Assembly: GCF_000231405.2 (NCBI RefSeq)
Contig: NZ_CP007032.1
Span: 2,170,001-2,234,000, forward strand
From: Desulfitobacterium metallireducens DSM 15288
Lineage (GTDB): Bacteria > Bacillota > Desulfitobacteriia > Desulfitobacteriales > Desulfitobacteriaceae
DNA length: 64,000 nucleotides
Direction: 5' to 3'
Part shown: piece by piece, positions 1 to 64,000 of the stretch
Layout of the letters: the number at the start of each line of letters is the position of its first letter
How positions within the stretch are numbered: position 1 is the stretch's first letter
Position numbers and translations under genes: made by a program
Notes under the pieces: model-generated
The model's input: only the letters and a program-made list of their open reading frames with translations
What the model was told of the DNA's origin: nothing
Databases searched by the model: none

Positions 1-148
1 AATTAGAATACCATAGGGCTTTATAAGTGTCAATACATAAATTCACATGACGATTATCATCAAATTTTGTCTTATTGAAAAACTTAGTTCCACCCCTACT
101 CCCTCTAGATGTGGAAGTTAGTTTTACAAATAAAAGGGTGGCTTTAAG

Positions 149-244
149 TTCTGCAAATTGTTCTGCAAATTGTTCTGCAAATTGTTCTGCAAATTGTTCT
201 GCAAATTGTTCTGCAAATTGTTCTGCAAATTGTTCTGCAAATTA
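149..244. repeat. 12-bp tandem repeat, 8 units
   Basis: Eight head-to-tail copies of TTCTGCAAATTG (the last ends in A instead of G). The unit length is a multiple of three, so it stays open in several frames and gives artefactual Ser-Ala-Asn-Cys or Phe-Cys-Lys-Leu repeat peptides; no start or ribosome site supports translation. It lies about 60 bp before the IS30-type transposase remnant. Function unknown; such perfect arrays usually vary in copy number by slippage. Confidence 0.9.
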
Positions 245-304
245 TTATACTCTTATCTAGCCCGTTCTCAAGCAGTAATCCTGCCTGGAGGCAGGAGGCT
301 CATT

Positions 305-632
305 ATGTCTAAGTTTAAACATTTTATCCTGAGTGAAAGAATATCCCTTGAACACATGCTTAAGGATTCCTGCTCATTTAAAGCGATCGGAAGGGAACTT
401 AACAAAGATTGCACTTCCATTTCCAAGGAAGTGAGAAATTATCAATTATTAAAAGGACGGTTCCTATGGTCGGGCTTTCAACAACTGTCTTCATCATCTG
501 ACTTGCACCCAATCCTACATTTGTGACTCTCCTCTGTGTCGTAACCGTTACTGTAGATTTTGTTCTCATTGTTTTTCAATTCGTTCGGAATCACGCGGTG
601 GGATTAACGTTAATTTGGTCAATGCAAGATAG
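305..632 (+). pseudogene. IS30-family transposase, N-terminal fragment with frameshift
   Basis: From ATG 305 the frame reads an N-terminal helix-turn-helix typical of IS30 transposases (LSERISLEHMLKD...SFKAIGRELNKDCTSISKEV). Near position 465 the frame breaks. One other frame then continues the family's Cys-rich segment (RAFNNCLHHLTCTQSYIC, then DSPLCRNRYCRFCSHC) up to about 572 and stops at 632. The DDE catalytic core is absent, so the copy is dead. I see no terminal inverted repeats. A small hairpin (CCTGCCTGGAGGCAGG) lies just before the ATG. Family assignment rests on my recognition of the HTH and Cys motifs, not on a search. Confidence 0.75.
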
Positions 633-641
633 AATGAGGTA

Positions 642-672
642 AATAAATAGCACTGCATATCACTGCAGTGCT
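642..672 (-). terminator. Hairpin downstream of tRNA-Gly(CCC)
   Basis: A perfect 9-bp inverted repeat (AGCACTGCA / TGCAGTGCT, 6-nt loop) lies 11 bp past the CCA end of the minus-strand tRNA-Gly. It is followed on that strand by a T-rich but not uniform stretch (ATTTATTT). Probably an intrinsic terminator or a 3' processing stem. Confidence 0.6.
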
Positions 673-683
673 CATATTACGTA

Positions 684-758
684 TGGAGCGGAAGACGGGA
701 TTCGAACCCGCGGCCCTCGGCTTGGGAAGCCAATGCTCTACCACTGAGCCACTTCCGC
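684..758 (-). tRNA. tRNA-Gly(CCC)
   Basis: A 75-nt cloverleaf with encoded CCA. Acceptor GCGGAAG/CTTCCGC, anticodon stem TTGGC/GCCGA, loop TTCCCAA giving anticodon CCC (reads GGG), T-loop TTCGAAT. It stands alone, about 1.1 kb away from the large arrays, with its own hairpin downstream. Confidence 0.95.
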
Positions 759-980
759 ATTTAACGTTATTTATTATACCAAATAGACTGAGAGTGTCAA
801 GCTAAAATTCCTTTTCAATCTACTGAATCTATACATAACACAATTCTAGCGAGAAGATTTATCCATGTTTGCTCGTTCTCTGACTAATTTGATAGCCATC
901 AATTATAATACAGACCATTTTGGAGACTTTCACTCTATTCTCTTCGGTAAATTTTTAATTGACTACAGAATCATCTATGG

Positions 981-1205
981 TTATGCCCCTATAGTCTTAT
1001 AACTCTGTTCATACTGTTGATTCTGATATTGATTAAGTAATATATCTAATCTTTGGCTTAATCTTACTACTTCAGGGTCAGTAAGTGGCTTTTCCACGCC
1101 TAGATGATTTAGTTCCCTCCGCATCTCTTCTATGAACTGAAGTAAACACGTAATAGAATACTCCTCCGTAATACCACTTCCCTTCCTTGAACTCATATTA
1201 TCCAT
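981..1205 (-). CDS. Spo0E-like aspartyl-phosphate phosphatase
   Basis: A 74-residue protein with the Spo0E-family signature SQRLDILLNQY near residues 49-59, preceded by a helix containing LTDPEVVRL. Family members are small helical-hairpin phosphatases that remove the phosphate from Spo0A~P and so delay sporulation; the SQxxD segment carries the catalytic Asp. Length and motif placement fit the family. The ribosome site is weak (TTGAAG before the ATG). It stands alone, with neighbours on the other strand (CoA-binding protein) and a tRNA. The substrate is inferred from family knowledge. Confidence 0.8.
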   Translation of the reverse strand: MDNMSSRKGSGITEEYSITCLLQFIEEMRRELNHLGVEKPLTDPEVVRLSQRLDILLNQYQNQQYEQSYKTIGA

Positions 1206-1293
1206 TTTACTTCAAGGTGAAACGCTATATCTATAGGAAATTTTGTCGAATATTGTTTTTTATATAGTCATGCACGAAATCGCACTTCTCCAT

Positions 1294-1322
1294 TTGCTAA
1301 GTTCCCTGAACTCAGGTAAAAT
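1294..1322 (+). promoter_or_regulatory. Sigma-A-type promoter of the CoA-binding protein gene
   Basis: TTGCTA, a 17-bp spacer, then TAAAAT, 45 bp before the ATG at 1368. Good match to a vegetative -35/-10 pair. Confidence 0.55.
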
Positions 1323-1367
1323 ATGCCTTAGATAAAGAAGTCATTTCACATTATAGGAGGGGTTTAA

Positions 1368-1763
1368 ATGCAAGGAGATATGAAAGAATTTCTTCAACAA
1401 GAAAATTGGGCAGTCATCGGAGTATCTGATAATCCAGAAAAATATGGAACCAAAGTTTATCTTCAGCTCAAAAAAGCTGGATATAAGGTTTACGCGGTCA
1501 ACCCAAAATTAGATCAAATTGATGGGGATACCTGTTATCCTAATCTTAGCTCACTTCCACTTGTCCCAGATGCTGTCAGTGTTGTTGTACCCCCCAAGGC
1601 AACAGAACAAATTATTAATGAATGTGCAAAGCTAGGAATTCGAAGAATTTGGATGCAACCCGGTAGTGAAAGCGACACTGCCATAAAAGATGGCGACGAT
1701 CAAGGCTTAGAGTTAGTTTATAGCCAATGCGTACTCATTCAAACACGAGACAAAGTTAAATAA
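1368..1763 (+). CDS. CoA-binding domain protein (YccU-like)
   Basis: A 131-residue, single-domain Rossmann protein of the CoA_binding_2 family. Visible features: a nucleotide-loop region WAVIGVSDNPEKYGTKVY (about 14-31), YAVNPK (about 42-47), and the later WMQPGSES motif. Family members are stand-alone homologues of the CoA-binding domain of succinyl-CoA synthetase; the physiological role is not settled. The start is supported by AGGAGG 7 bp upstream; an alternative ATG lies four codons downstream. Single-gene unit ending in a strong hairpin (1819-1850). Confidence 0.85.
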   Translation: MQGDMKEFLQQENWAVIGVSDNPEKYGTKVYLQLKKAGYKVYAVNPKLDQIDGDTCYPNLSSLPLVPDAVSVVVPPKATEQIINECAKLGIRRIWMQPGSESDTAIKDGDDQGLELVYSQCVLIQTRDKVK

Positions 1764-1818
1764 CTATCCAAATATAACGCTATTAGATACTTTGTTTTAT
1801 AAATAATATACACAGAGA

Positions 1819-1850
1819 AACCGCACTGAAGTTCAGTGCGGTTATTTTTT
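1819..1850. terminator. Bidirectional intrinsic terminator
   Basis: AACCGCACTGAA / TTCAGTGCGGTT, a 12-bp palindrome around one base, followed on the plus strand by TATTTTTTATATTT. It can end the CoA-binding gene from the left and the tRNA array from the right. A related hairpin recurs at 1936-1960 and 3693-3717. Confidence 0.8.
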
Positions 1851-1855
1851 ATATT

Positions 1856-1929
1856 TGGAGCGGGTGATGAGAATCGAACTCACATAACTAGCTTGGAAGG
1901 CTAGCGCTCTACCACTGAGCTACACCCGC
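1856..1929 (-). tRNA. tRNA-Gly(TCC), extra copy
   Basis: A 74-nt tRNA with encoded CCA, anticodon stem CTAGC/GCTAG, loop CTTCCAA, anticodon TCC. Identical to the copies at 1972 and 3729. It is the last gene of the left array and has its own hairpin on its 3' side. Confidence 0.96.
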
Positions 1930-1935
1930 AATTTA

Positions 1936-1966
1936 AACCGCACTGAAAATCAGCGCGGTGCTTTTT
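1936..1966 (-). terminator. Hairpin between the two tRNA-Gly copies
   Basis: ACCGCACTGA / TCAGCGCGGT around three bases (one G-T pair). On the plus strand a T5 run follows; on the minus (tRNA) strand only TTT follows, so read-through into the extra tRNA-Gly at 1856 is plausible. Partial terminator or processing stem. Confidence 0.55.
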
Positions 1967-1971
1967 ATGTA

Positions 1972-2045
1972 TGGAGCGGGTGATGAGAATCGAACTCACA
2001 TAACTAGCTTGGAAGGCTAGCGCTCTACCACTGAGCTACACCCGC
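1972..2045 (-). tRNA. tRNA-Gly(TCC), array A
   Basis: Loop CTTCCAA, anticodon TCC, CCA encoded; identical to 1856-1929 and 3729-3802. Confidence 0.96.
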
Positions 2046-2053
2046 AAGGTGTA

Positions 2054-2130
2054 TGGTAGCAGGGGAGGGATTTGAACCCTCGGATGAGCGGGTATGAACC
2101 ACTTGCCTTAGACCACTTGGCTACCCTGCC
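2054..2130 (-). tRNA. tRNA-Met(CAT), elongator, array A
   Basis: A 77-nt tRNA: acceptor GGCAGGG/CCCTGCT, anticodon stem AGTGG/CCGCT, loop TTCATAC, CCA encoded. The paired first base and the loop TTCATAC fit elongator Met rather than initiator or Ile2. Confidence 0.9.
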
Positions 2131-2131
2131 A

Positions 2132-2206
2132 TGGCTCCCCGAGTAGGACTCGAACCTACAACCTACCGGTTAACAGCCGGTTGCTCCACCATTGAGCTAT
2201 CGAGGA
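2132..2206 (-). tRNA. tRNA-Asn(GTT), array A
   Basis: Acceptor TCCTCGA/TCGGGGA, loop CTGTTAA, anticodon GTT, CCA encoded. Confidence 0.96.
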
Positions 2207-2225
2207 ATATATCAATGTATTTGAC

Positions 2226-2316
2226 TGGCGGAGAAGGAGGGATTCGAACCCTCGCAGCAGTTACCCACTCTAACGGTTTAGCAAACCGTCCTCTTCAACC
2301 TCTTGAGTACTTCTCC
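2226..2316 (-). tRNA. tRNA-Ser(GCT), array A
   Basis: A 91-nt class II tRNA with a long variable arm; acceptor GGAGAAG/CTTCTCC, loop TTGCTAA, anticodon GCT, CCA encoded. Confidence 0.96.
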
Positions 2317-2331
2317 GCAATATTATTTTTT

Positions 2332-2416
2332 TGGTGCGGAAGACGGGACTTGAACCCGTACGGTGTTAACCACACGCCCCTCAAACGTGCGCGTCTGCCA
2401 ATTCCGCCACTCCCGC
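2332..2416 (-). tRNA. tRNA-Leu(GAG), array A
   Basis: An 85-nt class II tRNA; acceptor GCGGGAG, anticodon loop TTGAGGG, anticodon GAG, CCA encoded. Confidence 0.94.
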
Positions 2417-2420
2417 ACTA

Positions 2421-2496
2421 TGGAGCCATTGACCGGGATTGAACCGGTGACCTTATCCTTACCAAGGATACGCTCTACCAACTGAGCTACAACGGC
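2421..2496 (-). tRNA. tRNA-Thr(GGT), array A
   Basis: Anticodon stem TATCC/GGATA, loop TTGGTAA, anticodon GGT, CCA encoded. Confidence 0.96.
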
Positions 2497-2530
2497 AACT
2501 TAACTTTTTAAGGATCAACAAAGTTTTAAA

Positions 2531-2607
2531 TGGTGCGCTCGGAGGGATTCGAACCCCCGGCCTTCTGATTCGTAGTCAGACGCTCTATCCAGCTGAGCCA
2601 CGAGCGC
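2531..2607 (-). tRNA. tRNA-Arg(ACG), array A
   Basis: Acceptor GCGCTCG, anticodon loop CTACGAA, anticodon ACG (A34 normally becomes inosine), CCA encoded. Confidence 0.96.
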
Positions 2608-2616
2608 ATTATTTTT

Positions 2617-2691
2617 TGGAGCGGGTGACGAGATTCGGACTCGCGACTTTCACCTTGGCAAGGTGACACTCTACCACTGAGTTACACCCGC
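2617..2691 (-). tRNA. tRNA-Gly(GCC), array A
   Basis: Anticodon stem TCACC/GGTGA, loop TTGCCAA, anticodon GCC, CCA encoded. Confidence 0.96.
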
Positions 2692-2699
2692 AATAGAAT

Positions 2700-2775
2700 T
2701 GGTGAGCCATCCGCGACTCGAACGCGGGACACCCTGATTAAAAGTCAGGTGCTCTACCGACTGAGCTAATGGCTC
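2700..2775 (-). tRNA. tRNA-Lys(TTT), array A
   Basis: Acceptor GAGCCAT, anticodon loop CTTTTAA, anticodon TTT, CCA encoded. Confidence 0.96.
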
Positions 2776-2781
2776 ATAAAA

Positions 2782-2856
2782 TGGCTGGGGTGGCAGGATT
2801 CGAACCTACGAATGCCAGAGTCAAAGTCTGGTGCCTTACCGCTTGGCGACACCCCA
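2782..2856 (-). tRNA. tRNA-Gln(TTG), array A
   Basis: Acceptor TGGGGTG, anticodon stem CCAGA/TCTGG, loop CTTTGAC, anticodon TTG, CCA encoded. Confidence 0.96.
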
Positions 2857-2902
2857 TCATCATATTTATATCAGTCTTCCTTTTCTGATGACTTGATACC
2901 TT

Positions 2903-2977
<75 letters not shown>

Positions 2978-2985
2978 ATGTTTAG

Positions 2986-3069
2986 TGGTGGGCAGGGATG
3001 GATTCGAACCATCGTACCTTACGGAACAGATTTACAGTCTGCCGCCTTTAACCGCTCGGCCACCTACCC
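2986..3069 (-). tRNA. tRNA-Tyr(GTA), array A
   Basis: An 84-nt class II tRNA with a long variable arm; acceptor GGGTAGG, loop CTGTAAA, anticodon GTA, CCA encoded. Confidence 0.96.
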
Positions 3070-3092
3070 ACGTTTTTCATATGAAATTAAAA

Positions 3093-3169
3093 TGGCGACC
3101 CCGATCGGATTTGAACCGACGATCTCCTGCGTGACAGGCAGGCATGTTAAACCACTACACCACGGGGCC
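3093..3169 (-). tRNA. tRNA-Asp(GTC), array A
   Basis: Acceptor GGCCCCG/CGGGGTC, anticodon stem CCTGC/GCAGG, loop CTGTCAC, anticodon GTC, CCA encoded. Confidence 0.96.
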
Positions 3170-3177
3170 AGTGTATT

Positions 3178-3253
<76 letters not shown>

Positions 3254-3259
3254 GGAATT

Positions 3260-3335
3260 TGGTGACCCGTACGGGATTCGAACCCGTGTAGCCGCCGTGA
3301 AAGGGCGGTGTCTTAAGCCGCTTGACCAACGGGCC
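3260..3335 (-). tRNA. tRNA-Glu(TTC), array A
   Basis: First gene of array A. Anticodon stem CCGCC/GGCGG, loop CTTTCAC, anticodon TTC, CCA encoded. Its 5' base is the right limit of the duplicated block. Confidence 0.96.
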
Positions 3336-3356
3336 ATTTTCGCGAGAACATTTGTT

Positions 3357-3385
3357 AGTATATCTGAATTCGACTTAGATGTCAA
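3357..3385 (-). promoter_or_regulatory. Promoter of tRNA array A
   Basis: On the minus strand: TTGACA, a 17-bp spacer, TATACT, 21 bp before tRNA-Glu. Near-consensus sigma-A promoter, as expected for a stable-RNA operon. Confidence 0.85.
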
Positions 3386-3691
3386 CACATTTCGTATTTT
3401 TATGTCATTTTTTACGCTCTATTTCAGCATCTATTTTCTCTAGTGGAGATTCACACATCTCTATATTCTCACCTATTCAGAGATTATTATTTCAGACGCT
3501 CTGAAGTGCCGTTATTCCCTGCTAACGATATTTCGAAATGAGTATAATACTCTCAAACTATTTAGTCCATCGAAGAAAATCATATAATCTGCTCGAGTAA
3601 CAAAAATCTTTTTGATCTGTTCTGTCTTAATCTATCCTCAAATGGATTGCTAGTAATATAACAAGCATATCCAATGAAATTCTATAAAACA
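3386..3691. other. Spacer between the two tRNA arrays
   Basis: About 300 bp of AT-rich sequence upstream of the array A promoter. No ORF with coding character, hairpin or repeat could be recognised. It is not shared with the region upstream of array B. Confidence 0.6.
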
Positions 3692-3692
3692 A

Positions 3693-3723
3693 AACCGCAC
3701 TGAAAATCAGCGCGGTGCTTTTT
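3693..3723 (-). terminator. Hairpin at the 3' end of tRNA array B
   Basis: Same ACCGCACTGA / TCAGCGCGGT stem as at 1936; on the minus strand it is followed by TTTTGTTTTATAG, a better T-run than copy A has, so here it can act as a terminator. Confidence 0.7.
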
Positions 3724-3728
3724 ATGTA

Positions 3729-3802
3729 TGGAGCGGGTGATGAGAATCGAACTCACATAACTAGCTTGGAAGGCTAGCGCTCTACCACTGAGCTACACCC
3801 GC
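3729..3802 (-). tRNA. tRNA-Gly(TCC), array B
   Basis: Identical to 1972-2045; anticodon TCC, CCA encoded. Confidence 0.96.
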
Positions 3803-3810
3803 AAGGTGTA

Positions 3811-3887
3811 TGGTAGCAGGGGAGGGATTTGAACCCTCGGATGAGCGGGTATGAACCACTTGCCTTAGACCACTTGGCTACCCTGCC
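3811..3887 (-). tRNA. tRNA-Met(CAT), elongator, array B
   Basis: Identical to 2054-2130; loop TTCATAC. Confidence 0.9.
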
Positions 3888-3888
3888 A

Positions 3889-3963
3889 TGGCTCCCCGAG
3901 TAGGACTCGAACCTACAACCTACCGGTTAACAGCCGGTTGCTCCACCATTGAGCTATCGAGGA
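3889..3963 (-). tRNA. tRNA-Asn(GTT), array B
   Basis: Identical to 2132-2206; anticodon GTT. Confidence 0.96.
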
Positions 3964-3982
3964 ATATATCAATGTATTTGAC

Positions 3983-4073
3983 TGGCGGAGAAGGAGGGAT
4001 TCGAACCCTCGCAGCAGTTACCCACTCTAACGGTTTAGCAAACCGTCCTCTTCAACCTCTTGAGTACTTCTCC
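3983..4073 (-). tRNA. tRNA-Ser(GCT), array B
   Basis: Identical to 2226-2316; class II, anticodon GCT. Confidence 0.96.
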
Positions 4074-4088
4074 GCAATATTATTTTTT

Positions 4089-4173
4089 TGGTGCGGAAGA
4101 CGGGACTTGAACCCGTACGGTGTTAACCACACGCCCCTCAAACGTGCGCGTCTGCCAATTCCGCCACTCCCGC
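4089..4173 (-). tRNA. tRNA-Leu(GAG), array B
   Basis: Identical to 2332-2416; class II, anticodon GAG. Confidence 0.94.
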
Positions 4174-4177
4174 ACTA

Positions 4178-4253
4178 TGGAGCCATTGACCGGGATTGAA
4201 CCGGTGACCTTATCCTTACCAAGGATACGCTCTACCAACTGAGCTACAACGGC
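4178..4253 (-). tRNA. tRNA-Thr(GGT), array B
   Basis: Identical to 2421-2496; anticodon GGT. Confidence 0.96.
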
Positions 4254-4288
4254 AACTTAACTTTTTTAAGGATCAACAAAGTTTTAAA

Positions 4289-4365
4289 TGGTGCGCTCGG
4301 AGGGATTCGAACCCCCGGCCTTCTGATTCGTAGTCAGACGCTCTATCCAGCTGAGCCACGAGCGC
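4289..4365 (-). tRNA. tRNA-Arg(ACG), array B
   Basis: Identical to 2531-2607; the only gene whose offset between copies is 1758 rather than 1757. Confidence 0.96.
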
Positions 4366-4373
4366 ATATTTTT

Positions 4374-4448
4374 TGGAGCGGGTGACGAGATTCGGACTCG
4401 CGACTTTCACCTTGGCAAGGTGACACTCTACCACTGAGTTACACCCGC
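4374..4448 (-). tRNA. tRNA-Gly(GCC), array B
   Basis: Identical to 2617-2691; anticodon GCC. Confidence 0.96.
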
Positions 4449-4456
4449 AATAGAAT

Positions 4457-4532
4457 TGGTGAGCCATCCGCGACTCGAACGCGGGACACCCTGATTAAAA
4501 GTCAGGTGCTCTACCGACTGAGCTAATGGCTC
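4457..4532 (-). tRNA. tRNA-Lys(TTT), array B
   Basis: Identical to 2700-2775; anticodon TTT. Confidence 0.96.
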
Positions 4533-4538
4533 ATAAAA

Positions 4539-4613
4539 TGGCTGGGGTGGCAGGATTCGAACCTACGAATGCCAGAGTCAAAGTCTGGTGCCTTACCGCT
4601 TGGCGACACCCCA
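4539..4613 (-). tRNA. tRNA-Gln(TTG), array B
   Basis: Identical to 2782-2856; anticodon TTG. Confidence 0.96.
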
Positions 4614-4659
4614 TCATCATATTTATATCAGTCTTCCTTTTCTGATGACTTGATACCTT

Positions 4660-4734
<75 letters not shown>

Positions 4735-4742
4735 ATGTTTAG

Positions 4743-4826
4743 TGGTGGGCAGGGATGGATTCGAACCATCGTACCTTACGGAACAGATTTACAGTCTGCC
4801 GCCTTTAACCGCTCGGCCACCTACCC
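4743..4826 (-). tRNA. tRNA-Tyr(GTA), array B
   Basis: Identical to 2986-3069; class II, anticodon GTA. Confidence 0.96.
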
Positions 4827-4849
4827 ACGTTTTTCATATGAAATTAAAA

Positions 4850-4926
4850 TGGCGACCCCGATCGGATTTGAACCGACGATCTCCTGCGTGACAGGCAGGC
4901 ATGTTAAACCACTACACCACGGGGCC
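4850..4926 (-). tRNA. tRNA-Asp(GTC), array B
   Basis: Identical to 3093-3169; anticodon GTC. Confidence 0.96.
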
Positions 4927-4934
4927 AGTGTATT

Positions 4935-5010
<76 letters not shown>

Positions 5011-5016
5011 GGAATT

Positions 5017-5092
5017 TGGTGACCCGTACGGGATTCGAACCCGTGTAGCCGCCGTGAAAGGGCGGTGTCTTAAGCCGCTTGACCAACGGGCC
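5017..5092 (-). tRNA. tRNA-Glu(TTC), array B
   Basis: Identical to 3260-3335; first gene of array B. Confidence 0.96.
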
Positions 5093-5107
5093 GTTAGCGC
5101 AATAACT

Positions 5108-5136
5108 ATATTACATGGACAAGCCTGAGTTGTCAA
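5108..5136 (-). promoter_or_regulatory. Promoter of tRNA array B
   Basis: On the minus strand: TTGACA, 17-bp spacer, TAATAT, 15 bp before tRNA-Glu. Its sequence is unrelated to the array A promoter apart from the hexamers. Confidence 0.85.
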
Positions 5137-5751
5137 ATACTTTTTTAGAATGCAAGAAAGTTTTTTAGAGAGTAAATTAAATAGGCTGCGTAATGAAACA
5201 AATTTCTACTCTTCTTGAACTATTCCACTCTATAAAGAATTTACTTCGCGATCAAAACACAAGAGATATAGCTACGCTGCAACAAGATAGCCAGTTCTCT
5301 TTCTTTAGTGCGTCTGAATCATATTTTCTTTAACTAATAACGTATTTGCTGTTTGTGTTACTGCAAGAGCAGTAATAACTGCTACAGGGAAAATAGGAAC
5401 AATTTAGACCTTCTGAGGCGCCTCAGACGATTGACCCTGAGTCTCTTCTCTTATGAATTATTTGAGCCTCGTTTCGGTAAGCACGGGTATAAAATTTGTT
5501 CATCTTTAATATCCACAATTCCACCTTCCTCTATTTAGTGAGTTAGTATAAATTTTCTTACTTTATGTCTCTAAATATGAAAAGCTCGCAATTCTCCAAT
5601 ATAGCCTATTGTAAAATAGTATATCTGTTTGCATATATAGCCTGGAAGTATTTTTAACGTTGATAGTTTGGTTTATTGCTAATTACTTACGAACTAGAAT
5701 TTATATGGGTACAAATACTTAAAGTTACTAGCATAATTTCATTATATTTTA
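5137..5751. other. Gene-free region between array B and yczE
   Basis: About 600 bp of AT-rich DNA. Short open frames exist on both strands (for example 61 codons from 5353), but none has a ribosome site plus a recognisable product. Minus-strand frames around 5330-5520 show short stretches of protein-like composition broken by stops, which could be gene debris; I cannot name a family. Confidence 0.5.
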
Positions 5752-5760
5752 TGCTATAAT
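5752..5760 (+). promoter_or_regulatory. Extended -10 promoter of the YczE-like gene
   Basis: TGC directly before TATAAT, a consensus extended -10 element, 58 bp ahead of the GTG start. No good -35 at the usual distance. Confidence 0.5.
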
Positions 5761-5818
5761 AACAATCGGTTTATAGTTCTATATACAGAGTTGTCCTATT
5801 TTAACGGCGAGGTGTAAC

Positions 5819-6451
5819 GTGAAGACGTTTCTAGTTAAGTATTTATATTTTTTTAGCGGAATATTTATAACATGTATAGGTAACTATTTTCTAATCAATG
5901 CTCAAAATCTTGGGGTCAGCCCTTGGGATGTTTTTCATCTTGGTATTTCCAAATACTTTCCGTACCTAGGGTTGGGTACAATTGGAATTATAGTTGGACT
6001 GTTAATTCTGATCCCGACTTCTTTTATGGGGATAAAACCGCGAATCGGGACCTTTCTTAATATCTATATCTTCGGACTTATGTTAGACGAACTAATGTCG
6101 AGTCATCTCTTAGAAATACCAACAAGCTACATCTTAAGTCTTGTATATTTGATAATCGGAATTTTAACTACAGGAATCGGAACAGCAGTTTATTTACATA
6201 CCGATGCTGGAGCTGGTCCAAGAGATGCTTTGATGTTAGGTCTTAATCAAAAAACTCATTTAAGTATTGCACAGGTACGCTCAGGAATTGAGATTATGGT
6301 AGTCATCTTAGGCTATATCTTAGGTGGTCCTATAGGAGTTGGCACTCTTATCTTTTCGTTAACCATTGGAATCTCAGTGCAATGGGGTATGAAATGGGTG
6401 AATCAGCTCAAATTTATCATTTCTAACCGACCCGTAGAAGTATCTAAGTAA
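5819..6451 (+). CDS. YczE/YitT-type integral membrane protein
   Basis: A 210-residue hydrophobic protein with about five membrane segments. The N-terminal part (GNYFLINAQNLGVSPWDVFH, about 22-41) and a second similar segment (HTDAGAGPRDALMLGL, about 127-142) look like the duplicated half-motif of the YczE family, whose members are putative transporters of unknown substrate. The start is GTG, with a GGCGAGG ribosome site 6 bp upstream. It is a single-gene unit between stable-RNA loci. Substrate unknown. Confidence 0.75.
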   Translation: MKTFLVKYLYFFSGIFITCIGNYFLINAQNLGVSPWDVFHLGISKYFPYLGLGTIGIIVGLLILIPTSFMGIKPRIGTFLNIYIFGLMLDELMSSHLLEIPTSYILSLVYLIIGILTTGIGTAVYLHTDAGAGPRDALMLGLNQKTHLSIAQVRSGIEIMVVILGYILGGPIGVGTLIFSLTIGISVQWGMKWVNQLKFIISNRPVEVSK

Positions 6452-6745
6452 TAATGACCCCATTATCGTTCAGTCCTCGAAATTAAGATCAAATTTACTT
6501 TCTCTATCCTCATTACTGGAATGTCAAGGAATATGATTTTACTTAAAAAATTTAATTCCTGTCAAGTATAAGTCATTCGATTTTGAACGATAAATTCATA
6601 AGTCGCAGCGTAAACCTCAGGGCAATATACATAACGAATCACCCAAATCTTTTCTTATAAAATAAAGGCTATATTTATTATTTGTAGCTATAAGGCAACT
6701 ATAACTATATTAATATGGTGCTGACTAGTAAAAATATACTATGAC

Positions 6746-6800
6746 TTTTACTGATCAGCCCTATACAATTAGTCAAACTTCCGTGATCGAGTTTCGAAAA
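6746..6800 (-). pseudogene. Decayed 5S rRNA fragment (older copy)
   Basis: On the minus strand, ACTCGATCACGGAAGTTTGA followed by TAGGGCTGATCAGTAAAAGT resembles the central part of the intact 5S gene (CTCGAACACGGAAGTTAAG ... AGGGCCGATGATACTTGG). Only about 55 bp is recognisable. The surrounding 6452-6900 holds nothing else I can name. Confidence 0.5.
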
Positions 6801-6903
6801 AGAAAGATAGTATCTCTTGTTCGTGCAAAAACACATAAATCATAATGGAATACTATCGCCAGTGAGCTGTACGGGTCAAATCGCCCCTAAAGAATCATGC
6901 TAT

Positions 6904-6948
6904 AAAAAGCGGAGAAACCACGTCATTCAACGTAGTCTCTCCGCTTTT
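6904..6948 (-). terminator. Second intrinsic terminator beyond the rRNA operon
   Basis: On the minus strand, an AAAAGCGGAGA / TCTCCGCTTTT stem with a 20-odd-nt loop and a T5 run, just after the 5S-like remnant. It matches the position of the true 5S terminator, as if duplicated with a 5S copy. Confidence 0.75.
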
Positions 6949-6952
6949 GCAT

Positions 6953-7105
6953 ACCTGGCGCCGACCTACTTTCCCAGGTAGGTCGCGCCTCTTAGAATCC
7001 TTCTAGGGCCATGGCGCTGACCGCGAAAACCATTCACTGGATGGTTTTCGCGGTCCAAGTATCATCAGCCCTGGATGGTAACTCGAACTTCCGTGTTCGA
7101 GTTAC
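6953..7105 (-). pseudogene. 5S rRNA-derived remnant with hairpin remodelling
   Basis: On the minus strand, pieces of the neighbouring 5S gene are recognisable in order: CTCGAACACGGAAGTT, CCAGGGCTGATGATACTTGG, GGACCGC, CTGGGAAAGTAGGTCG and GCGCCAGGT. The 5' third of 5S is missing. Each retained piece now lies in a perfect or near-perfect hairpin: GTAACTCGAAC/GTTCGAGTTAC, GACCGCGAAAACCAT/ATGGTTTTCGCGGTC and GACCTAC/GTAGGTC (extended by GGCGC/GCGCC). It cannot fold as normal 5S rRNA. It is either a pseudogene remodelled by inverted duplication or a structured RNA derived from 5S. It is followed by a terminator. Confidence 0.7.
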
Positions 7106-7238
7106 GAAAATGATATGTACTCGATCGTTTTCGACCAAGCTGTACAGCACATAGAATTACTGATCGGCTCAGGCGTACAGGTGGGACTAACCCAAGAAAA
7201 TCATTCATGCTTGTACACGGGGTACGTTTTTACGCAGT

Positions 7239-7281
7239 AAAAAGCAAAGAGACCATCTTACGACAGTCTCTTCACTTTGCT
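7239..7281 (-). terminator. rRNA operon terminator after 5S
   Basis: On the minus strand, AGCAAAG..AGAGAC / GTCTCT..CTTTGCT followed by TTTTTAC immediately after the 3' end of 5S: an intrinsic terminator. Confidence 0.85.
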
Positions 7282-7282
7282 T

Positions 7283-7398
<116 letters not shown>

Positions 7399-7538
7399 AT
7401 CGTTTGAAGTTTTCAGGGCTCTTTTCAGAGCTTTCTGTTCCTTCAAAACTACACAGATCTTTTCGTTTTCTTCAAGTCATCAGTTTCTCTTCACTCCAGT
7501 TTGAGCCCAAGTGAAGTTTACCTTTAGTGTCGTCATTA

Positions 7539-12369
<4,831 letters not shown>

Positions 12370-12489
12370 AATTTATGAAGAAAATTTGATTGCTCAAATT
12401 CATCTCAAACTCTTTAACGAGTCACTTGGCTGTTCCTTGTTGTTTAGTTTTCAAAGACCGCATTTTCTCACTACTATGTGGTAAATCTA

Positions 12490-12518
12490 ATTGTATCAGA
12501 TTGATTCATTTTAGTCAA
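12490..12518 (-). promoter_or_regulatory. rRNA operon promoter, proximal
   Basis: On the minus strand: TTGACT, 17-bp spacer, TACAAT. About 120 bp before 16S. Confidence 0.8.
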
Positions 12519-12564
12519 TCCTTTTATCACTCGTTCATTTCTAAACTTCGCGACAACATTTGTT

Positions 12565-12593
12565 ATTCTAACTCATAGATACTCTAAAGTCAA
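12565..12593 (-). promoter_or_regulatory. rRNA operon promoter, distal
   Basis: On the minus strand: TTGACT, 17-bp spacer, TAGAAT. It lies 75 bp upstream of the proximal promoter, giving the tandem-promoter layout usual for rrn operons. Confidence 0.7.
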
Positions 12594-12708
12594 CTGTTAA
12601 TTTTATTCTCCCATATTACACCCTTTGATGACGTTATTAATACTATTATAACATGGGATTCACCGCTAATTATTATCTTAAGTATACCGTTGAAATATAC
12701 CTGTCCAT

Positions 12709-12740
12709 AAAAATAAGAGGGGCAACCCCCTCTTATTTTA
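12709..12740 (-). terminator. Terminator of the RNase J gene
   Basis: On the minus strand, a near-perfect stem AATAAGAGGG/CCCTCTTATT with a T-rich tail (TTTTTATGG), starting just after the stop codon at 12742. Confidence 0.85.
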
Positions 12741-12741
12741 T

Positions 12742-14406
12742 CTATTCCACTTCTTGAATAATAGGTAAAATCATGGGACGACGACGGGTTTTTTCGTAAA
12801 AGTGTTTACTCAGCGCATCCCTTACCTGTCCTTTTAATACAGCCCATTCGGTCACGTGATTGTCCTTCAAACGAGCCATCGTCTGACGAACTTTTTCTTT
12901 GGCCTCATCAAGCATAGTTTCTGATTCACGAACATAAACGAACCCTCGAGTTACGATATCTGGTCCGGCTACAATGGCTCTCGTAGAACGGCTAATCGTC
13001 ATGACAACAATAAGAATTCCATCTTGGGAAAGTTGTTTACGATCCCTAAGGACTATATTTCCGACATCTCCGACACCTAAACCATCAATTAGAACTTTCC
13101 CTGCCGTAACTTTTCCTGTCATACTTGCGCCATGCCGTGTAAACTCGATAATACTCCCATTCTCGGCTAAAAAGATATTATCTCTTTCCATTCCTAGCTG
13201 CTCCGCAAGCTGCATATGCTTAACCAACATCCGGTATTCCCCGTGGACAGGAATGAAATATTGCGGACGAACCATGTTCAACATCAACTTAAGATCTTCT
13301 TGACTAGCATGCCCCGACACATGAACTCCATTAATTGAACCATAAATCACATTTGCACCCAGCTTAAATAAACGATCAACAGTTCGAGCTACAGATTTTT
13401 CATTTCCAGGAATGGGACTGGCCGAAATAATTACAGTATCTCCGGGTTGAATTGAGACACTACGGTGGTCACTCATGGCCATCCGTGATAAAGCTGCCAT
13501 TGGTTCTCCCTGACTTCCTGTCGTCAATATACATGCTTGGTTACCCGGCAGATTTACGATCTCATCGACATCTATTAAAGTTCCTTCAGGAATATCAAGG
13601 TATCCCAACTCTGAGGCAATTGCTACGACATTAACCATACTCCGTCCAACAACAGCAACTTTGCGATTGGTTTTGTAGGCTGCTGTAATAGCTTGCTGAA
13701 TCCGATGTACATTTGATGCAAAGCTAGCGATGATAATACGCTCATTAGCATCTTTGAATGCTTCTTCAAAAGTATGTCCAACGTTCCGTTCCGACATCGT
13801 AATTCCAGTGCGTTCGACATTAGTACTGTCGGACATTAAGCAGAGTACCCCTTTATCACCCAGCTCAGAAAACTTATGAATATCCAAAATATCACCAGAC
13901 ACTGGAGTATGATCAAGTTTAAAATCTCCGGTATGAACAATTGTACCCAGTGGAGTGTGAATTGCTATCCCCACCGCATCAGGTATGCTGTGGCTCACCC
14001 GGATAAATTCTATCCGAAACACTCCTAACTTAATCATATCACGGGGTTGGACTACAGTAGCTTGGACATGATTTAGATTGCTTTCTTTAAGCTTCGACTG
14101 AATAAGTCCTAAAGTCAGCCGTGTTGCAAAAATCGGAACATCTAAATCTTTGAGAAGATAGGGTAAAGCTCCGATATGATCTTCATGTCCATGCGTCACT
14201 AATATACCCTGGAGCATCTCTTTATGCTCAATCAAGTAAGAATAATCAGGTATGACAACATCAATCCCTAACATTTCTTCATCAGGGAATGCTAGTCCCG
14301 CATCAATCAAGACCATTTGATTATCATAGCGAATTACCGTCATATTTTTACCGATCTCACCCAAGCCACCCAAGGGTATAATCTGCACCTTGTGTTCTTT
14401 TGGCAT
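12742..14406 (-). CDS. rnj: Ribonuclease J
   Basis: A 554-residue metallo-beta-lactamase/beta-CASP ribonuclease with 5'-3' exonuclease and endonuclease activity in mRNA decay and rRNA maturation. The Zn-binding motif HGHEDH is at 72-77 and further metal ligands lie in HTGDFKLD; the beta-CASP motif region (GHASQEDLKLML) and a C-terminal dimerisation domain ending QEVE are present. Full length for the family (about 555). GGAGG precedes the ATG. In Bacillus, rnjB follows dapA of the dipicolinate operon; the same linkage holds here with one cytochrome gene in between, so this is probably the rnjB position. Single gene with its own terminator. Confidence 0.95.
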   Translation of the reverse strand: MPKEHKVQIIPLGGLGEIGKNMTVIRYDNQMVLIDAGLAFPDEEMLGIDVVIPDYSYLIEHKEMLQGILVTHGHEDHIGALPYLLKDLDVPIFATRLTLGLIQSKLKESNLNHVQATVVQPRDMIKLGVFRIEFIRVSHSIPDAVGIAIHTPLGTIVHTGDFKLDHTPVSGDILDIHKFSELGDKGVLCLMSDSTNVERTGITMSERNVGHTFEEAFKDANERIIIASFASNVHRIQQAITAAYKTNRKVAVVGRSMVNVVAIASELGYLDIPEGTLIDVDEIVNLPGNQACILTTGSQGEPMAALSRMAMSDHRSVSIQPGDTVIISASPIPGNEKSVARTVDRLFKLGANVIYGSINGVHVSGHASQEDLKLMLNMVRPQYFIPVHGEYRMLVKHMQLAEQLGMERDNIFLAENGSIIEFTRHGASMTGKVTAGKVLIDGLGVGDVGNIVLRDRKQLSQDGILIVVMTISRSTRAIVAGPDIVTRGFVYVRESETMLDEAKEKVRQTMARLKDNHVTEWAVLKGQVRDALSKHFYEKTRRRPMILPIIQEVE

Positions 14407-14507
14407 CTATTAGCACCTCCGCCATTATTTTCCTTTTAAATTATGATATTGTGCCCGTTCGAGTTGTAACGTTTCAGAAGACGCAATCATAGACAACAAC
14501 AAAATAA

Positions 14508-14555
14508 CGAAATACTGAAACAAACACAACGCCCCTGGTGTTTGCCAGTATTTCG
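14508..14555 (-). other. Long hairpin in the upstream region of rnj
   Basis: CGAAATACTG..CAAACAC / GTGTTTG..CAGTATTTCG: two helices of 10 and 7 bp interrupted by a symmetric 2-nt internal loop, with a GC-rich apical loop. It lies about 100 bp before the rnj start and is not followed by a T-run, so it does not look like a terminator. Possibly a 5'-UTR structure, or a small stable RNA or a palindromic insertion. The rest of the 14407-14653 intergenic region shows nothing recognisable. Confidence 0.5.
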
Positions 14556-14653
14556 ACGCATCAATTTGAAACTAGCCGCACAATTAATCTAACTGTAATT
14601 ATAACTCTTTTAAACAAAACTAGCAAGATAACAGAATTCTGTACAGTAATAAT

Positions 14654-14684
14654 AAAAAACAAGCAGATTTAACTGCTTGTTTTT
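14654..14684 (-). terminator. Terminator after the cytochrome gene
   Basis: AACAAGCAG / CTGCTTGTT, 5-nt loop, flanked by A6 and T5 runs, so usable in both directions; 30 bp past the cytochrome stop codon. Confidence 0.9.
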
Positions 14685-14713
14685 GTTGCTAGCTCATTTT
14701 TATTTGATTTTGT

Positions 14714-15766
14714 TTATTTTTGATTAGGAAAGTTTTGTTTAATGAGGTCAGTAAATTTTTGATTTTTAATTTCAATTGCAGGAGTTGCTGGATCATCCCC
14801 TAAATCTTCTAACTTCATTGCTCCAAAACTATGGTCAGCCGTAATGTGTCCATGAGCATCCGTCGGATTCTTCCACATGAGTTGGGCTGGGTCATATTTC
14901 TTCCCTGCATGGCAGCTATTACAAATTTCAGCTGGATTATCCTTTTTCAGAAGTTGCCCATTTGTATTGGCATTATGAGTAGTATGGCAAGTAAGACAAC
15001 CCATATTAGCATCAGCATGAGCACTGGCGAAATAGTCACGAGTACCATAATGATTTTGTGTGGTGTAATTACCTTGAGCATCTTTCGCAGGCTCTAGTTG
15101 ATGGCAAGCAATACAAGATTTATCAGATACATTCATGGTCCCTTTTTTATCTTCTGCCGAGACATGGATACTTCCCGCACCATGACAGGATTCACAGGAT
15201 ATCCCTGCATCCTCTGGATTGGTTTCAATCCCAGGCGCATGACATGCGCCACAGGTAAAATTCGAAGCTGTCCAATCTTTTTTTCCATCCTTATCCATAT
15301 CTGTTTCACCGGCAGCAACAACACTATATTTATCCCCATCTTTTTTTAATTTAGCTACACGATATGTTGGATTTTTGAAGCCAGCATCTTTAGGAACATC
15401 AGCAACAACGTATTCATTCATCATTACGCCATAGACTTTAGCTTTGGAAAGATCAAGTTTTGTAGAAACTGCTTTTTCTGTATTACTCGAGTCATAGATT
15501 GTGATTTCGCCAAGGGGTTGTGAAGTTGGAAAGTCGGAAAGTGGTATAAAAGCATGACCATGACCTGTATTTGCTACTGCCGAAGCTTGTTCCGCATGAC
15601 AAACTTTACATGTTTCTGTTCCAACATAAGTAGCTTTCTCTACGTTAGCCACCTCTTTAGGTTGCTCCGTAGTCACTGTGGATTGTTGAGCTCCACAACC
15701 TGCTAGAACTACACCTGCTAATGCTGTGAAAGCGAAAGCAAGGACAAGCTGTTTTACTTTTTTCAC
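14714..15766 (-). CDS. Hexahaem c-type cytochrome lipoprotein
   Basis: A 350-residue exported cytochrome. Residues 1-23 form a lipoprotein signal ending in the lipobox LAGC (Cys24). Six CXXCH haem sites are visible: CKVCH 53-57, CGACH 172-176, CESCH 191-195, CIACH 218-222, CLTCH 257-261 and CNSCH 282-286; extra His residues (HGHAF, NHYGTRDYF, SAHAD, HTTHN, HGHITADH) may be distal ligands. No CXXCK, so it is not NrfA itself. It resembles the cytochrome c554/multihaem family and is likely an electron carrier or reductase subunit on the outer face of the membrane; partner unknown. The start is GTG: the overlapping ATG runs straight into TGA. AGGGAGG lies 8 bp upstream. Single gene, between dapA and rnj. 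Confidence 0.88.
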   Translation of the reverse strand: MKKVKQLVLAFAFTALAGVVLAGCGAQQSTVTTEQPKEVANVEKATYVGTETCKVCHAEQASAVANTGHGHAFIPLSDFPTSQPLGEITIYDSSNTEKAVSTKLDLSKAKVYGVMMNEYVVADVPKDAGFKNPTYRVAKLKKDGDKYSVVAAGETDMDKDGKKDWTASNFTCGACHAPGIETNPEDAGISCESCHGAGSIHVSAEDKKGTMNVSDKSCIACHQLEPAKDAQGNYTTQNHYGTRDYFASAHADANMGCLTCHTTHNANTNGQLLKKDNPAEICNSCHAGKKYDPAQLMWKNPTDAHGHITADHSFGAMKLEDLGDDPATPAIEIKNQKFTDLIKQNFPNQK

Positions 15767-15953
15767 ATCTTTTTCCTCCCTAACTGCTTTTGACCACCCG
15801 ATTAAAAACTTTTATACCCTTTTTGCTCCCTCCCCTGCTCTGATCTTTACGGCTATAAATTAACCTTCAGCCTATACAACCTTTAATTAAATTACTTGTT
15901 CTTATTTTAGCAAATAAATATATAATTTTCCATATAATGTTCACATAAATTTC

Positions 15954-15997
15954 ATAAAAAAAGTCGTTGCCAATGACTAGCAACGACTTTTTTTATG
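15954..15997 (-). terminator. Terminator after dapA
   Basis: On the minus strand, AAAAAAAGTCGTTGC / GCAACGACTTTTTTT with a loop of about 10 nt: a strong intrinsic terminator ending the dapB-dpaAB-asd-lysC-dapA unit. Confidence 0.92.
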
Positions 15998-16002
15998 AAA
16001 AT

Positions 16003-16881
16003 CTACTTGTCTTTGACATTTTGAAGGAGTTCTGTCAAAAATTTTTCTTCTTCAGGTGTCGCATCCACTAAGGGTAAGCGTACCTTTCCTGCTTTTAGTC
16101 CGAGTGTATTCACTAAGTATTTAACGGGAACCGGATTTGCTGTGATGAAAATTCCCTTAAAGACTGGCATAAGTTTAAGATGCCATTGTAACGCATTATT
16201 AGTATCTCCTTCAAACCAGGCATCGACCATTTTCTTCATCTCATCACCAATAACATGCGAGGCAACACTAATAATTCCACTACATCCAAGAGCCAGCATG
16301 GGCAAAGTAAGCGAATCATCCCCACTATAGACCATGAAATCTTCGGGGAGTATTCGTTTAAGTTCACTTACTTGATCCATCAAGCCAACTGCTTCCTTTA
16401 GAGCCACGATATTCGGAATCTTGCTCAAACGGAGAACTGTTTCTGGAAGTAAATTTATAGATGTTCTTCCTGGAATATTATAGAGCATGAGTGGAAGTTC
16501 AGTTGCTTCGGCGATTGTCTTGAAATGTTGATACAATCCCTCTTGGGAAGGTTTGTTGTAATAAGGAACGACTGCCATTAAACCGTCAACACCTGTTGCG
16601 ACGGCTTTACGAGCTAGATCAACACTACTTGCAGTTGAGTTTGATCCGATACCTGCATAAACGATAACCTCTCGACCCACAGCCTCCTTTACCACTCGGA
16701 ACAATCCCAATTTTTCTTCAACGCTTAAGGTTGGAGATTCTCCAGTTGTACCGGCAACAACGATGCCATCTGTACCATGTTCGGCCAAATATTTAGCTAA
16801 GCGCCCTGCTTCTTGATAATCCACTTCCAAGTTATCATTCATGGGGGTAACCATTGCTGTCAAAATTCTACCTAAACTCAT
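16003..16881 (-). CDS. dapA: 4-hydroxy-tetrahydrodipicolinate synthase
   Basis: A 292-residue TIM-barrel aldolase that condenses pyruvate with aspartate semialdehyde, the first committed step to dipicolinate and diaminopimelate. Seen: GTTGESPTLS (about 44-53), the tyrosine motif YNKPSQEG (about 107-114), YNIPGRTS and the Schiff-base lysine in IVALKEA (about 158-164). Full length. GGGAGTTG lies before the ATG. Last gene of the dipicolinate/lysine unit, 25 bp after lysC. Confidence 0.96.
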   Translation of the reverse strand: MSLGRILTAMVTPMNDNLEVDYQEAGRLAKYLAEHGTDGIVVAGTTGESPTLSVEEKLGLFRVVKEAVGREVIVYAGIGSNSTASSVDLARKAVATGVDGLMAVVPYYNKPSQEGLYQHFKTIAEATELPLMLYNIPGRTSINLLPETVLRLSKIPNIVALKEAVGLMDQVSELKRILPEDFMVYSGDDSLTLPMLALGCSGIISVASHVIGDEMKKMVDAWFEGDTNNALQWHLKLMPVFKGIFITANPVPVKYLVNTLGLKAGKVRLPLVDATPEEEKFLTELLQNVKDK

Positions 16882-16906
16882 TTTTTCTCAACTCCCTATC
16901 TTAATT

Positions 16907-18133
16907 TTAAGCCCCTAGTTGGTATTTCTTATGCAAGGCTTGGACAGCTTTAACCATATTTTCCTGATCGACCAGAACCCATATTGTAGTATGAGAATCT
17001 GCTGACTGTAGAATTCGAACACCTGCATCTGATAAAGCTTCAACCATATCGGCCATTACACCTGGGACTCCATGGATCCCTGCACCGACTATAGATACTT
17101 TCGCACAGCTCGGAACAGTTGAAGGACTAAAGCCCATATTTTCAAGAATTTTAACCGCTTTATTCGCCTCATCATCCCGTACTGTGTAGAGGACCGCATC
17201 TGGCTGAACACTAATGAAGTCCACACTAATACCCGCTAAAGCCATTCCCCTAAAAATTTGTTTATTTGCTTGTAAGGTATCCGTTAAGGCCAGGGTTGGT
17301 ACACAAATTTGAGTGACGCTTGGCGTGTGAGCTATTCCAGTAATCGTTCGATCTCCTGTGATGTCTGTACCTGCACTCATATCGGCTTGAATGCTTGTCA
17401 CAAGAGTCCCCGGAGCATCAGAGAACGTACATTTGATCCTTAAAGGTATGTTTCGTTGCATAGCTATTTCGACTGCTCGGGGATGAATTACCTTCGCTCC
17501 CTGGTGCGCTAACTGGCATATTTCATTATAAGTAATGATATCAAGAATCCTTGCATCTTCTACAATGCGTGGATCAGCCGTCATAATTCCCTCAACATCA
17601 GTATAGATGTCGATAGCCTCGGCATTTAAAGCGACCCCTAAAGCCGCAGCTGTAGTATCACTTCCACCACGCCCCAGAGTCGTGACTTGCCCATCTTCAG
17701 TGATTCCTTGAAAACCTGTGACAACGACAACTTTACCCTCTTTTAAATACTCAACGATCTTTCGGGGTTCAACTCGAATAATTCGAGCATCTCCATAGCT
17801 GTCATTTGTAATAATTCCTGCCTGCCCACCCGTCAAAAGTACAGCATCAAATCCTAAACTTTTAAGGGTACTCACCATGACCGCTCCAGATATAACTTCT
17901 CCGCAACTCACTAAAAGATCTAGTTCACGCTGTGGTAAATCAGAAGAAATGCCTTTGACCATATTGATAAAGGTATCAGTAGCATAAGGATCTCCTGTTC
18001 TCCCAATTGCGGATACAACCACAACAGGAGAAAATCCTTCTCTTACCGCTTCTGAAACCTTTGATGAAACTTGAGAGCGCCGTTCGGCTGTTGCTAAAGA
18101 AGTCCCACCAAATTTCTGAACTAAGACTCGCAT
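16907..18133 (-). CDS. Aspartate kinase
   Basis: A 408-residue aspartokinase that phosphorylates L-aspartate at the head of the lysine/dipicolinate pathway. The kinase signature KFGGTS is at 8-13, and the catalytic domain continues through GRGGSDTTA (about 154-162) and YTDVEGIMTADPR. Two C-terminal ACT domains (from about 270) allow amino-acid feedback. It lies between asd and dapA, the position of Bacillus dapG, the sporulation/DAP isozyme, so it probably supplies the dipicolinate branch. Residues alone do not tell DAP from lysine sensitivity, so I leave the symbol open. Confidence 0.93.
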   Translation of the reverse strand: MRVLVQKFGGTSLATAERRSQVSSKVSEAVREGFSPVVVVSAIGRTGDPYATDTFINMVKGISSDLPQRELDLLVSCGEVISGAVMVSTLKSLGFDAVLLTGGQAGIITNDSYGDARIIRVEPRKIVEYLKEGKVVVVTGFQGITEDGQVTTLGRGGSDTTAAALGVALNAEAIDIYTDVEGIMTADPRIVEDARILDIITYNEICQLAHQGAKVIHPRAVEIAMQRNIPLRIKCTFSDAPGTLVTSIQADMSAGTDITGDRTITGIAHTPSVTQICVPTLALTDTLQANKQIFRGMALAGISVDFISVQPDAVLYTVRDDEANKAVKILENMGFSPSTVPSCAKVSIVGAGIHGVPGVMADMVEALSDAGVRILQSADSHTTIWVLVDQENMVKAVQALHKKYQLGA

Positions 18134-18168
18134 GCCCGAACTCCCCCTATTAATTCTTGTTTAGTGAT

Positions 18169-19164
18169 CTATTTCTTGAGTAGTAACTCCGCTATTTGTA
18201 CGGCATTCGTGGCTGCCCCTTTACGAATCTGATCACCTACAACCCAAATGTTGAGTCCATTTGCAATTGAAAAGTCTTCTCGAATTCTACCGATATAGAC
18301 TTCATCCGTATCTGAGGTATATAAAGGCATAGGATACTTATCCTGAGTTGGATCATCAATCACTTTTACTCCAGCAGCTTTACTCAAAACGGCTTTAACT
18401 TCTGCTACGCTTACCTTGCGTTCAGTTTCAATATTAATGGACTCAGAATGACTCCGGAACACAGGTACACGTACTGTTGTAGCAGTAATCGCCATATCCG
18501 GCACATGAAAAATCTTACGGGTTTCTTTAACCATTTTCCATTCTTCTTTGGTGTAATCCCCTTCCCCAAAAACATCAATCCTAGGTATCAAGTTAGAGGC
18601 AATTTGGTAAGGAAAAGCTTGGCTTACAATCTCTCCTCCATTAGCTATAGCATGAATTTGGGCTTCGAGTTCTTCGATTCCTTCACGTCCAGCTCCTGAA
18701 ACGGCTTGATAAGTAGAAACAACGATCCGTTTAATGCCTGCCAGATCGTAAATGGGTTTCAAGGCCACATTGGCAATAATGGTTGAACAATTCGGATTGG
18801 CGATAATTCCCTTATGCCACTTTACATCTTCTGGATTCACTTCAGGTACAACAAGAGGAACCTCAGGATTAAGGCGAAATGCGCTACTGTTATCAATTAC
18901 GACAGCACCACTATTTACAGCCGCTTCAGCAAACTCCGTACTTGACGATCCACCCGCGAATAAAGCGATATCGATATTTTTAAAGCTCTGATGAGTGGTC
19001 TCTTCCACCTCAATTTCTCGACCTTGCCAATTGATTTTTTTCCCGGCTGAACGTTTTGTTGCCAGAAGACGTAATTCATCAACTGGAAAATTTCTTTCTG
19101 CAAGGATTTTTAAGAATTCTTGTCCAACAGCTCCTGTGGCTCCGACAATAGCAACATTTGGCAT
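18169..19164 (-). CDS. asd: Aspartate-semialdehyde dehydrogenase
   Basis: A 331-residue NADP-dependent enzyme reducing aspartyl phosphate to the semialdehyde. The Rossmann motif GATGAVGQEFL is at 8-18, the catalytic Cys is at about 126 in NPNCST, and SGAGREGIEELE and the C-terminal VVGDQIRKGAA are family-typical. The start is well supported by AAGGAGGGG upstream. It sits between dpaB and lysC, as in Bacillus. Confidence 0.96.
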   Translation of the reverse strand: MPNVAIVGATGAVGQEFLKILAERNFPVDELRLLATKRSAGKKINWQGREIEVEETTHQSFKNIDIALFAGGSSSTEFAEAAVNSGAVVIDNSSAFRLNPEVPLVVPEVNPEDVKWHKGIIANPNCSTIIANVALKPIYDLAGIKRIVVSTYQAVSGAGREGIEELEAQIHAIANGGEIVSQAFPYQIASNLIPRIDVFGEGDYTKEEWKMVKETRKIFHVPDMAITATTVRVPVFRSHSESINIETERKVSVAEVKAVLSKAAGVKVIDDPTQDKYPMPLYTSDTDEVYIGRIREDFSIANGLNIWVVGDQIRKGAATNAVQIAELLLKK

Positions 19165-19262
19165 GTAAGCCCCTCCTTAAGTATTATGTTCATATCTAGT
19201 GAAAAGGGTGCCGTGCTCTTATAAAAGCATGGCACCTATAAAATTAACCCTACCCTTAGATA

Positions 19263-19850
19263 TTAATGATAATCGACTAATAGTGGTTGAATTTGTTTTC
19301 CTTCACACGCTAAGAGAATCGTATCTGGAACCATATTCATATGCGCTACTAAAGAATTCGCTTTATTGACCGGGCTATCCTGCCCAAATGGAACTAAATA
19401 TACATTTTTTGTATTAAGTAAAGTTCCAATATTACGGGCATTTAGTCCTAAACCATCATTAGTTGATATGGCAATAACTAACGGACGCAAATTCCGCAGA
19501 TGTGCTTTTGCCGCCATTAGAACTGGCGTATCGATAATTCCATTGGCTAATTTTGCAATGGTATTTCCAGTACAGGGCGCAATAACCAAACAATCAAACT
19601 TTTTCTGTGGTCCAATCGGTTCTGCACCTGGAATCGTGTGGATCAGCTCTTTGTTCGTAATTTCGGAAAACTTTCTTTTCCAATCTTCTGCTTTACCAAA
19701 ACGAGTATCCATAGTTTCGACAGCATACGAAATGATTGGGGTAACATCTGCCCCTTCATCCACTAAGTGTTGCAAGACCCCTGTAATTTCGTTCAATGTA
19801 CAATGAGAACCTGTGATCGCCATTCCAATTTTTAACCCGTTAAACTTCAT
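19263..19850 (-). CDS. dpaB: Dipicolinate synthase subunit B
   Basis: A 195-residue flavoprotein-family subunit that, with DpaA, makes dipicolinic acid from dihydroxy-tetrahydrodipicolinate in the mother cell. The N-terminal GLKIGMAITGSHC (about 5-17) is the FMN-type P-loop of the HFCD/flavoprotein fold; APCTGNTIAKLANGI and MAAKAHLRN follow. The frame extends 7 codons further to a TTG, but the ATG at 19850 is chosen because GGAGG sits 9 bp before it. It starts 17 bp after the dpaA stop, so the two are co-transcribed. Confidence 0.93.
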   Translation of the reverse strand: MKFNGLKIGMAITGSHCTLNEITGVLQHLVDEGADVTPIISYAVETMDTRFGKAEDWKRKFSEITNKELIHTIPGAEPIGPQKKFDCLVIAPCTGNTIAKLANGIIDTPVLMAAKAHLRNLRPLVIAISTNDGLGLNARNIGTLLNTKNVYLVPFGQDSPVNKANSLVAHMNMVPDTILLACEGKQIQPLLVDYH

Positions 19851-19867
19851 CCCTTCGCACCTCCACT

Positions 19868-20782
19868 TCAAGCCTTAAACGAAGTGTTCATCATCGTGGT
19901 CAAGTGGCGAAGAATAAGCTGCGGGTAGATTTGAGCAAGAATCTTACCAGCCGATTTTGGAGCAACCATCCCCGGGAGACCAGGCGCCAACTGAGCTTTG
20001 ATTCCCAGTAACTCCGCATATTCAAAATCCGTTCCCCCTGGAATTGAGGCAATATCAATGATCACTGCATCCTTAGAGACGCGCTCTAACATTACCTTAT
20101 CGAGGATGAGCTGAGGAACCGTATTAAAAACAAATTCCGCTCGGCTAATCTCATCCTCCAGATCGGCGAAATGAACCGCTTTTATTCCCATTTCATTTGC
20201 CCGAGCCAGATCTGCAGCTTTTCGGGCTACCCCTGTTACCTGCGCCCCCATTCCCTTTAGGGTTCGAGCAATAGTCCATCCGTTACGTCCCAAGCCTAAG
20301 ACAAAACTTTGGCTTCCATGAATTGTAATCACAGATGAATCCATTGCCATTGAAATCGCGCCTTCGGCAGAAGGTATCGAATTTAGGATTGCGATTTCAT
20401 CAAGAAATGCAGTCTCAATGATTCGTATTCCCATCATGTCAGCCGCAGATTTTAAAGCGGGTCGAGCCCAACCGATCAAAAGCGGAACATGAGGTGGAAT
20501 AACTTGCAGTACTTCCTTATTAAGGATAATCGGAGAATTTGAATACTTTGCTTTGACGACGCCTCGATCATCAGTTCCATACATTGGGAAAATCAAAACA
20601 TCCGCTTGTTTAACCGCTTCAATTAGAGATGAAGCATGATTTAGCCCTTCGGTCGGTGCTGCTTTTTCAAAGCCAACTCCGACTATGTAGGCCCCCAATT
20701 TAGTTAGTTCGGGGATTAAATATAGCTCCCGATCATCCCCTCCGATCACGGCCAGTCGAATTCCTTTCAGACCCGCACTCAT
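19868..20782 (-). CDS. dpaA: Dipicolinate synthase subunit A
   Basis: A 304-residue NAD(P)-binding subunit of dipicolinate synthase. The N-terminal segment AVIGGDDRELYL (about 11-22) is the DpaA signature, and a second Rossmann motif GLGRNGWTIARTLKGMG is at about 163-179. Its presence makes this an endospore former: dipicolinate with calcium dehydrates the spore core. GAAGGGGG lies before the ATG. Usually under sigma-K control; I did not identify the promoter with confidence. Confidence 0.95.
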   Translation of the reverse strand: MSAGLKGIRLAVIGGDDRELYLIPELTKLGAYIVGVGFEKAAPTEGLNHASSLIEAVKQADVLIFPMYGTDDRGVVKAKYSNSPIILNKEVLQVIPPHVPLLIGWARPALKSAADMMGIRIIETAFLDEIAILNSIPSAEGAISMAMDSSVITIHGSQSFVLGLGRNGWTIARTLKGMGAQVTGVARKAADLARANEMGIKAVHFADLEDEISRAEFVFNTVPQLILDKVMLERVSKDAVIIDIASIPGGTDFEYAELLGIKAQLAPGLPGMVAPKSAGKILAQIYPQLILRHLTTMMNTSFKA

Positions 20783-20867
20783 CTTTATGCCCCCTTCGAG
20801 ACTAGTGTCCCATGACTACTAACCAGTATATGAGGGCGGGATGAAGGCGGTTACCTAGTGGAATTTC

Positions 20868-21671
20868 CTATTCAAGGAAATTTTCCAGTCCTATTACCAG
20901 TGACGTAAGCCCGAGTGATTTTCGGATCGCCAGCATAACCCCCGGCATATAGGTTTCTCGGGAATATGCATCATGACGAATAGTTAAGGCTTGACCCAAT
21001 CCTCCAAAAAGAACTTCCTGATGAGCAATAAGACCAGGTAAGCGAACAGAATGAATATGAATCCCATCCACATCCCCTCCGCGAGCACCTTGAATTTTTT
21101 CGTATTCGTTGGGATTCCCTTGAACCATCGGTTTGCGAACCTCGGAGATCCATTCAACCGTTTTAAGCGCTGTGCCTGAAGGAGCATCTAATTTCTGGTC
21201 ATGATGAAGCTCAATGATCTCTACATTTGGAAAGTACTTTGCAGATTCTTGAGCAAATCGCATCATGAGAATGGCTCCAATTGCAAAATTTGGTGCAATA
21301 AAGACACCCGACTTTTCCGAATCTACAAGGTCACGGATTTCAGCAGTATCCGTTTCATCTAAGCCAGTCGTTCCAATAACAGGAACTACGCCCTCACTAA
21401 TTGCCAATTTCGCATTCTTTAAAACGGATTGGGGATTTGTAAAATCGACAAGGATATCAGCTTGACTCGTACGCAATAAATCAGCATCTAATGGGCCAGA
21501 CATATCAAGTCCGATTCTTGCAGTCCCGATCGCATACCCCACATCTACTCCCGCTTGACGCGTATCTGATGCGCCAACTAATTGCATATCTTCCTGCTTA
21601 AGGATGGTTCTTACAACTTCTTGACCCATTTTGCCGCCTGCGCCAGCAACATATACACGTATCTTTTTCAA
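20868..21671 (-). CDS. dapB: 4-hydroxy-tetrahydrodipicolinate reductase
   Basis: A 267-residue NAD(P)H-dependent reductase. The Rossmann motif VAGAGGKMGQEVV (about 7-19), the substrate motif ELHHDQKLDAPSGTA and GARGGDVDGIHIHS are all present. The frame is open further upstream, but the start is placed at a TTG because GGAGG lies 9 bp before it and the length then equals the usual 265-270. It stands at the head of the dpa cluster, unlike in Bacillus, where dapB is elsewhere; product flow from DapA to DapB branches to dipicolinate here. Confidence 0.93.
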   Translation of the reverse strand: MKKIRVYVAGAGGKMGQEVVRTILKQEDMQLVGASDTRQAGVDVGYAIGTARIGLDMSGPLDADLLRTSQADILVDFTNPQSVLKNAKLAISEGVVPVIGTTGLDETDTAEIRDLVDSEKSGVFIAPNFAIGAILMMRFAQESAKYFPNVEIIELHHDQKLDAPSGTALKTVEWISEVRKPMVQGNPNEYEKIQGARGGDVDGIHIHSVRLPGLIAHQEVLFGGLGQALTIRHDAYSRETYMPGVMLAIRKSLGLTSLVIGLENFLE

Positions 21672-21712
21672 CTTAAAACGCCTCCAATTAAAACTCATGA
21701 AGATATGGCAAA

Positions 21713-21745
21713 ACCCCGTTGCAAAAAAAATCAGCAAGGCGGGGT
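21713..21745 (-). terminator. Terminator-like hairpin between ymxH and dapB
   Basis: ACCCCG..TTGC / GCAA..CGGGGT stem followed on the minus strand by TTTTGCC. It may end the ymxH transcript or act as an attenuator ahead of dapB. Confidence 0.6.
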
Positions 21746-21787
21746 CAATGTAAGTTCCTTTTATTGTAGTAAATTGTTAAAGTTGTG

Positions 21788-22069
21788 TCAAACTGAATAT
21801 TTATTCATCCGGTCTGCTCTATTCTCCATATCGACGATGATCACTTCAGAGCCCACCTTTTTAACCGCTTGCCACGGAATAACCAAAGTATCCCGCTCTT
21901 TCTCCCCCATATTTCCCCAAAAGCTTCCAAAGCCCGATCGTGAAGTTAAAATAATGGCTTCGATCGTACCCCCTGAAGAGATCGCTAAGTCCGCATCCCC
22001 GATTTGTCCGAGCTTTGCTCCATCGTAAAGGTTGATAATTTCTTTCCCTGCCAAATCGCTGAGAAGCAT
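21788..22069 (-). CDS. ymxH: YlmC/YmxH family PRC-barrel protein
   Basis: A 93-residue single PRC-barrel domain protein (LLSDLAGKEIINLYDGAKLG at the N-terminus, then DADLAIS and IPWQAVKKVGSEVIIVD). Family members are common in spore formers; in Bacillus ymxH lies directly before spoVFA. The start is moved to the ATG with AAAGGAGG 8 bp upstream rather than the first possible start 12 codons earlier. Molecular role not established. Confidence 0.85.
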   Translation of the reverse strand: MLLSDLAGKEIINLYDGAKLGQIGDADLAISSGGTIEAIILTSRSGFGSFWGNMGEKERDTLVIPWQAVKKVGSEVIIVDMENRADRMNKYSV

Positions 22070-22083
22070 TACAATTCCTCCTT

Positions 22084-22386
22084 TTATTTGCGAATCTTGA
22101 GCCACGCTCGTATCACAAAAGGCTGAATAATTGCTAAAACTAAGGAAACTAACGCAAGAGGCTCAACAATGAACTCTGTTTCATTCCACCAATGTTCTGG
22201 AATCTTTAAGAAGGAGAACAATAATTCGAAAGAAAGATAAATTCCCCCTGCTGTACCCACAAGTTGAGTGATCGAACTTGAAAGCAAACTTTGTTTAGGT
22301 TCGGAGCGCCACATCTTAAGATAAGCCCTGGATCTGATTGAGGCTATGATTCCAAGTCCTAAACAAAAAAGCCCTAAGGTCTGCAT
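22084..22386 (-). CDS. Small membrane protein of unknown function
   Basis: A 100-residue protein with about three hydrophobic segments (LGLFCLGLGIIASI at the N-terminus, a middle stretch around TAGGIYLSFELLFSFL, and EPLALVSLVLAIIQPFVI near the C-terminus) and a positively charged C-terminal tail. Ribosome site AGGGG before the ATG. It lies between dut and ymxH. I do not recognise a family; nothing in it suggests a catalytic function. Confidence 0.7.
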   Translation of the reverse strand: MQTLGLFCLGLGIIASIRSRAYLKMWRSEPKQSLLSSSITQLVGTAGGIYLSFELLFSFLKIPEHWWNETEFIVEPLALVSLVLAIIQPFVIRAWLKIRK

Positions 22387-22469
22387 CCTTATACCACCCC
22401 TCTATGGGATAGTATGACAAGGTTAACATCCCTAGAACTTTTTCAAACTCAATCTAACTCTTAAGTTCT

Positions 22470-22928
22470 TTAGTCACGGATTCCCGTTGATCCAAATCCT
22501 TCCTCACCACGGTCACTTTGCGTAAGTTCTTGCACCGGAATGAACTGGGCCAGAAAGACTGGCATAAAAACCATCTGCGCAATGCGGTCCCCTGAATGAA
22601 GGGTGAAGATTTCTTGACCGAGATTAATCATGGCCACTTGAATTTCTCCTCGGTAATCGGAATCAATCACGCCTACTGCATTCACTAAAGTAAGGCCATT
22701 TTTTGAAGCAAGTCCACTTCGAGCAAATATCAAAGCAACAATATCGGGCTGGGATAACTCGATTCCGATTCCCGTAGGGATCTTTACTATTTGCCCTGGA
22801 AGAAGCTTTAAATCCCGTTCTAAGACCGCATGGAGATCTACTCCAGCAGCCCCTTGAGTTGCATACTCAGGAACGGCAAGCTCACGCTCCGGTCTCATGT
22901 TTTTAATTTTTACCGGAATATAATTCAT
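22470..22928 (-). CDS. dut: dUTP diphosphatase
   Basis: A 152-residue trimeric-type dUTPase that hydrolyses dUTP to dUMP and keeps uracil out of DNA. All five motifs are visible: AAGVDLHA (27-34), ARSGLASKNGL (about 69-79), GVIDSDYRGEIQV (about 86-98), GDRIAQMV and the C-terminal RGEEGFGSTG that closes the active site. Full length. Confidence 0.95.
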   Translation of the reverse strand: MNYIPVKIKNMRPERELAVPEYATQGAAGVDLHAVLERDLKLLPGQIVKIPTGIGIELSQPDIVALIFARSGLASKNGLTLVNAVGVIDSDYRGEIQVAMINLGQEIFTLHSGDRIAQMVFMPVFLAQFIPVQELTQSDRGEEGFGSTGIRD

Positions 22929-22949
22929 GTTTCTCCCCCACGTTAGGTG

Positions 22950-24227
22950 TTAATTCCAATTGACCTTTTGAAATAATCTTTCTAAATCAACCGCATGCCC
23001 TGCAGGACCCATCATAACTAAACTGAATTTATCCTTAACCCAAAGGCGATTCATCACCCTTTTGACGTCTTCTAAGGTCACTTTCTCCAATTTTTCAACC
23101 ATCTCTTCTGGAGAAATGACTCGATTATAACTCAGTTCTGTCTTACCCAAACGACTCATACGGTTGCTTACAGATTCCAGTCCCAAATAAAGACTTCCTT
23201 TCACTTGGGCTACCGTCTTCGCCAATTCATCTGCCGTTATTCCTTCGTTCTTCATCTTCTGAAGCTCAGCCAGGATACATTCGACAACTTCCTGAGTATT
23301 ATCCGGTGTTGTTCCCGCGTAGATGGCAAACATTCCAGAGTCAACATAGGTCGAGTGATATGAATAAACTGAATAAGCTAGACCTCTTTGCTCCCTCACT
23401 TCTTGGAACAATCGTGAGCTAAGCCCTCCCCCAAGAACATTGTTAATAATATGCATCGGATAGATATCCTCGTCATCTTGTCCTAACCCAGGTACCCCCA
23501 TGACAAGATGCATTTGCTCCGTATCCTTGGTGTTATAGCGATGAATCGTTTGTCCCTTTGGAGTTCCTTCAAGAATGCGTATTCCGCCTCGCTTAAATTC
23601 ACCATAAATTGGGGCTAATTTCTTAATAATATCTTCATGGTCAATTTTTCCGGCCACAGCGATAACCAAATTTTCAGGAGCATAATGATGCCCAAGATAA
23701 TCCATAATTTTTTCTCGGCTTAGACCATGAATACTCTCTTCTGTACCTAAAATAGGCTTACCTAAAGGATGGTCGTTCCAAACGTACTCAGAAAAGAGAT
23801 CATGAATCAATTCATCTGGAGAATCTTCATACATTTTGATTTCTTCAATGACAACCTTTTTCTCCTTTTCAATTTCCTTTTCATCAAATAGAGAGTTAAA
23901 AAACATGTCACTCAAGACATCATTCGCTAGATCCATGTCTTCGTCTAAAACTTTAGCATAAAAACACGTATATTCTTTTGTTGTAAAAGCGTTTAGCTGT
24001 CCGCCTACGCTTTCTAATGACTCGGCCAACTCACGTGCGGTCCTGTTCTTCGTTCCTTTAAACAACATATGCTCAATAAAATGCGATATTCCCTCATACC
24101 CTTCCCGCTCATCGCGAGAACCGGCACCAACCCATAATCCTACGGAAACTGAACGGACGTAATCAATTTCTTCCGTGATAATTCTTACACCATTAGGTAA
24201 AACAGTCTTCTTAAACACTGTCTTCAC
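22950..24227 (-). CDS. M16 family zinc peptidase (MlpA/YmxG-like)
   Basis: A 425-residue pitrilysin-family peptidase. The inverted Zn motif HFIEH is at 49-53 with the downstream Glu in the EKEKKVVIEEIKMYEDSPDE region; GGLSSRLFQEVREQRGLAYSVYSYHS is the typical second-domain motif (given here in part: GGGLSSRLFQEVREQ). Position next to dut/ymxH and downstream of a ylxY-type gene equals Bacillus ymxG (mlpA). GAGGGGATG-type start region. Substrate unknown. Confidence 0.92.
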   Translation of the reverse strand: MKTVFKKTVLPNGVRIITEEIDYVRSVSVGLWVGAGSRDEREGYEGISHFIEHMLFKGTKNRTARELAESLESVGGQLNAFTTKEYTCFYAKVLDEDMDLANDVLSDMFFNSLFDEKEIEKEKKVVIEEIKMYEDSPDELIHDLFSEYVWNDHPLGKPILGTEESIHGLSREKIMDYLGHHYAPENLVIAVAGKIDHEDIIKKLAPIYGEFKRGGIRILEGTPKGQTIHRYNTKDTEQMHLVMGVPGLGQDDEDIYPMHIINNVLGGGLSSRLFQEVREQRGLAYSVYSYHSTYVDSGMFAIYAGTTPDNTQEVVECILAELQKMKNEGITADELAKTVAQVKGSLYLGLESVSNRMSRLGKTELSYNRVISPEEMVEKLEKVTLEDVKRVMNRLWVKDKFSLVMMGPAGHAVDLERLFQKVNWN

Positions 24228-24258
24228 ATCCCCTCAGAAATCTAATGTTAAAAGCGGT

Positions 24259-25365
24259 TTAAAATCTACGAAAAAACGGTTTGAGTACCTTGAACTCGCG
24301 TTCCGCCACCAAGGGAACACTTGTTATTTTCTGTCCATTTAGCCAGACTTCAAAAACTCCGAGTTCTTCACCGGCTTGAATGGGTAAATGGGTTGAACGC
24401 GTCCACTGAACTCTCTTTTCAATTTTATCTTTATCTATTTTAGCAAGACTGACTACCACAGAATACTTAGCCAAGCCTTTTAATGGCTCTGGACTTTCCA
24501 GGGGAAATTCCGCCACCATTTCTCCTGCCTTTACCACTGAAACGCTCTCTGTTTGAGCGAATCCCCATTCCAGCAGTTTTTGCGCATCTCCGAAGCGATC
24601 CGGGGCATGAAGTACAACCGCAACCAATTGCCGTCCATTTTTCGTTGCAGAAGCTACCAAACATTTTCCCGCTGCGTTAGTCGTCCCCGTTTTGACTCCA
24701 TCTGCAAAGGGGTAGTTCCAAAGCAGTTTATTCGTGTTGCGCAAATCCATCATAAAGTCGGGCTCCAAGAAATGAATTTCTGTTTCTTTTTGCCGAGTAA
24801 TTGAAGAAAAGGCAGGAAGTTGCATCCCATAGCGGGCAATTAAAGCCAAATCATACGCAGTCGAATAATGATTTTTATGGGGTAAACCGTTAGTATTTTC
24901 AAAATGTGTATCCTTGGCCCCAATGAAAAGCGCTTTTTGATTCATCATCCGAACAAATTGAGCTTCACTTCCTGCGATTTGTTCTCCTATCGCAACACAA
25001 GCATCATTGCCTGACTTAACTAAAGCCCCAGTAATCAGCTCATAAAGTGTAGCCCTTTCTCCCGGGTCAAGATGAATGGTCGATTCCCCTACCGCTGCAG
25101 CTTTAGGGCTCACCGTCACAACTTCATCCGGTCTCCCCAGTTCAAGCCCTAAGATTGCTGTCATCATTTTTGTCGTGCTTGCTGGCGCTCGTCGCTTATG
25201 AGCTTGTTTATCAAAAAGAACATCCCCTGTGATTACATCCATAAGCACTGCTGCATCCGCTGTTACAGCGGGACGAGATTGATTTATCGCTTGTACTGGC
25301 TGAACTCCCAATACAGCGATCAGCACAGCGCAGACACAGGTAAACATCCACTTTGGCCTGAACAT
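24259..25365 (-). CDS. D-alanyl-D-alanine carboxypeptidase (PBP, S11 family)
   Basis: A 368-residue low-molecular-weight penicillin-binding protein that trims the terminal D-Ala of peptidoglycan stem peptides. Signal peptide 1-26 (ends VQA), catalytic STTK (63-66), SGND (about 118-121) and KTGT (about 220) motifs, then a C-terminal beta-rich domain and a possible amphipathic end (FKVLKPFFRRF) for membrane attachment. DacF/DacB-like; context with spore genes suggests a role in cortex or sporulation, but this is inference. Confidence 0.92.
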   Translation of the reverse strand: MFRPKWMFTCVCAVLIAVLGVQPVQAINQSRPAVTADAAVLMDVITGDVLFDKQAHKRRAPASTTKMMTAILGLELGRPDEVVTVSPKAAAVGESTIHLDPGERATLYELITGALVKSGNDACVAIGEQIAGSEAQFVRMMNQKALFIGAKDTHFENTNGLPHKNHYSTAYDLALIARYGMQLPAFSSITRQKETEIHFLEPDFMMDLRNTNKLLWNYPFADGVKTGTTNAAGKCLVASATKNGRQLVAVVLHAPDRFGDAQKLLEWGFAQTESVSVVKAGEMVAEFPLESPEPLKGLAKYSVVVSLAKIDKDKIEKRVQWTRSTHLPIQAGEELGVFEVWLNGQKITSVPLVAEREFKVLKPFFRRF

Positions 25366-25386
25366 TAAACCACCTCACATTTGCTA

Positions 25387-26142
25387 TTATGAGGTAGTAT
25401 TTCCGACAGAGTTCAATGTTATCAATTCTGATAATTTTATCATTCTAAAACCTTGATTATTCAACTCATTTAAAATCTTCGGCAGAGCTTTTACTGTATT
25501 TGCTTTCGGGTGCATTAAGACAATAGCCCCTTCTTTTTTGGGCTTCACTCCAAAGCGAACAGAAGGGTTTACGATACGTTGGGCAATCAAATCAGGCGAA
25601 CTTTCTGGACGCCAATCGACGGTATCCAAAGTCCACAATATCGTTTGATAATCTAAATTTTGTGCAGCTTTCAGACCCGATACTCCTTTTTCGCCATAAG
25701 GAGGTGCATAATACCGAGTTTTCTGTCCAGTCAGCTCTTGAACTATTTTTTCAGTTTTGATAATTTCTTGCTCATTCGCCGCGACAGACAAACGATCTGG
25801 ATGCGGATGAGAATAGCCGTGATTTTCGATTTCATGTCCACGGGCTAAAATATCCTTGACTAATTCCGGATTCTTATTGGCCCAGCGCCCGGTTAAAAAG
25901 AAGGTTGCTTTCGCTTGACCCTTATCTAATGCATCGAGTAAGCCTGGAATGTACTCTTCTCCCCAATCCACATTGATGGTTAACGCAATCACTTTTTCTT
26001 CAGTTTTGATTTGTTCAATGGGTTCAGGTACAGAGGCTAGAGTTGCAACAACCTTCTGTTCGACGAAGAATCCTAAAAACAATACAAAAACGAGAGCCAA
26101 GATTTTTAATCCCCGGTGCGAAAGTTTAAAGTAGAGATACAT
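25387..26142 (-). CDS. Polysaccharide deacetylase-like protein (YlxY type)
   Basis: A 251-residue protein with one N-terminal membrane anchor (about 12-36) and a NodB-homology domain. Motif 1 is altered: TINVDWGEE replaces the usual TFDDGP, keeping one Asp; motif 2 is HGYSHPH (His pair kept); motif 3 is YYAPPYGEKG instead of RxPxG; motif 4 is TLDTVDWR. These changes match the YlxY-like subgroup and leave catalysis uncertain. Located between pnp and the carboxypeptidase gene, as ylxY in Bacillus. Probably acts on peptidoglycan outside the membrane. Confidence 0.85.
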   Translation of the reverse strand: MYLYFKLSHRGLKILALVFVLFLGFFVEQKVVATLASVPEPIEQIKTEEKVIALTINVDWGEEYIPGLLDALDKGQAKATFFLTGRWANKNPELVKDILARGHEIENHGYSHPHPDRLSVAANEQEIIKTEKIVQELTGQKTRYYAPPYGEKGVSGLKAAQNLDYQTILWTLDTVDWRPESSPDLIAQRIVNPSVRFGVKPKKEGAIVLMHPKANTVKALPKILNELNNQGFRMIKLSELITLNSVGNTTS

Positions 26143-26214
26143 CGGCCTACCCCCTTACATTACAGATGTATGCATGGGGCGGCCGATGCAGAAGTTACGG
26201 GTCTTTTATTCGAA

Positions 26215-28413
26215 TTATCTATTTCTCGAAAAATGATTGGGCTGAGGATTGTTGCTTGAATTTGAATTAGCAGTCGCATTCGGATTTGGATTTGGGTTTG
26301 GAATTGCTTCTTTCCGTGAGAGATTGAGACGACCTTGCTTGTCAACTCCCGTTGCTTTAACGAGAATCTCATCTCCTACTTTGACCACATCTTCGACTTT
26401 TTCAACCCGAGTATGCGCCAGTTGAGAAATATGGACCAATCCCTCTTTCCCGTTTAAACCTAGGACCCCTGGAATCACTTCGACAAAAGCTCCGAAGTCC
26501 ATAACTCGGGTAACTCGTCCGGTATAAATCTTCCCGACTTCAACATCTTGAGTTAAATTCCGGATGATTTTGAGTGCCTTCTCACCGGCTTCACCGTCAA
26601 TCGCCGAAATAAAGACGCGTCCATCATCTTCAATATCAATCTTGACTCCAGTCTCATCAATAATCTTCTTAATCGTCTTTCCACCCGCTCCAATGACATC
26701 ACGAATCTTATCCGGGTGAATTGATGCCGAAATAATGCGAGGTGCAAACGGAGAAAGTTCGGTTCTAGGTTTATCAATCACGTTTGTGATTTTATCAAGG
26801 ATGAAGAGCCGTCCTTTTTTAGCTTGTTTTAATGCCTTATCCAGAATTTCACGGGATACCCCTTTGATCTTGATATCCATTTGAAGTGCAGTGACACCGT
26901 CGCTTGTTCCTGCAACTTTAAAGTCCATATCACCGTCATGGTCTTCAAGTCCCTGGATATCCGTGAGAATTGCAATCTGATTTTCTTCGTTAATCAACCC
27001 CATAGCAATACCTGCTACAGGTGCTTTAATCGGTACTCCAGCATCCATTAAAGCAAGGGTGCTACCACAGACTGAAGCCATCGAACTCGAACCATTGGAT
27101 TCCAGGACTTCCGAAACCAGTCGGATTGTATATGGAAACTCCGTTTCATCCGGAATAACTGCGAGAAGTGCACGCTCAGCTAATGCTCCATGTCCAATTT
27201 CACGGCGCCCAGGTCCTCTCATCGGTCGAGTTTCACCCACACTAAAAGGTGGGAAATTATAATGATGGATGTAGCGTTTTGACTTCTCAAGTCCTAAACC
27301 ATCGAGGATCTGTTCGTCACCAACAGCTCCTAACGTGGCCACAGTCAAAACCTGAGTTTGGCCACGTGTAAACAACCCTGTACCATGCGTTCTAGGAAGT
27401 ACACCGACTTCGATGGTGATCGGGCGTATTTCATCTAGAGCACGACCATCAGGACGGATATGTTCTACAGTAATTAAACGACGAACGATTCTATGAACCA
27501 AATTTTCAAGAGCACGATCCACATTTTTGAGTTCCTCGGGAAACTCTTCTGCGAAATGCTCTAAGGCTTCATCTTTAACCGCTTTGACAGCTACTTCACG
27601 CGCCTTTTTCTCTTCTGTACGAACAGCTTGGTCCATTTTTTCAAAAGCATACTTATCGACAGACTCAACAATTGCATCAGGAATCCGATTGATTTTAAGT
27701 TCTTGTTTTTCTTTAGCTAATCCTAACTCTAAAGCTTCTGCACGGAAGTTCTCGATGAATTCGCAAATTTTCTGAACTTCTTGATGTCCAAACATAATGG
27801 CTTCAAGCATTTGGTCTTCAGGGACTTCTTGAGCACCCGCTTCAACCATCATCACTGCATCTTTAGTTCCAGAAACCGTTAAATGCATGATACTTTTTGC
27901 CGTTTGTTCAACCGTAGGATTTATGTAAAATTCATTATCAATCAAGCCTACAGTAACAGCGGCTACAGGTCCTTCAAAAGGAATATTTGAAATGGTTAAG
28001 GCTGCTGAAGCAGCATTAATTGCAGTAATATCTGAAGCGCAATCTTGGTCAACCGACATGACCATAGCTACAACCTGCACATCATTGCGATAGCCTTCAG
28101 GAAATAACGGACGAATTGGACGGTCAATAAGCCGTGCAGACAAAATCGCCTTTTCGCTCGCACGTCCCTCCCGTTTTATAAATCCACCAGGAATTTTTCC
28201 TGCAGCGTATAATCGTTCCTCAAACTCAACGGTTAACGGGAAGAAATCAATTCCATCTCTGGGTTCAGCGCTTCCTGTAGCGAAGGCTGAAATTACTGTT
28301 TCTCCGTACTGACAAAAAATTGCCCCTCCGGCCTGTTTTCCAATTTTCCCGGTCTGTAGTGCCAGTGTTCTTCCCCCGACTTGAATAGACCGTTCTAATA
28401 CTCCATGTTGCAC
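26215..28413 (-). CDS. pnp: Polynucleotide phosphorylase
   Basis: A 732-residue phosphorolytic 3'-5' exoribonuclease: two RNase PH domains, then KH ([20 protein letters not shown] region) and S1 ([18 protein letters not shown]) domains. After the S1 domain comes a short Asn/Pro-rich low-complexity tail ([19 protein letters not shown]) not part of the conserved fold. The start is GTG with AAGGAGG 8 bp upstream. It follows rpsO, the conserved order in bacteria, with a terminator between. Confidence 0.96.
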
Positions 28414-28625
28414 TATGGAACCTCCTTAATTCAATCCATCTTCTTAACTTGTTTCCTCTTCGACATGTTATTATTATTTCCTGCATTTTGGATAAAAAAT
28501 CTAATAAATCTAATGAATTTCACGATTATTGATATATTTAGGATATAAATTATAAATATTATTCAAAATCGCACTGGTAATATAAGGTTTTTTGTTGCAA
28601 TTAAATCATTTTTTTTATTTAGAAT

Positions 28626-28662
28626 AAAAATGAGAAGCAGACACCATTCTGCTTCTCATTTT
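28626..28662 (-). terminator. Terminator/attenuator between rpsO and pnp
   Basis: AAAAATGAGAAGCAGA / TCTGCTTCTCATTTTT, a long perfect stem with a short loop and a T5 run: terminates rpsO and may let part of the transcription through into pnp. Confidence 0.9.
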
Positions 28663-28685
28663 TCTCCGTTATATTAAATCATGAA

Positions 28686-28952
28686 TTAGTGGCGTAAGCC
28701 AAGAGCTGTAACGATTGCACGATAACGATTAAAATCAAGATCTTTTAAATAATTAAGGAGCGCACGACGCTGTCCAACCATTTTCAAAAGACCGCGACGG
28801 GAATGATGGTCCTTTTTATGCATTTTGAAATGTTCATTCAAATAAGCAATTCGCTCGGTCAAAAGTGCGATCTGGACTTCTGGCGAACCTGTGTCCCCTT
28901 CATGTTGTTGGAACTTCGTAATAATTTCTTTTTTCTTTTCTGGTGTTAACAT
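28686..28952 (-). CDS. rpsO: 30S ribosomal protein S15
   Basis: An 88-residue protein with the full family pattern: [17 protein letters not shown] (about 20-36), [16 protein letters not shown] (about 36-52) and LNYL...[12 protein letters not shown] at the C-terminus. It binds 16S rRNA early in 30S assembly. Ribosome site GGAGG upstream. Confidence 0.98.
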
Positions 28953-28954
28953 TT

Positions 28955-29040
28955 TTGAAAACCTCCATTTTTTTAAATCGCCTACTGCCCAGATGGTGCC
29001 GGAGTACGTCCAGCCGAGTCAGCGGTTCACTCGATCCTAG
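28955..29040 (-). promoter_or_regulatory. Possible structured rpsO leader
   Basis: The 90 bp before rpsO is much more GC-rich than other spacers here and contains short complementary segments (GAGT..GACTC, CCGG/CCGG, GCC/GGC pairs). S15 often represses its own mRNA through leader structures that differ between phyla. Whether this one matches a known type cannot be judged by eye. Confidence 0.4.
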
Positions 29041-29046
29041 TGTATT

Positions 29047-30009
29047 TTACCGAAAAACTGAGGATTTGTAAAGGCTGTTCTGAATGCCTTCATGTTCGAG
29101 GATTCTTTTCGCCTGGATCGCATCCTTTTGCAATTGGTCAAGCAACTCACTTACACCAGAGAATTTGCGTTCATCTCGTAAACGCTCGACAATATTTAAG
29201 CTTAACTCTTGGTTGTAGAGATCACTCTTAAAGTCAAAAAAATGAACTTCAACGGTGGTCATATACTCCTCATGGAAGGTCGGTTTCATCCCAATATTCA
29301 TCATACCCATGATCATTTTCCCATTCAGCTCTGTCCAGACAGCATAAGATCCCCGTTTAGGAATCAACAGATCCTCATGAAATTCGAGGTTTGCTGTGGG
29401 ATACCCTAAGGTTCTACCTCGTTGTTCACCTTTAACAACCTTACCAAATAAACACGGATACCGTCCCAACATATTTTGTGCCTCTCGGATATCGCCTTGA
29501 AGTAAAGCTTTACGGATAATACTAGAAGAAATGACTTTTCCTGCCATGGTTTGGGCCTGAAGAACACTGACACCGAACCTATATTTCTCTCCGAAGCCTT
29601 GCAAATCCTCGGGAGTCCCCTTCCCTTTTGAGCCGAAGGAATAATTAAAGCCGACCACTACATACCGCATTCCAAGTTGAAGAAGTATATCGGATACAAA
29701 CTTTTCAGGCGTTGTGTCAGCCATTTGATGGGTAAAAGAAATCAGATATACCTTATCCACACCTAATTCCTCTAAAAGCTTCAATCGTTGCTCTGAGGTT
29801 GTTAATAACCCAATCATTTTTTCCGGAAAAAGAAGTTTTAAAGGATGCGGTTCGAAGAGCAACACACTTAATTCGATCCCCTTTTTCCGGGCTATTTCTA
29901 ATCCACTCTCCAGCAAGCGCCGGTGTCCCAGATGTACACCATCGAAATTGCCTAAGGCGAGTACGCAATCTTTGTTCGGCTTTTCAGGTAACTGTCTGAT
30001 AACCTGCAC
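29047..30009 (-). CDS. ribF: Bifunctional riboflavin kinase / FAD synthetase
   Basis: A 320-residue enzyme making FMN and then FAD. N-terminal adenylyltransferase domain with GNFDGVHLGHRRLL (about 20-33) and the later SSSIIRKALLQGD; C-terminal riboflavin kinase domain with GYPTANLEFH and the MNIGMKPTF motif. The open frame continues 59 codons upstream into truB, but GAGGAGG lies 11 bp before the GTG at 30009 and the length then fits the family. Confidence 0.93.
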   Translation of the reverse strand: MQVIRQLPEKPNKDCVLALGNFDGVHLGHRRLLESGLEIARKKGIELSVLLFEPHPLKLLFPEKMIGLLTTSEQRLKLLEELGVDKVYLISFTHQMADTTPEKFVSDILLQLGMRYVVVGFNYSFGSKGKGTPEDLQGFGEKYRFGVSVLQAQTMAGKVISSSIIRKALLQGDIREAQNMLGRYPCLFGKVVKGEQRGRTLGYPTANLEFHEDLLIPKRGSYAVWTELNGKMIMGMMNIGMKPTFHEEYMTTVEVHFFDFKSDLYNQELSLNIVERLRDERKFSGVSELLDQLQKDAIQAKRILEHEGIQNSLYKSSVFR

Positions 30010-30043
30010 TGCGTTTAATACCTCCTCTAATAGCGCAATAGGC

Positions 30044-30928
30044 CTAAAAAAACACTTTATAAGGATAAAGGGATTGGTCGTTGCATTTACCGATCCCAAT
30101 AAATTCATTTTCCATGAAGACTTGAACTTGTCCCGACTCAGGAAGCGTTGAGCCGGACAACCCCCTCTGGGATGTTGACAAGCCATGCCGAAATGCCTCA
30201 GCCCTTTCTGGAGTTAGTACTATCCTGGGTAAATCCAAAACACGATTAAACGGAATAAGAAAATCATCCCTTCCTTGTTCAATCGATTCGCTGAGTTGCT
30301 CTAAGGTCCAGCTTTCTTCTACGCGGAATGGACCTGAACGTAAACGAACTAATTTTGACATATGGGCGCCACACCCCATGGCATCTCCGATGTCCTGGCA
30401 TAACGTTCTAATATAGGTTCCCTTCGAACAATCCACCTCAAAAACAGCCTTTGGATAGTCGCTCTCTTGCCATGAAATAAATTCAAGCCTTCGGATATTG
30501 ATCGTGCGAGAAGCACGTACAACCTCTATTCCTTGCCTTGCCAAATCGTATAAATGCTTTCCCTGATGACGGACAGCTGAATACATCGGTGGGATTTGCT
30601 GAATAGAACCTAAAAATTGCGGGAGGATTTTCAAGAAATCATCCCCATTTACCTCGGGCGGGATCGAATGCAGGATTTCTCCTTGCGCGTCCTGGGTATC
30701 GGTTACAATACCAAACGTGATTTCGGCTCGATAAGATTTACCTTGATCAGTTAGATATTCTGCTAACCTTGTAGCTCTGCCCACACAAATGGGTAATACT
30801 CCATTCACTTCTGGGTCAAGCGTTCCAGTATGTCCCACCTTACGAGTATTGAGATGCTTACGCACCCAAACGACAACATCAGAAGAAGTCATGCCTACAG
30901 GTTTATGTACATTAATGACTCCGTCCAA
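30044..30928 (-). CDS. truB: tRNA pseudouridine-55 synthase
   Basis: A 294-residue enzyme that converts U55 in the T-loop of tRNAs. INVHKPVGMTSSDVV at the N-terminus, the catalytic Asp in GHTGTLDP (about 42-49), and CSKGTYIRTLCQDIG in the middle are all family-specific. The start is a TTG within the last codons of nrnA, with GGAGG 9 bp before it, giving a 17-bp overlap; the frame is open upstream, but no better start exists. Confidence 0.93.
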   Translation of the reverse strand: MDGVINVHKPVGMTSSDVVVWVRKHLNTRKVGHTGTLDPEVNGVLPICVGRATRLAEYLTDQGKSYRAEITFGIVTDTQDAQGEILHSIPPEVNGDDFLKILPQFLGSIQQIPPMYSAVRHQGKHLYDLARQGIEVVRASRTINIRRLEFISWQESDYPKAVFEVDCSKGTYIRTLCQDIGDAMGCGAHMSKLVRLRSGPFRVEESWTLEQLSESIEQGRDDFLIPFNRVLDLPRIVLTPERAEAFRHGLSTSQRGLSGSTLPESGQVQVFMENEFIGIGKCNDQSLYPYKVFF

Positions 30929-31892
30929 TGCGTAATTCCTCCTCAATCGCCTTAATGACAGATTGACTTGCCTCCTCCAAGGAGACCTCCATCGAACATC
31001 CAGCAGCTCTTTTATGCCCTCCACCGCCAAAACGGGCAGCTAATTCATTTACATTAAACCAGAGATTTGAGCGAAAACCGATTCGAATCTTTTGAGGTTC
31101 TATTTCTTTAAAAAGCACTGCGACTTCAACACCTTCAATACTTCGAGCATTATTTATAACGCCTTCACTTAAACCTTCAGCCGCACCTATCTCCTCGAAG
31201 TCTTCTTTGCGCAAAGTAATCACAGCAAGTTGTCCGTCACTATAAAGCTTAAGCTGGCTCAGCCCTCTTCTCAAGAGCTCAACCTGTGCTAAAGATTTCT
31301 GATCAAAAATACGGTGATGAATAGAAAGAAGATCGATTCCGCTTTCCATTAAATCAGCCGCAAGCCGATGAGTTTTAGGCTTCGTATTACTATACTGAAA
31401 TGAACCGGTATCTGTAATGATAGCTGTATAGAGATTAGTCGCGATTTCTTGATCTAGAGGCACACCAAGTTCTTGAATGAGTGCCATCACAATTTCGCCA
31501 CTGGCACTAGCTGTAGATTCCACACAGTTAAGTGTTCCAAAATTCTGGTTGGAAATGTGATGATCGACATTCAGTATAACCGCGTTTTCTGGGAGTTGAC
31601 TAAGCTCAAGATTAACACGACGTAAATCCGTGCAATCAACAAAGCAAAGCGTTTGAGGGAGTTGCTCAGGCAACACATTAATAACTTGTGAAGCTCCCGG
31701 TAAGAAATCTAAATTATGAGGAACTGTGTCTGGATTATACAGAAAAACGCGCTTCCCCAATTTTTCTAAAGCTAACCCCAAAGCGAGCATCGAACCCAAA
31801 CAATCGCCATCTGGCGAAATATGGGAGAAAAGCGCCACTTCCGGCGCTTTTCTTAATTCACTAGCAATGCGGTTTAACACATCATTCGCCAT
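30912..31892 (-). CDS. nrnA: NrnA-type oligoribonuclease / pAp phosphatase
   Basis: A 326-residue DHH-DHHA1 phosphoesterase that degrades nano-RNA and pAp. Metal-binding motifs SHISPDGDCLGS (about 25-36), CVDCTDL and DHH (in NVDHHISNQ); the C-terminal substrate-binding GGGGHKRAAG motif is near the end. The start is the ATG overlapping rbfA by 11 bp, with GAGGA upstream; earlier in-frame starts lie inside rbfA. Confidence 0.92.
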   Translation of the reverse strand: MANDVLNRIASELRKAPEVALFSHISPDGDCLGSMLALGLALEKLGKRVFLYNPDTVPHNLDFLPGASQVINVLPEQLPQTLCFVDCTDLRRVNLELSQLPENAVILNVDHHISNQNFGTLNCVESTASASGEIVMALIQELGVPLDQEIATNLYTAIITDTGSFQYSNTKPKTHRLAADLMESGIDLLSIHHRIFDQKSLAQVELLRRGLSQLKLYSDGQLAVITLRKEDFEEIGAAEGLSEGVINNARSIEGVEVAVLFKEIEPQKIRIGFRSNLWFNVNELAARFGGGGHKRAAGCSMEVSLEEASQSVIKAIEEELRIGRSH

Positions 31893-32259
31893 GAGAATCG
31901 TCCTCGTTATCAACTTTTTCAGTATGAACCTCATGCAAAAGTTCAGCGATATGAGCTCCGTATTCAATCGACGAATCATATTTGAAAACTATTTCTGGGA
32001 CGTGTCGAAGACGAATCCGCTTACCGATTTCGCTACGGACAAAACCCGCAGCTCGATTGAGAGCAGTAAGTGAATCCTTACCTTGTTGAGAATCTCCAAG
32101 GACACTAACAAAAACTTTGGCATGTCCTAGATCTGCAGCAACTTCTACACTCGTCACTGTTACAAAACCAATCCGAGGATCTTTGATCTCCTCACGGATC
32201 ATTTGAGATATTTCTTCTTTTAGTGTTTCTCCCAAGCGACTTGCTCGGTGTTTTGCCAT
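31882..32259 (-). CDS. rbfA: 30S ribosome-binding factor A
   Basis: A 125-residue KH-type protein needed for late 16S maturation. Features: R-rich N-terminus (KHRASRLGETLKEEIS), DPRIGFVTVTSVEV (about 28-41), and RLRHVPEIVFKYDSSIEYG (about 82-100). Small acidic C-terminal tail. GGAGGAATGA upstream; part of the infB operon. Confidence 0.95.
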   Translation of the reverse strand: MAKHRASRLGETLKEEISQMIREEIKDPRIGFVTVTSVEVAADLGHAKVFVSVLGDSQQGKDSLTALNRAAGFVRSEIGKRIRLRHVPEIVFKYDSSIEYGAHIAELLHEVHTEKVDNEDDSHGE

Positions 32260-32281
32260 AGTTCATTCCTCCGGGTTTGGA

Positions 32282-35221
32282 TTAAAGTTCGCGTTTTACT
32301 TCTTCCATGATATAACCTTCGATAATATCGCCCTCTTTTATATCATTAAAGCTTTCCACGCCGATTCCGCACTCATACCCTTCCATCACTTCTTTGATGT
32401 CATCCTTGAATCGTCTGAGGGACTCTAAATTTCCTTCATGAACAACTACACCATCACGAATCACCCGAACTTTTGATGCGCGCGTAATTTTCCCTTCAGT
32501 TACATAGCTTCCAGCGACGCTGCCCACTTTGGGAACCTTGAATACTTGACGAACTTCAGCGCGGCCTTGGACAAGTTCTTTAAAGTCAGGATCGAGCATT
32601 CCCGTCATGGCTGCTTTAACATCTTCAATCGCGTCATAAATGACACGATAGAGGCGAATATCTACGCCTTGCATTTCAGCCGTGGCTTTCGTGTTGGAAT
32701 CTGGTCGAACATTAAAGCCAATAATGATTGCATTAGAAGCAGCTGCTAACATAATATCGGTCTCAGTAATTGCCCCAACACCACCATGAATGGCGTTGAC
32801 CCGAACTTCACTCGTGGATAATTTAAGCAAGGATTGTTTTAAAGCCTCAATTGAGCCTTGTACATCAGCTTTGATAATAACATTGAGTTCTTTAACTTCT
32901 CCTTCTTTAATCCGATCGAACAAATCTTCTAAGCTGATTTTTGACATCTGACGGGCTTCTTCAGCTTTTCTCACATTCGCACGCGCTTCAGCAATTTGAC
33001 GAGCATGTTTCTCATCGATTATGACGTCGAAGATATCACCGGCAGCCGGCACCTCGTTCAGACCTTGAACTTCTACAGGCATAGAAGGGCCAGCCTTTTT
33101 CACACGTCGTCCTTTATCATCAACCATAGCTCGAACTTTTCCGAAAGCTGAACCAGCCAAGATCGAATCCCCTACATTTAATGTTCCCTTAGCGACCAAG
33201 ATCGTTGCTACAGGACCTTTTCCTTTATCAAGTTCAGCTTCAATGACGGTACCCATAGCAAGGCGGTTCGGATTCGCTTTAAGCTCACGCATTTCAGCGA
33301 CGAGTAAAATCATCTCAAGGAGTTGACCGATATTCTCCCTTCCTTTTGCTGATACAGGGACAGCAATCGTATCGCCTCCCCATTCCTCAACGACAAGGCC
33401 ATACTCGGTCAATTCTTGTTTCACACGGTCTGGCTGTGCATTTTCCTTATCGATCTTATTGATCGCCACAATGATCGGTACTCCTGCCGCTTTGGCATGG
33501 TTAATCGCCTCAATCGTCTGGGGCATTACGCCGTCATCTGCAGCTACAACAAGGACTGCAATATCTGTTACTTGAGCGCCACGAGCACGCATCGCCGTAA
33601 ACGCTTCGTGTCCAGGAGTATCAAGGAACGTGATCTTCTGTCCTTTAATTTCAACTTGGTATGCACCGATATGCTGAGTAATTCCCCCAGCTTCAGAAGC
33701 AGTTACATTCGTTGTACGAATAGCATCAAGCAATGATGTTTTACCATGGTCAACGTGACCCATGACTGTAACAACAGGCGGCCGTAGAATTAAATCTGCC
33801 GGATCATCAACAATTTCTTCGACTTCTGTCAGAGGCTTCTCGATTTTTACTTCTACAGTAACACCCATCTCTGTAGCTAAGATCGTAGCCGTTTCCGAAT
33901 CAATTTCCTGGTTAATTGTAGCCATGACACCTAAATCCATAAGCTTTTTAATGAGTTCACCCGATTTTCTGCTCATGATTGAGGCTAAATCTTGGACCGT
34001 TAATGATTCAGGAACCACGATATGCTTCGGAGTGGTGTCACGAACCTCTTTCTGTTCATGACGGGTATTGCGTCGATGTTGATGTTGTCGAGAACGAATA
34101 TCTTTCTCCATCTCTTTTTTTCGTTCAAAAGAGTGATCTTGCGTTTTCTTCTTAACCGGGCTTTGCCGTTTCGGTGGTTCGAGCGGCGTAGTTCCTGGTG
34201 TAGCTTGAGGACGAGGAGCTCCTGGACGTTGACCATAGGGACGATCTCCCATTCCTGGACGTTGACCATAGGGACGATCTCCCATCCCCGGACGTTGACC
34301 TTGCGGACGATCTCCCATTCCCGGACGTTGACCATAGGGACGATCTCCCATCCCCGGACGTGGACCTTGCGGACGATCTCCCATCCCTGGACGTGGACCT
34401 TGCGGACGGTCTCCCATCCCTGGGCGTGGACCTTGCGGACGGTCTCCCATCCCTGGGCGTTGACCATAGGGACGATCTCCCATTCCCGGACGTGGACCTT
34501 GCGGACGATCTCCCATTCCTGGACGTGGGCCTTGCGGGCGTGCTCCCATTCCTGGACGTGGGCCTTGTGGACGATCTCCCATCCCTGGACGTGGGCCTTG
34601 TGGACGATCTCCCATTCCTGGACGTGGGCCTTGTGGACGATCTCCCATCCCTGGACGTGGGCCTTGTGGACGATCTCCCATTCCTGGACGTGGGCCTTGT
34701 GGACGATCTCCCATTCCTGGACGTGGGCCTTGTGGACGATCTCCCATTCCTGGACGTGGGCCTTGTGGACGATCTCCCATTCCTGGACGTGGGCCTTGTG
34801 GACGATCTCCCATTCCTGGACGTGGGCCTTGTGGACGATCTCCCATTCCTGGACGTGGGCCTTGTGGACGATCTCCCATCCCTGGACGTGGGCCTTGTGG
34901 ACGATCTCCCATTCCTGGACGTGGGCCTTGTGGACGATCTCCCATCCCTGGACGTGGGCCTTGTGGACGATCTCCCATCCCCGGACGTGGGCCTTGTGAA
35001 GCTTCAGTCTTGGTTTCCCCTGGGGCTACCGAGTGGGGCAATTCTTTGCCCTGTTCCTTACCCTTTGTCTGAGTAACTTGGGCACGGAGACGATCTGCGT
35101 CCCCCTTCTCTACTGCACTCAAATGATTTTTAATTTCAATTCCCATATTTTCTAATTTCGTCATAACATCCTTACTACTTAAATTTAATTCTTTTGCCAA
35201 TTCGTGTACACGAATACTCAA
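32282..35221 (-). CDS. infB: Translation initiation factor IF-2 with long Gly/Arg/Pro repeat
   Basis: About 979 residues. N-terminal IF2N domain ([21 protein letters not shown] cut here at [19 protein letters not shown]), then about 23 tandem 11-residue repeats [11 protein letters not shown], a charged Lys/Arg linker, a second IF2N, and the GTPase with [20 protein letters not shown] and SAK motifs, followed by domains II-IV. It delivers fMet-tRNA to the 30S. The repeat replaces the usual variable basic linker and is unusually long. The TTG start at 35221 is preferred (family proteins begin MSIRVHEL; GGGGGTGG upstream); a GTG five codons earlier is an alternative. Confidence 0.95.
34228..34995 (-). 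repeat. 33-bp coding tandem repeat in infB
   Basis: 23 units of 33 bp encoding [11 protein letters not shown] and variants [22 protein letters not shown] and one PGMGAR. Units in the 5' half of the gene segment are almost identical in DNA, those toward the linker are more diverged, which points to recent expansion at one end. Because 33 is a multiple of three, other frames stay open too, creating false antisense ORFs. Confidence 0.95.
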
Positions 35222-35267
35222 TACAACCACCCCCACATATTCAGCGCCCGATATTTATTCCAAGCCG

Positions 35268-35564
35268 TCAGCCCCTTACCTTTAAGATCGCTTTAGCAAA
35301 CCCATCATCCATAACCAGAACGGTTGAGCGTTGAGATAATCCAATCGCTTTTCCCAGCTCTAATTTTTCACCAAAAATGAGAACGGGTATGTTTAAATCT
35401 CTAGCCCATTGTGAATATTTTTTATGCGTACCCGGTGCATCTTCCGCCAAAACCAAAAGACTTCCTTTGCCTTTCTTTAGCATGGCTTCAACTTGAGACT
35501 CTCCGGAGGTTATTTTCCCTGCTCCGCGGGCTATCCCCAATAAAGAATAAATCCGTTCTGTCAC
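35268..35564 (-). CDS. ylxQ: L7Ae-family RNA-binding protein YlxQ
   Basis: A 98-residue protein of the L7Ae/L30e/S12e/Gadd45 fold. Typical pieces: LLGIARGAGKITSGESQVE (about 8-26), LLVLAEDAPGTHKKY and LGKAIGLSQRSTVLVMDDGFA. It may bind kink-turn RNA. The start is GTG overlapping the ylxR stop (GTGA), the conserved arrangement in the nusA-infB operon. Confidence 0.9.
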   Translation of the reverse strand: MTERIYSLLGIARGAGKITSGESQVEAMLKKGKGSLLVLAEDAPGTHKKYSQWARDLNIPVLIFGEKLELGKAIGLSQRSTVLVMDDGFAKAILKVRG

Positions 35565-35827
35565 GAACCTGCCAGCTTTCCTTCTAATTCTTGAATCAAC
35601 TCAGGAGAGAGTGCAATGTCAAATGCTTTTTGAAACCGATGCCCTTTTACAGCCGCCTTGAAACATTCCACTCGCGGACAGATGTATGCTCCCCGCCCAT
35701 TTTGTTTACCCGTTGGATCAATTTCCACTATTCCCTCCGGCGTCCGCACGATTCGAACAAGCTCTTTTTTAGGTTTCATTTCTTGGCAACCTAAGCACAT
35801 TCGCATCGGAACTTTACGCACCTTCAT
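35561..35827 (-). CDS. ylxR: YlxR family protein (DUF448)
   Basis: An 88-residue protein with MRMCLGCQEMKPKKELVRIV (about 8-27) and the GRGAYICPRVECFKAA motif, both family hallmarks. It starts 4 bp after nusA. The family fold is RNA-binding-like and some members modulate RNase P or transcription; the role here is not settled. Confidence 0.92.
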   Translation of the reverse strand: MKVRKVPMRMCLGCQEMKPKKELVRIVRTPEGIVEIDPTGKQNGRGAYICPRVECFKAAVKGHRFQKAFDIALSPELIQELEGKLAGS

Positions 35828-35831
35828 CTAC

Positions 35832-37205
35832 TCACCGCTTCCCTTTTCTCTTTTTGTTCTCCTTAGAAGGAATGGACGGCTCCGTTTCTTTTAACTTACT
35901 AGGCTCGTCTATTTCAGTCTCCGGCTCATTTTGCTCATAGCCTTCATACCCTGCCTTGATGTCATATCCAGCACTTTCATTATACTCAATAGATTCATCA
36001 CCGTAATCTGAGAATTCATCATATTTTTCGCTATTTGCGTCGGATTCTGAATTTTCCTCATACTCTTCGTAGTCTTCATATTCTTCATACTCATCATAAT
36101 TTTCATCATAGGTTTCATACTCATCGTATTCCGTTGAATCTTGTTCGTTGTAGTCAGGAATAAGATTTTGTGCTAAAGCTTGAGATTCAGACTTAATATC
36201 AATCTTCCAGTTCGTTAATTTTGCAGCCAAGCGTGCATTTTGCCCTTCTTTACCAATAGCTAAAGAAAGTTGATAATCAGGGACTACAACAAGGGCTACT
36301 TTCTCATTAGGTTTAGTGTAAACACCAACGACCTTCGCAGGAGATAGGGCATTTGCCACAAATTCCTCAGGTTCAGTCGAATAATTGACAATGTCAATTT
36401 TCTCTCCCTTGAGTTCGGTAACAATCGTTTGAACCCGACTCCCTTTGGGTCCGACACACGCACCCACTGGGTCAACATTGGGATCCCGTGAATAAACTGC
36501 AATTTTCGAACGAGCACCAGCCTCACGAGATACTCCCTTAATCTCAACAAAACCGTCATGTATCTCTGGAACTTCCAGTTCAAAAAGACGTTTGATGAGT
36601 CCTGGATGAGTTCTTGACAACATAATCTGTGGTCCTTTGGTTGTCTTTTTAACTTCGACGACATAAGTTTTTATTCGTTCAAAGGACTGATATGTTTCCC
36701 CAGGTATTTGTTCCTGGGCAGCTAAAATAGCTTCGACTTTGCCGAGATCAACGATAACGTTTTTCTGGTCATAGCGTTGAACGACGCCTGTAACAATATC
36801 CCCTTCACGGTTAATATATTCATCATAGATCATTCCTCGTTCGGCTTCTCGAATTCTCTGAACGACGACTTGTTTCGCCGTTTGAGCTGCGATCCGTCCA
36901 AATTCGCGTGGAGTAACTTCATATTCTACAACGTCCTCAAGGTTATAATTAGGATCAATTCTGCGTGCTTCCTCTAAAGTTACCTGTGTACGATCATCTT
37001 CCACTTCTTCGACAATGTTTTTGCGCGAGAAGACCTTAAATTCGCCTGTCATCCTATCGATACTCACCCTTACATTTTGTAAAGATGCGAAATTCTTTTT
37101 GTAAGCTGAAATTAGAGCTGCTTCAATCGTCTCAAATAGAACTTCGGCAGAAATTCCTCTTTCTTTTTCCAGTTCATGTAAAGCCTCAATGAACTCCATA
37201 TTCAT
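35832..37205 (-). CDS. nusA: Transcription elongation/termination factor NusA
   Basis: A 457-residue protein: N-terminal RNAP-binding domain, S1 (GDIVTGVVQRYDQKNVIVDLG region, from about 130), and two KH domains (VDPVGACVGPKGSRVQTIV and LAIGKEGQNARLAAKLT). After about residue 350 there is an unusual ~105-residue tail, extremely rich in Glu, Asp and Tyr (DEYETYDENYDEYEEYEDY), ending in a basic KENKKRKGKR. NusA of Firmicutes usually stops after KH2 (about 370), so the tail is an extension. GAGGAGG lies 11 bp upstream of the ATG. Confidence 0.94.
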   Translation of the reverse strand: MNMEFIEALHELEKERGISAEVLFETIEAALISAYKKNFASLQNVRVSIDRMTGEFKVFSRKNIVEEVEDDRTQVTLEEARRIDPNYNLEDVVEYEVTPREFGRIAAQTAKQVVVQRIREAERGMIYDEYINREGDIVTGVVQRYDQKNVIVDLGKVEAILAAQEQIPGETYQSFERIKTYVVEVKKTTKGPQIMLSRTHPGLIKRLFELEVPEIHDGFVEIKGVSREAGARSKIAVYSRDPNVDPVGACVGPKGSRVQTIVTELKGEKIDIVNYSTEPEEFVANALSPAKVVGVYTKPNEKVALVVVPDYQLSLAIGKEGQNARLAAKLTNWKIDIKSESQALAQNLIPDYNEQDSTEYDEYETYDENYDEYEEYEDYEEYEENSESDANSEKYDEFSDYGDESIEYNESAGYDIKAGYEGYEQNEPETEIDEPSKLKETEPSIPSKENKKRKGKR

Positions 37206-37222
37206 TTTTAACTTTTCCTCCT

Positions 37223-37681
37223 CTAAAACTCTAACGCTAAATTCGCTTTTTCAATAATATTTCTAGGAAGTTGTACCTTCTCTTTTTCATATTCAAGAAT
37301 AATCACATCATTTTCAAGTCCAGCTAAGTATCCAGTAAATTCATGATACCCTTGAAAGGGCTCTTTAGTACGAATATGAATCAACTTACCCTGGTAGCGA
37401 ATAAAATCTTCATCCTTCTTTAAGGGGCGTTCCAACCCGGGAGATGATACTTCTAACATATATGCCTGTGGAATGGGATCGTTTTTATCTAAAAGGTCAC
37501 TGACAGCATGACTTACATTCGTACAATCATCTAAGTCGATTCCATCCTCTTTATCAATATAAAGTCGGAGGTACCAGTGTGCGCCTTCTTTTATGTACTC
37601 AACGTCCACCAGTTCAAGTCCTAGTTCTTGGATAATTGGTGTAACTAAAACTTCAACTTTTTGCTCAATTGGCAGTCCCAT
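37223..37681 (-). CDS. rimP: Ribosome maturation factor RimP
   Basis: A 152-residue protein needed for 30S maturation; first gene of the rimP-nusA-ylxR-ylxQ-infB-rbfA operon. Pieces recognised: GLELVDVEYIKEGAHWYLRL, DLDDCTNVSHAVSDLLD, and the SSPGLERPL motif. AAGGAGAG before the ATG. Confidence 0.94.
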   Translation of the reverse strand: MGLPIEQKVEVLVTPIIQELGLELVDVEYIKEGAHWYLRLYIDKEDGIDLDDCTNVSHAVSDLLDKNDPIPQAYMLEVSSPGLERPLKKDEDFIRYQGKLIHIRTKEPFQGYHEFTGYLAGLENDVIILEYEKEKVQLPRNIIEKANLALEF

Positions 37682-37775
37682 GTGTATCTCTCCTTTTTTA
37701 CGCCCCTTCGTATTTATAGTGTTGCGAAGGTATTACAAAGTTATACCGTAGAAAATATATACTTTCTGTTATTGC

Positions 37776-37808
37776 AAATGAAAGAGTGGGTTCAAAACCC
37801 ACTCCTCA
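37776..37808 (-). terminator. Hairpin after proS
   Basis: GAGTGGGTT / AACCCACTC with a 3-4 nt loop; the minus-strand 3' flank is only moderately T-rich (TTTCATTTG). Probable terminator separating proS from rimP. A promoter for rimP must lie in 37682-37770, but no clear -35/-10 pair stands out. Confidence 0.6.
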
Positions 37809-37919
37809 GTTCATTCCTTAAAATTCCTAATTTAACTATAGCATATCCGTTTATCGTTCGCAACACTCCAAGGAAAATAATGCTTTAGATGAAACTGAGA
37901 TAGTTCTACTCAGAAAGTT

Positions 37920-39641
37920 TTACTTCAACGCTTCTGCAATAATACCCTGTACTTTGCTAGTCAGCTCCTCGACCTTCACAAGCTCCATCTCTCCCGTTTT
38001 ACGCAACCGAAATTCAACTTGACCTTGTGCCAAAGTCTTGCTTCCAATGGTCACGCGAAGAGGATAACCAACGAGGTCTGCGTCTTTAAATTTGACGCCT
38101 GGGCGCTCATCACGGTCATCCATCATAACTTCAACGCCCGCCTGAAGGAGTTCTTCATAAAGTTTTTCCGCTGTCTCTACAACTTGAGAATCTTTCATAC
38201 TCACAGGAACGACAATAACCTGGTAAGGAGCAATAGGTATCGGCCAAATGATCCCATCATTATCATTGTTCTGTTCAATTGCGGCCGCCATTGTCCGACT
38301 GACTCCAACACCGTAGCATCCCATAACACAAGGTTTTTCTTGCCCATTTTCATCTACGAAATTAGCACTGAGTGCTTTTGAATACTTCGTTCCCAATTTA
38401 AACACTTGTCCGACTTCGATTCCACGAGCCTCTTTTAATGCCCCTCCACATTTAAGGCATTTCTCACCAGCGACAATCATGCGAAGATCAAAAACCTGAT
38501 CTAAGCGAAAATCTCGTTCAGGGAGAACATTGATATAATGCTGCTCAGCTTGATTGGCTCCACAAGCCGCTTTTTTCATTAAAGAAACTTCCAAATCAGC
38601 AACAATCTTGAGATCTTTGGGTGCATTAATCGGTCCCACAAAGCCTGGTTCGCAGCCTAAGGTCTGACGTACTACTTCGGGATCTGCTAACTGCAAATTT
38701 ACAAAAGGTCCAAGCATATTATTAAGCTTAATTTCGTTGATTTCACGGTCACCCCGAACAAGGACTAAGAAAATTTGCTCATCCCCTTGGTATAACATGG
38801 ATTTCACAAGTTCGTGTTGCCCTAATCCAAGAAAATCCGACACCTGTTCGATGGTCTTCATATGAGGAGTTTCAACTAAGCTATAATCCTCTCTAACCGT
38901 CTCACTCTTAATAGGTTGGGGTTGACATTCTGCTTTCTCGACATTAGCTGCATAATCACAGTCTGGACAATAAACAACAGCCGCTTCTCCAGAATCAGCA
39001 AGAACCATAAATTCGTGAGTTCCCCCGCTCCCGCCAATAGCGCCTGCATCAGCCTCCACTGGTCGGAACGTTAACCCACAACGTGAAAAGATACGCGTGT
39101 AGGCGTTATACATTTTTTGATAACTTTCAGCAAGGCCTGCTTCATCTTTATCAAAAGAATATAAATCTTTCATCACAAATTCTCGACCCCGCATTAAACC
39201 AAAACGGGGGCGACGTTCATCACGATACTTATTTTGAATTTGATAGAGGAGCAAAGGGAGTTGCTTATAGGAGCGGACCTCACCCCGGACTAAATCCGTT
39301 ACAATCTCTTCATGAGTCGGTCCTAAGCAGAATTCGCGGTCATGTCGATCCTTCACGCGAAACATTTCCGGTCCATAAACATCCCATCGTCCCGTTTCAC
39401 GCCAAAGTTCCGCTGGCTGGATGATGGGAAGCAGAACTTCTTGTCCCCCTTTAGCATCCATTTCTTCCCGAACAATCTGTTCAATTTTCTTAAGAATTCT
39501 TAATCCTAAAGGTAAATAAGTATAAACTCCTGCAGCTGCTTTACGAATCAGACCCGCTCGAAGCATTAGTTTCTGACTAACTACTTCAGCCTCGGCCGGA
39601 ACTTCACGCAACGTGGGATTCAGAATTTGGCTAACACGCAT
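37920..39641 (-). CDS. proS: Prolyl-tRNA synthetase
   Basis: A 573-residue bacterial-type class II synthetase. Motif 1/2 region ([20 protein letters not shown] and [20 protein letters not shown]), the YbaK-like editing insertion between about 225 and 385, then motif 3 and the anticodon-binding domain ([15 protein letters not shown] onward). Full length. It follows ispG by a few bases, so the two are co-transcribed. No T-box leader is seen directly upstream, consistent with being inside an operon. Confidence 0.96.
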
Positions 39642-40727
39642 TTAATGTTCATCCTTTCCATGCTCTTTTACGTAATTCTCAATTTCTTTCAATAAAGCAG
39701 GCAACAATTCATCTTCGGGTAAACGAGCAACGATCTCACCCTTCCGGAAGAGAAGCCCCATCCCTTTGCCACCAGCAATTCCGAAATCCGCTTCACGTGC
39801 TTCACCTGGGCCATTGACTGCACATCCCATAACGGCAACCTTCAAAGGCCTGTCCAAAGCAGGAAGACTAGAAAGCCTCGTTTCCACTTGTTCAGCGAGT
39901 TCCGCAAGATTGACCTGTGTTCGACCACAGGTTGGGCAACTGATCAAATCAACATTTCGTTCTCTCAGCCCCAAAGTTCTTAAAATACTTAGTGCCACTG
40001 GAATCTCCTGCACAGGATCTCCTGTTAAAGAGACTCGAATTGTATCTCCAATTCCTTCTGCAAGCAAGGTTCCTATGCCGACGGCAGATTTCACTAACCC
40101 AGAACGTACGGTTCCAGCCTCAGTGACTCCCACATGTAACGGATAATCTACAGTCTCCGACATTAAACGATATGCTTTAAGCATGAGCGGAACCTCGGAA
40201 GCTTTTAAAGAGACTTTTATTTTATCATATCCTTCATCTTCCAGCACGTGAATATGTTTTAAAGCGCTTTCAACCATGCCTTCGGCTGTAACTCCTTGAT
40301 ATTTTTCCCGAATTTCCTTTTCTAGGGACCCTGCATTTACGCCGATGCGAATGGGGATTTCTCTTTCCTTAACCGCATGAACAACTTCTTGAACCTTCCA
40401 TCGGGCACCAATATTTCCCGGATTGAGCCGGAGTCCATGAATACCTTGTTCAATTGCAATAAGAGCTAAGCGATAATCAAAATGAATATCAGCGATTACT
40501 GGGAGTATGCTTTGAGCTGAAATCGCTTTTACAGCGTATGCAGCATCCTGATCCAGGACTGCCACTCGAACAACCTCACAGCCGACTTTCGCTAAGGCTT
40601 CAATTTGTTGCAACGTCTCTTTGACATTGCGGGTATCTGTATTTGTCATGGATTGGATAACAACAGGTGCTCCCCCGCCAATAGTTACATGTCCGATTCT
40701 AACCGCTTTCGTTTCTTTTCTTGACAC
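39642..40727 (-). CDS. ispG: 4-hydroxy-3-methylbut-2-enyl diphosphate synthase
   Basis: A 361-residue MEP-pathway enzyme (GcpE) using a 4Fe-4S cluster. N-terminal VTIGGGAPVVIQSMTNTDTR (about 13-32), TIM barrel, then C-terminal Fe-S cysteines in SCPTCGRTQVNLAEL (about 265-279) and VMGCAVNGPGEA (about 303-314). With rseP, dxr, cdsA and uppS it forms the isoprenoid/lipid cluster. Confidence 0.96.
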   Translation of the reverse strand: MSRKETKAVRIGHVTIGGGAPVVIQSMTNTDTRNVKETLQQIEALAKVGCEVVRVAVLDQDAAYAVKAISAQSILPVIADIHFDYRLALIAIEQGIHGLRLNPGNIGARWKVQEVVHAVKEREIPIRIGVNAGSLEKEIREKYQGVTAEGMVESALKHIHVLEDEGYDKIKVSLKASEVPLMLKAYRLMSETVDYPLHVGVTEAGTVRSGLVKSAVGIGTLLAEGIGDTIRVSLTGDPVQEIPVALSILRTLGLRERNVDLISCPTCGRTQVNLAELAEQVETRLSSLPALDRPLKVAVMGCAVNGPGEAREADFGIAGGKGMGLLFRKGEIVARLPEDELLPALLKEIENYVKEHGKDEH

Positions 40728-40739
40728 AGCCTTGGCCTC

Positions 40740-41804
40740 CTACCCTTTTCCCACAAAAAGTTTAAGAATATCTTGATACGTAACCGCGATCATTAACGCA
40801 AACAATAATACAAAACCGATAAAGTGAATAAAGTTTTCACGTTCAGGGTTAATCGGTTTTCCACGCAGTCCTTCAATTAGAAGGAACACTAAACGGCTAC
40901 CATCGAGTGCTGGAATCGGAAAAAGATTAAGAAGTCCGAGTTGTACGCTTAACATTCCAGTTAAACTGAGCAAATTAGCAAATCCTTGCTTTGCCCCTTC
41001 CCCAATAACCTGAGCAATGGCAACAGGACCTCCTAATTCGGCTGAAGTCTTACCGGTAATCATCTGGGTTAATGAAACAACAATGAGCTTTGTTAAATCA
41101 ACGGTTTGCTGCCACCCATACTTCACTGAATCGACAAGGGACGTTTTTTCATAAATAACTTGAGGGGCAATTCCCACCATGCCGAACCCCGTTTGTTCAT
41201 CCTTTTCTGTTTGTAACGTAACGGTTTCCTGCTTACCTGCTTGCTCAAGCGTAAGGGTAACCTTTTGATTCGGCTTAGAATGAATAGCATTCACACAATC
41301 GTCCCATTCGGGAGTAGCTATTCCATCAATCGCGAGGATTTTTGCTCCGGCTTGAATTCCAGCCTGTGCAGCAGATTTTCCTTCGACTATAGATCCAATA
41401 GCATTTCCGTTCGCTGCTGTTGGAATACCATAGTAAGCAAAGACAAGCACGAAAAGAAAAATGGCCAGTACAAAATTCATAATTGCACCAGCAGCAATCA
41501 CCGCCATCCTCTGCCAAACCTTTTTGTTCGTAAAGCTTCGCGGGTCATGCGAAGGTGCTAGCTCTTGTTCTCCGTTTTCATTAACTTCAGGGTCCATTCC
41601 ATATAAGCGAACGAATCCACCCAACGGAATAACTCGAAGGTTATATTCAGTTTCCTTACCTTTATAACCCACAATTTTTGGGCCAAAACCAAAAGCGAAT
41701 TCTAGAACTTTGATCCCATTCAAGCGTGCTACAATATAGTGTCCAAATTCATGAATCATCACAAGTAGCCCGAAAACAAAAATAACGGCTAAGGCATTAG
41801 TCAT
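40740..41804 (-). CDS. rseP: RIP site-2 zinc metalloprotease RseP
   Basis: A 354-residue intramembrane protease. The first membrane helix carries HEFGH (about 20-24), followed by a PDZ domain (IGSIVEGKSAAQAGIQAGAK region, about 124-200) and C-terminal membrane helices with the second active-site motif NLFPIPALDGSRL. The start is the ATG with GAGGAGGGG about 6 bp upstream; seven more codons are open before it. It lies between dxr and ispG. Probably cleaves anti-sigma or other membrane regulators. Confidence 0.94.
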   Translation of the reverse strand: MTNALAVIFVFGLLVMIHEFGHYIVARLNGIKVLEFAFGFGPKIVGYKGKETEYNLRVIPLGGFVRLYGMDPEVNENGEQELAPSHDPRSFTNKKVWQRMAVIAAGAIMNFVLAIFLFVLVFAYYGIPTAANGNAIGSIVEGKSAAQAGIQAGAKILAIDGIATPEWDDCVNAIHSKPNQKVTLTLEQAGKQETVTLQTEKDEQTGFGMVGIAPQVIYEKTSLVDSVKYGWQQTVDLTKLIVVSLTQMITGKTSAELGGPVAIAQVIGEGAKQGFANLLSLTGMLSVQLGLLNLFPIPALDGSRLVFLLIEGLRGKPINPERENFIHFIGFVLLFALMIAVTYQDILKLFVGKG

Positions 41805-41854
41805 CTCGCAACCCCTCCTCATCACTCGCTACATCTGAACGTGAGTGTCCCACT

Positions 41855-43012
41855 TTAGCAGTTCTGAATTCGTTCTTGCGTACGTTTGCGAGCCCAATCA
41901 TCTGCCTCTAATATGCTTTCCAAATCCGTGGCGTCTAACACCTCATGTTCCGCACAGATGTCCTCCACAATTTCAACGATTTGTAAATAGCCAATCTTCT
42001 GTTGAAGAAAAGCATAAACAGCAACCTCATTGGCTGCATTCATGACCGCAGGAAGAGTACCTCCCCGTCTGCCAACTTCATAAGCAAGTGCCAAAGCCGG
42101 CGTCTCTTTTAAATTTGGTTCCTGAAAAGTCAACGTTTTTCCTCTTAAATCTAGCCTTTCAAAAGGGCTTGACCAGCGTGTAGGATAACTTAACGCATAT
42201 TGAATAGGTAACCGCATATCTGGGCGACCTAATTGCGCTAAGATACTTCCATCTTGATATTGCACCATAGAATGAACAATACTCTGGGGATGAACTAATA
42301 CTTCAATCTTATCATAAGTCAAGCCAAAAAGATGGTGTGCTTCTATGACTTCCAATCCCTTATTCATCATCGTGGCCGAATCAATCGTAATCTTAGCTCC
42401 CATACTCCAATTCGGATGTTTCAATGCCATTTCCGGCGTAACTTCGCTTAATTGCTCACGGGACCACCCTAGAAAAGGTCCTCCCGAAGCCGTAATTAAA
42501 ATTTTTTCAAGCAGCCCGTTCGGCTCTTCCAAACACTGAAAAATTGCCGAATGTTCGCTATCGACTGGGATAATCGAACGGCCAAGGCGCTTTGCCGTCT
42601 CCATTACAAGTTCTCCACCTGCAACCAGCGTTTCTTTATTGGCTAATGCAATATTCTTGCCTGCCTTTAAGGCGGCCAACGTTGGCTCTAAACCAATACG
42701 TCCACTAATTGCAGTAACAACCGTATCCGGTTCCTTGGCGGTTACCGTGCGAATAATTCCGTCCATGCCTTGTTCAACCACGACGGGCAGATCACGTAAG
42801 CGAGCTTTTAACTCTCTTGCCCCTTTCTCGTCCATCATAGCCACGATCTGAGGCTTAAATTCACGAACCTGACGTTCTATTTCGTCCACGCGAGTACCTG
42901 CCACGAGGGCATAGACTTGAAGCTGCTCGGGATTTTCCCGTACAACATCTAACGTCTGTGTTCCAATCGAGCCTGTTGAACCAAGGACTGTTAATCTCTT
43001 CACACCAATCAC
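41855..43012 (-). CDS. dxr: 1-deoxy-D-xylulose 5-phosphate reductoisomerase
   Basis: A 385-residue second enzyme of the MEP pathway. NADPH motif VLGSTGSIGTQTLDV (about 9-23), the substrate/metal motif IPVDSEHSAIFQ (about 149-160) and ASGGPF. Full length. Clustered with ispG, rseP, cdsA and uppS. Confidence 0.96.
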   Translation of the reverse strand: MIGVKRLTVLGSTGSIGTQTLDVVRENPEQLQVYALVAGTRVDEIERQVREFKPQIVAMMDEKGARELKARLRDLPVVVEQGMDGIIRTVTAKEPDTVVTAISGRIGLEPTLAALKAGKNIALANKETLVAGGELVMETAKRLGRSIIPVDSEHSAIFQCLEEPNGLLEKILITASGGPFLGWSREQLSEVTPEMALKHPNWSMGAKITIDSATMMNKGLEVIEAHHLFGLTYDKIEVLVHPQSIVHSMVQYQDGSILAQLGRPDMRLPIQYALSYPTRWSSPFERLDLRGKTLTFQEPNLKETPALALAYEVGRRGGTLPAVMNAANEVAVYAFLQQKIGYLQIVEIVEDICAEHEVLDATDLESILEADDWARKRTQERIQNC

Positions 43013-43021
43013 ACTTTCATC

Positions 43022-44128
43022 CTAATTTTTAGGGTCTGTAAAAATTCCCGCTTTTCTTAGTGCTTCATATAGGATAACTAAACCAGGGCCCAGCACTAAA
43101 CCCACTCCCCCCAGTAAATTCAAACCGACATACATCGAAATTAGTGTGGGTAAAGGGTGGAGTCCGATGCCCTTCGACATAATCTTAGGTTCTAAAATCT
43201 GACGGATTACCAATGCCACAACCCAAATGATAATAAGTTGAATAGCCTTAGGAGCGGCCCCGATAATGAGCAATATAATAGCCCATGGAACAAAAATAAT
43301 ACCCGTTCCAACAATCGGTAAAAGGTCTAAAAATGCGGAAATAAAACCAATCGTAAAAGCATAAGGATTTCCCATCAGCAGTAATCCAAACGTCAACGTC
43401 ACTCCTGTAATGGAGATTAAGATCGTCTCTGAGCGCACAAAACCGACAATTGCTGAACCGAGATCTTGGCCTACAGATTGAGCTCCCGTATGCCATCTTT
43501 GGGGAACAAATCCGTGAAAAAAGCGTTTAACTCCTGGAAAGCTTGCACTCATCATATAGGTCGCTACAACTGAGATCACTAAAATAATAAAGAAACCAGG
43601 TACTGCCGCTAAAAAATTCAAAAGTGCTAAACTCGCAGAACCTGCCCCGTTTTGTAAAGATGTAACAATCGTGCTCACTGAGGAGTTCAAGGTTGCTTGA
43701 ATTTGGGGATTAATCACTACAAATTTTTCAACGCTATCGATAAGCTGATTGATCAAACTCATAAAATAACTATAATCAGGTAGAGTTAATGAAAGAGCCG
43801 ATAATTCATTATAAAGTCTAACGACAATGAGTGTAACAAAAAGAACAATTCCCGCGATCACTAGAATAAGAGCGAGTATTGACGCTAAGGGACGTTTCAT
43901 TTTCATGCCCCTCATCAATTGGGTAACTAATGGCTCCATTAAAAGGGCAATTAAAAAAGCAAGAATAAAAGGCAAAAAGGCATAGAACAATGTATTCATA
44001 GCCTTCCCAAAGACGGGTAAAAACTCTTGCACAAAATATGTAAAAAGCTTGAGTAAAACAAGCACACTTGTCACTACTACCAAACGATTTAGGTTAGCCC
44101 TTAATTTATTTCTTTGAGGATTATTCAA
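43022..44128 (-). CDS. AI-2E family permease (YtvI/PerM-like)
   Basis: A 368-residue integral membrane protein with about eight segments and the family motif near the C-terminus (FLDLLPIVGTGIIFVPWAI, about 265-283, then LEPKIMSKGIGLHPL). Members include export permeases for autoinducer-2 and Na+/H+ antiporters; the substrate here cannot be told. It is inserted between dxr and cdsA, probably co-transcribed: 6-9 bp gaps on both sides. Confidence 0.88.
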   Translation of the reverse strand: MNNPQRNKLRANLNRLVVVTSVLVLLKLFTYFVQEFLPVFGKAMNTLFYAFLPFILAFLIALLMEPLVTQLMRGMKMKRPLASILALILVIAGIVLFVTLIVVRLYNELSALSLTLPDYSYFMSLINQLIDSVEKFVVINPQIQATLNSSVSTIVTSLQNGAGSASLALLNFLAAVPGFFIILVISVVATYMMSASFPGVKRFFHGFVPQRWHTGAQSVGQDLGSAIVGFVRSETILISITGVTLTFGLLLMGNPYAFTIGFISAFLDLLPIVGTGIIFVPWAIILLIIGAAPKAIQLIIIWVVALVIRQILEPKIMSKGIGLHPLPTLISMYVGLNLLGGVGLVLGPGLVILYEALRKAGIFTDPKN

Positions 44129-44134
44129 AACTTA

Positions 44135-44923
44135 TCACCTCGCTGCCAAAAGCAGAACTATATAATACACAATGGGGAAAGCAAAGAGCATACTATCAAA
44201 ACGATCTAAAAAGCCGCCATGACCTGGGATTAAGTCTCCTGAGTCCTTTACTCCAGCACTTCGCTTTAATGCTGACTCAAAAAGGTCTCCTATTTGAGCA
44301 CTGATTCCCACAATGAAACTCAGCCCCAGAAAGAAAGGCAAAGGCATCCCCCCCATTACCTGAGAGGCGATCAGCCCCATCAAGATAGCTCCAATAAGTC
44401 CACCAATTGAGCCTTCTATCGTTTTATTCGGACTGACATGAGGTGCGAGGGGATGTTTTCCAAAAGCCCTCCCTACAAGATATGCAAATGTATCCGTCGT
44501 CCATACCAAAAAAAACGCTAAAAGAGTCCAGGACCTTCCTTGCTCCAAAGAACGTAGTAAATACAAATGTGAACTAAGAACGACCGTATATATAATGCTT
44601 AGAAAATTAAGAGCAACCTCAGGAATGAGAACATCAGGATATAGGAGCCCCATTCGTCCCAGGCTTATAAGTAACCAGAAAATCAAAAATGGAAACATCC
44701 ACTCTCTTAAATCAAGCGTGATGAGCAATAGCCAAACGATTGCACCGATAAAAGTGGCCTTCATCCAAATTTTTACTTTTAACTTATGTGCTATCTCCTG
44801 AAATTCGTGGAGTGCTAGTAATCCAATCACTGCAGCCAAAAACGCCGTATAAGGCCCCCCAAGGTAAGTTAAGATAAGCAGGAGTGGTGCTCCGATTAAA
44901 GCGCTTATAGATCTAAGTAACAT
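44135..44923 (-). CDS. cdsA: Phosphatidate cytidylyltransferase
   Basis: A 262-residue multi-spanning membrane enzyme forming CDP-diacylglycerol. The C-terminal signature is visible: SALKRSAGVKDSGDLIPGHG followed by GFLDRFDSMLFAFP. Earlier KHPLAPHVSPNKTIEGSIGG is also typical. Eleven bp after uppS. Confidence 0.95.
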   Translation of the reverse strand: MLLRSISALIGAPLLLILTYLGGPYTAFLAAVIGLLALHEFQEIAHKLKVKIWMKATFIGAIVWLLLITLDLREWMFPFLIFWLLISLGRMGLLYPDVLIPEVALNFLSIIYTVVLSSHLYLLRSLEQGRSWTLLAFFLVWTTDTFAYLVGRAFGKHPLAPHVSPNKTIEGSIGGLIGAILMGLIASQVMGGMPLPFFLGLSFIVGISAQIGDLFESALKRSAGVKDSGDLIPGHGGFLDRFDSMLFAFPIVYYIVLLLAAR

Positions 44924-44934
44924 AGATAACTCCC

Positions 44935-45702
44935 TTATTCCTTATTGATGCCGCCAAAGCGGCGTTCCCGTAGTTGATACGTTTTAATGGCATCAAGCAA
45001 TGTTTCTGGAGTGAAATCCGGCCAAAGCTGTTCAGTTATCACAATCTCAGTATAGGCCAATTGCCAGAGCATAAAATTACTTAAGCGCATTTCACCAGAG
45101 GTACGAATCAATAGATCGGGGTCGGGTAAACCCACAGTAAATAATGAGGAGCTAATCCGTTCTTCGTTAATTTCCTCAGGTGCTAATTTCCCTTGCTGGA
45201 TTTCTTCGCCCAATATGCGTAAAGCCCTCGTAACTTCAGCGCGTCCCCCATAATTCAAAGCCAAATTAAGGATCAAACCAGTGTTATGCTCGGTTTGCTT
45301 AGTCGCTCTGGATAATTCTTTCTGTGCTTCAAGCGGCAGAAGGGTTAGATCACCCATGGTCATAATTTTGACGTTATTTCCATGGAGCTCATTAAGCTCA
45401 GCCCGCAAATATTCTGTAAGTAAACGCATCAAGATACCGACTTCATCTTTGGGTCTTCGCCAATTTTCAGTTGAAAAGGCGTAAACCGTTAATACTTCGA
45501 CTCCCAAGTTTGAACAGGTCTTGACCACTTCACGAATAGCTTCTACCCCTGCACGATGCCCCATTGTACGAGGCAGCCCTCTTTTTTTCGCCCACCGGCC
45601 ATTCCCATCCATGATGATTGCGATATGGCGAGGTAAACGTTCTAGATCAATCCCCTTCGGAGAGAATACTTTTTTATCCTTATTTCTAAAGCTAAGCCAC
45701 AT
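44935..45702 (-). CDS. uppS: Undecaprenyl diphosphate synthase
   Basis: A 255-residue cis-prenyltransferase making the lipid carrier for peptidoglycan. Motifs: AIIMDGNGRWAKKRG (about 28-42, catalytic Asp), GHRAGVEAIREVV, YAFSTENWRRP, and the C-terminal PDLLIRTSGEMRLSNFMLWQ. The start is the ATG with GGAGG 8 bp upstream; an ATG five codons earlier overlaps that ribosome site and is less likely. Confidence 0.96.
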   Translation of the reverse strand: MWLSFRNKDKKVFSPKGIDLERLPRHIAIIMDGNGRWAKKRGLPRTMGHRAGVEAIREVVKTCSNLGVEVLTVYAFSTENWRRPKDEVGILMRLLTEYLRAELNELHGNNVKIMTMGDLTLLPLEAQKELSRATKQTEHNTGLILNLALNYGGRAEVTRALRILGEEIQQGKLAPEEINEERISSSLFTVGLPDPDLLIRTSGEMRLSNFMLWQLAYTEIVITEQLWPDFTPETLLDAIKTYQLRERRFGGINKE

Positions 45703-45736
45703 CTTATCCACCTCCATTTGGCCGGCTATAGGTGGT

Positions 45737-45764
45737 CAAAGACCCCCTTAAATGAGGGGGTCAT
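45737..45764 (-). terminator. Hairpin between frr and uppS
   Basis: GACCCCCTC / GAGGGGGTC-type stem (GACCCCC..GGGGGTC) with a short loop, then TCTTTGACC on the minus strand. A GC-rich stem with a poor T-run: likely a partial terminator. Confidence 0.6.
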
Positions 45765-45767
45765 CTG

Positions 45768-47058
<1,291 letters not shown>

Positions 47059-47111
47059 TTATATAATACTACATTTCCTCTGGAATTTCCTTTTTGAAAT
47101 TTCTACGGTTC

Positions 47112-47138
47112 GAAAAAGAGAACACCTAAGTGTTCTCT
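47112..47138 (-). terminator. Terminator after tsf
   Basis: AGAGAACACCTAAGTGTTCTCT stem followed on the minus strand by TTTTTCG. Separates rpsB-tsf from pyrH-frr. Confidence 0.85.
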
Positions 47139-47149
47139 ATACGCTTTCC

Positions 47150-47803
47150 TTAGCGGTTCATTTCCTTTGCAACTTCAGCTGCAAAATCTTCTTGTTTTTT
47201 CTCAATTCCTTCGCCTAATTCATAGCGAGTAAAGCGTCGAATGACAATCCGCTCGCCAATCTTCGCGGTTTTTTCCATGACTATATCGCTGATCGTTTTA
47301 TCTGGATCCTTCACAAATTCTTGGTCCATTAAGCAAAATTCTTTGTAGAATTTTGAGATTCGTCCTTCAACCATTTTTTCAATAATTTTTTCTGGTTTTC
47401 CTTCATTACGGGCCTGGGCTTTTAAGATGTCTTTCTCATGCTGTAGAACATCTTCGGGAACATCTTCTTTGTTCAAATACTCAGGCTTCGCTGCAGCAAT
47501 ATGCAAAGCAATATCACGAACAAAAAGTTTAAAATCTTCGGTATTTGCTACAAAGTCAGTCTCACAATTGACTTCAAGAAGAACACCGATTCGACCGCCA
47601 CCATGAATATATGAATACACAATTCCTTCAGCAGCAATTCGGCCTTCTTTTTTCGCAGCAGCCGCTAAGCCTTTTTCACGTAATAAGTCAATCGCTTTTT
47701 CAATGTCACCGCTAACTTCCGTTAAAGCCTTTTTACAATCCATCATACCTGCGCCAGTACGCTCACGAAGCTCTTTTACCAGAGCTGCAGTTATTTCAGC
47801 CAT
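47150..47803 (-). CDS. tsf: Elongation factor Ts
   Basis: A 217-residue guanine-nucleotide exchange factor for EF-Tu. N-terminal UBA-like domain ([20 protein letters not shown], about 8-27), the Phe-containing motif [11 protein letters not shown] (about 79-89) that pries open EF-Tu. It is the short form (about 200-220 residues) found in many clostridia rather than the 290-residue Bacillus form. GGAGG lies before the chosen ATG. Confidence 0.96.
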
Positions 47804-47870
47804 TTCAAAAACCTCCAACTATATGTATATTAAATTTAAATATAAAATTTGATTTCATAAAAACTTAATT

Positions 47871-47926
47871 AAAAAAGGGCAGGATGAGCATCAGGGAAGT
47901 TTAGCCAACCCTTCTTCACCCTGCCC
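47871..47926 (-). terminator. Hairpin between rpsB and tsf
   Basis: GGGCAGG / CCTGCCC stem with a long loop (~36 nt, containing further complementary pieces) and a T6 run on the minus strand. Likely a partial terminator setting the rpsB:tsf ratio. Confidence 0.6.
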
Positions 47927-47964
47927 CCTCTTTTTATTCCCTATCTTTAATCTCTGAGGGATAA

Positions 47965-48705
47965 TTATTCAGCACTAACTTCCTCAGCCGCACTTTGTCC
48001 TTCGGCAGCTTCTTCATCAAGGCTACCTTGTTGAGCTTCGATAATAGCGTCAGCCATTTTTCCAGTTAAGAGTTTAACTGCACGAATAGCATCATCATTA
48101 GCCGGAATTACAACATCAATCTCATCCGGATCGCAGTTCGTATCAACGATACCTACGATAGGAATATTCAAACGACGTGCTTCGGCAACTGCGATACGCT
48201 CTTTACGTGGATCAACAATGAACAAAGCATCTGGGAGTTTCTTCATCGTCTTGATTCCGCCTAAGAAACGTTCTAGTTTCTCCATCTCATGACGAAGATT
48301 AGCAACTTCTTTTTTAGGAAGAATTTCAAAGACTCCTTCAGCATCCATCCGTTCCAATTCCTTAAGGCGATTTACGCGCTTTTGAATAGTTTGGAAGTTT
48401 GTCAGCATACCACCGAGCCAACGCTCGTTAACAAAATACATTCCGCAACGTTCAGCTTCTTCTTTCACTGACTCTTGAGCCTGCTTTTTGGTGCCGACGA
48501 ATAACATCGTACCCCCATCTGCAGCAAGATTACGCACGAAATTGTAGGCCTCGTCAACTTTCTTAACGGTTTTTTGCAAGTCAATGATATAAATACCATT
48601 GCGCTCCGTAAAAATGTAGCGAGCCATCTTAGGATTCCAGCGACGTGTTTGATGACCGAAGTGAACACCGGCTTCAAGTAATTGTTTCATAGAAATTACA
48701 GCCAT
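47965..48705 (-). CDS. rpsB: 30S ribosomal protein S2
   Basis: A 246-residue protein. [20 protein letters not shown] (about 6-25), [27 protein letters not shown] and [18 protein letters not shown] are all family-specific. The start is the ATG with GAGAGGAGG upstream; the frame is open 30 codons further into the leader. Confidence 0.97.
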
Positions 48706-48818
48706 TGTGTTGCACCTCCTCTCCTTGTTTTTTTCCTCCGCAGGTTCATCTTCCAATTCACCCTGAATACAGGGAACTTGAATCGAAAATCCCACTGCGT
48801 GTGTAATACACCTTTAGT

Positions 48819-48847
48819 AGAATACCATACCGTGTTTTTCTTTGCAA
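48819..48847 (-). promoter_or_regulatory. Promoter of rpsB-tsf
   Basis: On the minus strand: TTGCAA, 17-bp spacer, TATTCT, about 110 bp before the rpsB ATG. The remaining leader (48706-48810) includes an imperfect stem (CCCTGTATTCAGGG) that may take part in S2 autoregulation. Confidence 0.65.
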
Positions 48848-48896
48848 CAAAATCTGATCAGTTTTTCAGGAATATCTGCGGCTATCTGCTACTTCA

Positions 48897-49349
48897 TCAA
48901 CTCATATTCGAACGAATCGCATGATTTGCAACAAATTGCTCTAGATCACTCATCAGTTCCGGAAAAGGAAAGTAGAGTTCAGAAATGTAATACAACTGAT
49001 TATGGCTGGTTTTAATCTGCACCACTTCTTCACCTTTAGGCGAGGTATAAAGCGCAACCCGCCGGATATCCTCGGGAGCAAGCAGATGCTCTCCTGCTAA
49101 CGAATAAAAGATAATACGATCCTCGTCAATCCGCAGGTGTTTACTTCGGCCATAAATCCACAAGACGAGTATTCCCAGAAGAGTTGCGATATAAAGTCCT
49201 GACAAGATGTAGCGTTCAAGGATCGATATTTTGAAAGCGAGAACTATAAGCAAGATCATCACCGGGTACCCTATTAAAAATAGTATTCCTGGAAAAATCA
49301 AGGGTTTAAGCTGATAATGATATTCATGCTCCTCTTCCTGCATAAACAT
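48897..49349 (-). CDS. Membrane protein with PH-like domain, unknown function
   Basis: A 150-residue protein with two close membrane segments (about 17-40 and 46-66), then a basic/polar cytosolic part (HLRIDEDRIIFYSLAGEHLL, EDIRRVALYTSPKGEEVVQI) of the kind seen in bacterial PH-domain (bPH) proteins. Lies between codY and rpsB on the same strand. I cannot assign a specific family or function. Confidence 0.6.
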   Translation of the reverse strand: MFMQEEEHEYHYQLKPLIFPGILFLIGYPVMILLIVLAFKISILERYILSGLYIATLLGILVLWIYGRSKHLRIDEDRIIFYSLAGEHLLAPEDIRRVALYTSPKGEEVVQIKTSHNQLYYISELYFPFPELMSDLEQFVANHAIRSNMS

Positions 49350-49363
49350 CCCACCCTTTTGCT

Positions 49364-50152
49364 CTACTTGTTATGTTTCATTTTGTCAAGCTCATCTAAC
49401 AAATAATCATTGAGAATACGGATATAGGTCCCTTTCATACCTAGGGATTTAGATTCGATTACGCCCGCAGATTCAAATTTGCGAAGAGCATTAACAATTA
49501 CTGAGCGAGTGATTCCTACTCGGTCCGCAATTTTACTGGCTACGAGTAACCCATCGCCACCACCTAATTCAGCGAAGATATGTTCAACTGCTTCAAGCTC
49601 GGAGTAAGAAAGCGTTCCAACTGCAATCTGCACAGCCGCTTTTTTGCGAGCTTCCTCTTCTGCACGTTCCGCTTTCACACGTAAGATTTCCATCCCAATT
49701 ACAGTACCCCCGTATTCAGCCAAAACGAGGTCTTCATCCGTGAATTCTTCATCAAATTTAGCTAGAACGAGAGTACCGACTCTTTCACCGCCTCCAAGGA
49801 CTGGAACAATTGTTGTAATCTTATTATTAAAGTGACAACGTTCCTGTCCATTGAATACGCAACCGTTAGCAACTTGAGTTGTGTTTGACGTTGTTTCGGA
49901 AACCTTCATCAATCCCTCATTATAGCTTTCAGGAAAGCGTTCTGAATGAACCACGATCTCTTCCATTGCATTACACGTAAAATCTGTCATAAAGCTGTAT
50001 CCCATAATTTTTCCCCGGCGTCCTACGATATAGCAATTGGCAACAATTGCTTCACTTAAGACTTTTGCCATTTCTTCAAAATCTACAGGATGACCTGCTG
50101 CCCGTTGAATAATTTTGTTAATTGCGCGTGCTTTTTCTAATAAAGTTTTCAT
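49364..50152 (-). CDS. codY: GTP-sensing pleiotropic repressor CodY
   Basis: A 262-residue regulator. N-terminal GAF domain for branched-chain amino acids (from [13 protein letters not shown]), and a C-terminal winged HTH with [20 protein letters not shown] (about 206-225) followed by [17 protein letters not shown]. Binds DNA when GTP and Ile/Leu/Val are high, repressing starvation genes. In operon with xerC-hslV-hslU, as in Bacillus. Confidence 0.97.
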
Positions 50153-50187
50153 GATAAATTTCCTCCTTAATATAGATGATTATCATC

Positions 50188-51570
50188 CTACAAAATATAG
50201 CGTGAAAGATCTTGGTTACGAGCAACATCCCCCAAACGATGCTGTACATACTCACGGTTAATCGTTACCATGTAATCTTCAGGCAACTCTGAAGCCTCAA
50301 ATGAAAGCTCTTCTAAAACCTTCTCAACAATCGTATGAAGCCTTCGCGCCCCAATATTCTCTGTATTGGAATTAACATCAAAAGCAACTTGCGCCAGCTC
50401 TTCAATAGCATTCTCGGAAAATTCCAGCTTTATGCCTTCTGTTTCCAATAATGCACTATATTGCTTAATCAGTGAAGATTGAGGTTCAGTTAGAATCCGT
50501 TTAAAGTCTTCAACACTTAAAGATTCAAGTTCCACCCGAATAGGGAAACGCCCTTGCAATTCTGGAATCAGATCGGAAGGCTTGGTGATATTGAACGCAC
50601 CAGCAGCAATAAATAAAATATGTTCTGTCTTAACTGGACCATATTTCGTAACAACGGTTGACCCTTCAACAATTGGAAGAATATCGCGTTGCACTCCGCC
50701 TCTTGATACGTCAGGGCCCGAGGAACCCTCACGGCCTGCAATTTTGTCAATCTCATCTAAGAAAACAATACCTTCTTGTTCGGCACGGCGAATTGCTTCC
50801 TGAACCGCTTCATCATGATCAATCAAGTTCTGAGCTTCTTCCAAAGTCAGAATCCGGCGTGCTTCTTTCACCGTAACTTTGCGTTTCTTACGTTTTTTCG
50901 GTAGCATACCTGCCATCATATCCTGAAGATTCGAGTTAAGTTCCATCCCGTTATTTCCCATTAGATCGGGTAGTAGTGGTTGGCTATCCTCGACCTCAAT
51001 TTCAAGGACCTTATCTTCAAGTTCTCCGCGCCGAAGTTTTTCGGCCACTAGCGAACGGTTCTGCTCAATTTCTGGTGTGACGTTTTCAGGTTGTTTCTCC
51101 TCATTTTGGTTGAAAAGAAACTGAAAAGGATTAGAAGATTGAGATTCCGAGCGTTTACCCGGAACAAGTAACGCCACAAGTCGTTTTTCGGCGGCTATTA
51201 CAGCTTCACTTTCAACGACGTTCATTCGTTCCACTTTAACCATACGTAGAGCAATCTCTACGAGATCGCGAATCATCGATTCGACATCCCGTCCGACGTA
51301 ACCGACTTCAGTAAACTTCGTCGCTTCAACCTTAATAAAGGGAGCACGAACTAACTTCGCCAGTCTTCTCGCAATTTCGGTCTTGCCTACTCCTGTTGGA
51401 CCGATCATTAAAATGTTTTTAGGGAGTACTTCCTCCCGCAAACCTTCAGGGAGTAAAGATCGACGATAGCGATTTCGTAAGGCAATCGCAACTGACATTT
51501 TCGCTTGTTTTTGTCCGACAATGTCCCGATCTAATTCACGGACGATTTCCCGTGGTGTGAGTTGTTCCAT
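50188..51570 (-). CDS. hslU: HslU (ClpY) ATPase
   Basis: A 460-residue AAA+ unfoldase that feeds substrates to HslV. Walker [15 protein letters not shown] (about 56-69), Walker [11 protein letters not shown] (about 270), an I-domain insertion between, and a C-terminal hexamerisation/tail ending YIL that docks into HslV. Confidence 0.96.
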
Positions 51571-51581
51571 GTGCTCACCCC

Positions 51582-52112
51582 TTATAATTCTTCGACGATA
51601 ATTTGATCATTAGTATAAACACAGATTGCTGATGCAATCTTCATCGCTTCCCTGACCGCGTCAGCTGGTTCTAAACTCGAATGATTAACTAATGCTCTTG
51701 CCGCAGCCAAGGCATAATTTCCGCCTGAACCGATCGCTACAACTCCATCATCTGGCTCAATCACTTCCCCTGATCCAGATATCAGAAGTAAACTTTCCAT
51801 ATCGGCTACAAGCAATAATGCTTCCAAATTGCGAAGCATCTTATCCATACGCCATTCTTTAGCTAACTCTACGGCAGCTCGTTGAAGGTTACCATTGTAT
51901 TGTTCAAGCTTTTGTTCGAATTTATCGAAGAGAGTAAAGGCATCCGCTACTGAACCTGCGAACCCGGCAAGAACTTTTCCATGAAACAGCCGGCGAACCT
52001 TTCTAGCCTTATGTTTCATAATTGTGTTTTCGCCAAAAGTGACCTGTCCATCTCCAGCCATAGCCACTTTATTTCCTTGTTTAACAGCTAGGATGGTTGT
52101 TGCATGAAACAT
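51582..52112 (-). CDS. hslV: HslV (ClpQ) protease
   Basis: A 176-residue proteasome-beta-like subunit. The N-terminus is [10 protein letters not shown], so Thr5 would be the nucleophile after removal of four residues, the usual Firmicute pattern outside Bacillus CodW (which uses Ser). AGDGQVTFG follows. AAGGAGG lies 7 bp before the ATG. Confidence 0.96.
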
Positions 52113-52134
52113 TGGAAATCCTCCTTCTAATGGG

Positions 52135-52163
52135 AGTTTACTGTTTTATTGAAACAGAGTCAA
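52135..52163 (-). promoter_or_regulatory. Promoter of hslV-hslU-codY
   Basis: On the minus strand: TTGACT, 17-bp spacer, TAAACT, in the gap between xerC and hslV. It would let hslVU-codY be expressed apart from the dprA-topA-trmFO-xerC genes upstream. Confidence 0.7.
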
Positions 52164-52200
52164 GTGGAATTGTATGAAATTGTTGTGAATTTATGAATAT

Positions 52201-53097
52201 TTAGTTGGATTTCGCATGGGGATGAGTTTCATCATAAACTTGACGCAGGTGTTCCCGGGTTAAATGCGTATAAATCTGGGTTGAAGAAAGCTTGGCATGA
52301 CCTAAAAGTTCCTGAACACTTCGCAAATCCGCTCCACCGTCAAGGAGATGCGTAGCAAACGAATGACGCAGCATATGGGGATGGATGTGTTGGGGCAATC
52401 CTGCTTCGAGAGCCAGCTTATCTAGAATGCGCCGGATCGACCGAACAGAAAGTCGAGAACCTTGATAGTTTAACAATAACGGTCTTTGTGAATGCTCTCT
52501 CATGTCTAAATATACTTGAATAGCTTTGAGCGCATATTCTGTCATCGGAACAATACGTTCTTTTTTTCCTTTACCCCGGACGCGAAGAAGCATCTGGTCC
52601 TGATCCACATCTTCTTGATTTAGTCCCGCTAATTCACTCACCCGTAAGCCTGAACCGTAGAGAAGTTCTAAAACGACTTGGTCTCGAGCTCCTAAAACAG
52701 TAGCACAATCAGGGGTTTTTAGGAGCTTTTCCATCTGTTCCAAATATAAAAAATCCGGAAGTTTTTTTCCTAACTTAGGACTTGAGATGCGTTGAACTGG
52801 ATTATGGTCAAGATATCCCTCTTTGCACATAAGTTTAGAGAAGGAGCGAAGAGCTGCCAATTTTCGCGCCATACTTTTCCTCTCCAATCCTTGATCCGTG
52901 AGGTCCCCTAAAAAGCTACGAACCCACTCCACCGAAATCTCTTCCAATGAAATTTCTCCAGGATCACAACTCTTCTCTTGACCTAAATAATTTAAGAATT
53001 GGGCAATATCATTATGATAAGCAATCACTGTATGCTCTGAACGATTTTGCGATTTCAGTTGTCCATCAAAAAGCGCAAGCGCCTGATCTGCTAACAT
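52201..53097 (-). CDS. xerC: Tyrosine recombinase XerC
   Basis: A 298-residue site-specific recombinase resolving chromosome dimers at dif. N-terminal SAM-like domain; catalytic residues in ELLYGSGLRVSELAGL (Arg), HPHMLRHSFATHLLDGG (His/Arg), LGHAKLSSTQIYTH (His, Tyr nucleophile). The ATG with TTGGAGG upstream is chosen over one 13 codons earlier. Position between trmFO and hslV equals Bacillus codV. Confidence 0.95.
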   Translation of the reverse strand: MLADQALALFDGQLKSQNRSEHTVIAYHNDIAQFLNYLGQEKSCDPGEISLEEISVEWVRSFLGDLTDQGLERKSMARKLAALRSFSKLMCKEGYLDHNPVQRISSPKLGKKLPDFLYLEQMEKLLKTPDCATVLGARDQVVLELLYGSGLRVSELAGLNQEDVDQDQMLLRVRGKGKKERIVPMTEYALKAIQVYLDMREHSQRPLLLNYQGSRLSVRSIRRILDKLALEAGLPQHIHPHMLRHSFATHLLDGGADLRSVQELLGHAKLSSTQIYTHLTREHLRQVYDETHPHAKSN

Positions 53098-53145
53098 AAA
53101 CCAAGCCTCCAAATTCACAGTTAGAGAGTAATACACCCCTTTAGC

Positions 53146-54453
53146 TTACTGATATTCTTGAAGGAACTCGTCCAATCTTGCCAGCGCTCTCTCCGAAATC
53201 CGTTGATTCTTTTCTCGTTTCGCTTTAATCCGCTCCCCTAAGGGAGGAAGTAACCCGAAATTGATATTCATCGGTTGAAAATGGGTACTCGGGGAACCCT
53301 CAAGGTGGAGGGCTAAAGCTCCAAGTGCCGTTTCAGCTGGAAAACGTAAGGTTGATTTATTTCTTAACAACCGTGATGCGTTAATTCCTGCGATAAGACC
53401 ACTGGCAGCCGACTCAATATATCCTTCTACACCCGTCATTTGGCCCGCAAAGAAAAGTTCTGGACGGTTTTTCAAACTAAAATCCGCCTTAAGAACCTGT
53501 GGGGCATTAAGGAACGTATTACGGTGCATGACACCATAGCGAACAAATTCCGCGTGTTCAAGACCTGGAATCATACGAAACACCCGTTGCTGTTCTCCCC
53601 ATTTTAAGTGGGTTTGGAAACCCACTAGATTAAAGAGTGTCCCCTCACGGTTTTCTTTACGAAGCTGAACAACAGCATACGATTTTTTCCCCGTTCGAGG
53701 ATCAACCAAGCCGACAGGCTTTAACGGGCCAAAGGTAAGTGTTTGTTCACCGCGACTTGCCATCACTTCAACAGGCATACACCCCTCGAAAACTTTCCCT
53801 TTTTCAAAACCTTTAACCTCAGCTGTCTCTGCCTGTACCAGTTCCGCGTAAAAATGCTTATATTCATCCTCAGTCATTGGACAATTCAAATAGTCTGGAT
53901 CTCCTTTATCATAACGCGAGGCCCAAAATGCTTTCGTTAAATCAATCGATTCAAGCGTAACAATAGGGGCTGCTGCATCATAGAAGGATAGCGCATCTTC
54001 ACCGGTTAGCTTTTGAATTTCTTGGGCGAAGTCATCCGAAGTGAGAGGACCGGTTGCAATAACAACGACTCCTTCTTCCGGAATTTTCTTGATCTCATCG
54101 CGTCGAACCTGGATATTGGCATGCTGTTCAAGCCGTTCAGTAATTTCATTAGCAAACAATTCCCGGTTAACGGCAAGTGCCCCTCCCGCTGGAACAGCAT
54201 GGTGATCGGCTGCACTCACGATAAGTGAATTCAAGCGGCGCATTTCTTCCTTTAACAAACCGGCGGCATTGTCTAACCCTACCCCCTTCAAAGAGTTGCT
54301 GCAGACAAGCTCAGCAAAATTCCCAGTATGATGAGCCGGAGTCATTTTTCCCGGACGCATCTCATAAAGCGTAATCGAGATTCCCCTCTCGGCTAACTGC
54401 CAAGCTGCTTCTGCCCCCGCTAATCCTGCCCCGATCACGGTCACCTCTGCCAT
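53146..54453 (-). CDS. trmFO: tRNA (uracil-54) methyltransferase, folate/FAD dependent
   Basis: A 435-residue flavoprotein (Gid) that makes m5U54 in tRNA with methylene-THF. FAD motif [19 protein letters not shown] (about 5-23), later CSNSLKG and [16 protein letters not shown] near 340. Adjacent to topA as in most Firmicutes. Confidence 0.96.
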
Positions 54454-54465
54454 ATCTATTCTCCT

Positions 54466-56556
54466 CTATTCTTGCTCCTCCACCGGCTTATCATAGCGGC
54501 ATTCTGGATTTATACACGTATAATGCTTACCCTGTTTCGAACCTTTGATAACCATCATCCCCCCACATTCCGGGCAAGGCTCGGGTGCAGGTAACTCCCA
54601 GGATACAAAATCACACTCTGGATAAGTGCTACATCCATAAAATCTTCGACCTTTTTTACTACGCCGTACTACTAAGGGGTTCGCGCATTTCGGACATTTG
54701 GCTTCAATCTGTTCTAGCAAAGGTTTTGTATTCCTACACTCTGGAAATCCTGGACAGGCGAGGAATTTCCCATAGCGCCCCATTTTAATAACCATATTTC
54801 GTCCACAGTTCTCACAGATCTCATCAGAGACCTTATCTTCTATCTGGACTTTGCCGATCTTTTCCTCTGCTTCTTCTAAGCTCTTGGCAAACGGAGTGTA
54901 GAAATCATGAATTACTCTCCGCCAAGGCACAGTCCCTTCTTCGATCTCATCAAGCTCCTCTTCAAAATTCGCAGTAAACTCGAGGTTTACAATGTCTGAG
55001 AAATTCTCCTTAAGCAAGGAGATCACGATCTCTCCTAATTCTGTCGGTAAAAGTTGTTTTCCTTCTTTAGCAACATAGCCTCTGCTTTGAATCGTTCCAA
55101 TCGTAGGCGCATATGTGCTCGGCCTACCGATTCCTTCTTCTTCCATTTTGCGAACTAATGAGGCTTCAGAATAACGAGCTGGGGGTTCAGTAAAATGTTG
55201 TTTCTCCTGAAGACTCATCTTTTCTAAACTTTCCCCTTGCACGACCTGGGTCGCCAAAGAACCTTCCTCAGACTCCTTGTTTGCTTCATCCTGACTTTCT
55301 TCGTAAACTGCTAAAAATCCTGGGAATCGAACAGTCGATGCATTCGCACGAAAAAGAAATGTTCCCGCACTAACATCCACTGTTAACGTATCTAACAACG
55401 CAACGCTCATCTGGCTGGCAAGAAAACGCCCCCAAATTAACCGGTACAAACGAAGTTGATCTCGACTTAAGAATTCCTTCAGCGAATCGGGGGTTCGCAG
55501 AACAGACGTTGGACGAACCGCCTCATGGGCTTCTTGGGTCCTCCCTTTACTTGTATATTCTCGAGTTTGTGGAGGATAATACTCAGCACCATATTGTTGA
55601 ATAATCCATTCCTTAGCTTCCGCTTGGGCAATCTCTGAAATTTTTACAGAATCTGTACGCATATAAGTAATAAGACCAACTGACCCTTCTTTACCTATAT
55701 CCAATCCCTCATAGAGTTGTTGTGCAAGCATCATCGTTCGTTTAGGAGACATATTCAGTTTACGATAAGCTTCCTGCTGTAGCGTACTTGTCGTAAAGGG
55801 TGGAGCGGGTTGCTTCTTTTTTTCTTTTTTGCGAACCTCTTGAGCCGAATAATTCACTTTCTCCAACTCAAGAAAGACCTTTTTCATTTCCTCTTCATTT
55901 GCAACGGCAATTTTTTGATTCTCTTTTTTAACCAGTTTAGCACTGAACGTCCCTCCAGCCGCCTTTAGCTGGGCGGTAAGACTCCAGTATTCTTCTGGAA
56001 TGAAATTACGTATCTCCTCTTCCCTCTCACAAATAAGACGAACCGCAACAGATTGAACCCGACCGGCACTAAGCCCCTTTTTCACTTTTCTCCAAAGGAG
56101 CGGACTTAACTGGTACCCTACTAAGCGGTCAAGAACACGACGCGCTTGTTGCGCATCGACACGATGGGTATCTATCTGACGAGGTTGCTTTACTGCAGCA
56201 AGAATGGCGGGTTTCGTAATCTCATGAAATTCAATCCGGCACTTACTACTAATATCTACTCCCAATAAATGCCCCAAATGCCATGCGATTGCTTCTCCTT
56301 CACGATCCGGGTCAGAGGCAAGCAATATCCTATCAGCGGATTTAGCTGCGACCCGAAGTTCTTTAATTAAATCTCCGCGGCCACGAATGGCTATATATTT
56401 GGGCTCAAAATCATTTTCAATATCGACTCCCAATTGGCTTTTGGGCAAATCTCGCAAATGTCCCATGGACGCTTTAACCGTGTATTGCTTACTTAAAAAT
56501 TTGCTAATTGATTTTGCCTTGGCCGGAGACTCGACGATGACGAGTGTCTTTGCCAT
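54466..56556 (-). CDS. topA: DNA topoisomerase I
   Basis: A 696-residue type IA topoisomerase. TOPRIM domain at the start (VIVESPAKAKSI and SDPDREGEA), catalytic Tyr in GLITYMRTDS (about 300), then three C-terminal zinc ribbons (CENCGRNMV..CPGFPEC, CPKCANPLV..CSTYPEC, CPECGGMMV..CINPEC). Full length. Confidence 0.97.
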   Translation of the reverse strand: MAKTLVIVESPAKAKSISKFLSKQYTVKASMGHLRDLPKSQLGVDIENDFEPKYIAIRGRGDLIKELRVAAKSADRILLASDPDREGEAIAWHLGHLLGVDISSKCRIEFHEITKPAILAAVKQPRQIDTHRVDAQQARRVLDRLVGYQLSPLLWRKVKKGLSAGRVQSVAVRLICEREEEIRNFIPEEYWSLTAQLKAAGGTFSAKLVKKENQKIAVANEEEMKKVFLELEKVNYSAQEVRKKEKKKQPAPPFTTSTLQQEAYRKLNMSPKRTMMLAQQLYEGLDIGKEGSVGLITYMRTDSVKISEIAQAEAKEWIIQQYGAEYYPPQTREYTSKGRTQEAHEAVRPTSVLRTPDSLKEFLSRDQLRLYRLIWGRFLASQMSVALLDTLTVDVSAGTFLFRANASTVRFPGFLAVYEESQDEANKESEEGSLATQVVQGESLEKMSLQEKQHFTEPPARYSEASLVRKMEEEGIGRPSTYAPTIGTIQSRGYVAKEGKQLLPTELGEIVISLLKENFSDIVNLEFTANFEEELDEIEEGTVPWRRVIHDFYTPFAKSLEEAEEKIGKVQIEDKVSDEICENCGRNMVIKMGRYGKFLACPGFPECRNTKPLLEQIEAKCPKCANPLVVRRSKKGRRFYGCSTYPECDFVSWELPAPEPCPECGGMMVIKGSKQGKHYTCINPECRYDKPVEEQE

Positions 56557-56663
56557 AATTCACCTCAAGTATCCTCTCTATCCTTCATTATGTACAGTCC
56601 TTAAAAAGTTAAACCTCTTAATCCTAAAACTAGCCTAATCTTAACGTCTTTTCTAAAGTATGT

Positions 56664-57803
56664 CTAGCACTTATGAGCTAATACATAGCGTTGACCCGAA
56701 AGTTGCTCGATTTCTCCAGCAAGTTGCAATTCAAGAAGAAGGAGCGCAACCAGTGACGGATTTATCGAAGATTGCAAAACGATCTGGTCTATATGCAGGG
56801 GAAGATCACTCAGAATCGACAAAATTTCCGATTGTTCAGGCGAGGATTTGTTTTGCTTTGAATCCAGAATAGTGGGGTGTTTTGAGTCCTCATTACCAAG
56901 CATCTCGTGACATCTATCACTAAATTCAGCCGAAACTTCAGAAAGAATATCTCCCACTTCCTCAACCAATTTTGCTCCCTGACGAAGCAATTGATGACAC
57001 CCTTTGCTCTGTTCACTAAAAATAGGCCCAGGTACCGCAAAAACTTCACGCCCTTGTTCTAGGGCAAAATCAACAGTAATTAATGCTCCACTGCGTATTG
57101 CCGCTTCAACAACGATAACGCCACTAGAAACGCCACTAATTATGCGATTTCGCATAGGGAAAAACTGCGGTTCAGGCGGAACTCCTGGAGCGAATTCACT
57201 AATAAGCGCGCCCTCAAGCATAATCTGCTCTGCTAATTTTCTATTCTCGGGTGGATAAAAATGATCCAAGCCGCTGCCTAAAATAGCCCAAGTCTTACCT
57301 TTTCCCTCTAAAGCTCCTTTATGCGCCGCCGTATCAATACCTCGAGCTAAACCGCTAACAACGACAAACCCATGTTGCGCTAACGCCTTTCCCAAGAACT
57401 CAGCTGCAGCCCTTCCATAGGGTGTCGCTTTACGTGATCCTACAATGGCTATTCCCTGCTCACCTGGCTCAAGTTTCCCTTTATAATACAGTAAGGGAGG
57501 TGCATCTGCCAATTCCCGTAGCAAGACTGGATAATGATCTTCTTCCGGAATTACCGTCTCAATCTCTTTTTGAGTTAATTCTTTTTCCATTTGAACAGGA
57601 TCACATTGAGAACGATGTTGAATCAGAGCCTGGACCCAAGATTCGTTTCCTAACTTTCTCAACTCTTTCTCCGGAGCCTGCCAAGCGTTAAGCGCACTTC
57701 CAAAAAAGGCAATCAAATTCCGTAACCGTCCACTGCCTACTCCCGGAATTGAATGAAACGCGATTCGAATCAATTTTTCGTCACGTATATTATTCTCAGT
57801 CAT
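56664..57803 (-). CDS. dprA: DNA-processing protein DprA
   Basis: A 379-residue protein (Smf) that loads RecA on incoming single-stranded DNA. Rossmann-like core with IVGSRKATPYGRAAAE and VSGLARGIDTAAHKGAL, then PxPRNRIISG-like MRNRIISGVSSGVIVVEA; C-terminal winged-helix. The ATG with GGGGAGGG upstream is preferred over the one 8 codons earlier. First gene of the dprA-topA-trmFO-xerC cluster. Confidence 0.95.
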   Translation of the reverse strand: MTENNIRDEKLIRIAFHSIPGVGSGRLRNLIAFFGSALNAWQAPEKELRKLGNESWVQALIQHRSQCDPVQMEKELTQKEIETVIPEEDHYPVLLRELADAPPLLYYKGKLEPGEQGIAIVGSRKATPYGRAAAEFLGKALAQHGFVVVSGLARGIDTAAHKGALEGKGKTWAILGSGLDHFYPPENRKLAEQIMLEGALISEFAPGVPPEPQFFPMRNRIISGVSSGVIVVEAAIRSGALITVDFALEQGREVFAVPGPIFSEQSKGCHQLLRQGAKLVEEVGDILSEVSAEFSDRCHEMLGNEDSKHPTILDSKQNKSSPEQSEILSILSDLPLHIDQIVLQSSINPSLVALLLLELQLAGEIEQLSGQRYVLAHKC

Positions 57804-57879
57804 ACCAATCCCTCCCCGAGTCCACATTCGGTGTCCTGGGAGAGTTTTCCTTCCTCAAACGATGTCAGTATTTACCGAA

Positions 57880-58791
57880 TTAGGTGAAATAGTGTAGGAT
57901 TTTATTAAAGTCCATCTTTTCTTTCATAATCCGGCTCAAATCTCCGACTTTATCAATCCGTTTCTTTAAATTTCTCACGGTAAACTGCGATGGATCTTCC
58001 CCTGCCAGGACTTCTTCCCTGAGCAGCGGCGTCGAAACCTGACCTTGAATAGTCGGGCGAATGCTATAAATTCCTGCCATCGTTCTCCCTCGACCATTTT
58101 GTATATAATCAAGATAGATTTTTCCCTCCCGTTTGAGAATACTCCGTTCTAGCGTACAAGCTTCTGGGCGCTGTCTTAACAAAAATCGGCAGACACCTTC
58201 TACACCACGCTGGACCTCCTCATACGAGAATTGGGGAATAAGAGGCACTAATATGTGGATTCCTTTTGAACCAGACGTTTTCACCAAAAAGTTAATTTTG
58301 AGTTCATTTAGAATTTCCCCTAGCCAACGAGCCACCTGATAAGCCTCTGTTATCCCCGAGGGAGGATCTGGATCGAGATCAAATACTGCCCACTCCGGTC
58401 GATCGGGATAATCAATCGTCGAAGCCCAAGCATGTATTTCGATGCACCCCAGATTGATCAAATACATTAGCGTCGATAATTGATCACAAACAACATAGGT
58501 CAAACCGGATTGAGAGAACGGATCCTCAAAGCGGGTTACCCATTCTGGAGCTTGTGCTGGACACTCTTTTTGATAAAAAAATTCGCCGTGAATTCCTTCA
58601 GGAAAGCGTACCATAACAAAAGGGCTACGCGCTATATGGGGTAAGATATACGGAGCCATATCCGTATAATATTTCAGAATTTCTCCTTTTGTAAGGCCTA
58701 TTTCTGGAAAATACACTTTAGTTAAATGACTTACGGACAAAATATGCCCGTCGACTTTCACGGGAAAAGTGTCTTGCTTTAGATCGGGCAT
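57880..58791 (-). CDS. LigD-type DNA polymerase/primase (NHEJ)
   Basis: A 303-residue stand-alone polymerase domain of the LigD family (archaeo-eukaryotic primase superfamily). The catalytic Asp pair is in VFDLDPDPP (about 143-151), and SGSKGIHILVPL (about 178-189) and the KEGKIYLDYIQNGRGRTM segment are typical. It fills gaps, preferring ribonucleotides, at broken ends. The ATG with GGAGG 5 bp upstream is chosen. Here it is a separate gene, not fused to the ligase. Confidence 0.92.
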   Translation of the reverse strand: MPDLKQDTFPVKVDGHILSVSHLTKVYFPEIGLTKGEILKYYTDMAPYILPHIARSPFVMVRFPEGIHGEFFYQKECPAQAPEWVTRFEDPFSQSGLTYVVCDQLSTLMYLINLGCIEIHAWASTIDYPDRPEWAVFDLDPDPPSGITEAYQVARWLGEILNELKINFLVKTSGSKGIHILVPLIPQFSYEEVQRGVEGVCRFLLRQRPEACTLERSILKREGKIYLDYIQNGRGRTMAGIYSIRPTIQGQVSTPLLREEVLAGEDPSQFTVRNLKKRIDKVGDLSRIMKEKMDFNKILHYFT

Positions 58792-58812
58792 GTTGACCTC
58801 CATTACTTCGCT

Positions 58813-59745
58813 TCACTCCAGTAGGCACTCGTGAGGAGAAACTCGGATTAATGCCTGAATACTCGGTTGTCTAAGTGTTCCTCCCTCGGTCCATTCCATA
58901 AACTTCACTTTAACCGTAAACTGAGGTTCAAGCCAAAATGCGTCTTGTAGTCGCGACGGTTGATTGATAAAAGGACTGTTCTTCTGCTTAAGATTTAGGA
59001 GCTGTCGGGTCAACTCGTTCCATTCCGCTCGTGTAAATTTGCCGCTTCCGGCATGTCCAATATACCAAAGCCTTCCCTCGGGATCATAAGCACCCAGCAA
59101 CAGGGCATTAACCTGATTTTCGCGTAAGGTTACTCCCCCAATGACGGCTTGAAGATCTCGATAATTCTTGATCTTTTTCCAACGCGCGTCCTTGCCTCCT
59201 AAAACATAAGCAGATTGAAGGTTCTTACATACAACGCCTTCCATTTCTTGTTCCTGAATCGCCTGGAATAAAGAAGCGCTATTCGAAAAATTATCTGCAC
59301 TGTAAATTCCTTCCGCTGGCCGCAGGATCTTCTGGAGTAGATGTTGCCTTTGTTCGAGTGTTCGTGAAATAATCCACTCTCCATTGTAAAAGAGAACATC
59401 AAATACGATGTAATTTATCTCAACGTTGCGACGCGCCCAGTTCAGATTTTCCATACTTCTTAAACCATCCCTCTTCATTACTTTATGAAAGGATGGTTTG
59501 CCTTTCTCCAAGGCAATCACTTCTCCATCTAAGATTAAAGAAGCAGCATGGCAATACGTGTTGATTTCAGTCAGTTCCGGATATTGTACCGTCCGTTCAT
59601 TCTTTTTGCGATTAAACAATCGAACTGAATTTCCATCCCAGTAGGTTAATATCCTTACCCCATCCCACTTGACCTGAGCTATCCAGTTATCACCTACTGG
59701 GAATTTTTCCGTTCGTACTGGCTCAAAAGGATGGATAGGCTTCAT
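58813..59745 (-). CDS. ATP-dependent DNA ligase, LigD-type (NHEJ)
   Basis: A 310-residue ligase: adenylation motif KWDGVR with Lys26, later motif regions SLILDGEVIAL, VEINYIVFDVLFYNGEW, and EGVVCKNLQSAYVLGG, then an OB domain (VTLRENQVNALLLGAYD onward). No polymerase or phosphoesterase domain is attached. It overlaps ku by 4 bp and precedes the polymerase gene, so the three form one unit. Confidence 0.92.
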   Translation of the reverse strand: MKPIHPFEPVRTEKFPVGDNWIAQVKWDGVRILTYWDGNSVRLFNRKKNERTVQYPELTEINTYCHAASLILDGEVIALEKGKPSFHKVMKRDGLRSMENLNWARRNVEINYIVFDVLFYNGEWIISRTLEQRQHLLQKILRPAEGIYSADNFSNSASLFQAIQEQEMEGVVCKNLQSAYVLGGKDARWKKIKNYRDLQAVIGGVTLRENQVNALLLGAYDPEGRLWYIGHAGSGKFTRAEWNELTRQLLNLKQKNSPFINQPSRLQDAFWLEPQFTVKVKFMEWTEGGTLRQPSIQALIRVSPHECLLE

Positions 59746-60674
59746 GCTCCTTTAGCCCGACTGACTCTCCGTCGACGTGGAGTTAACGTCGATTTCTCTT
59801 TGATGGGTTCATCTGTCATCGGCTCCTCCTTCGCTGAGTTCACAGCATTGACATAATTTACAGCCTGCTTTTGCTTCTCTTCATCCTCTACTGTAGACAA
59901 GGGTTTCCCTTTTTCTTGTTCTGTAACAGCCAGACTTGCGCGCAGTGCTTCCATCAAGTCAACCACTTTACCCGGTTCAGGGGCAGCGGTAAACTTGAAG
60001 CTTTCCCCAGCAACCTTCCGTTCGATCATTTCTCGCACCTGTTCATGCAACTCATCTCGATAATTTTCAGGCTCAAAAGGTACGGCTAGATTGTCGATCA
60101 ATTGCCTCGCCATTGCAATCTCCGTCTCCGTCGGGGTAACCTTGTCCCATGTCACCTCAAGATTGCGAATCTCTGCCGGATAATACATTGTCTCCAAAAC
60201 GAGTCCGTCTTTAAGTGATCTTAGGCAGGCTAAATATTGTTTAGAGCGCATAGTAAAACGCGCTATGGCAATTTTACCCGTATCCGACATGGCTTGGTAG
60301 AGGAGACGGTAAGCTTTTTGGGCCGTATCTTCTGGCGTTAAATAATATGACTTTTGAAAATAAATTGGATCGACTTCTTTAATATCAATAAAGTTAAAGA
60401 TATCGATTGAGCGACTCATCGGCTGCTCTATTGCAGCTAAATCCTCATCTTCCAAAATAACATACCGTTCTTTTTCATACTCATACCCTTTAACGATCTC
60501 TTCGGGTTTGACTTCAACATCGCAATGAGGGCACTTTTTAATATAGCGGACTCGATTATGACAAGCTTCGTGGAGATAATTAAAATGAAACTCCTGTGTT
60601 TCAGTCGCCGCATGCATTTTAATGGGCACATTGACTAAACCAAAACTAATAGATCCTTTCCATAACGTATGCAA
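59742..60674 (-). CDS. ku: Ku DNA end-binding protein
   Basis: A 310-residue bacterial Ku: LWKGSISFGLVNVPIKMHAA at the N-terminus, then the ring-forming core with the CPHCDVEV segment, KGYEYEKERYVILEDEDL, and the PLSTVEDEEKQKQAVN tail leading to a basic C-terminus (PRRRRVSRAKGA) that aids DNA sliding. It holds ends for the ligase/polymerase pair. The start is TTG with GGAGG 10 bp upstream; the frame is open 25 codons further but without a better ribosome site. Confidence 0.94.
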   Translation of the reverse strand: MHTLWKGSISFGLVNVPIKMHAATETQEFHFNYLHEACHNRVRYIKKCPHCDVEVKPEEIVKGYEYEKERYVILEDEDLAAIEQPMSRSIDIFNFIDIKEVDPIYFQKSYYLTPEDTAQKAYRLLYQAMSDTGKIAIARFTMRSKQYLACLRSLKDGLVLETMYYPAEIRNLEVTWDKVTPTETEIAMARQLIDNLAVPFEPENYRDELHEQVREMIERKVAGESFKFTAAPEPGKVVDLMEALRASLAVTEQEKGKPLSTVEDEEKQKQAVNYVNAVNSAKEEPMTDEPIKEKSTLTPRRRRVSRAKGA

Positions 60675-60698
60675 TGAAGAAACACCTCCTTCAGGATT

Positions 60699-60728
60699 TA
60701 GTGTAAACCAGATGAATTTGTTCCATAC
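60699..60728 (-). promoter_or_regulatory. Sigma-G-like promoter before ku
   Basis: On the minus strand: TGTATG, 18 bp, TACACTA. The sigma-G consensus is roughly TGAATA, 17-18 bp, CATACTA; the match is 4 of 6 and 5 of 7 with correct spacing. In Bacillus the ku-ligD pair is expressed in the forespore under sigma-G, which makes this site plausible. It is not proof. Confidence 0.45.
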
Positions 60729-60730
60729 AA

Positions 60731-60804
60731 AAAAAATCCACTGCTCCAAATGTTATGCTCCTTTCTTACTTAAGAAACATAGCAAAGGAGAAAGTGGATT
60801 TCTA
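60731..60804 (-). terminator. Terminator of the DUF3786 gene
   Basis: On the minus strand, a long imperfect stem with AAATCCACT..CTCCTTT at the base and AAAGGAG..AGTGGATTT on the other side, then a T8 run. It separates the DUF3786 gene from ku. Confidence 0.8.
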
Positions 60805-60828
60805 AATGATCTATATTGGAAGCTCTTA

Positions 60829-61449
60829 TTACCTGTCAGCACTGTTTATTTGCTCTCCATATTTTTTCAGTGTCATCACTACAAAACTGGCTAAGACCGC
60901 ATAATCCTCAGTGGGAAGAAATTCTGGAGCAGAACCATCAAAGAGAATATTCCCTGAAGCCGAGAATTCCTCGTCTGCGCCCCATAGCACAAGTGTCACA
61001 GGTACTTTGGGAAACACTTTAAGAGTTACCCCAGCATCACCTAATTTCGCTGGAAGTCCCCCCATGGGTTTAGCAACGTCGATTAGCCTTTCTGGTCGTT
61101 CTCCAAAAAACTGAATCATCGGGCGAATTGCTCTATTGGTAAAGGGTTGAATATATATTCCACCACCGGGAAGTTCTTTATAGGAAATAAATTTCCCGTT
61201 CTCACTTGCCGGAGACTTATTCGCTAAATAATGTAAAATAAGAATCCGTGCGAAGATCGGGAGTTCCCCTTCTAATTGGGGTTCAGGTTCGAATCTTCCT
61301 GAGGGATGTTCCACCGTAAATTGTTGACCAAGAAAGTTCACCTGAATTTGATGGTCTAGCACAGGATACCCTGAAAATTGAGCAATTTCTTCAATCGAAG
61401 TTTGTTGGAAACAAGCCAAGGAGGTTTCATAGGCTGCAGAATAATTCAT
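60829..61449 (-). CDS. DUF3786 domain protein
   Basis: A 206-residue cytosolic protein with features of the DUF3786 family common in anaerobes: LPIFARILILHYL (about 84-96), then YIQPFTNRAIRPMI and FGERPERL. Some DUF3786 proteins resemble the acetyl-CoA synthase/corrinoid neighbourhood in sequence databases, but there is nothing here that shows that role. Function unknown. Single gene between SASP and ku, own terminator. Confidence 0.75.
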   Translation of the reverse strand: MNYSAAYETSLACFQQTSIEEIAQFSGYPVLDHQIQVNFLGQQFTVEHPSGRFEPEPQLEGELPIFARILILHYLANKSPASENGKFISYKELPGGGIYIQPFTNRAIRPMIQFFGERPERLIDVAKPMGGLPAKLGDAGVTLKVFPKVPVTLVLWGADEEFSASGNILFDGSAPEFLPTEDYAVLASFVVMTLKKYGEQINSADR

Positions 61450-61741
61450 CTCTTCTCACCACCTCTTCTATATCATTATTTCCCATCCGGGATGAATCTT
61501 TATTAGAGATAATCTCCTTAAAATTCAGATTTAATATGTAGAATATTCTTTATATTAAATAAATGTCCTTCTCTTTGCAACCCTTTTCTAGGAAATAATA
61601 GATAAATCTTCAATTACTTCGTATAGCGTAATTTCCTTTGATGTGCATATTATGCTCTTTAAAATATCAAACTAAAGTTGCTTTGTAAAACGACAAAGTT
61701 AATTACAATTTACTTTCCTGCAAATGAAAGGAGGAGACTTA

Positions 61742-61915
61742 ATGTCTAAGCGTAGCCAGAATACAATGTCTGAAGGCCTTAAACAACAGATTGCCCAAGA
61801 ACTTGGCTTTGGTGATACCGTAAGACAAGAAGGTTTTGGAGCGGTTTCTTCAAGGGATTGCGGGAATATGGTGAAAATGGCAATTCAAATGGCTGAGCGG
61901 AACATGTTACAATAG
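61742..61915 (+). CDS. Small acid-soluble spore protein, alpha/beta type
   Basis: A 57-residue SASP: MSEGLKQQIAQELGFGDTV (about 9-27) and the germination-protease/DNA-binding half AVSSRDCGNMVKMAIQMAE. It coats spore DNA and protects it from UV and heat. The ATG with AAAGGAGGA 7-8 bp upstream is chosen over one 6 codons earlier. No perfect sigma-G promoter in 61450-61741: a CATATTA at 61646 has GTATA upstream, but with 20-bp spacing. Rest of that gap looks empty. Confidence 0.9.
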   Translation: MSKRSQNTMSEGLKQQIAQELGFGDTVRQEGFGAVSSRDCGNMVKMAIQMAERNMLQ

Positions 61916-61947
61916 TCTTCTTAATACAGAAGCAAAACAAAATCAAA

Positions 61948-61985
61948 GGGCCGATAAGGTAAACTTAAGTTTTCCCTATCGGTCC
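61948..61985 (+). terminator. Terminator after the SASP gene
   Basis: GGGCCGATA..TATCGGTCC stem, loop about 20 nt, followed by TTCTATTTTG on the plus strand; also usable for hsp20 read from the other side. Confidence 0.75.
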
Positions 61986-62016
61986 TTCTATTTTGTCGTC
62001 TTAATCGTCATCTTAA

Positions 62017-62448
62017 TTAATGAAAATCAACTTCAATGCTCCGTGCTGCTGGATGACGGTCTTTTAAAAGAGTAAGCTCCAAAACGCCATTCTTATACGC
62101 AGCATGTGCACCATCCGCTTTTACCACAGCAGGCAACGTGATCGTGCGATTAAATCGACCGAAGAAACGTTCTGAGTGATGTGAAAATCGCTCCGTTTCT
62201 GTCGTGTTCCGTTTGATCTCCCCATGTATCGTGAGCTTGTTTTCATCAATCTCAAGATGCAAGTCTTCTTTATTTTCGATCCCGGGAATCTCTGCCGTAA
62301 CGATCACGTTTTCCACTGTCTCTTCGACGTCCACACGATATAACCACTTCGATAGAGCTTCTTCTCCCCGACCTGGGTGAAAATGCCGATCCATCTCTTC
62401 CCAAATGGGTTCAAACATACGAAAGGGCTCATAAGGAACTAAAGCCAT
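62017..62448 (-). CDS. Hsp20 small heat-shock protein
   Basis: A 143-residue alpha-crystallin-domain chaperone that holds unfolding proteins. The crystallin core shows VDVEETVENVIVTAEIPGIE (about 43-62), a flexible ERFFGRFNRTITLP segment and the A-x-x-x-NGVLELTL motif (AAYKNGVLELTLLK) near the C-terminus. The ATG three codons in is chosen for its spacing from GAGGTG. No CIRCE-type inverted repeat is visible upstream. Confidence 0.9.
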   Translation of the reverse strand: MALVPYEPFRMFEPIWEEMDRHFHPGRGEEALSKWLYRVDVEETVENVIVTAEIPGIENKEDLHLEIDENKLTIHGEIKRNTTETERFSHHSERFFGRFNRTITLPAVVKADGAHAAYKNGVLELTLLKDRHPAARSIEVDFH

Positions 62449-62478
62449 TGTCATCACCTCACTACGATTTAAATAAAG

Positions 62479-62520
62479 AAACTTCAGATAGAGTTTTGTA
62501 CTCCACCTGAAGTTTCCCTA
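62479..62520 (-). terminator. Terminator after copZ
   Basis: GAAACTTCAG / CTGAAGTTTC stem with a loop of ~20 nt, T-rich flank on the minus strand. Ends the copA-copZ unit. Confidence 0.7.
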
Positions 62521-62558
62521 TCCATAGCTAAGTATGGCAGTTTAGCGAAAAATTATTC

Positions 62559-62756
62559 TTATTGGGCACCGTATCCGGCTTCAACAACAGCTTTTACTAA
62601 ATCTTCGCGACTCGCTGCTCCAGAAACAACTGCTTCACCTTTAGCAAGGTCTACTTGTGCTCCTTCGACGCCATTAACCCCGAGAAGCGCCTTCTCAACA
62701 TGCATTTTGCAGTGATTACAGGTCATTCCTTCAACTTTTAAAGTGGTTTGACTCAT
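62559..62756 (-). CDS. copZ: Copper chaperone CopZ
   Basis: A 65-residue HMA-domain protein with the metal motif GMTCNHCKMHVEKAL (about 10-24). It carries Cu(I) to the CopA ATPase. The ATG with GGAGG upstream is chosen. It lies downstream of copA on the same strand, the common cop arrangement; a TTGACT/TAGTGT pair in the gap may be a promoter. Confidence 0.93.
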   Translation of the reverse strand: MSQTTLKVEGMTCNHCKMHVEKALLGVNGVEGAQVDLAKGEAVVSGAASREDLVKAVVEAGYGAQ

Positions 62757-62854
62757 CTTTTTCACCTCCAAAGACACTATCTATATTTCTCTCCAAGTCA
62801 AATCATTTTCAACCTGAAGAAATCCAACAAAATTGATTTAATTGATTATCCAGA

Positions 62855-64000
62855 TCAATCCACTAGTTTTTTATCATAGCGCTTAAGCAAGAGGGAACTG
62901 GTTACGACTGAAACTGAAGAGAACGCCATGGCTAATCCAGCCCATTCAGGGGGCAATAACTCCCCGGTAATTGGGTAGAGCACACCGGCAGCAATCGGAA
63001 TGCCAATCGTATTGTAAATCAACGCCCAAAACAGGTTTTGCTTGATTTTATTTAAGGTTTTCCGTCCTAAACGAATCGATCGCTCGACATCGAGCAAATC
63101 ATTCCGCACTAAGACAACATCCCCAGTCTCTTTTGCTACATCTGTTCCAGAACCGATAGCAATTCCAATATCAGCCTGAGCTAAAGCGGGTGCATCATTG
63201 ATACCATCACCCACCATTGCAACTTTTAGCCCCTGTTCTTGATATTTTTTAACGATATTGATTTTATCCTGAGGTAAAACCTCAGCAATCACTTCGTCAA
63301 TTCCTACTTGTGAACCGACGACGTTCGCCACCTTTTTATTATCCCCTGTAATCATAAAGGTCTTAATTCCCAAATGATGTAAACGCGTAATGGCTTCTTG
63401 GGTGGTTTCCTTCAAAACATCGGCAAGCGCGATTAAACCAATGACTTCACCTTTCAAAGCCACTAAGCTGGTAGTTTTACCTTCCTCCGCTAAACGTTGA
63501 AAATCTTGATTAGCATTACCTAAGCTCACATTGTGCTTCTGCATCAATTTCATATTTCCAATCAAAAGTTGCTGGCCTTCGTAGTTACAAATCGTTCCAT
63601 GACCACTCTCTTCTTGATAATTTTGAACTTCGTTAATCGTGAGCTTATCCGCTTTTGCTTTCGCGACAACGGCTTGAGCTAAGGGATGAATAGATGGATT
63701 CTCACCTGCGGCTGCGATCTTTAGCAAATCCTGCGTCGAATATCCGTTATAGCTCACGAGATCGGTCACCTCAGGTTTTCCTTTAGTAAGGGTGCCTGTC
63801 TTATCAAAACCAATCGCTTGAACTTTTGAGATTTCTTCTAGAACCGCTGCCGATTTAAATAGAATTCCTCGATTTAAACCCACCCCACTTCCGACCATAA
63901 TCGCTGTCGGCGTGGCTAAACCCAATGCACATGGACAAGCAATGACTAGAACTGCAACGGCAGCGGTAAATGCGAACACAAAGTTGCTGTGAAGCAAGAA
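62855..64000 (-). CDS. copA: Copper-exporting P-type ATPase, C-terminal part (truncated by the window)
   Basis: The reading frame is open to the right edge, so the N-terminal HMA domains and first membrane helices lie outside. Visible: CPC copper site ([13 protein letters not shown]), phosphorylation site [50 protein letters not shown] hinge, and two C-terminal membrane helices. Exports Cu(I) at the cost of ATP; works with CopZ next door. Confidence 0.95.

Follow-up and report, generated by a model that had tools for sequence, protein, structure and literature searches.

Hairpin insertions in a 5S rRNA remnant of Desulfitobacterium metallireducens and their probable origin from mobile double-hairpin elements

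The closest described counterparts of the locus analysed here are the 5S rRNA remnants of Stepanov & Fox (2021, RNA 27:133, PMC7812874), who, in the portions of that paper drawn on here, report such remnants from D. metallireducens, D. dichloroeliminans, D. orientis and D. youngiae, regard these units behind rRNA operons as pseudogenes that are probably not transcribed, and point out the resemblance of the inserts to expansion segments. As far as those portions go, the units described below are the same objects, namely hairpin-bearing 5S-like units that lie behind rRNA operons with a terminator before each of them. The two accounts part over the nature of the inserts, which the same portions treat as expansion segments possibly moved by recombination or horizontal transfer, and do not present as a mobile family, dispersed and nested, whose ends are fixed and whose insertion follows a target rule. 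The 5S remnant itself is already known, while the mobile family, termed here double-hairpin (DH) elements, appears to be new; a literature search of partial coverage returned no description of DH-like elements in this bacterial group.

By description, the DHE elements of Allomyces mitochondria and other mitochondrial hairpin repeats (RHE) are similarly short mobile elements with a hairpin fold and no flanking duplications (PMC2800124), although DHE are mitochondrial, whereas DH elements have a bacterial host, favour 5S arrays and remove two to three target bases. REPINs and REPs with their RAYT (PMC3116915) are likewise small, non-autonomous hairpin repeats of bacteria, mostly intergenic, present in many copies and probably moved in trans. 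A REPIN, however, is built from a pair of inverted REPs tagged with GTAG and lies near a RAYT gene, while a DH element joins two different hairpins in tandem, carries no GTAG at its ends and has no RAYT gene beside it in the 15 loci with Y1 transposase genes (Y1 loci) that were examined. The CGTC-tagged REPs, including the Rickettsia palindromic elements (PMC3733652), are also palindromic repeats without a dedicated transposase, and were considered since dispersed DH copies read CGTC at their 3' end; they were rejected because the position of the tag and the hairpin architecture differ, these REPs being single hairpins with stems of 8-9 bp and an unpaired 5' CGTC tag, whereas in DH elements a paired hairpin foot precedes the terminal CGT. 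Firmicutes are, in addition, absent from the phyla listed for CGTC-tagged REPs. Finally, MITEs of the IS200/IS605 type come close in genome G002, where DH modules sit inside about 30 ORF-less repeats of 255 bp with a similar right end, but DH elements lack those ends and are also found without the MITE.

The window, that is, the whole 64-kb stretch of D. metallireducens DNA that was analysed, belongs to a genome of 3.176 Mb in a single contig with eight 5S loci, one of which falls within it. The rRNA operon lies on the minus strand, with the 16S rRNA gene at 10805-12370, the 23S rRNA gene at 7537-10451 and an intact 5S rRNA gene as its last gene at 7283-7399 (Rfam RF00001, 98.1 bits). It is closed by an intrinsic terminator at 7239-7280 (minus strand; AGAGACTGTC GTAA GATGGTCTCT TTGCTTTTT), which was recognised by sequence inspection and forms a strong hairpin in the fold of the whole unit, and which is missing from the list produced by a simple consensus terminator scan. 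Elsewhere in the window, a cluster of 15 tRNAs is duplicated in tandem (1935-3349 and 3692-5106). Its two copies agree at 1409 of 1414 aligned bases, a sign of recent duplication or of gene conversion that is still going on.

Directly behind the intact 5S gene, the stretch 6953-7105 is, judging from sequence comparison, a diverged second copy of the combination of 5S gene and terminator. As the earlier note on this DNA had claimed, pieces of the neighbouring 5S are present in order: a segment from loop C to the 5' strand of helix IV (7050-7103, minus strand; 88% identity to the intact 5S over 7050-7101, E = 1.8e-9) and the 3' end of the gene, CCTGGGAAAGTAGGTCG...GCCAGGTA (6946-6978, minus strand; 94% identity, E = 1.4e-7). 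These are followed by a duplicate of the 5S terminator (6904-6950, minus strand), made of a 19-nt inverted repeat, 89% complementary, and then a T run. The note was also right to place the stretch behind an rRNA operon, and to hold that simple decay does not account for it; the 5S-like core follows a normal 5S gene, the last one of the operon. The unit extends beyond the coordinates given there on both sides, with an inserted module at 7104-7174 and a third, strongly decayed unit at 6717-6794 (minus strand). The latter was recognised by alignment and as part of the direct repeat family D1 (71% identity), and retains remnants of the 5S core and of the module here called module 2; the covariance models R2 and R3 described below give no significant score on it.

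The second unit could be read as a functional gene whose product, a 5S rRNA enlarged by expansion segments, serves in some ribosomes; this would have its precedent in genes with near-identical inserts, including one primary 5S gene of D. dichloroeliminans. Such a function is extremely improbable, as the 5' part that forms helix I/II is barely recognisable in the alignment, helix III has been remade as a new hairpin, the Rfam 5S model (RF00001) has no match in 6400-7282 even at E-values up to 1, and the unit is preceded by an intact 5S gene. The reading favoured here, at a probability of roughly 0.8, is that a non-functional tandem copy of 5S gene and terminator behind the rRNA operon has become a landing site for mobile DH elements.

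The earlier note had described the stretch as a chain of near-perfect hairpins, and three hairpins do occur where it placed them, namely hairpin 1 at 7078-7105 (11 bp; GTAACTCGAAC ACGGAA GTTCGAGTTAC), hairpin 2 at 7019-7055 (15 bp, with a 7-nt loop) and hairpin 3 at 6957-6989 (12 bp with a bulge, loop CTGGGAAA), all read on the minus strand. The RNA fold reaches -75.9 kcal/mol, against -46.0 +/- 4.2 kcal/mol in 200 dinucleotide shuffles (z = -7.1), the DNA fold of the hairpin stretch gives z = -8.4, and this is the only place in the 64-kb window with three perfect hairpins, each of at least 7 bp, inside 153 nt. The proposal that every 5S piece had gained an inverted copy of itself holds for hairpin 1 and fails for the other two. 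Hairpin 1 is a 5S loop turned palindromic: its left arm and loop are 5S sequence, and its right arm reads GTTCGAGTTACCA where the 5S has GTTAAGACC, which makes it complementary to the left arm, including the bases that adjoin module 1. The same altered right arm recurs in two other genera, with GTTCGAGTACC in genome G007 and GTTCGAGAACC in genome G018 replacing the same 5S segment. This hairpin is most simply, and plausibly, explained by one ancestral fold-back template switch, template switching having been documented as an origin of RNA hairpins, rRNA genes included (PMC8794818), and of quasipalindromes in E. coli (PMC7202029).

Hairpins 2 and 3, in contrast, involve an inserted module. According to the fold, the model match and the alignment, hairpin 2 consists of the 3' hairpin belonging to module 2 and of five further outer pairs with 5S GGACCG, and neither its stem core nor its loop is 5S sequence. 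Hairpin 3 pairs the end of module 2 (GGCGCGACC) with downstream 5S sequence (GTAGGTCGGCGCC) in the fold and competes with the module's own stem, at -29.2 kcal/mol for hairpin 3 alone against -26.0 kcal/mol when the module stem is forced. The small TTAGAA/TTCTA stem that had been noted sits within the loop of module 2 itself. The chain is not made of three or four independent inverted duplications of 5S pieces, as had been invoked; the 5S copy is interrupted by two modules of about 70 nt.

Module 1 (7104-7174, minus strand; type A', partly decayed) occupies 5S loop B / helix III, or site 1, and module 2 (6981-7050, plus strand; type B) the helix IV loop, or site 4, where its orientation is opposite to that of the 5S. 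The models were built with the window sequence excluded, R2 (helix IV type) from G016, the genome of Desulfitobacterium dichloroeliminans, alone and R3 (loop B type) from Desulfitobacterium only, and their E-values, taken from short calibrations, are rough. Module 2 is the single R2 match in 64 kb, over the full length and without mispairs (E = 3.2e-5), and it is found by R3 as well (E = 5.9e-5); module 1 is recovered by R3 at E = 0.002 in 64 kb and 4e-5 locally, and the next R3 match after both modules has E = 0.58 in 64 kb. The 5S homology breaks at the boundary of module 2 in the identity search and in the alignment. The unit of D. dichloroeliminans has insertions at loop B / helix III and in the helix IV loop, the same positions as in the window, and the R2 and R3 matches together with these shared positions mark the window inserts as nearly identical to expansion segments of related genomes. 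Both modules have the architecture by which DH elements are recognised, a length of about 60-70 nt with a 5' stem-loop of variable sequence followed by a 3' hairpin on a conserved foot, 5'-CG(A/T)AA...TT(A/T)CG-3', and on the R2 and R3 matches they are assigned to one DH superfamily, in opposite orientations. Their junctions are eroded and the clean ends have been lost in the window; the rule of ATCC...CGT ends is seen in type A and in the locus L259, discussed below.

These matches also bear on the possibility that template switching alone, through repeated fold-back mutations in a 5S pseudogene, made every hairpin in place, as the earlier note had offered. The one switch that fits hairpin 1 makes this the preferred account for that hairpin alone. 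For modules 1 and 2 it is already disfavoured: module 2 is recovered full-length by models from another genus and lies at the matching 5S position there, and switching in place would give neither homologous 70-nt modules at matching and non-matching sites nor copies throughout genomes. With two of the structures best read as mobile double-hairpin insertions, template switching is quite improbable as the origin of the whole chain.

The clearest DH subtype is type A, which has the form ATCCACACTGC-loop-GCAGTGTGG-CGAAANGC-TCRTCC-GCNTTTCGT; type B has the ends AGGC...CGT and differs from ATCC on its 5' side. Searches with the type A model yield 472 copies, spread over 34 of the 46 genomes from the bacterial family, whereas the 37 genomes from elsewhere in the class have none. 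Among 28 distinct type A copies, 99.2% of the pair cells are standard and 34 double changes are found against 7.8 in shuffles, a signal that is lost when the pairing partners are slid. The corresponding figures are 100% paired and 19 double changes against 6.6 for type A', and 96.4% paired and 8 against 2.9 for type B. The earlier note had proposed a selected structured RNA, a functional non-coding transcript made together with the rRNA operon, and had suggested folding the stretch and searching relatives for covariation. The very stable fold, as RNA and as DNA, the recurrence of the right arm of hairpin 1 and of both modules in the units of other genera, and the covariation of the stems across the element family all speak in that direction. 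However, what covaries here are mobile copies spread over many sites, so the signal reports on the DH element, not on the window locus, and no conserved fold with covariation was found at the same locus; the conserved fold of the module in relatives differs from the fold favoured here. The remnant unit is moreover carried by one of the eight operons of the window genome, the other seven 5S loci being without such a unit in the roughly 400 nt read behind each; it lies behind the 5S terminator, and the next copy downstream, the third, is in decay. Scans with Rfam, at gathering and relaxed thresholds, covered the locus and the arrays of relatives and returned rRNA matches only and no known RNA family. 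A selected RNA at this locus is very unlikely on these grounds, and a local RNA from the second unit would probably be without function. The case serves as a warning that mobile hairpins, with no RNA selected at the locus, can give rise to a very stable fold and to strong covariation.

The favoured reading, insertion of mobile DH elements, draws on their distribution and junctions. Related genomes carry the same kind of 5S-like units, often arrayed, and in four complete genomes 46 of 104 type A copies lie at most 2.5 kb from an intact 5S gene, where 0.85 would be expected; the remaining copies in those genomes are dispersed, and the examined ones are intergenic and within mosaics of nested hairpins. 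Type A occupies three different 5S sites, and 41 of 42 interpretable junctions (one further row, L129, having been left out as a spurious match) are alike relative to the intact 5S, with the element taking the place of two to three bases (CC, TC or ACC). In G016, type B is found at two positions of one 5S unit, and elements are nested in the loops of other elements. Not all copies in 5S arrays are independent events, because tandem duplication, gene conversion and vertical descent multiply copies.

An occupied and an empty state of the same site can be compared in G002, whose roughly 30 dispersed copies of the 255-bp repeat carry two DH modules each. In the copy L259, an extra DH element occupies a hairpin loop in which the other copies of the repeat have none: CCAGTG-GA-GAGTATCG becomes CCAGTG-[element]-GAGTATCG, with the ends ATCC...CGT and with TC replaced. 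Together with the type A junctions, this gives the same ends and the same loss of target bases for two subtypes and in two genera. The repeat of about 255 bp itself (L257-L266) ends at GAGTTCACT, with a right end like that of IS200/IS605. Its load of DH modules, and the larger flanks that many dispersed Desulfosporosinus copies have in common, would be expected if DH modules were passengers that travel exclusively within bigger elements, for example IS200/IS605-type MITEs, and through recombination between rRNA operons. This is unlikely, given that the element is found by itself at three 5S sites, within DH loops and in the occupied/empty pair L259/L257, each time with the same ends and the replacement of 2-3 nt.

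The mobile-element reading of the window can be set out as a series of steps. A DH element would insert in either orientation, often into DNA that forms hairpins, be it a surplus 5S copy or a loop within a second DH element, and a clean-ended element (ATCC...CGT) would exchange itself for two to three target bases, often YC. In the window, one element would have entered loop B / helix III in the orientation of the 5S and another the helix IV loop in reverse, while hairpin 1 may have arisen after or before these insertions through a template switch at a local fold-back (quasipalindrome), in which the left arm served as template for the right. Movement probably proceeds through a folded single strand on which an enzyme acts in trans, because the fold rather than a coding sequence is conserved, flanking duplications are absent and the targets are often hairpin-forming. 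Being redundant and located past a terminator, the extra 5S copies would be tolerated. With confidence just short of even, this can be extended to the proposal that the Desulfitobacteriaceae host an undescribed class of mobile DNA, the DH elements, which would have the ends ATCC...CGT, take the place of two to three bases of the target, favour hairpin-forming DNA (5S arrays most of all), lie nested within each other and move on folded single strands, redundant 5S copies serving as nurseries for combinatorial hairpin arrays.

A search for an autonomous partner of the DH elements through Y1_Tnp and reverse-transcriptase gene counts, Y1 loci and carrier genomes found none. Y1_Tnp was considered as the DH transposase and dropped: Y1 transposase genes occur in many of the genomes but are absent from four DH-carrying ones, the type A model (R1) has no match in the 15 Y1 loci examined, and the Y1 gene count does not correlate with copy number (rho 0.18, p 0.24). 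Two Y1 loci inspected for repeats held none related to DH, and reverse-transcriptase gene count is likewise uncorrelated with copy number (rho 0.16, p 0.30). The window genome itself has four equal-scoring RVT_1 genes (G000:C1 597982, 1393126, 1723824 and 1920952), which are probably a multicopy group II intron. In genome G014, the 15 type A copies proximal to 5S genes all run parallel to the replication fork, and of the 51 dispersed ones 43 run against it with a mid-contig terminus, a figure that becomes 44 when the terminus is placed near 2.6 Mb, the position suggested by the GC skew. This orientation bias is suggestive of insertion linked to replication, and it is kept out of the main evidence because it is inseparable from gene orientation or from the duplication of larger blocks.

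A DH family of this kind would explain the origin of the hairpin insertions in the expanded 5S rRNAs and 5S pseudogenes of this bacterial family. Its definition by covariance models, ends and a junction rule makes the movement of bacterial palindromes without a transposase open to test, and organisms with dozens of DH copies offer the testing ground. Within Desulfosporosinus, the loci L126-L132, L058, L063, L064, L070, L075 and L188-L191 are intergenic mosaics of many nested hairpin modules, in which a recurring hairpin, CTCGAACAAGGATGTTCGAG, resembles the loop C hairpin of 5S rRNA. Additionally, from about position 980 of L046 (genome G025), a unit of a 5S array is broken in helix IV by what appears, by eye, to be a reverse-transcriptase coding fragment.
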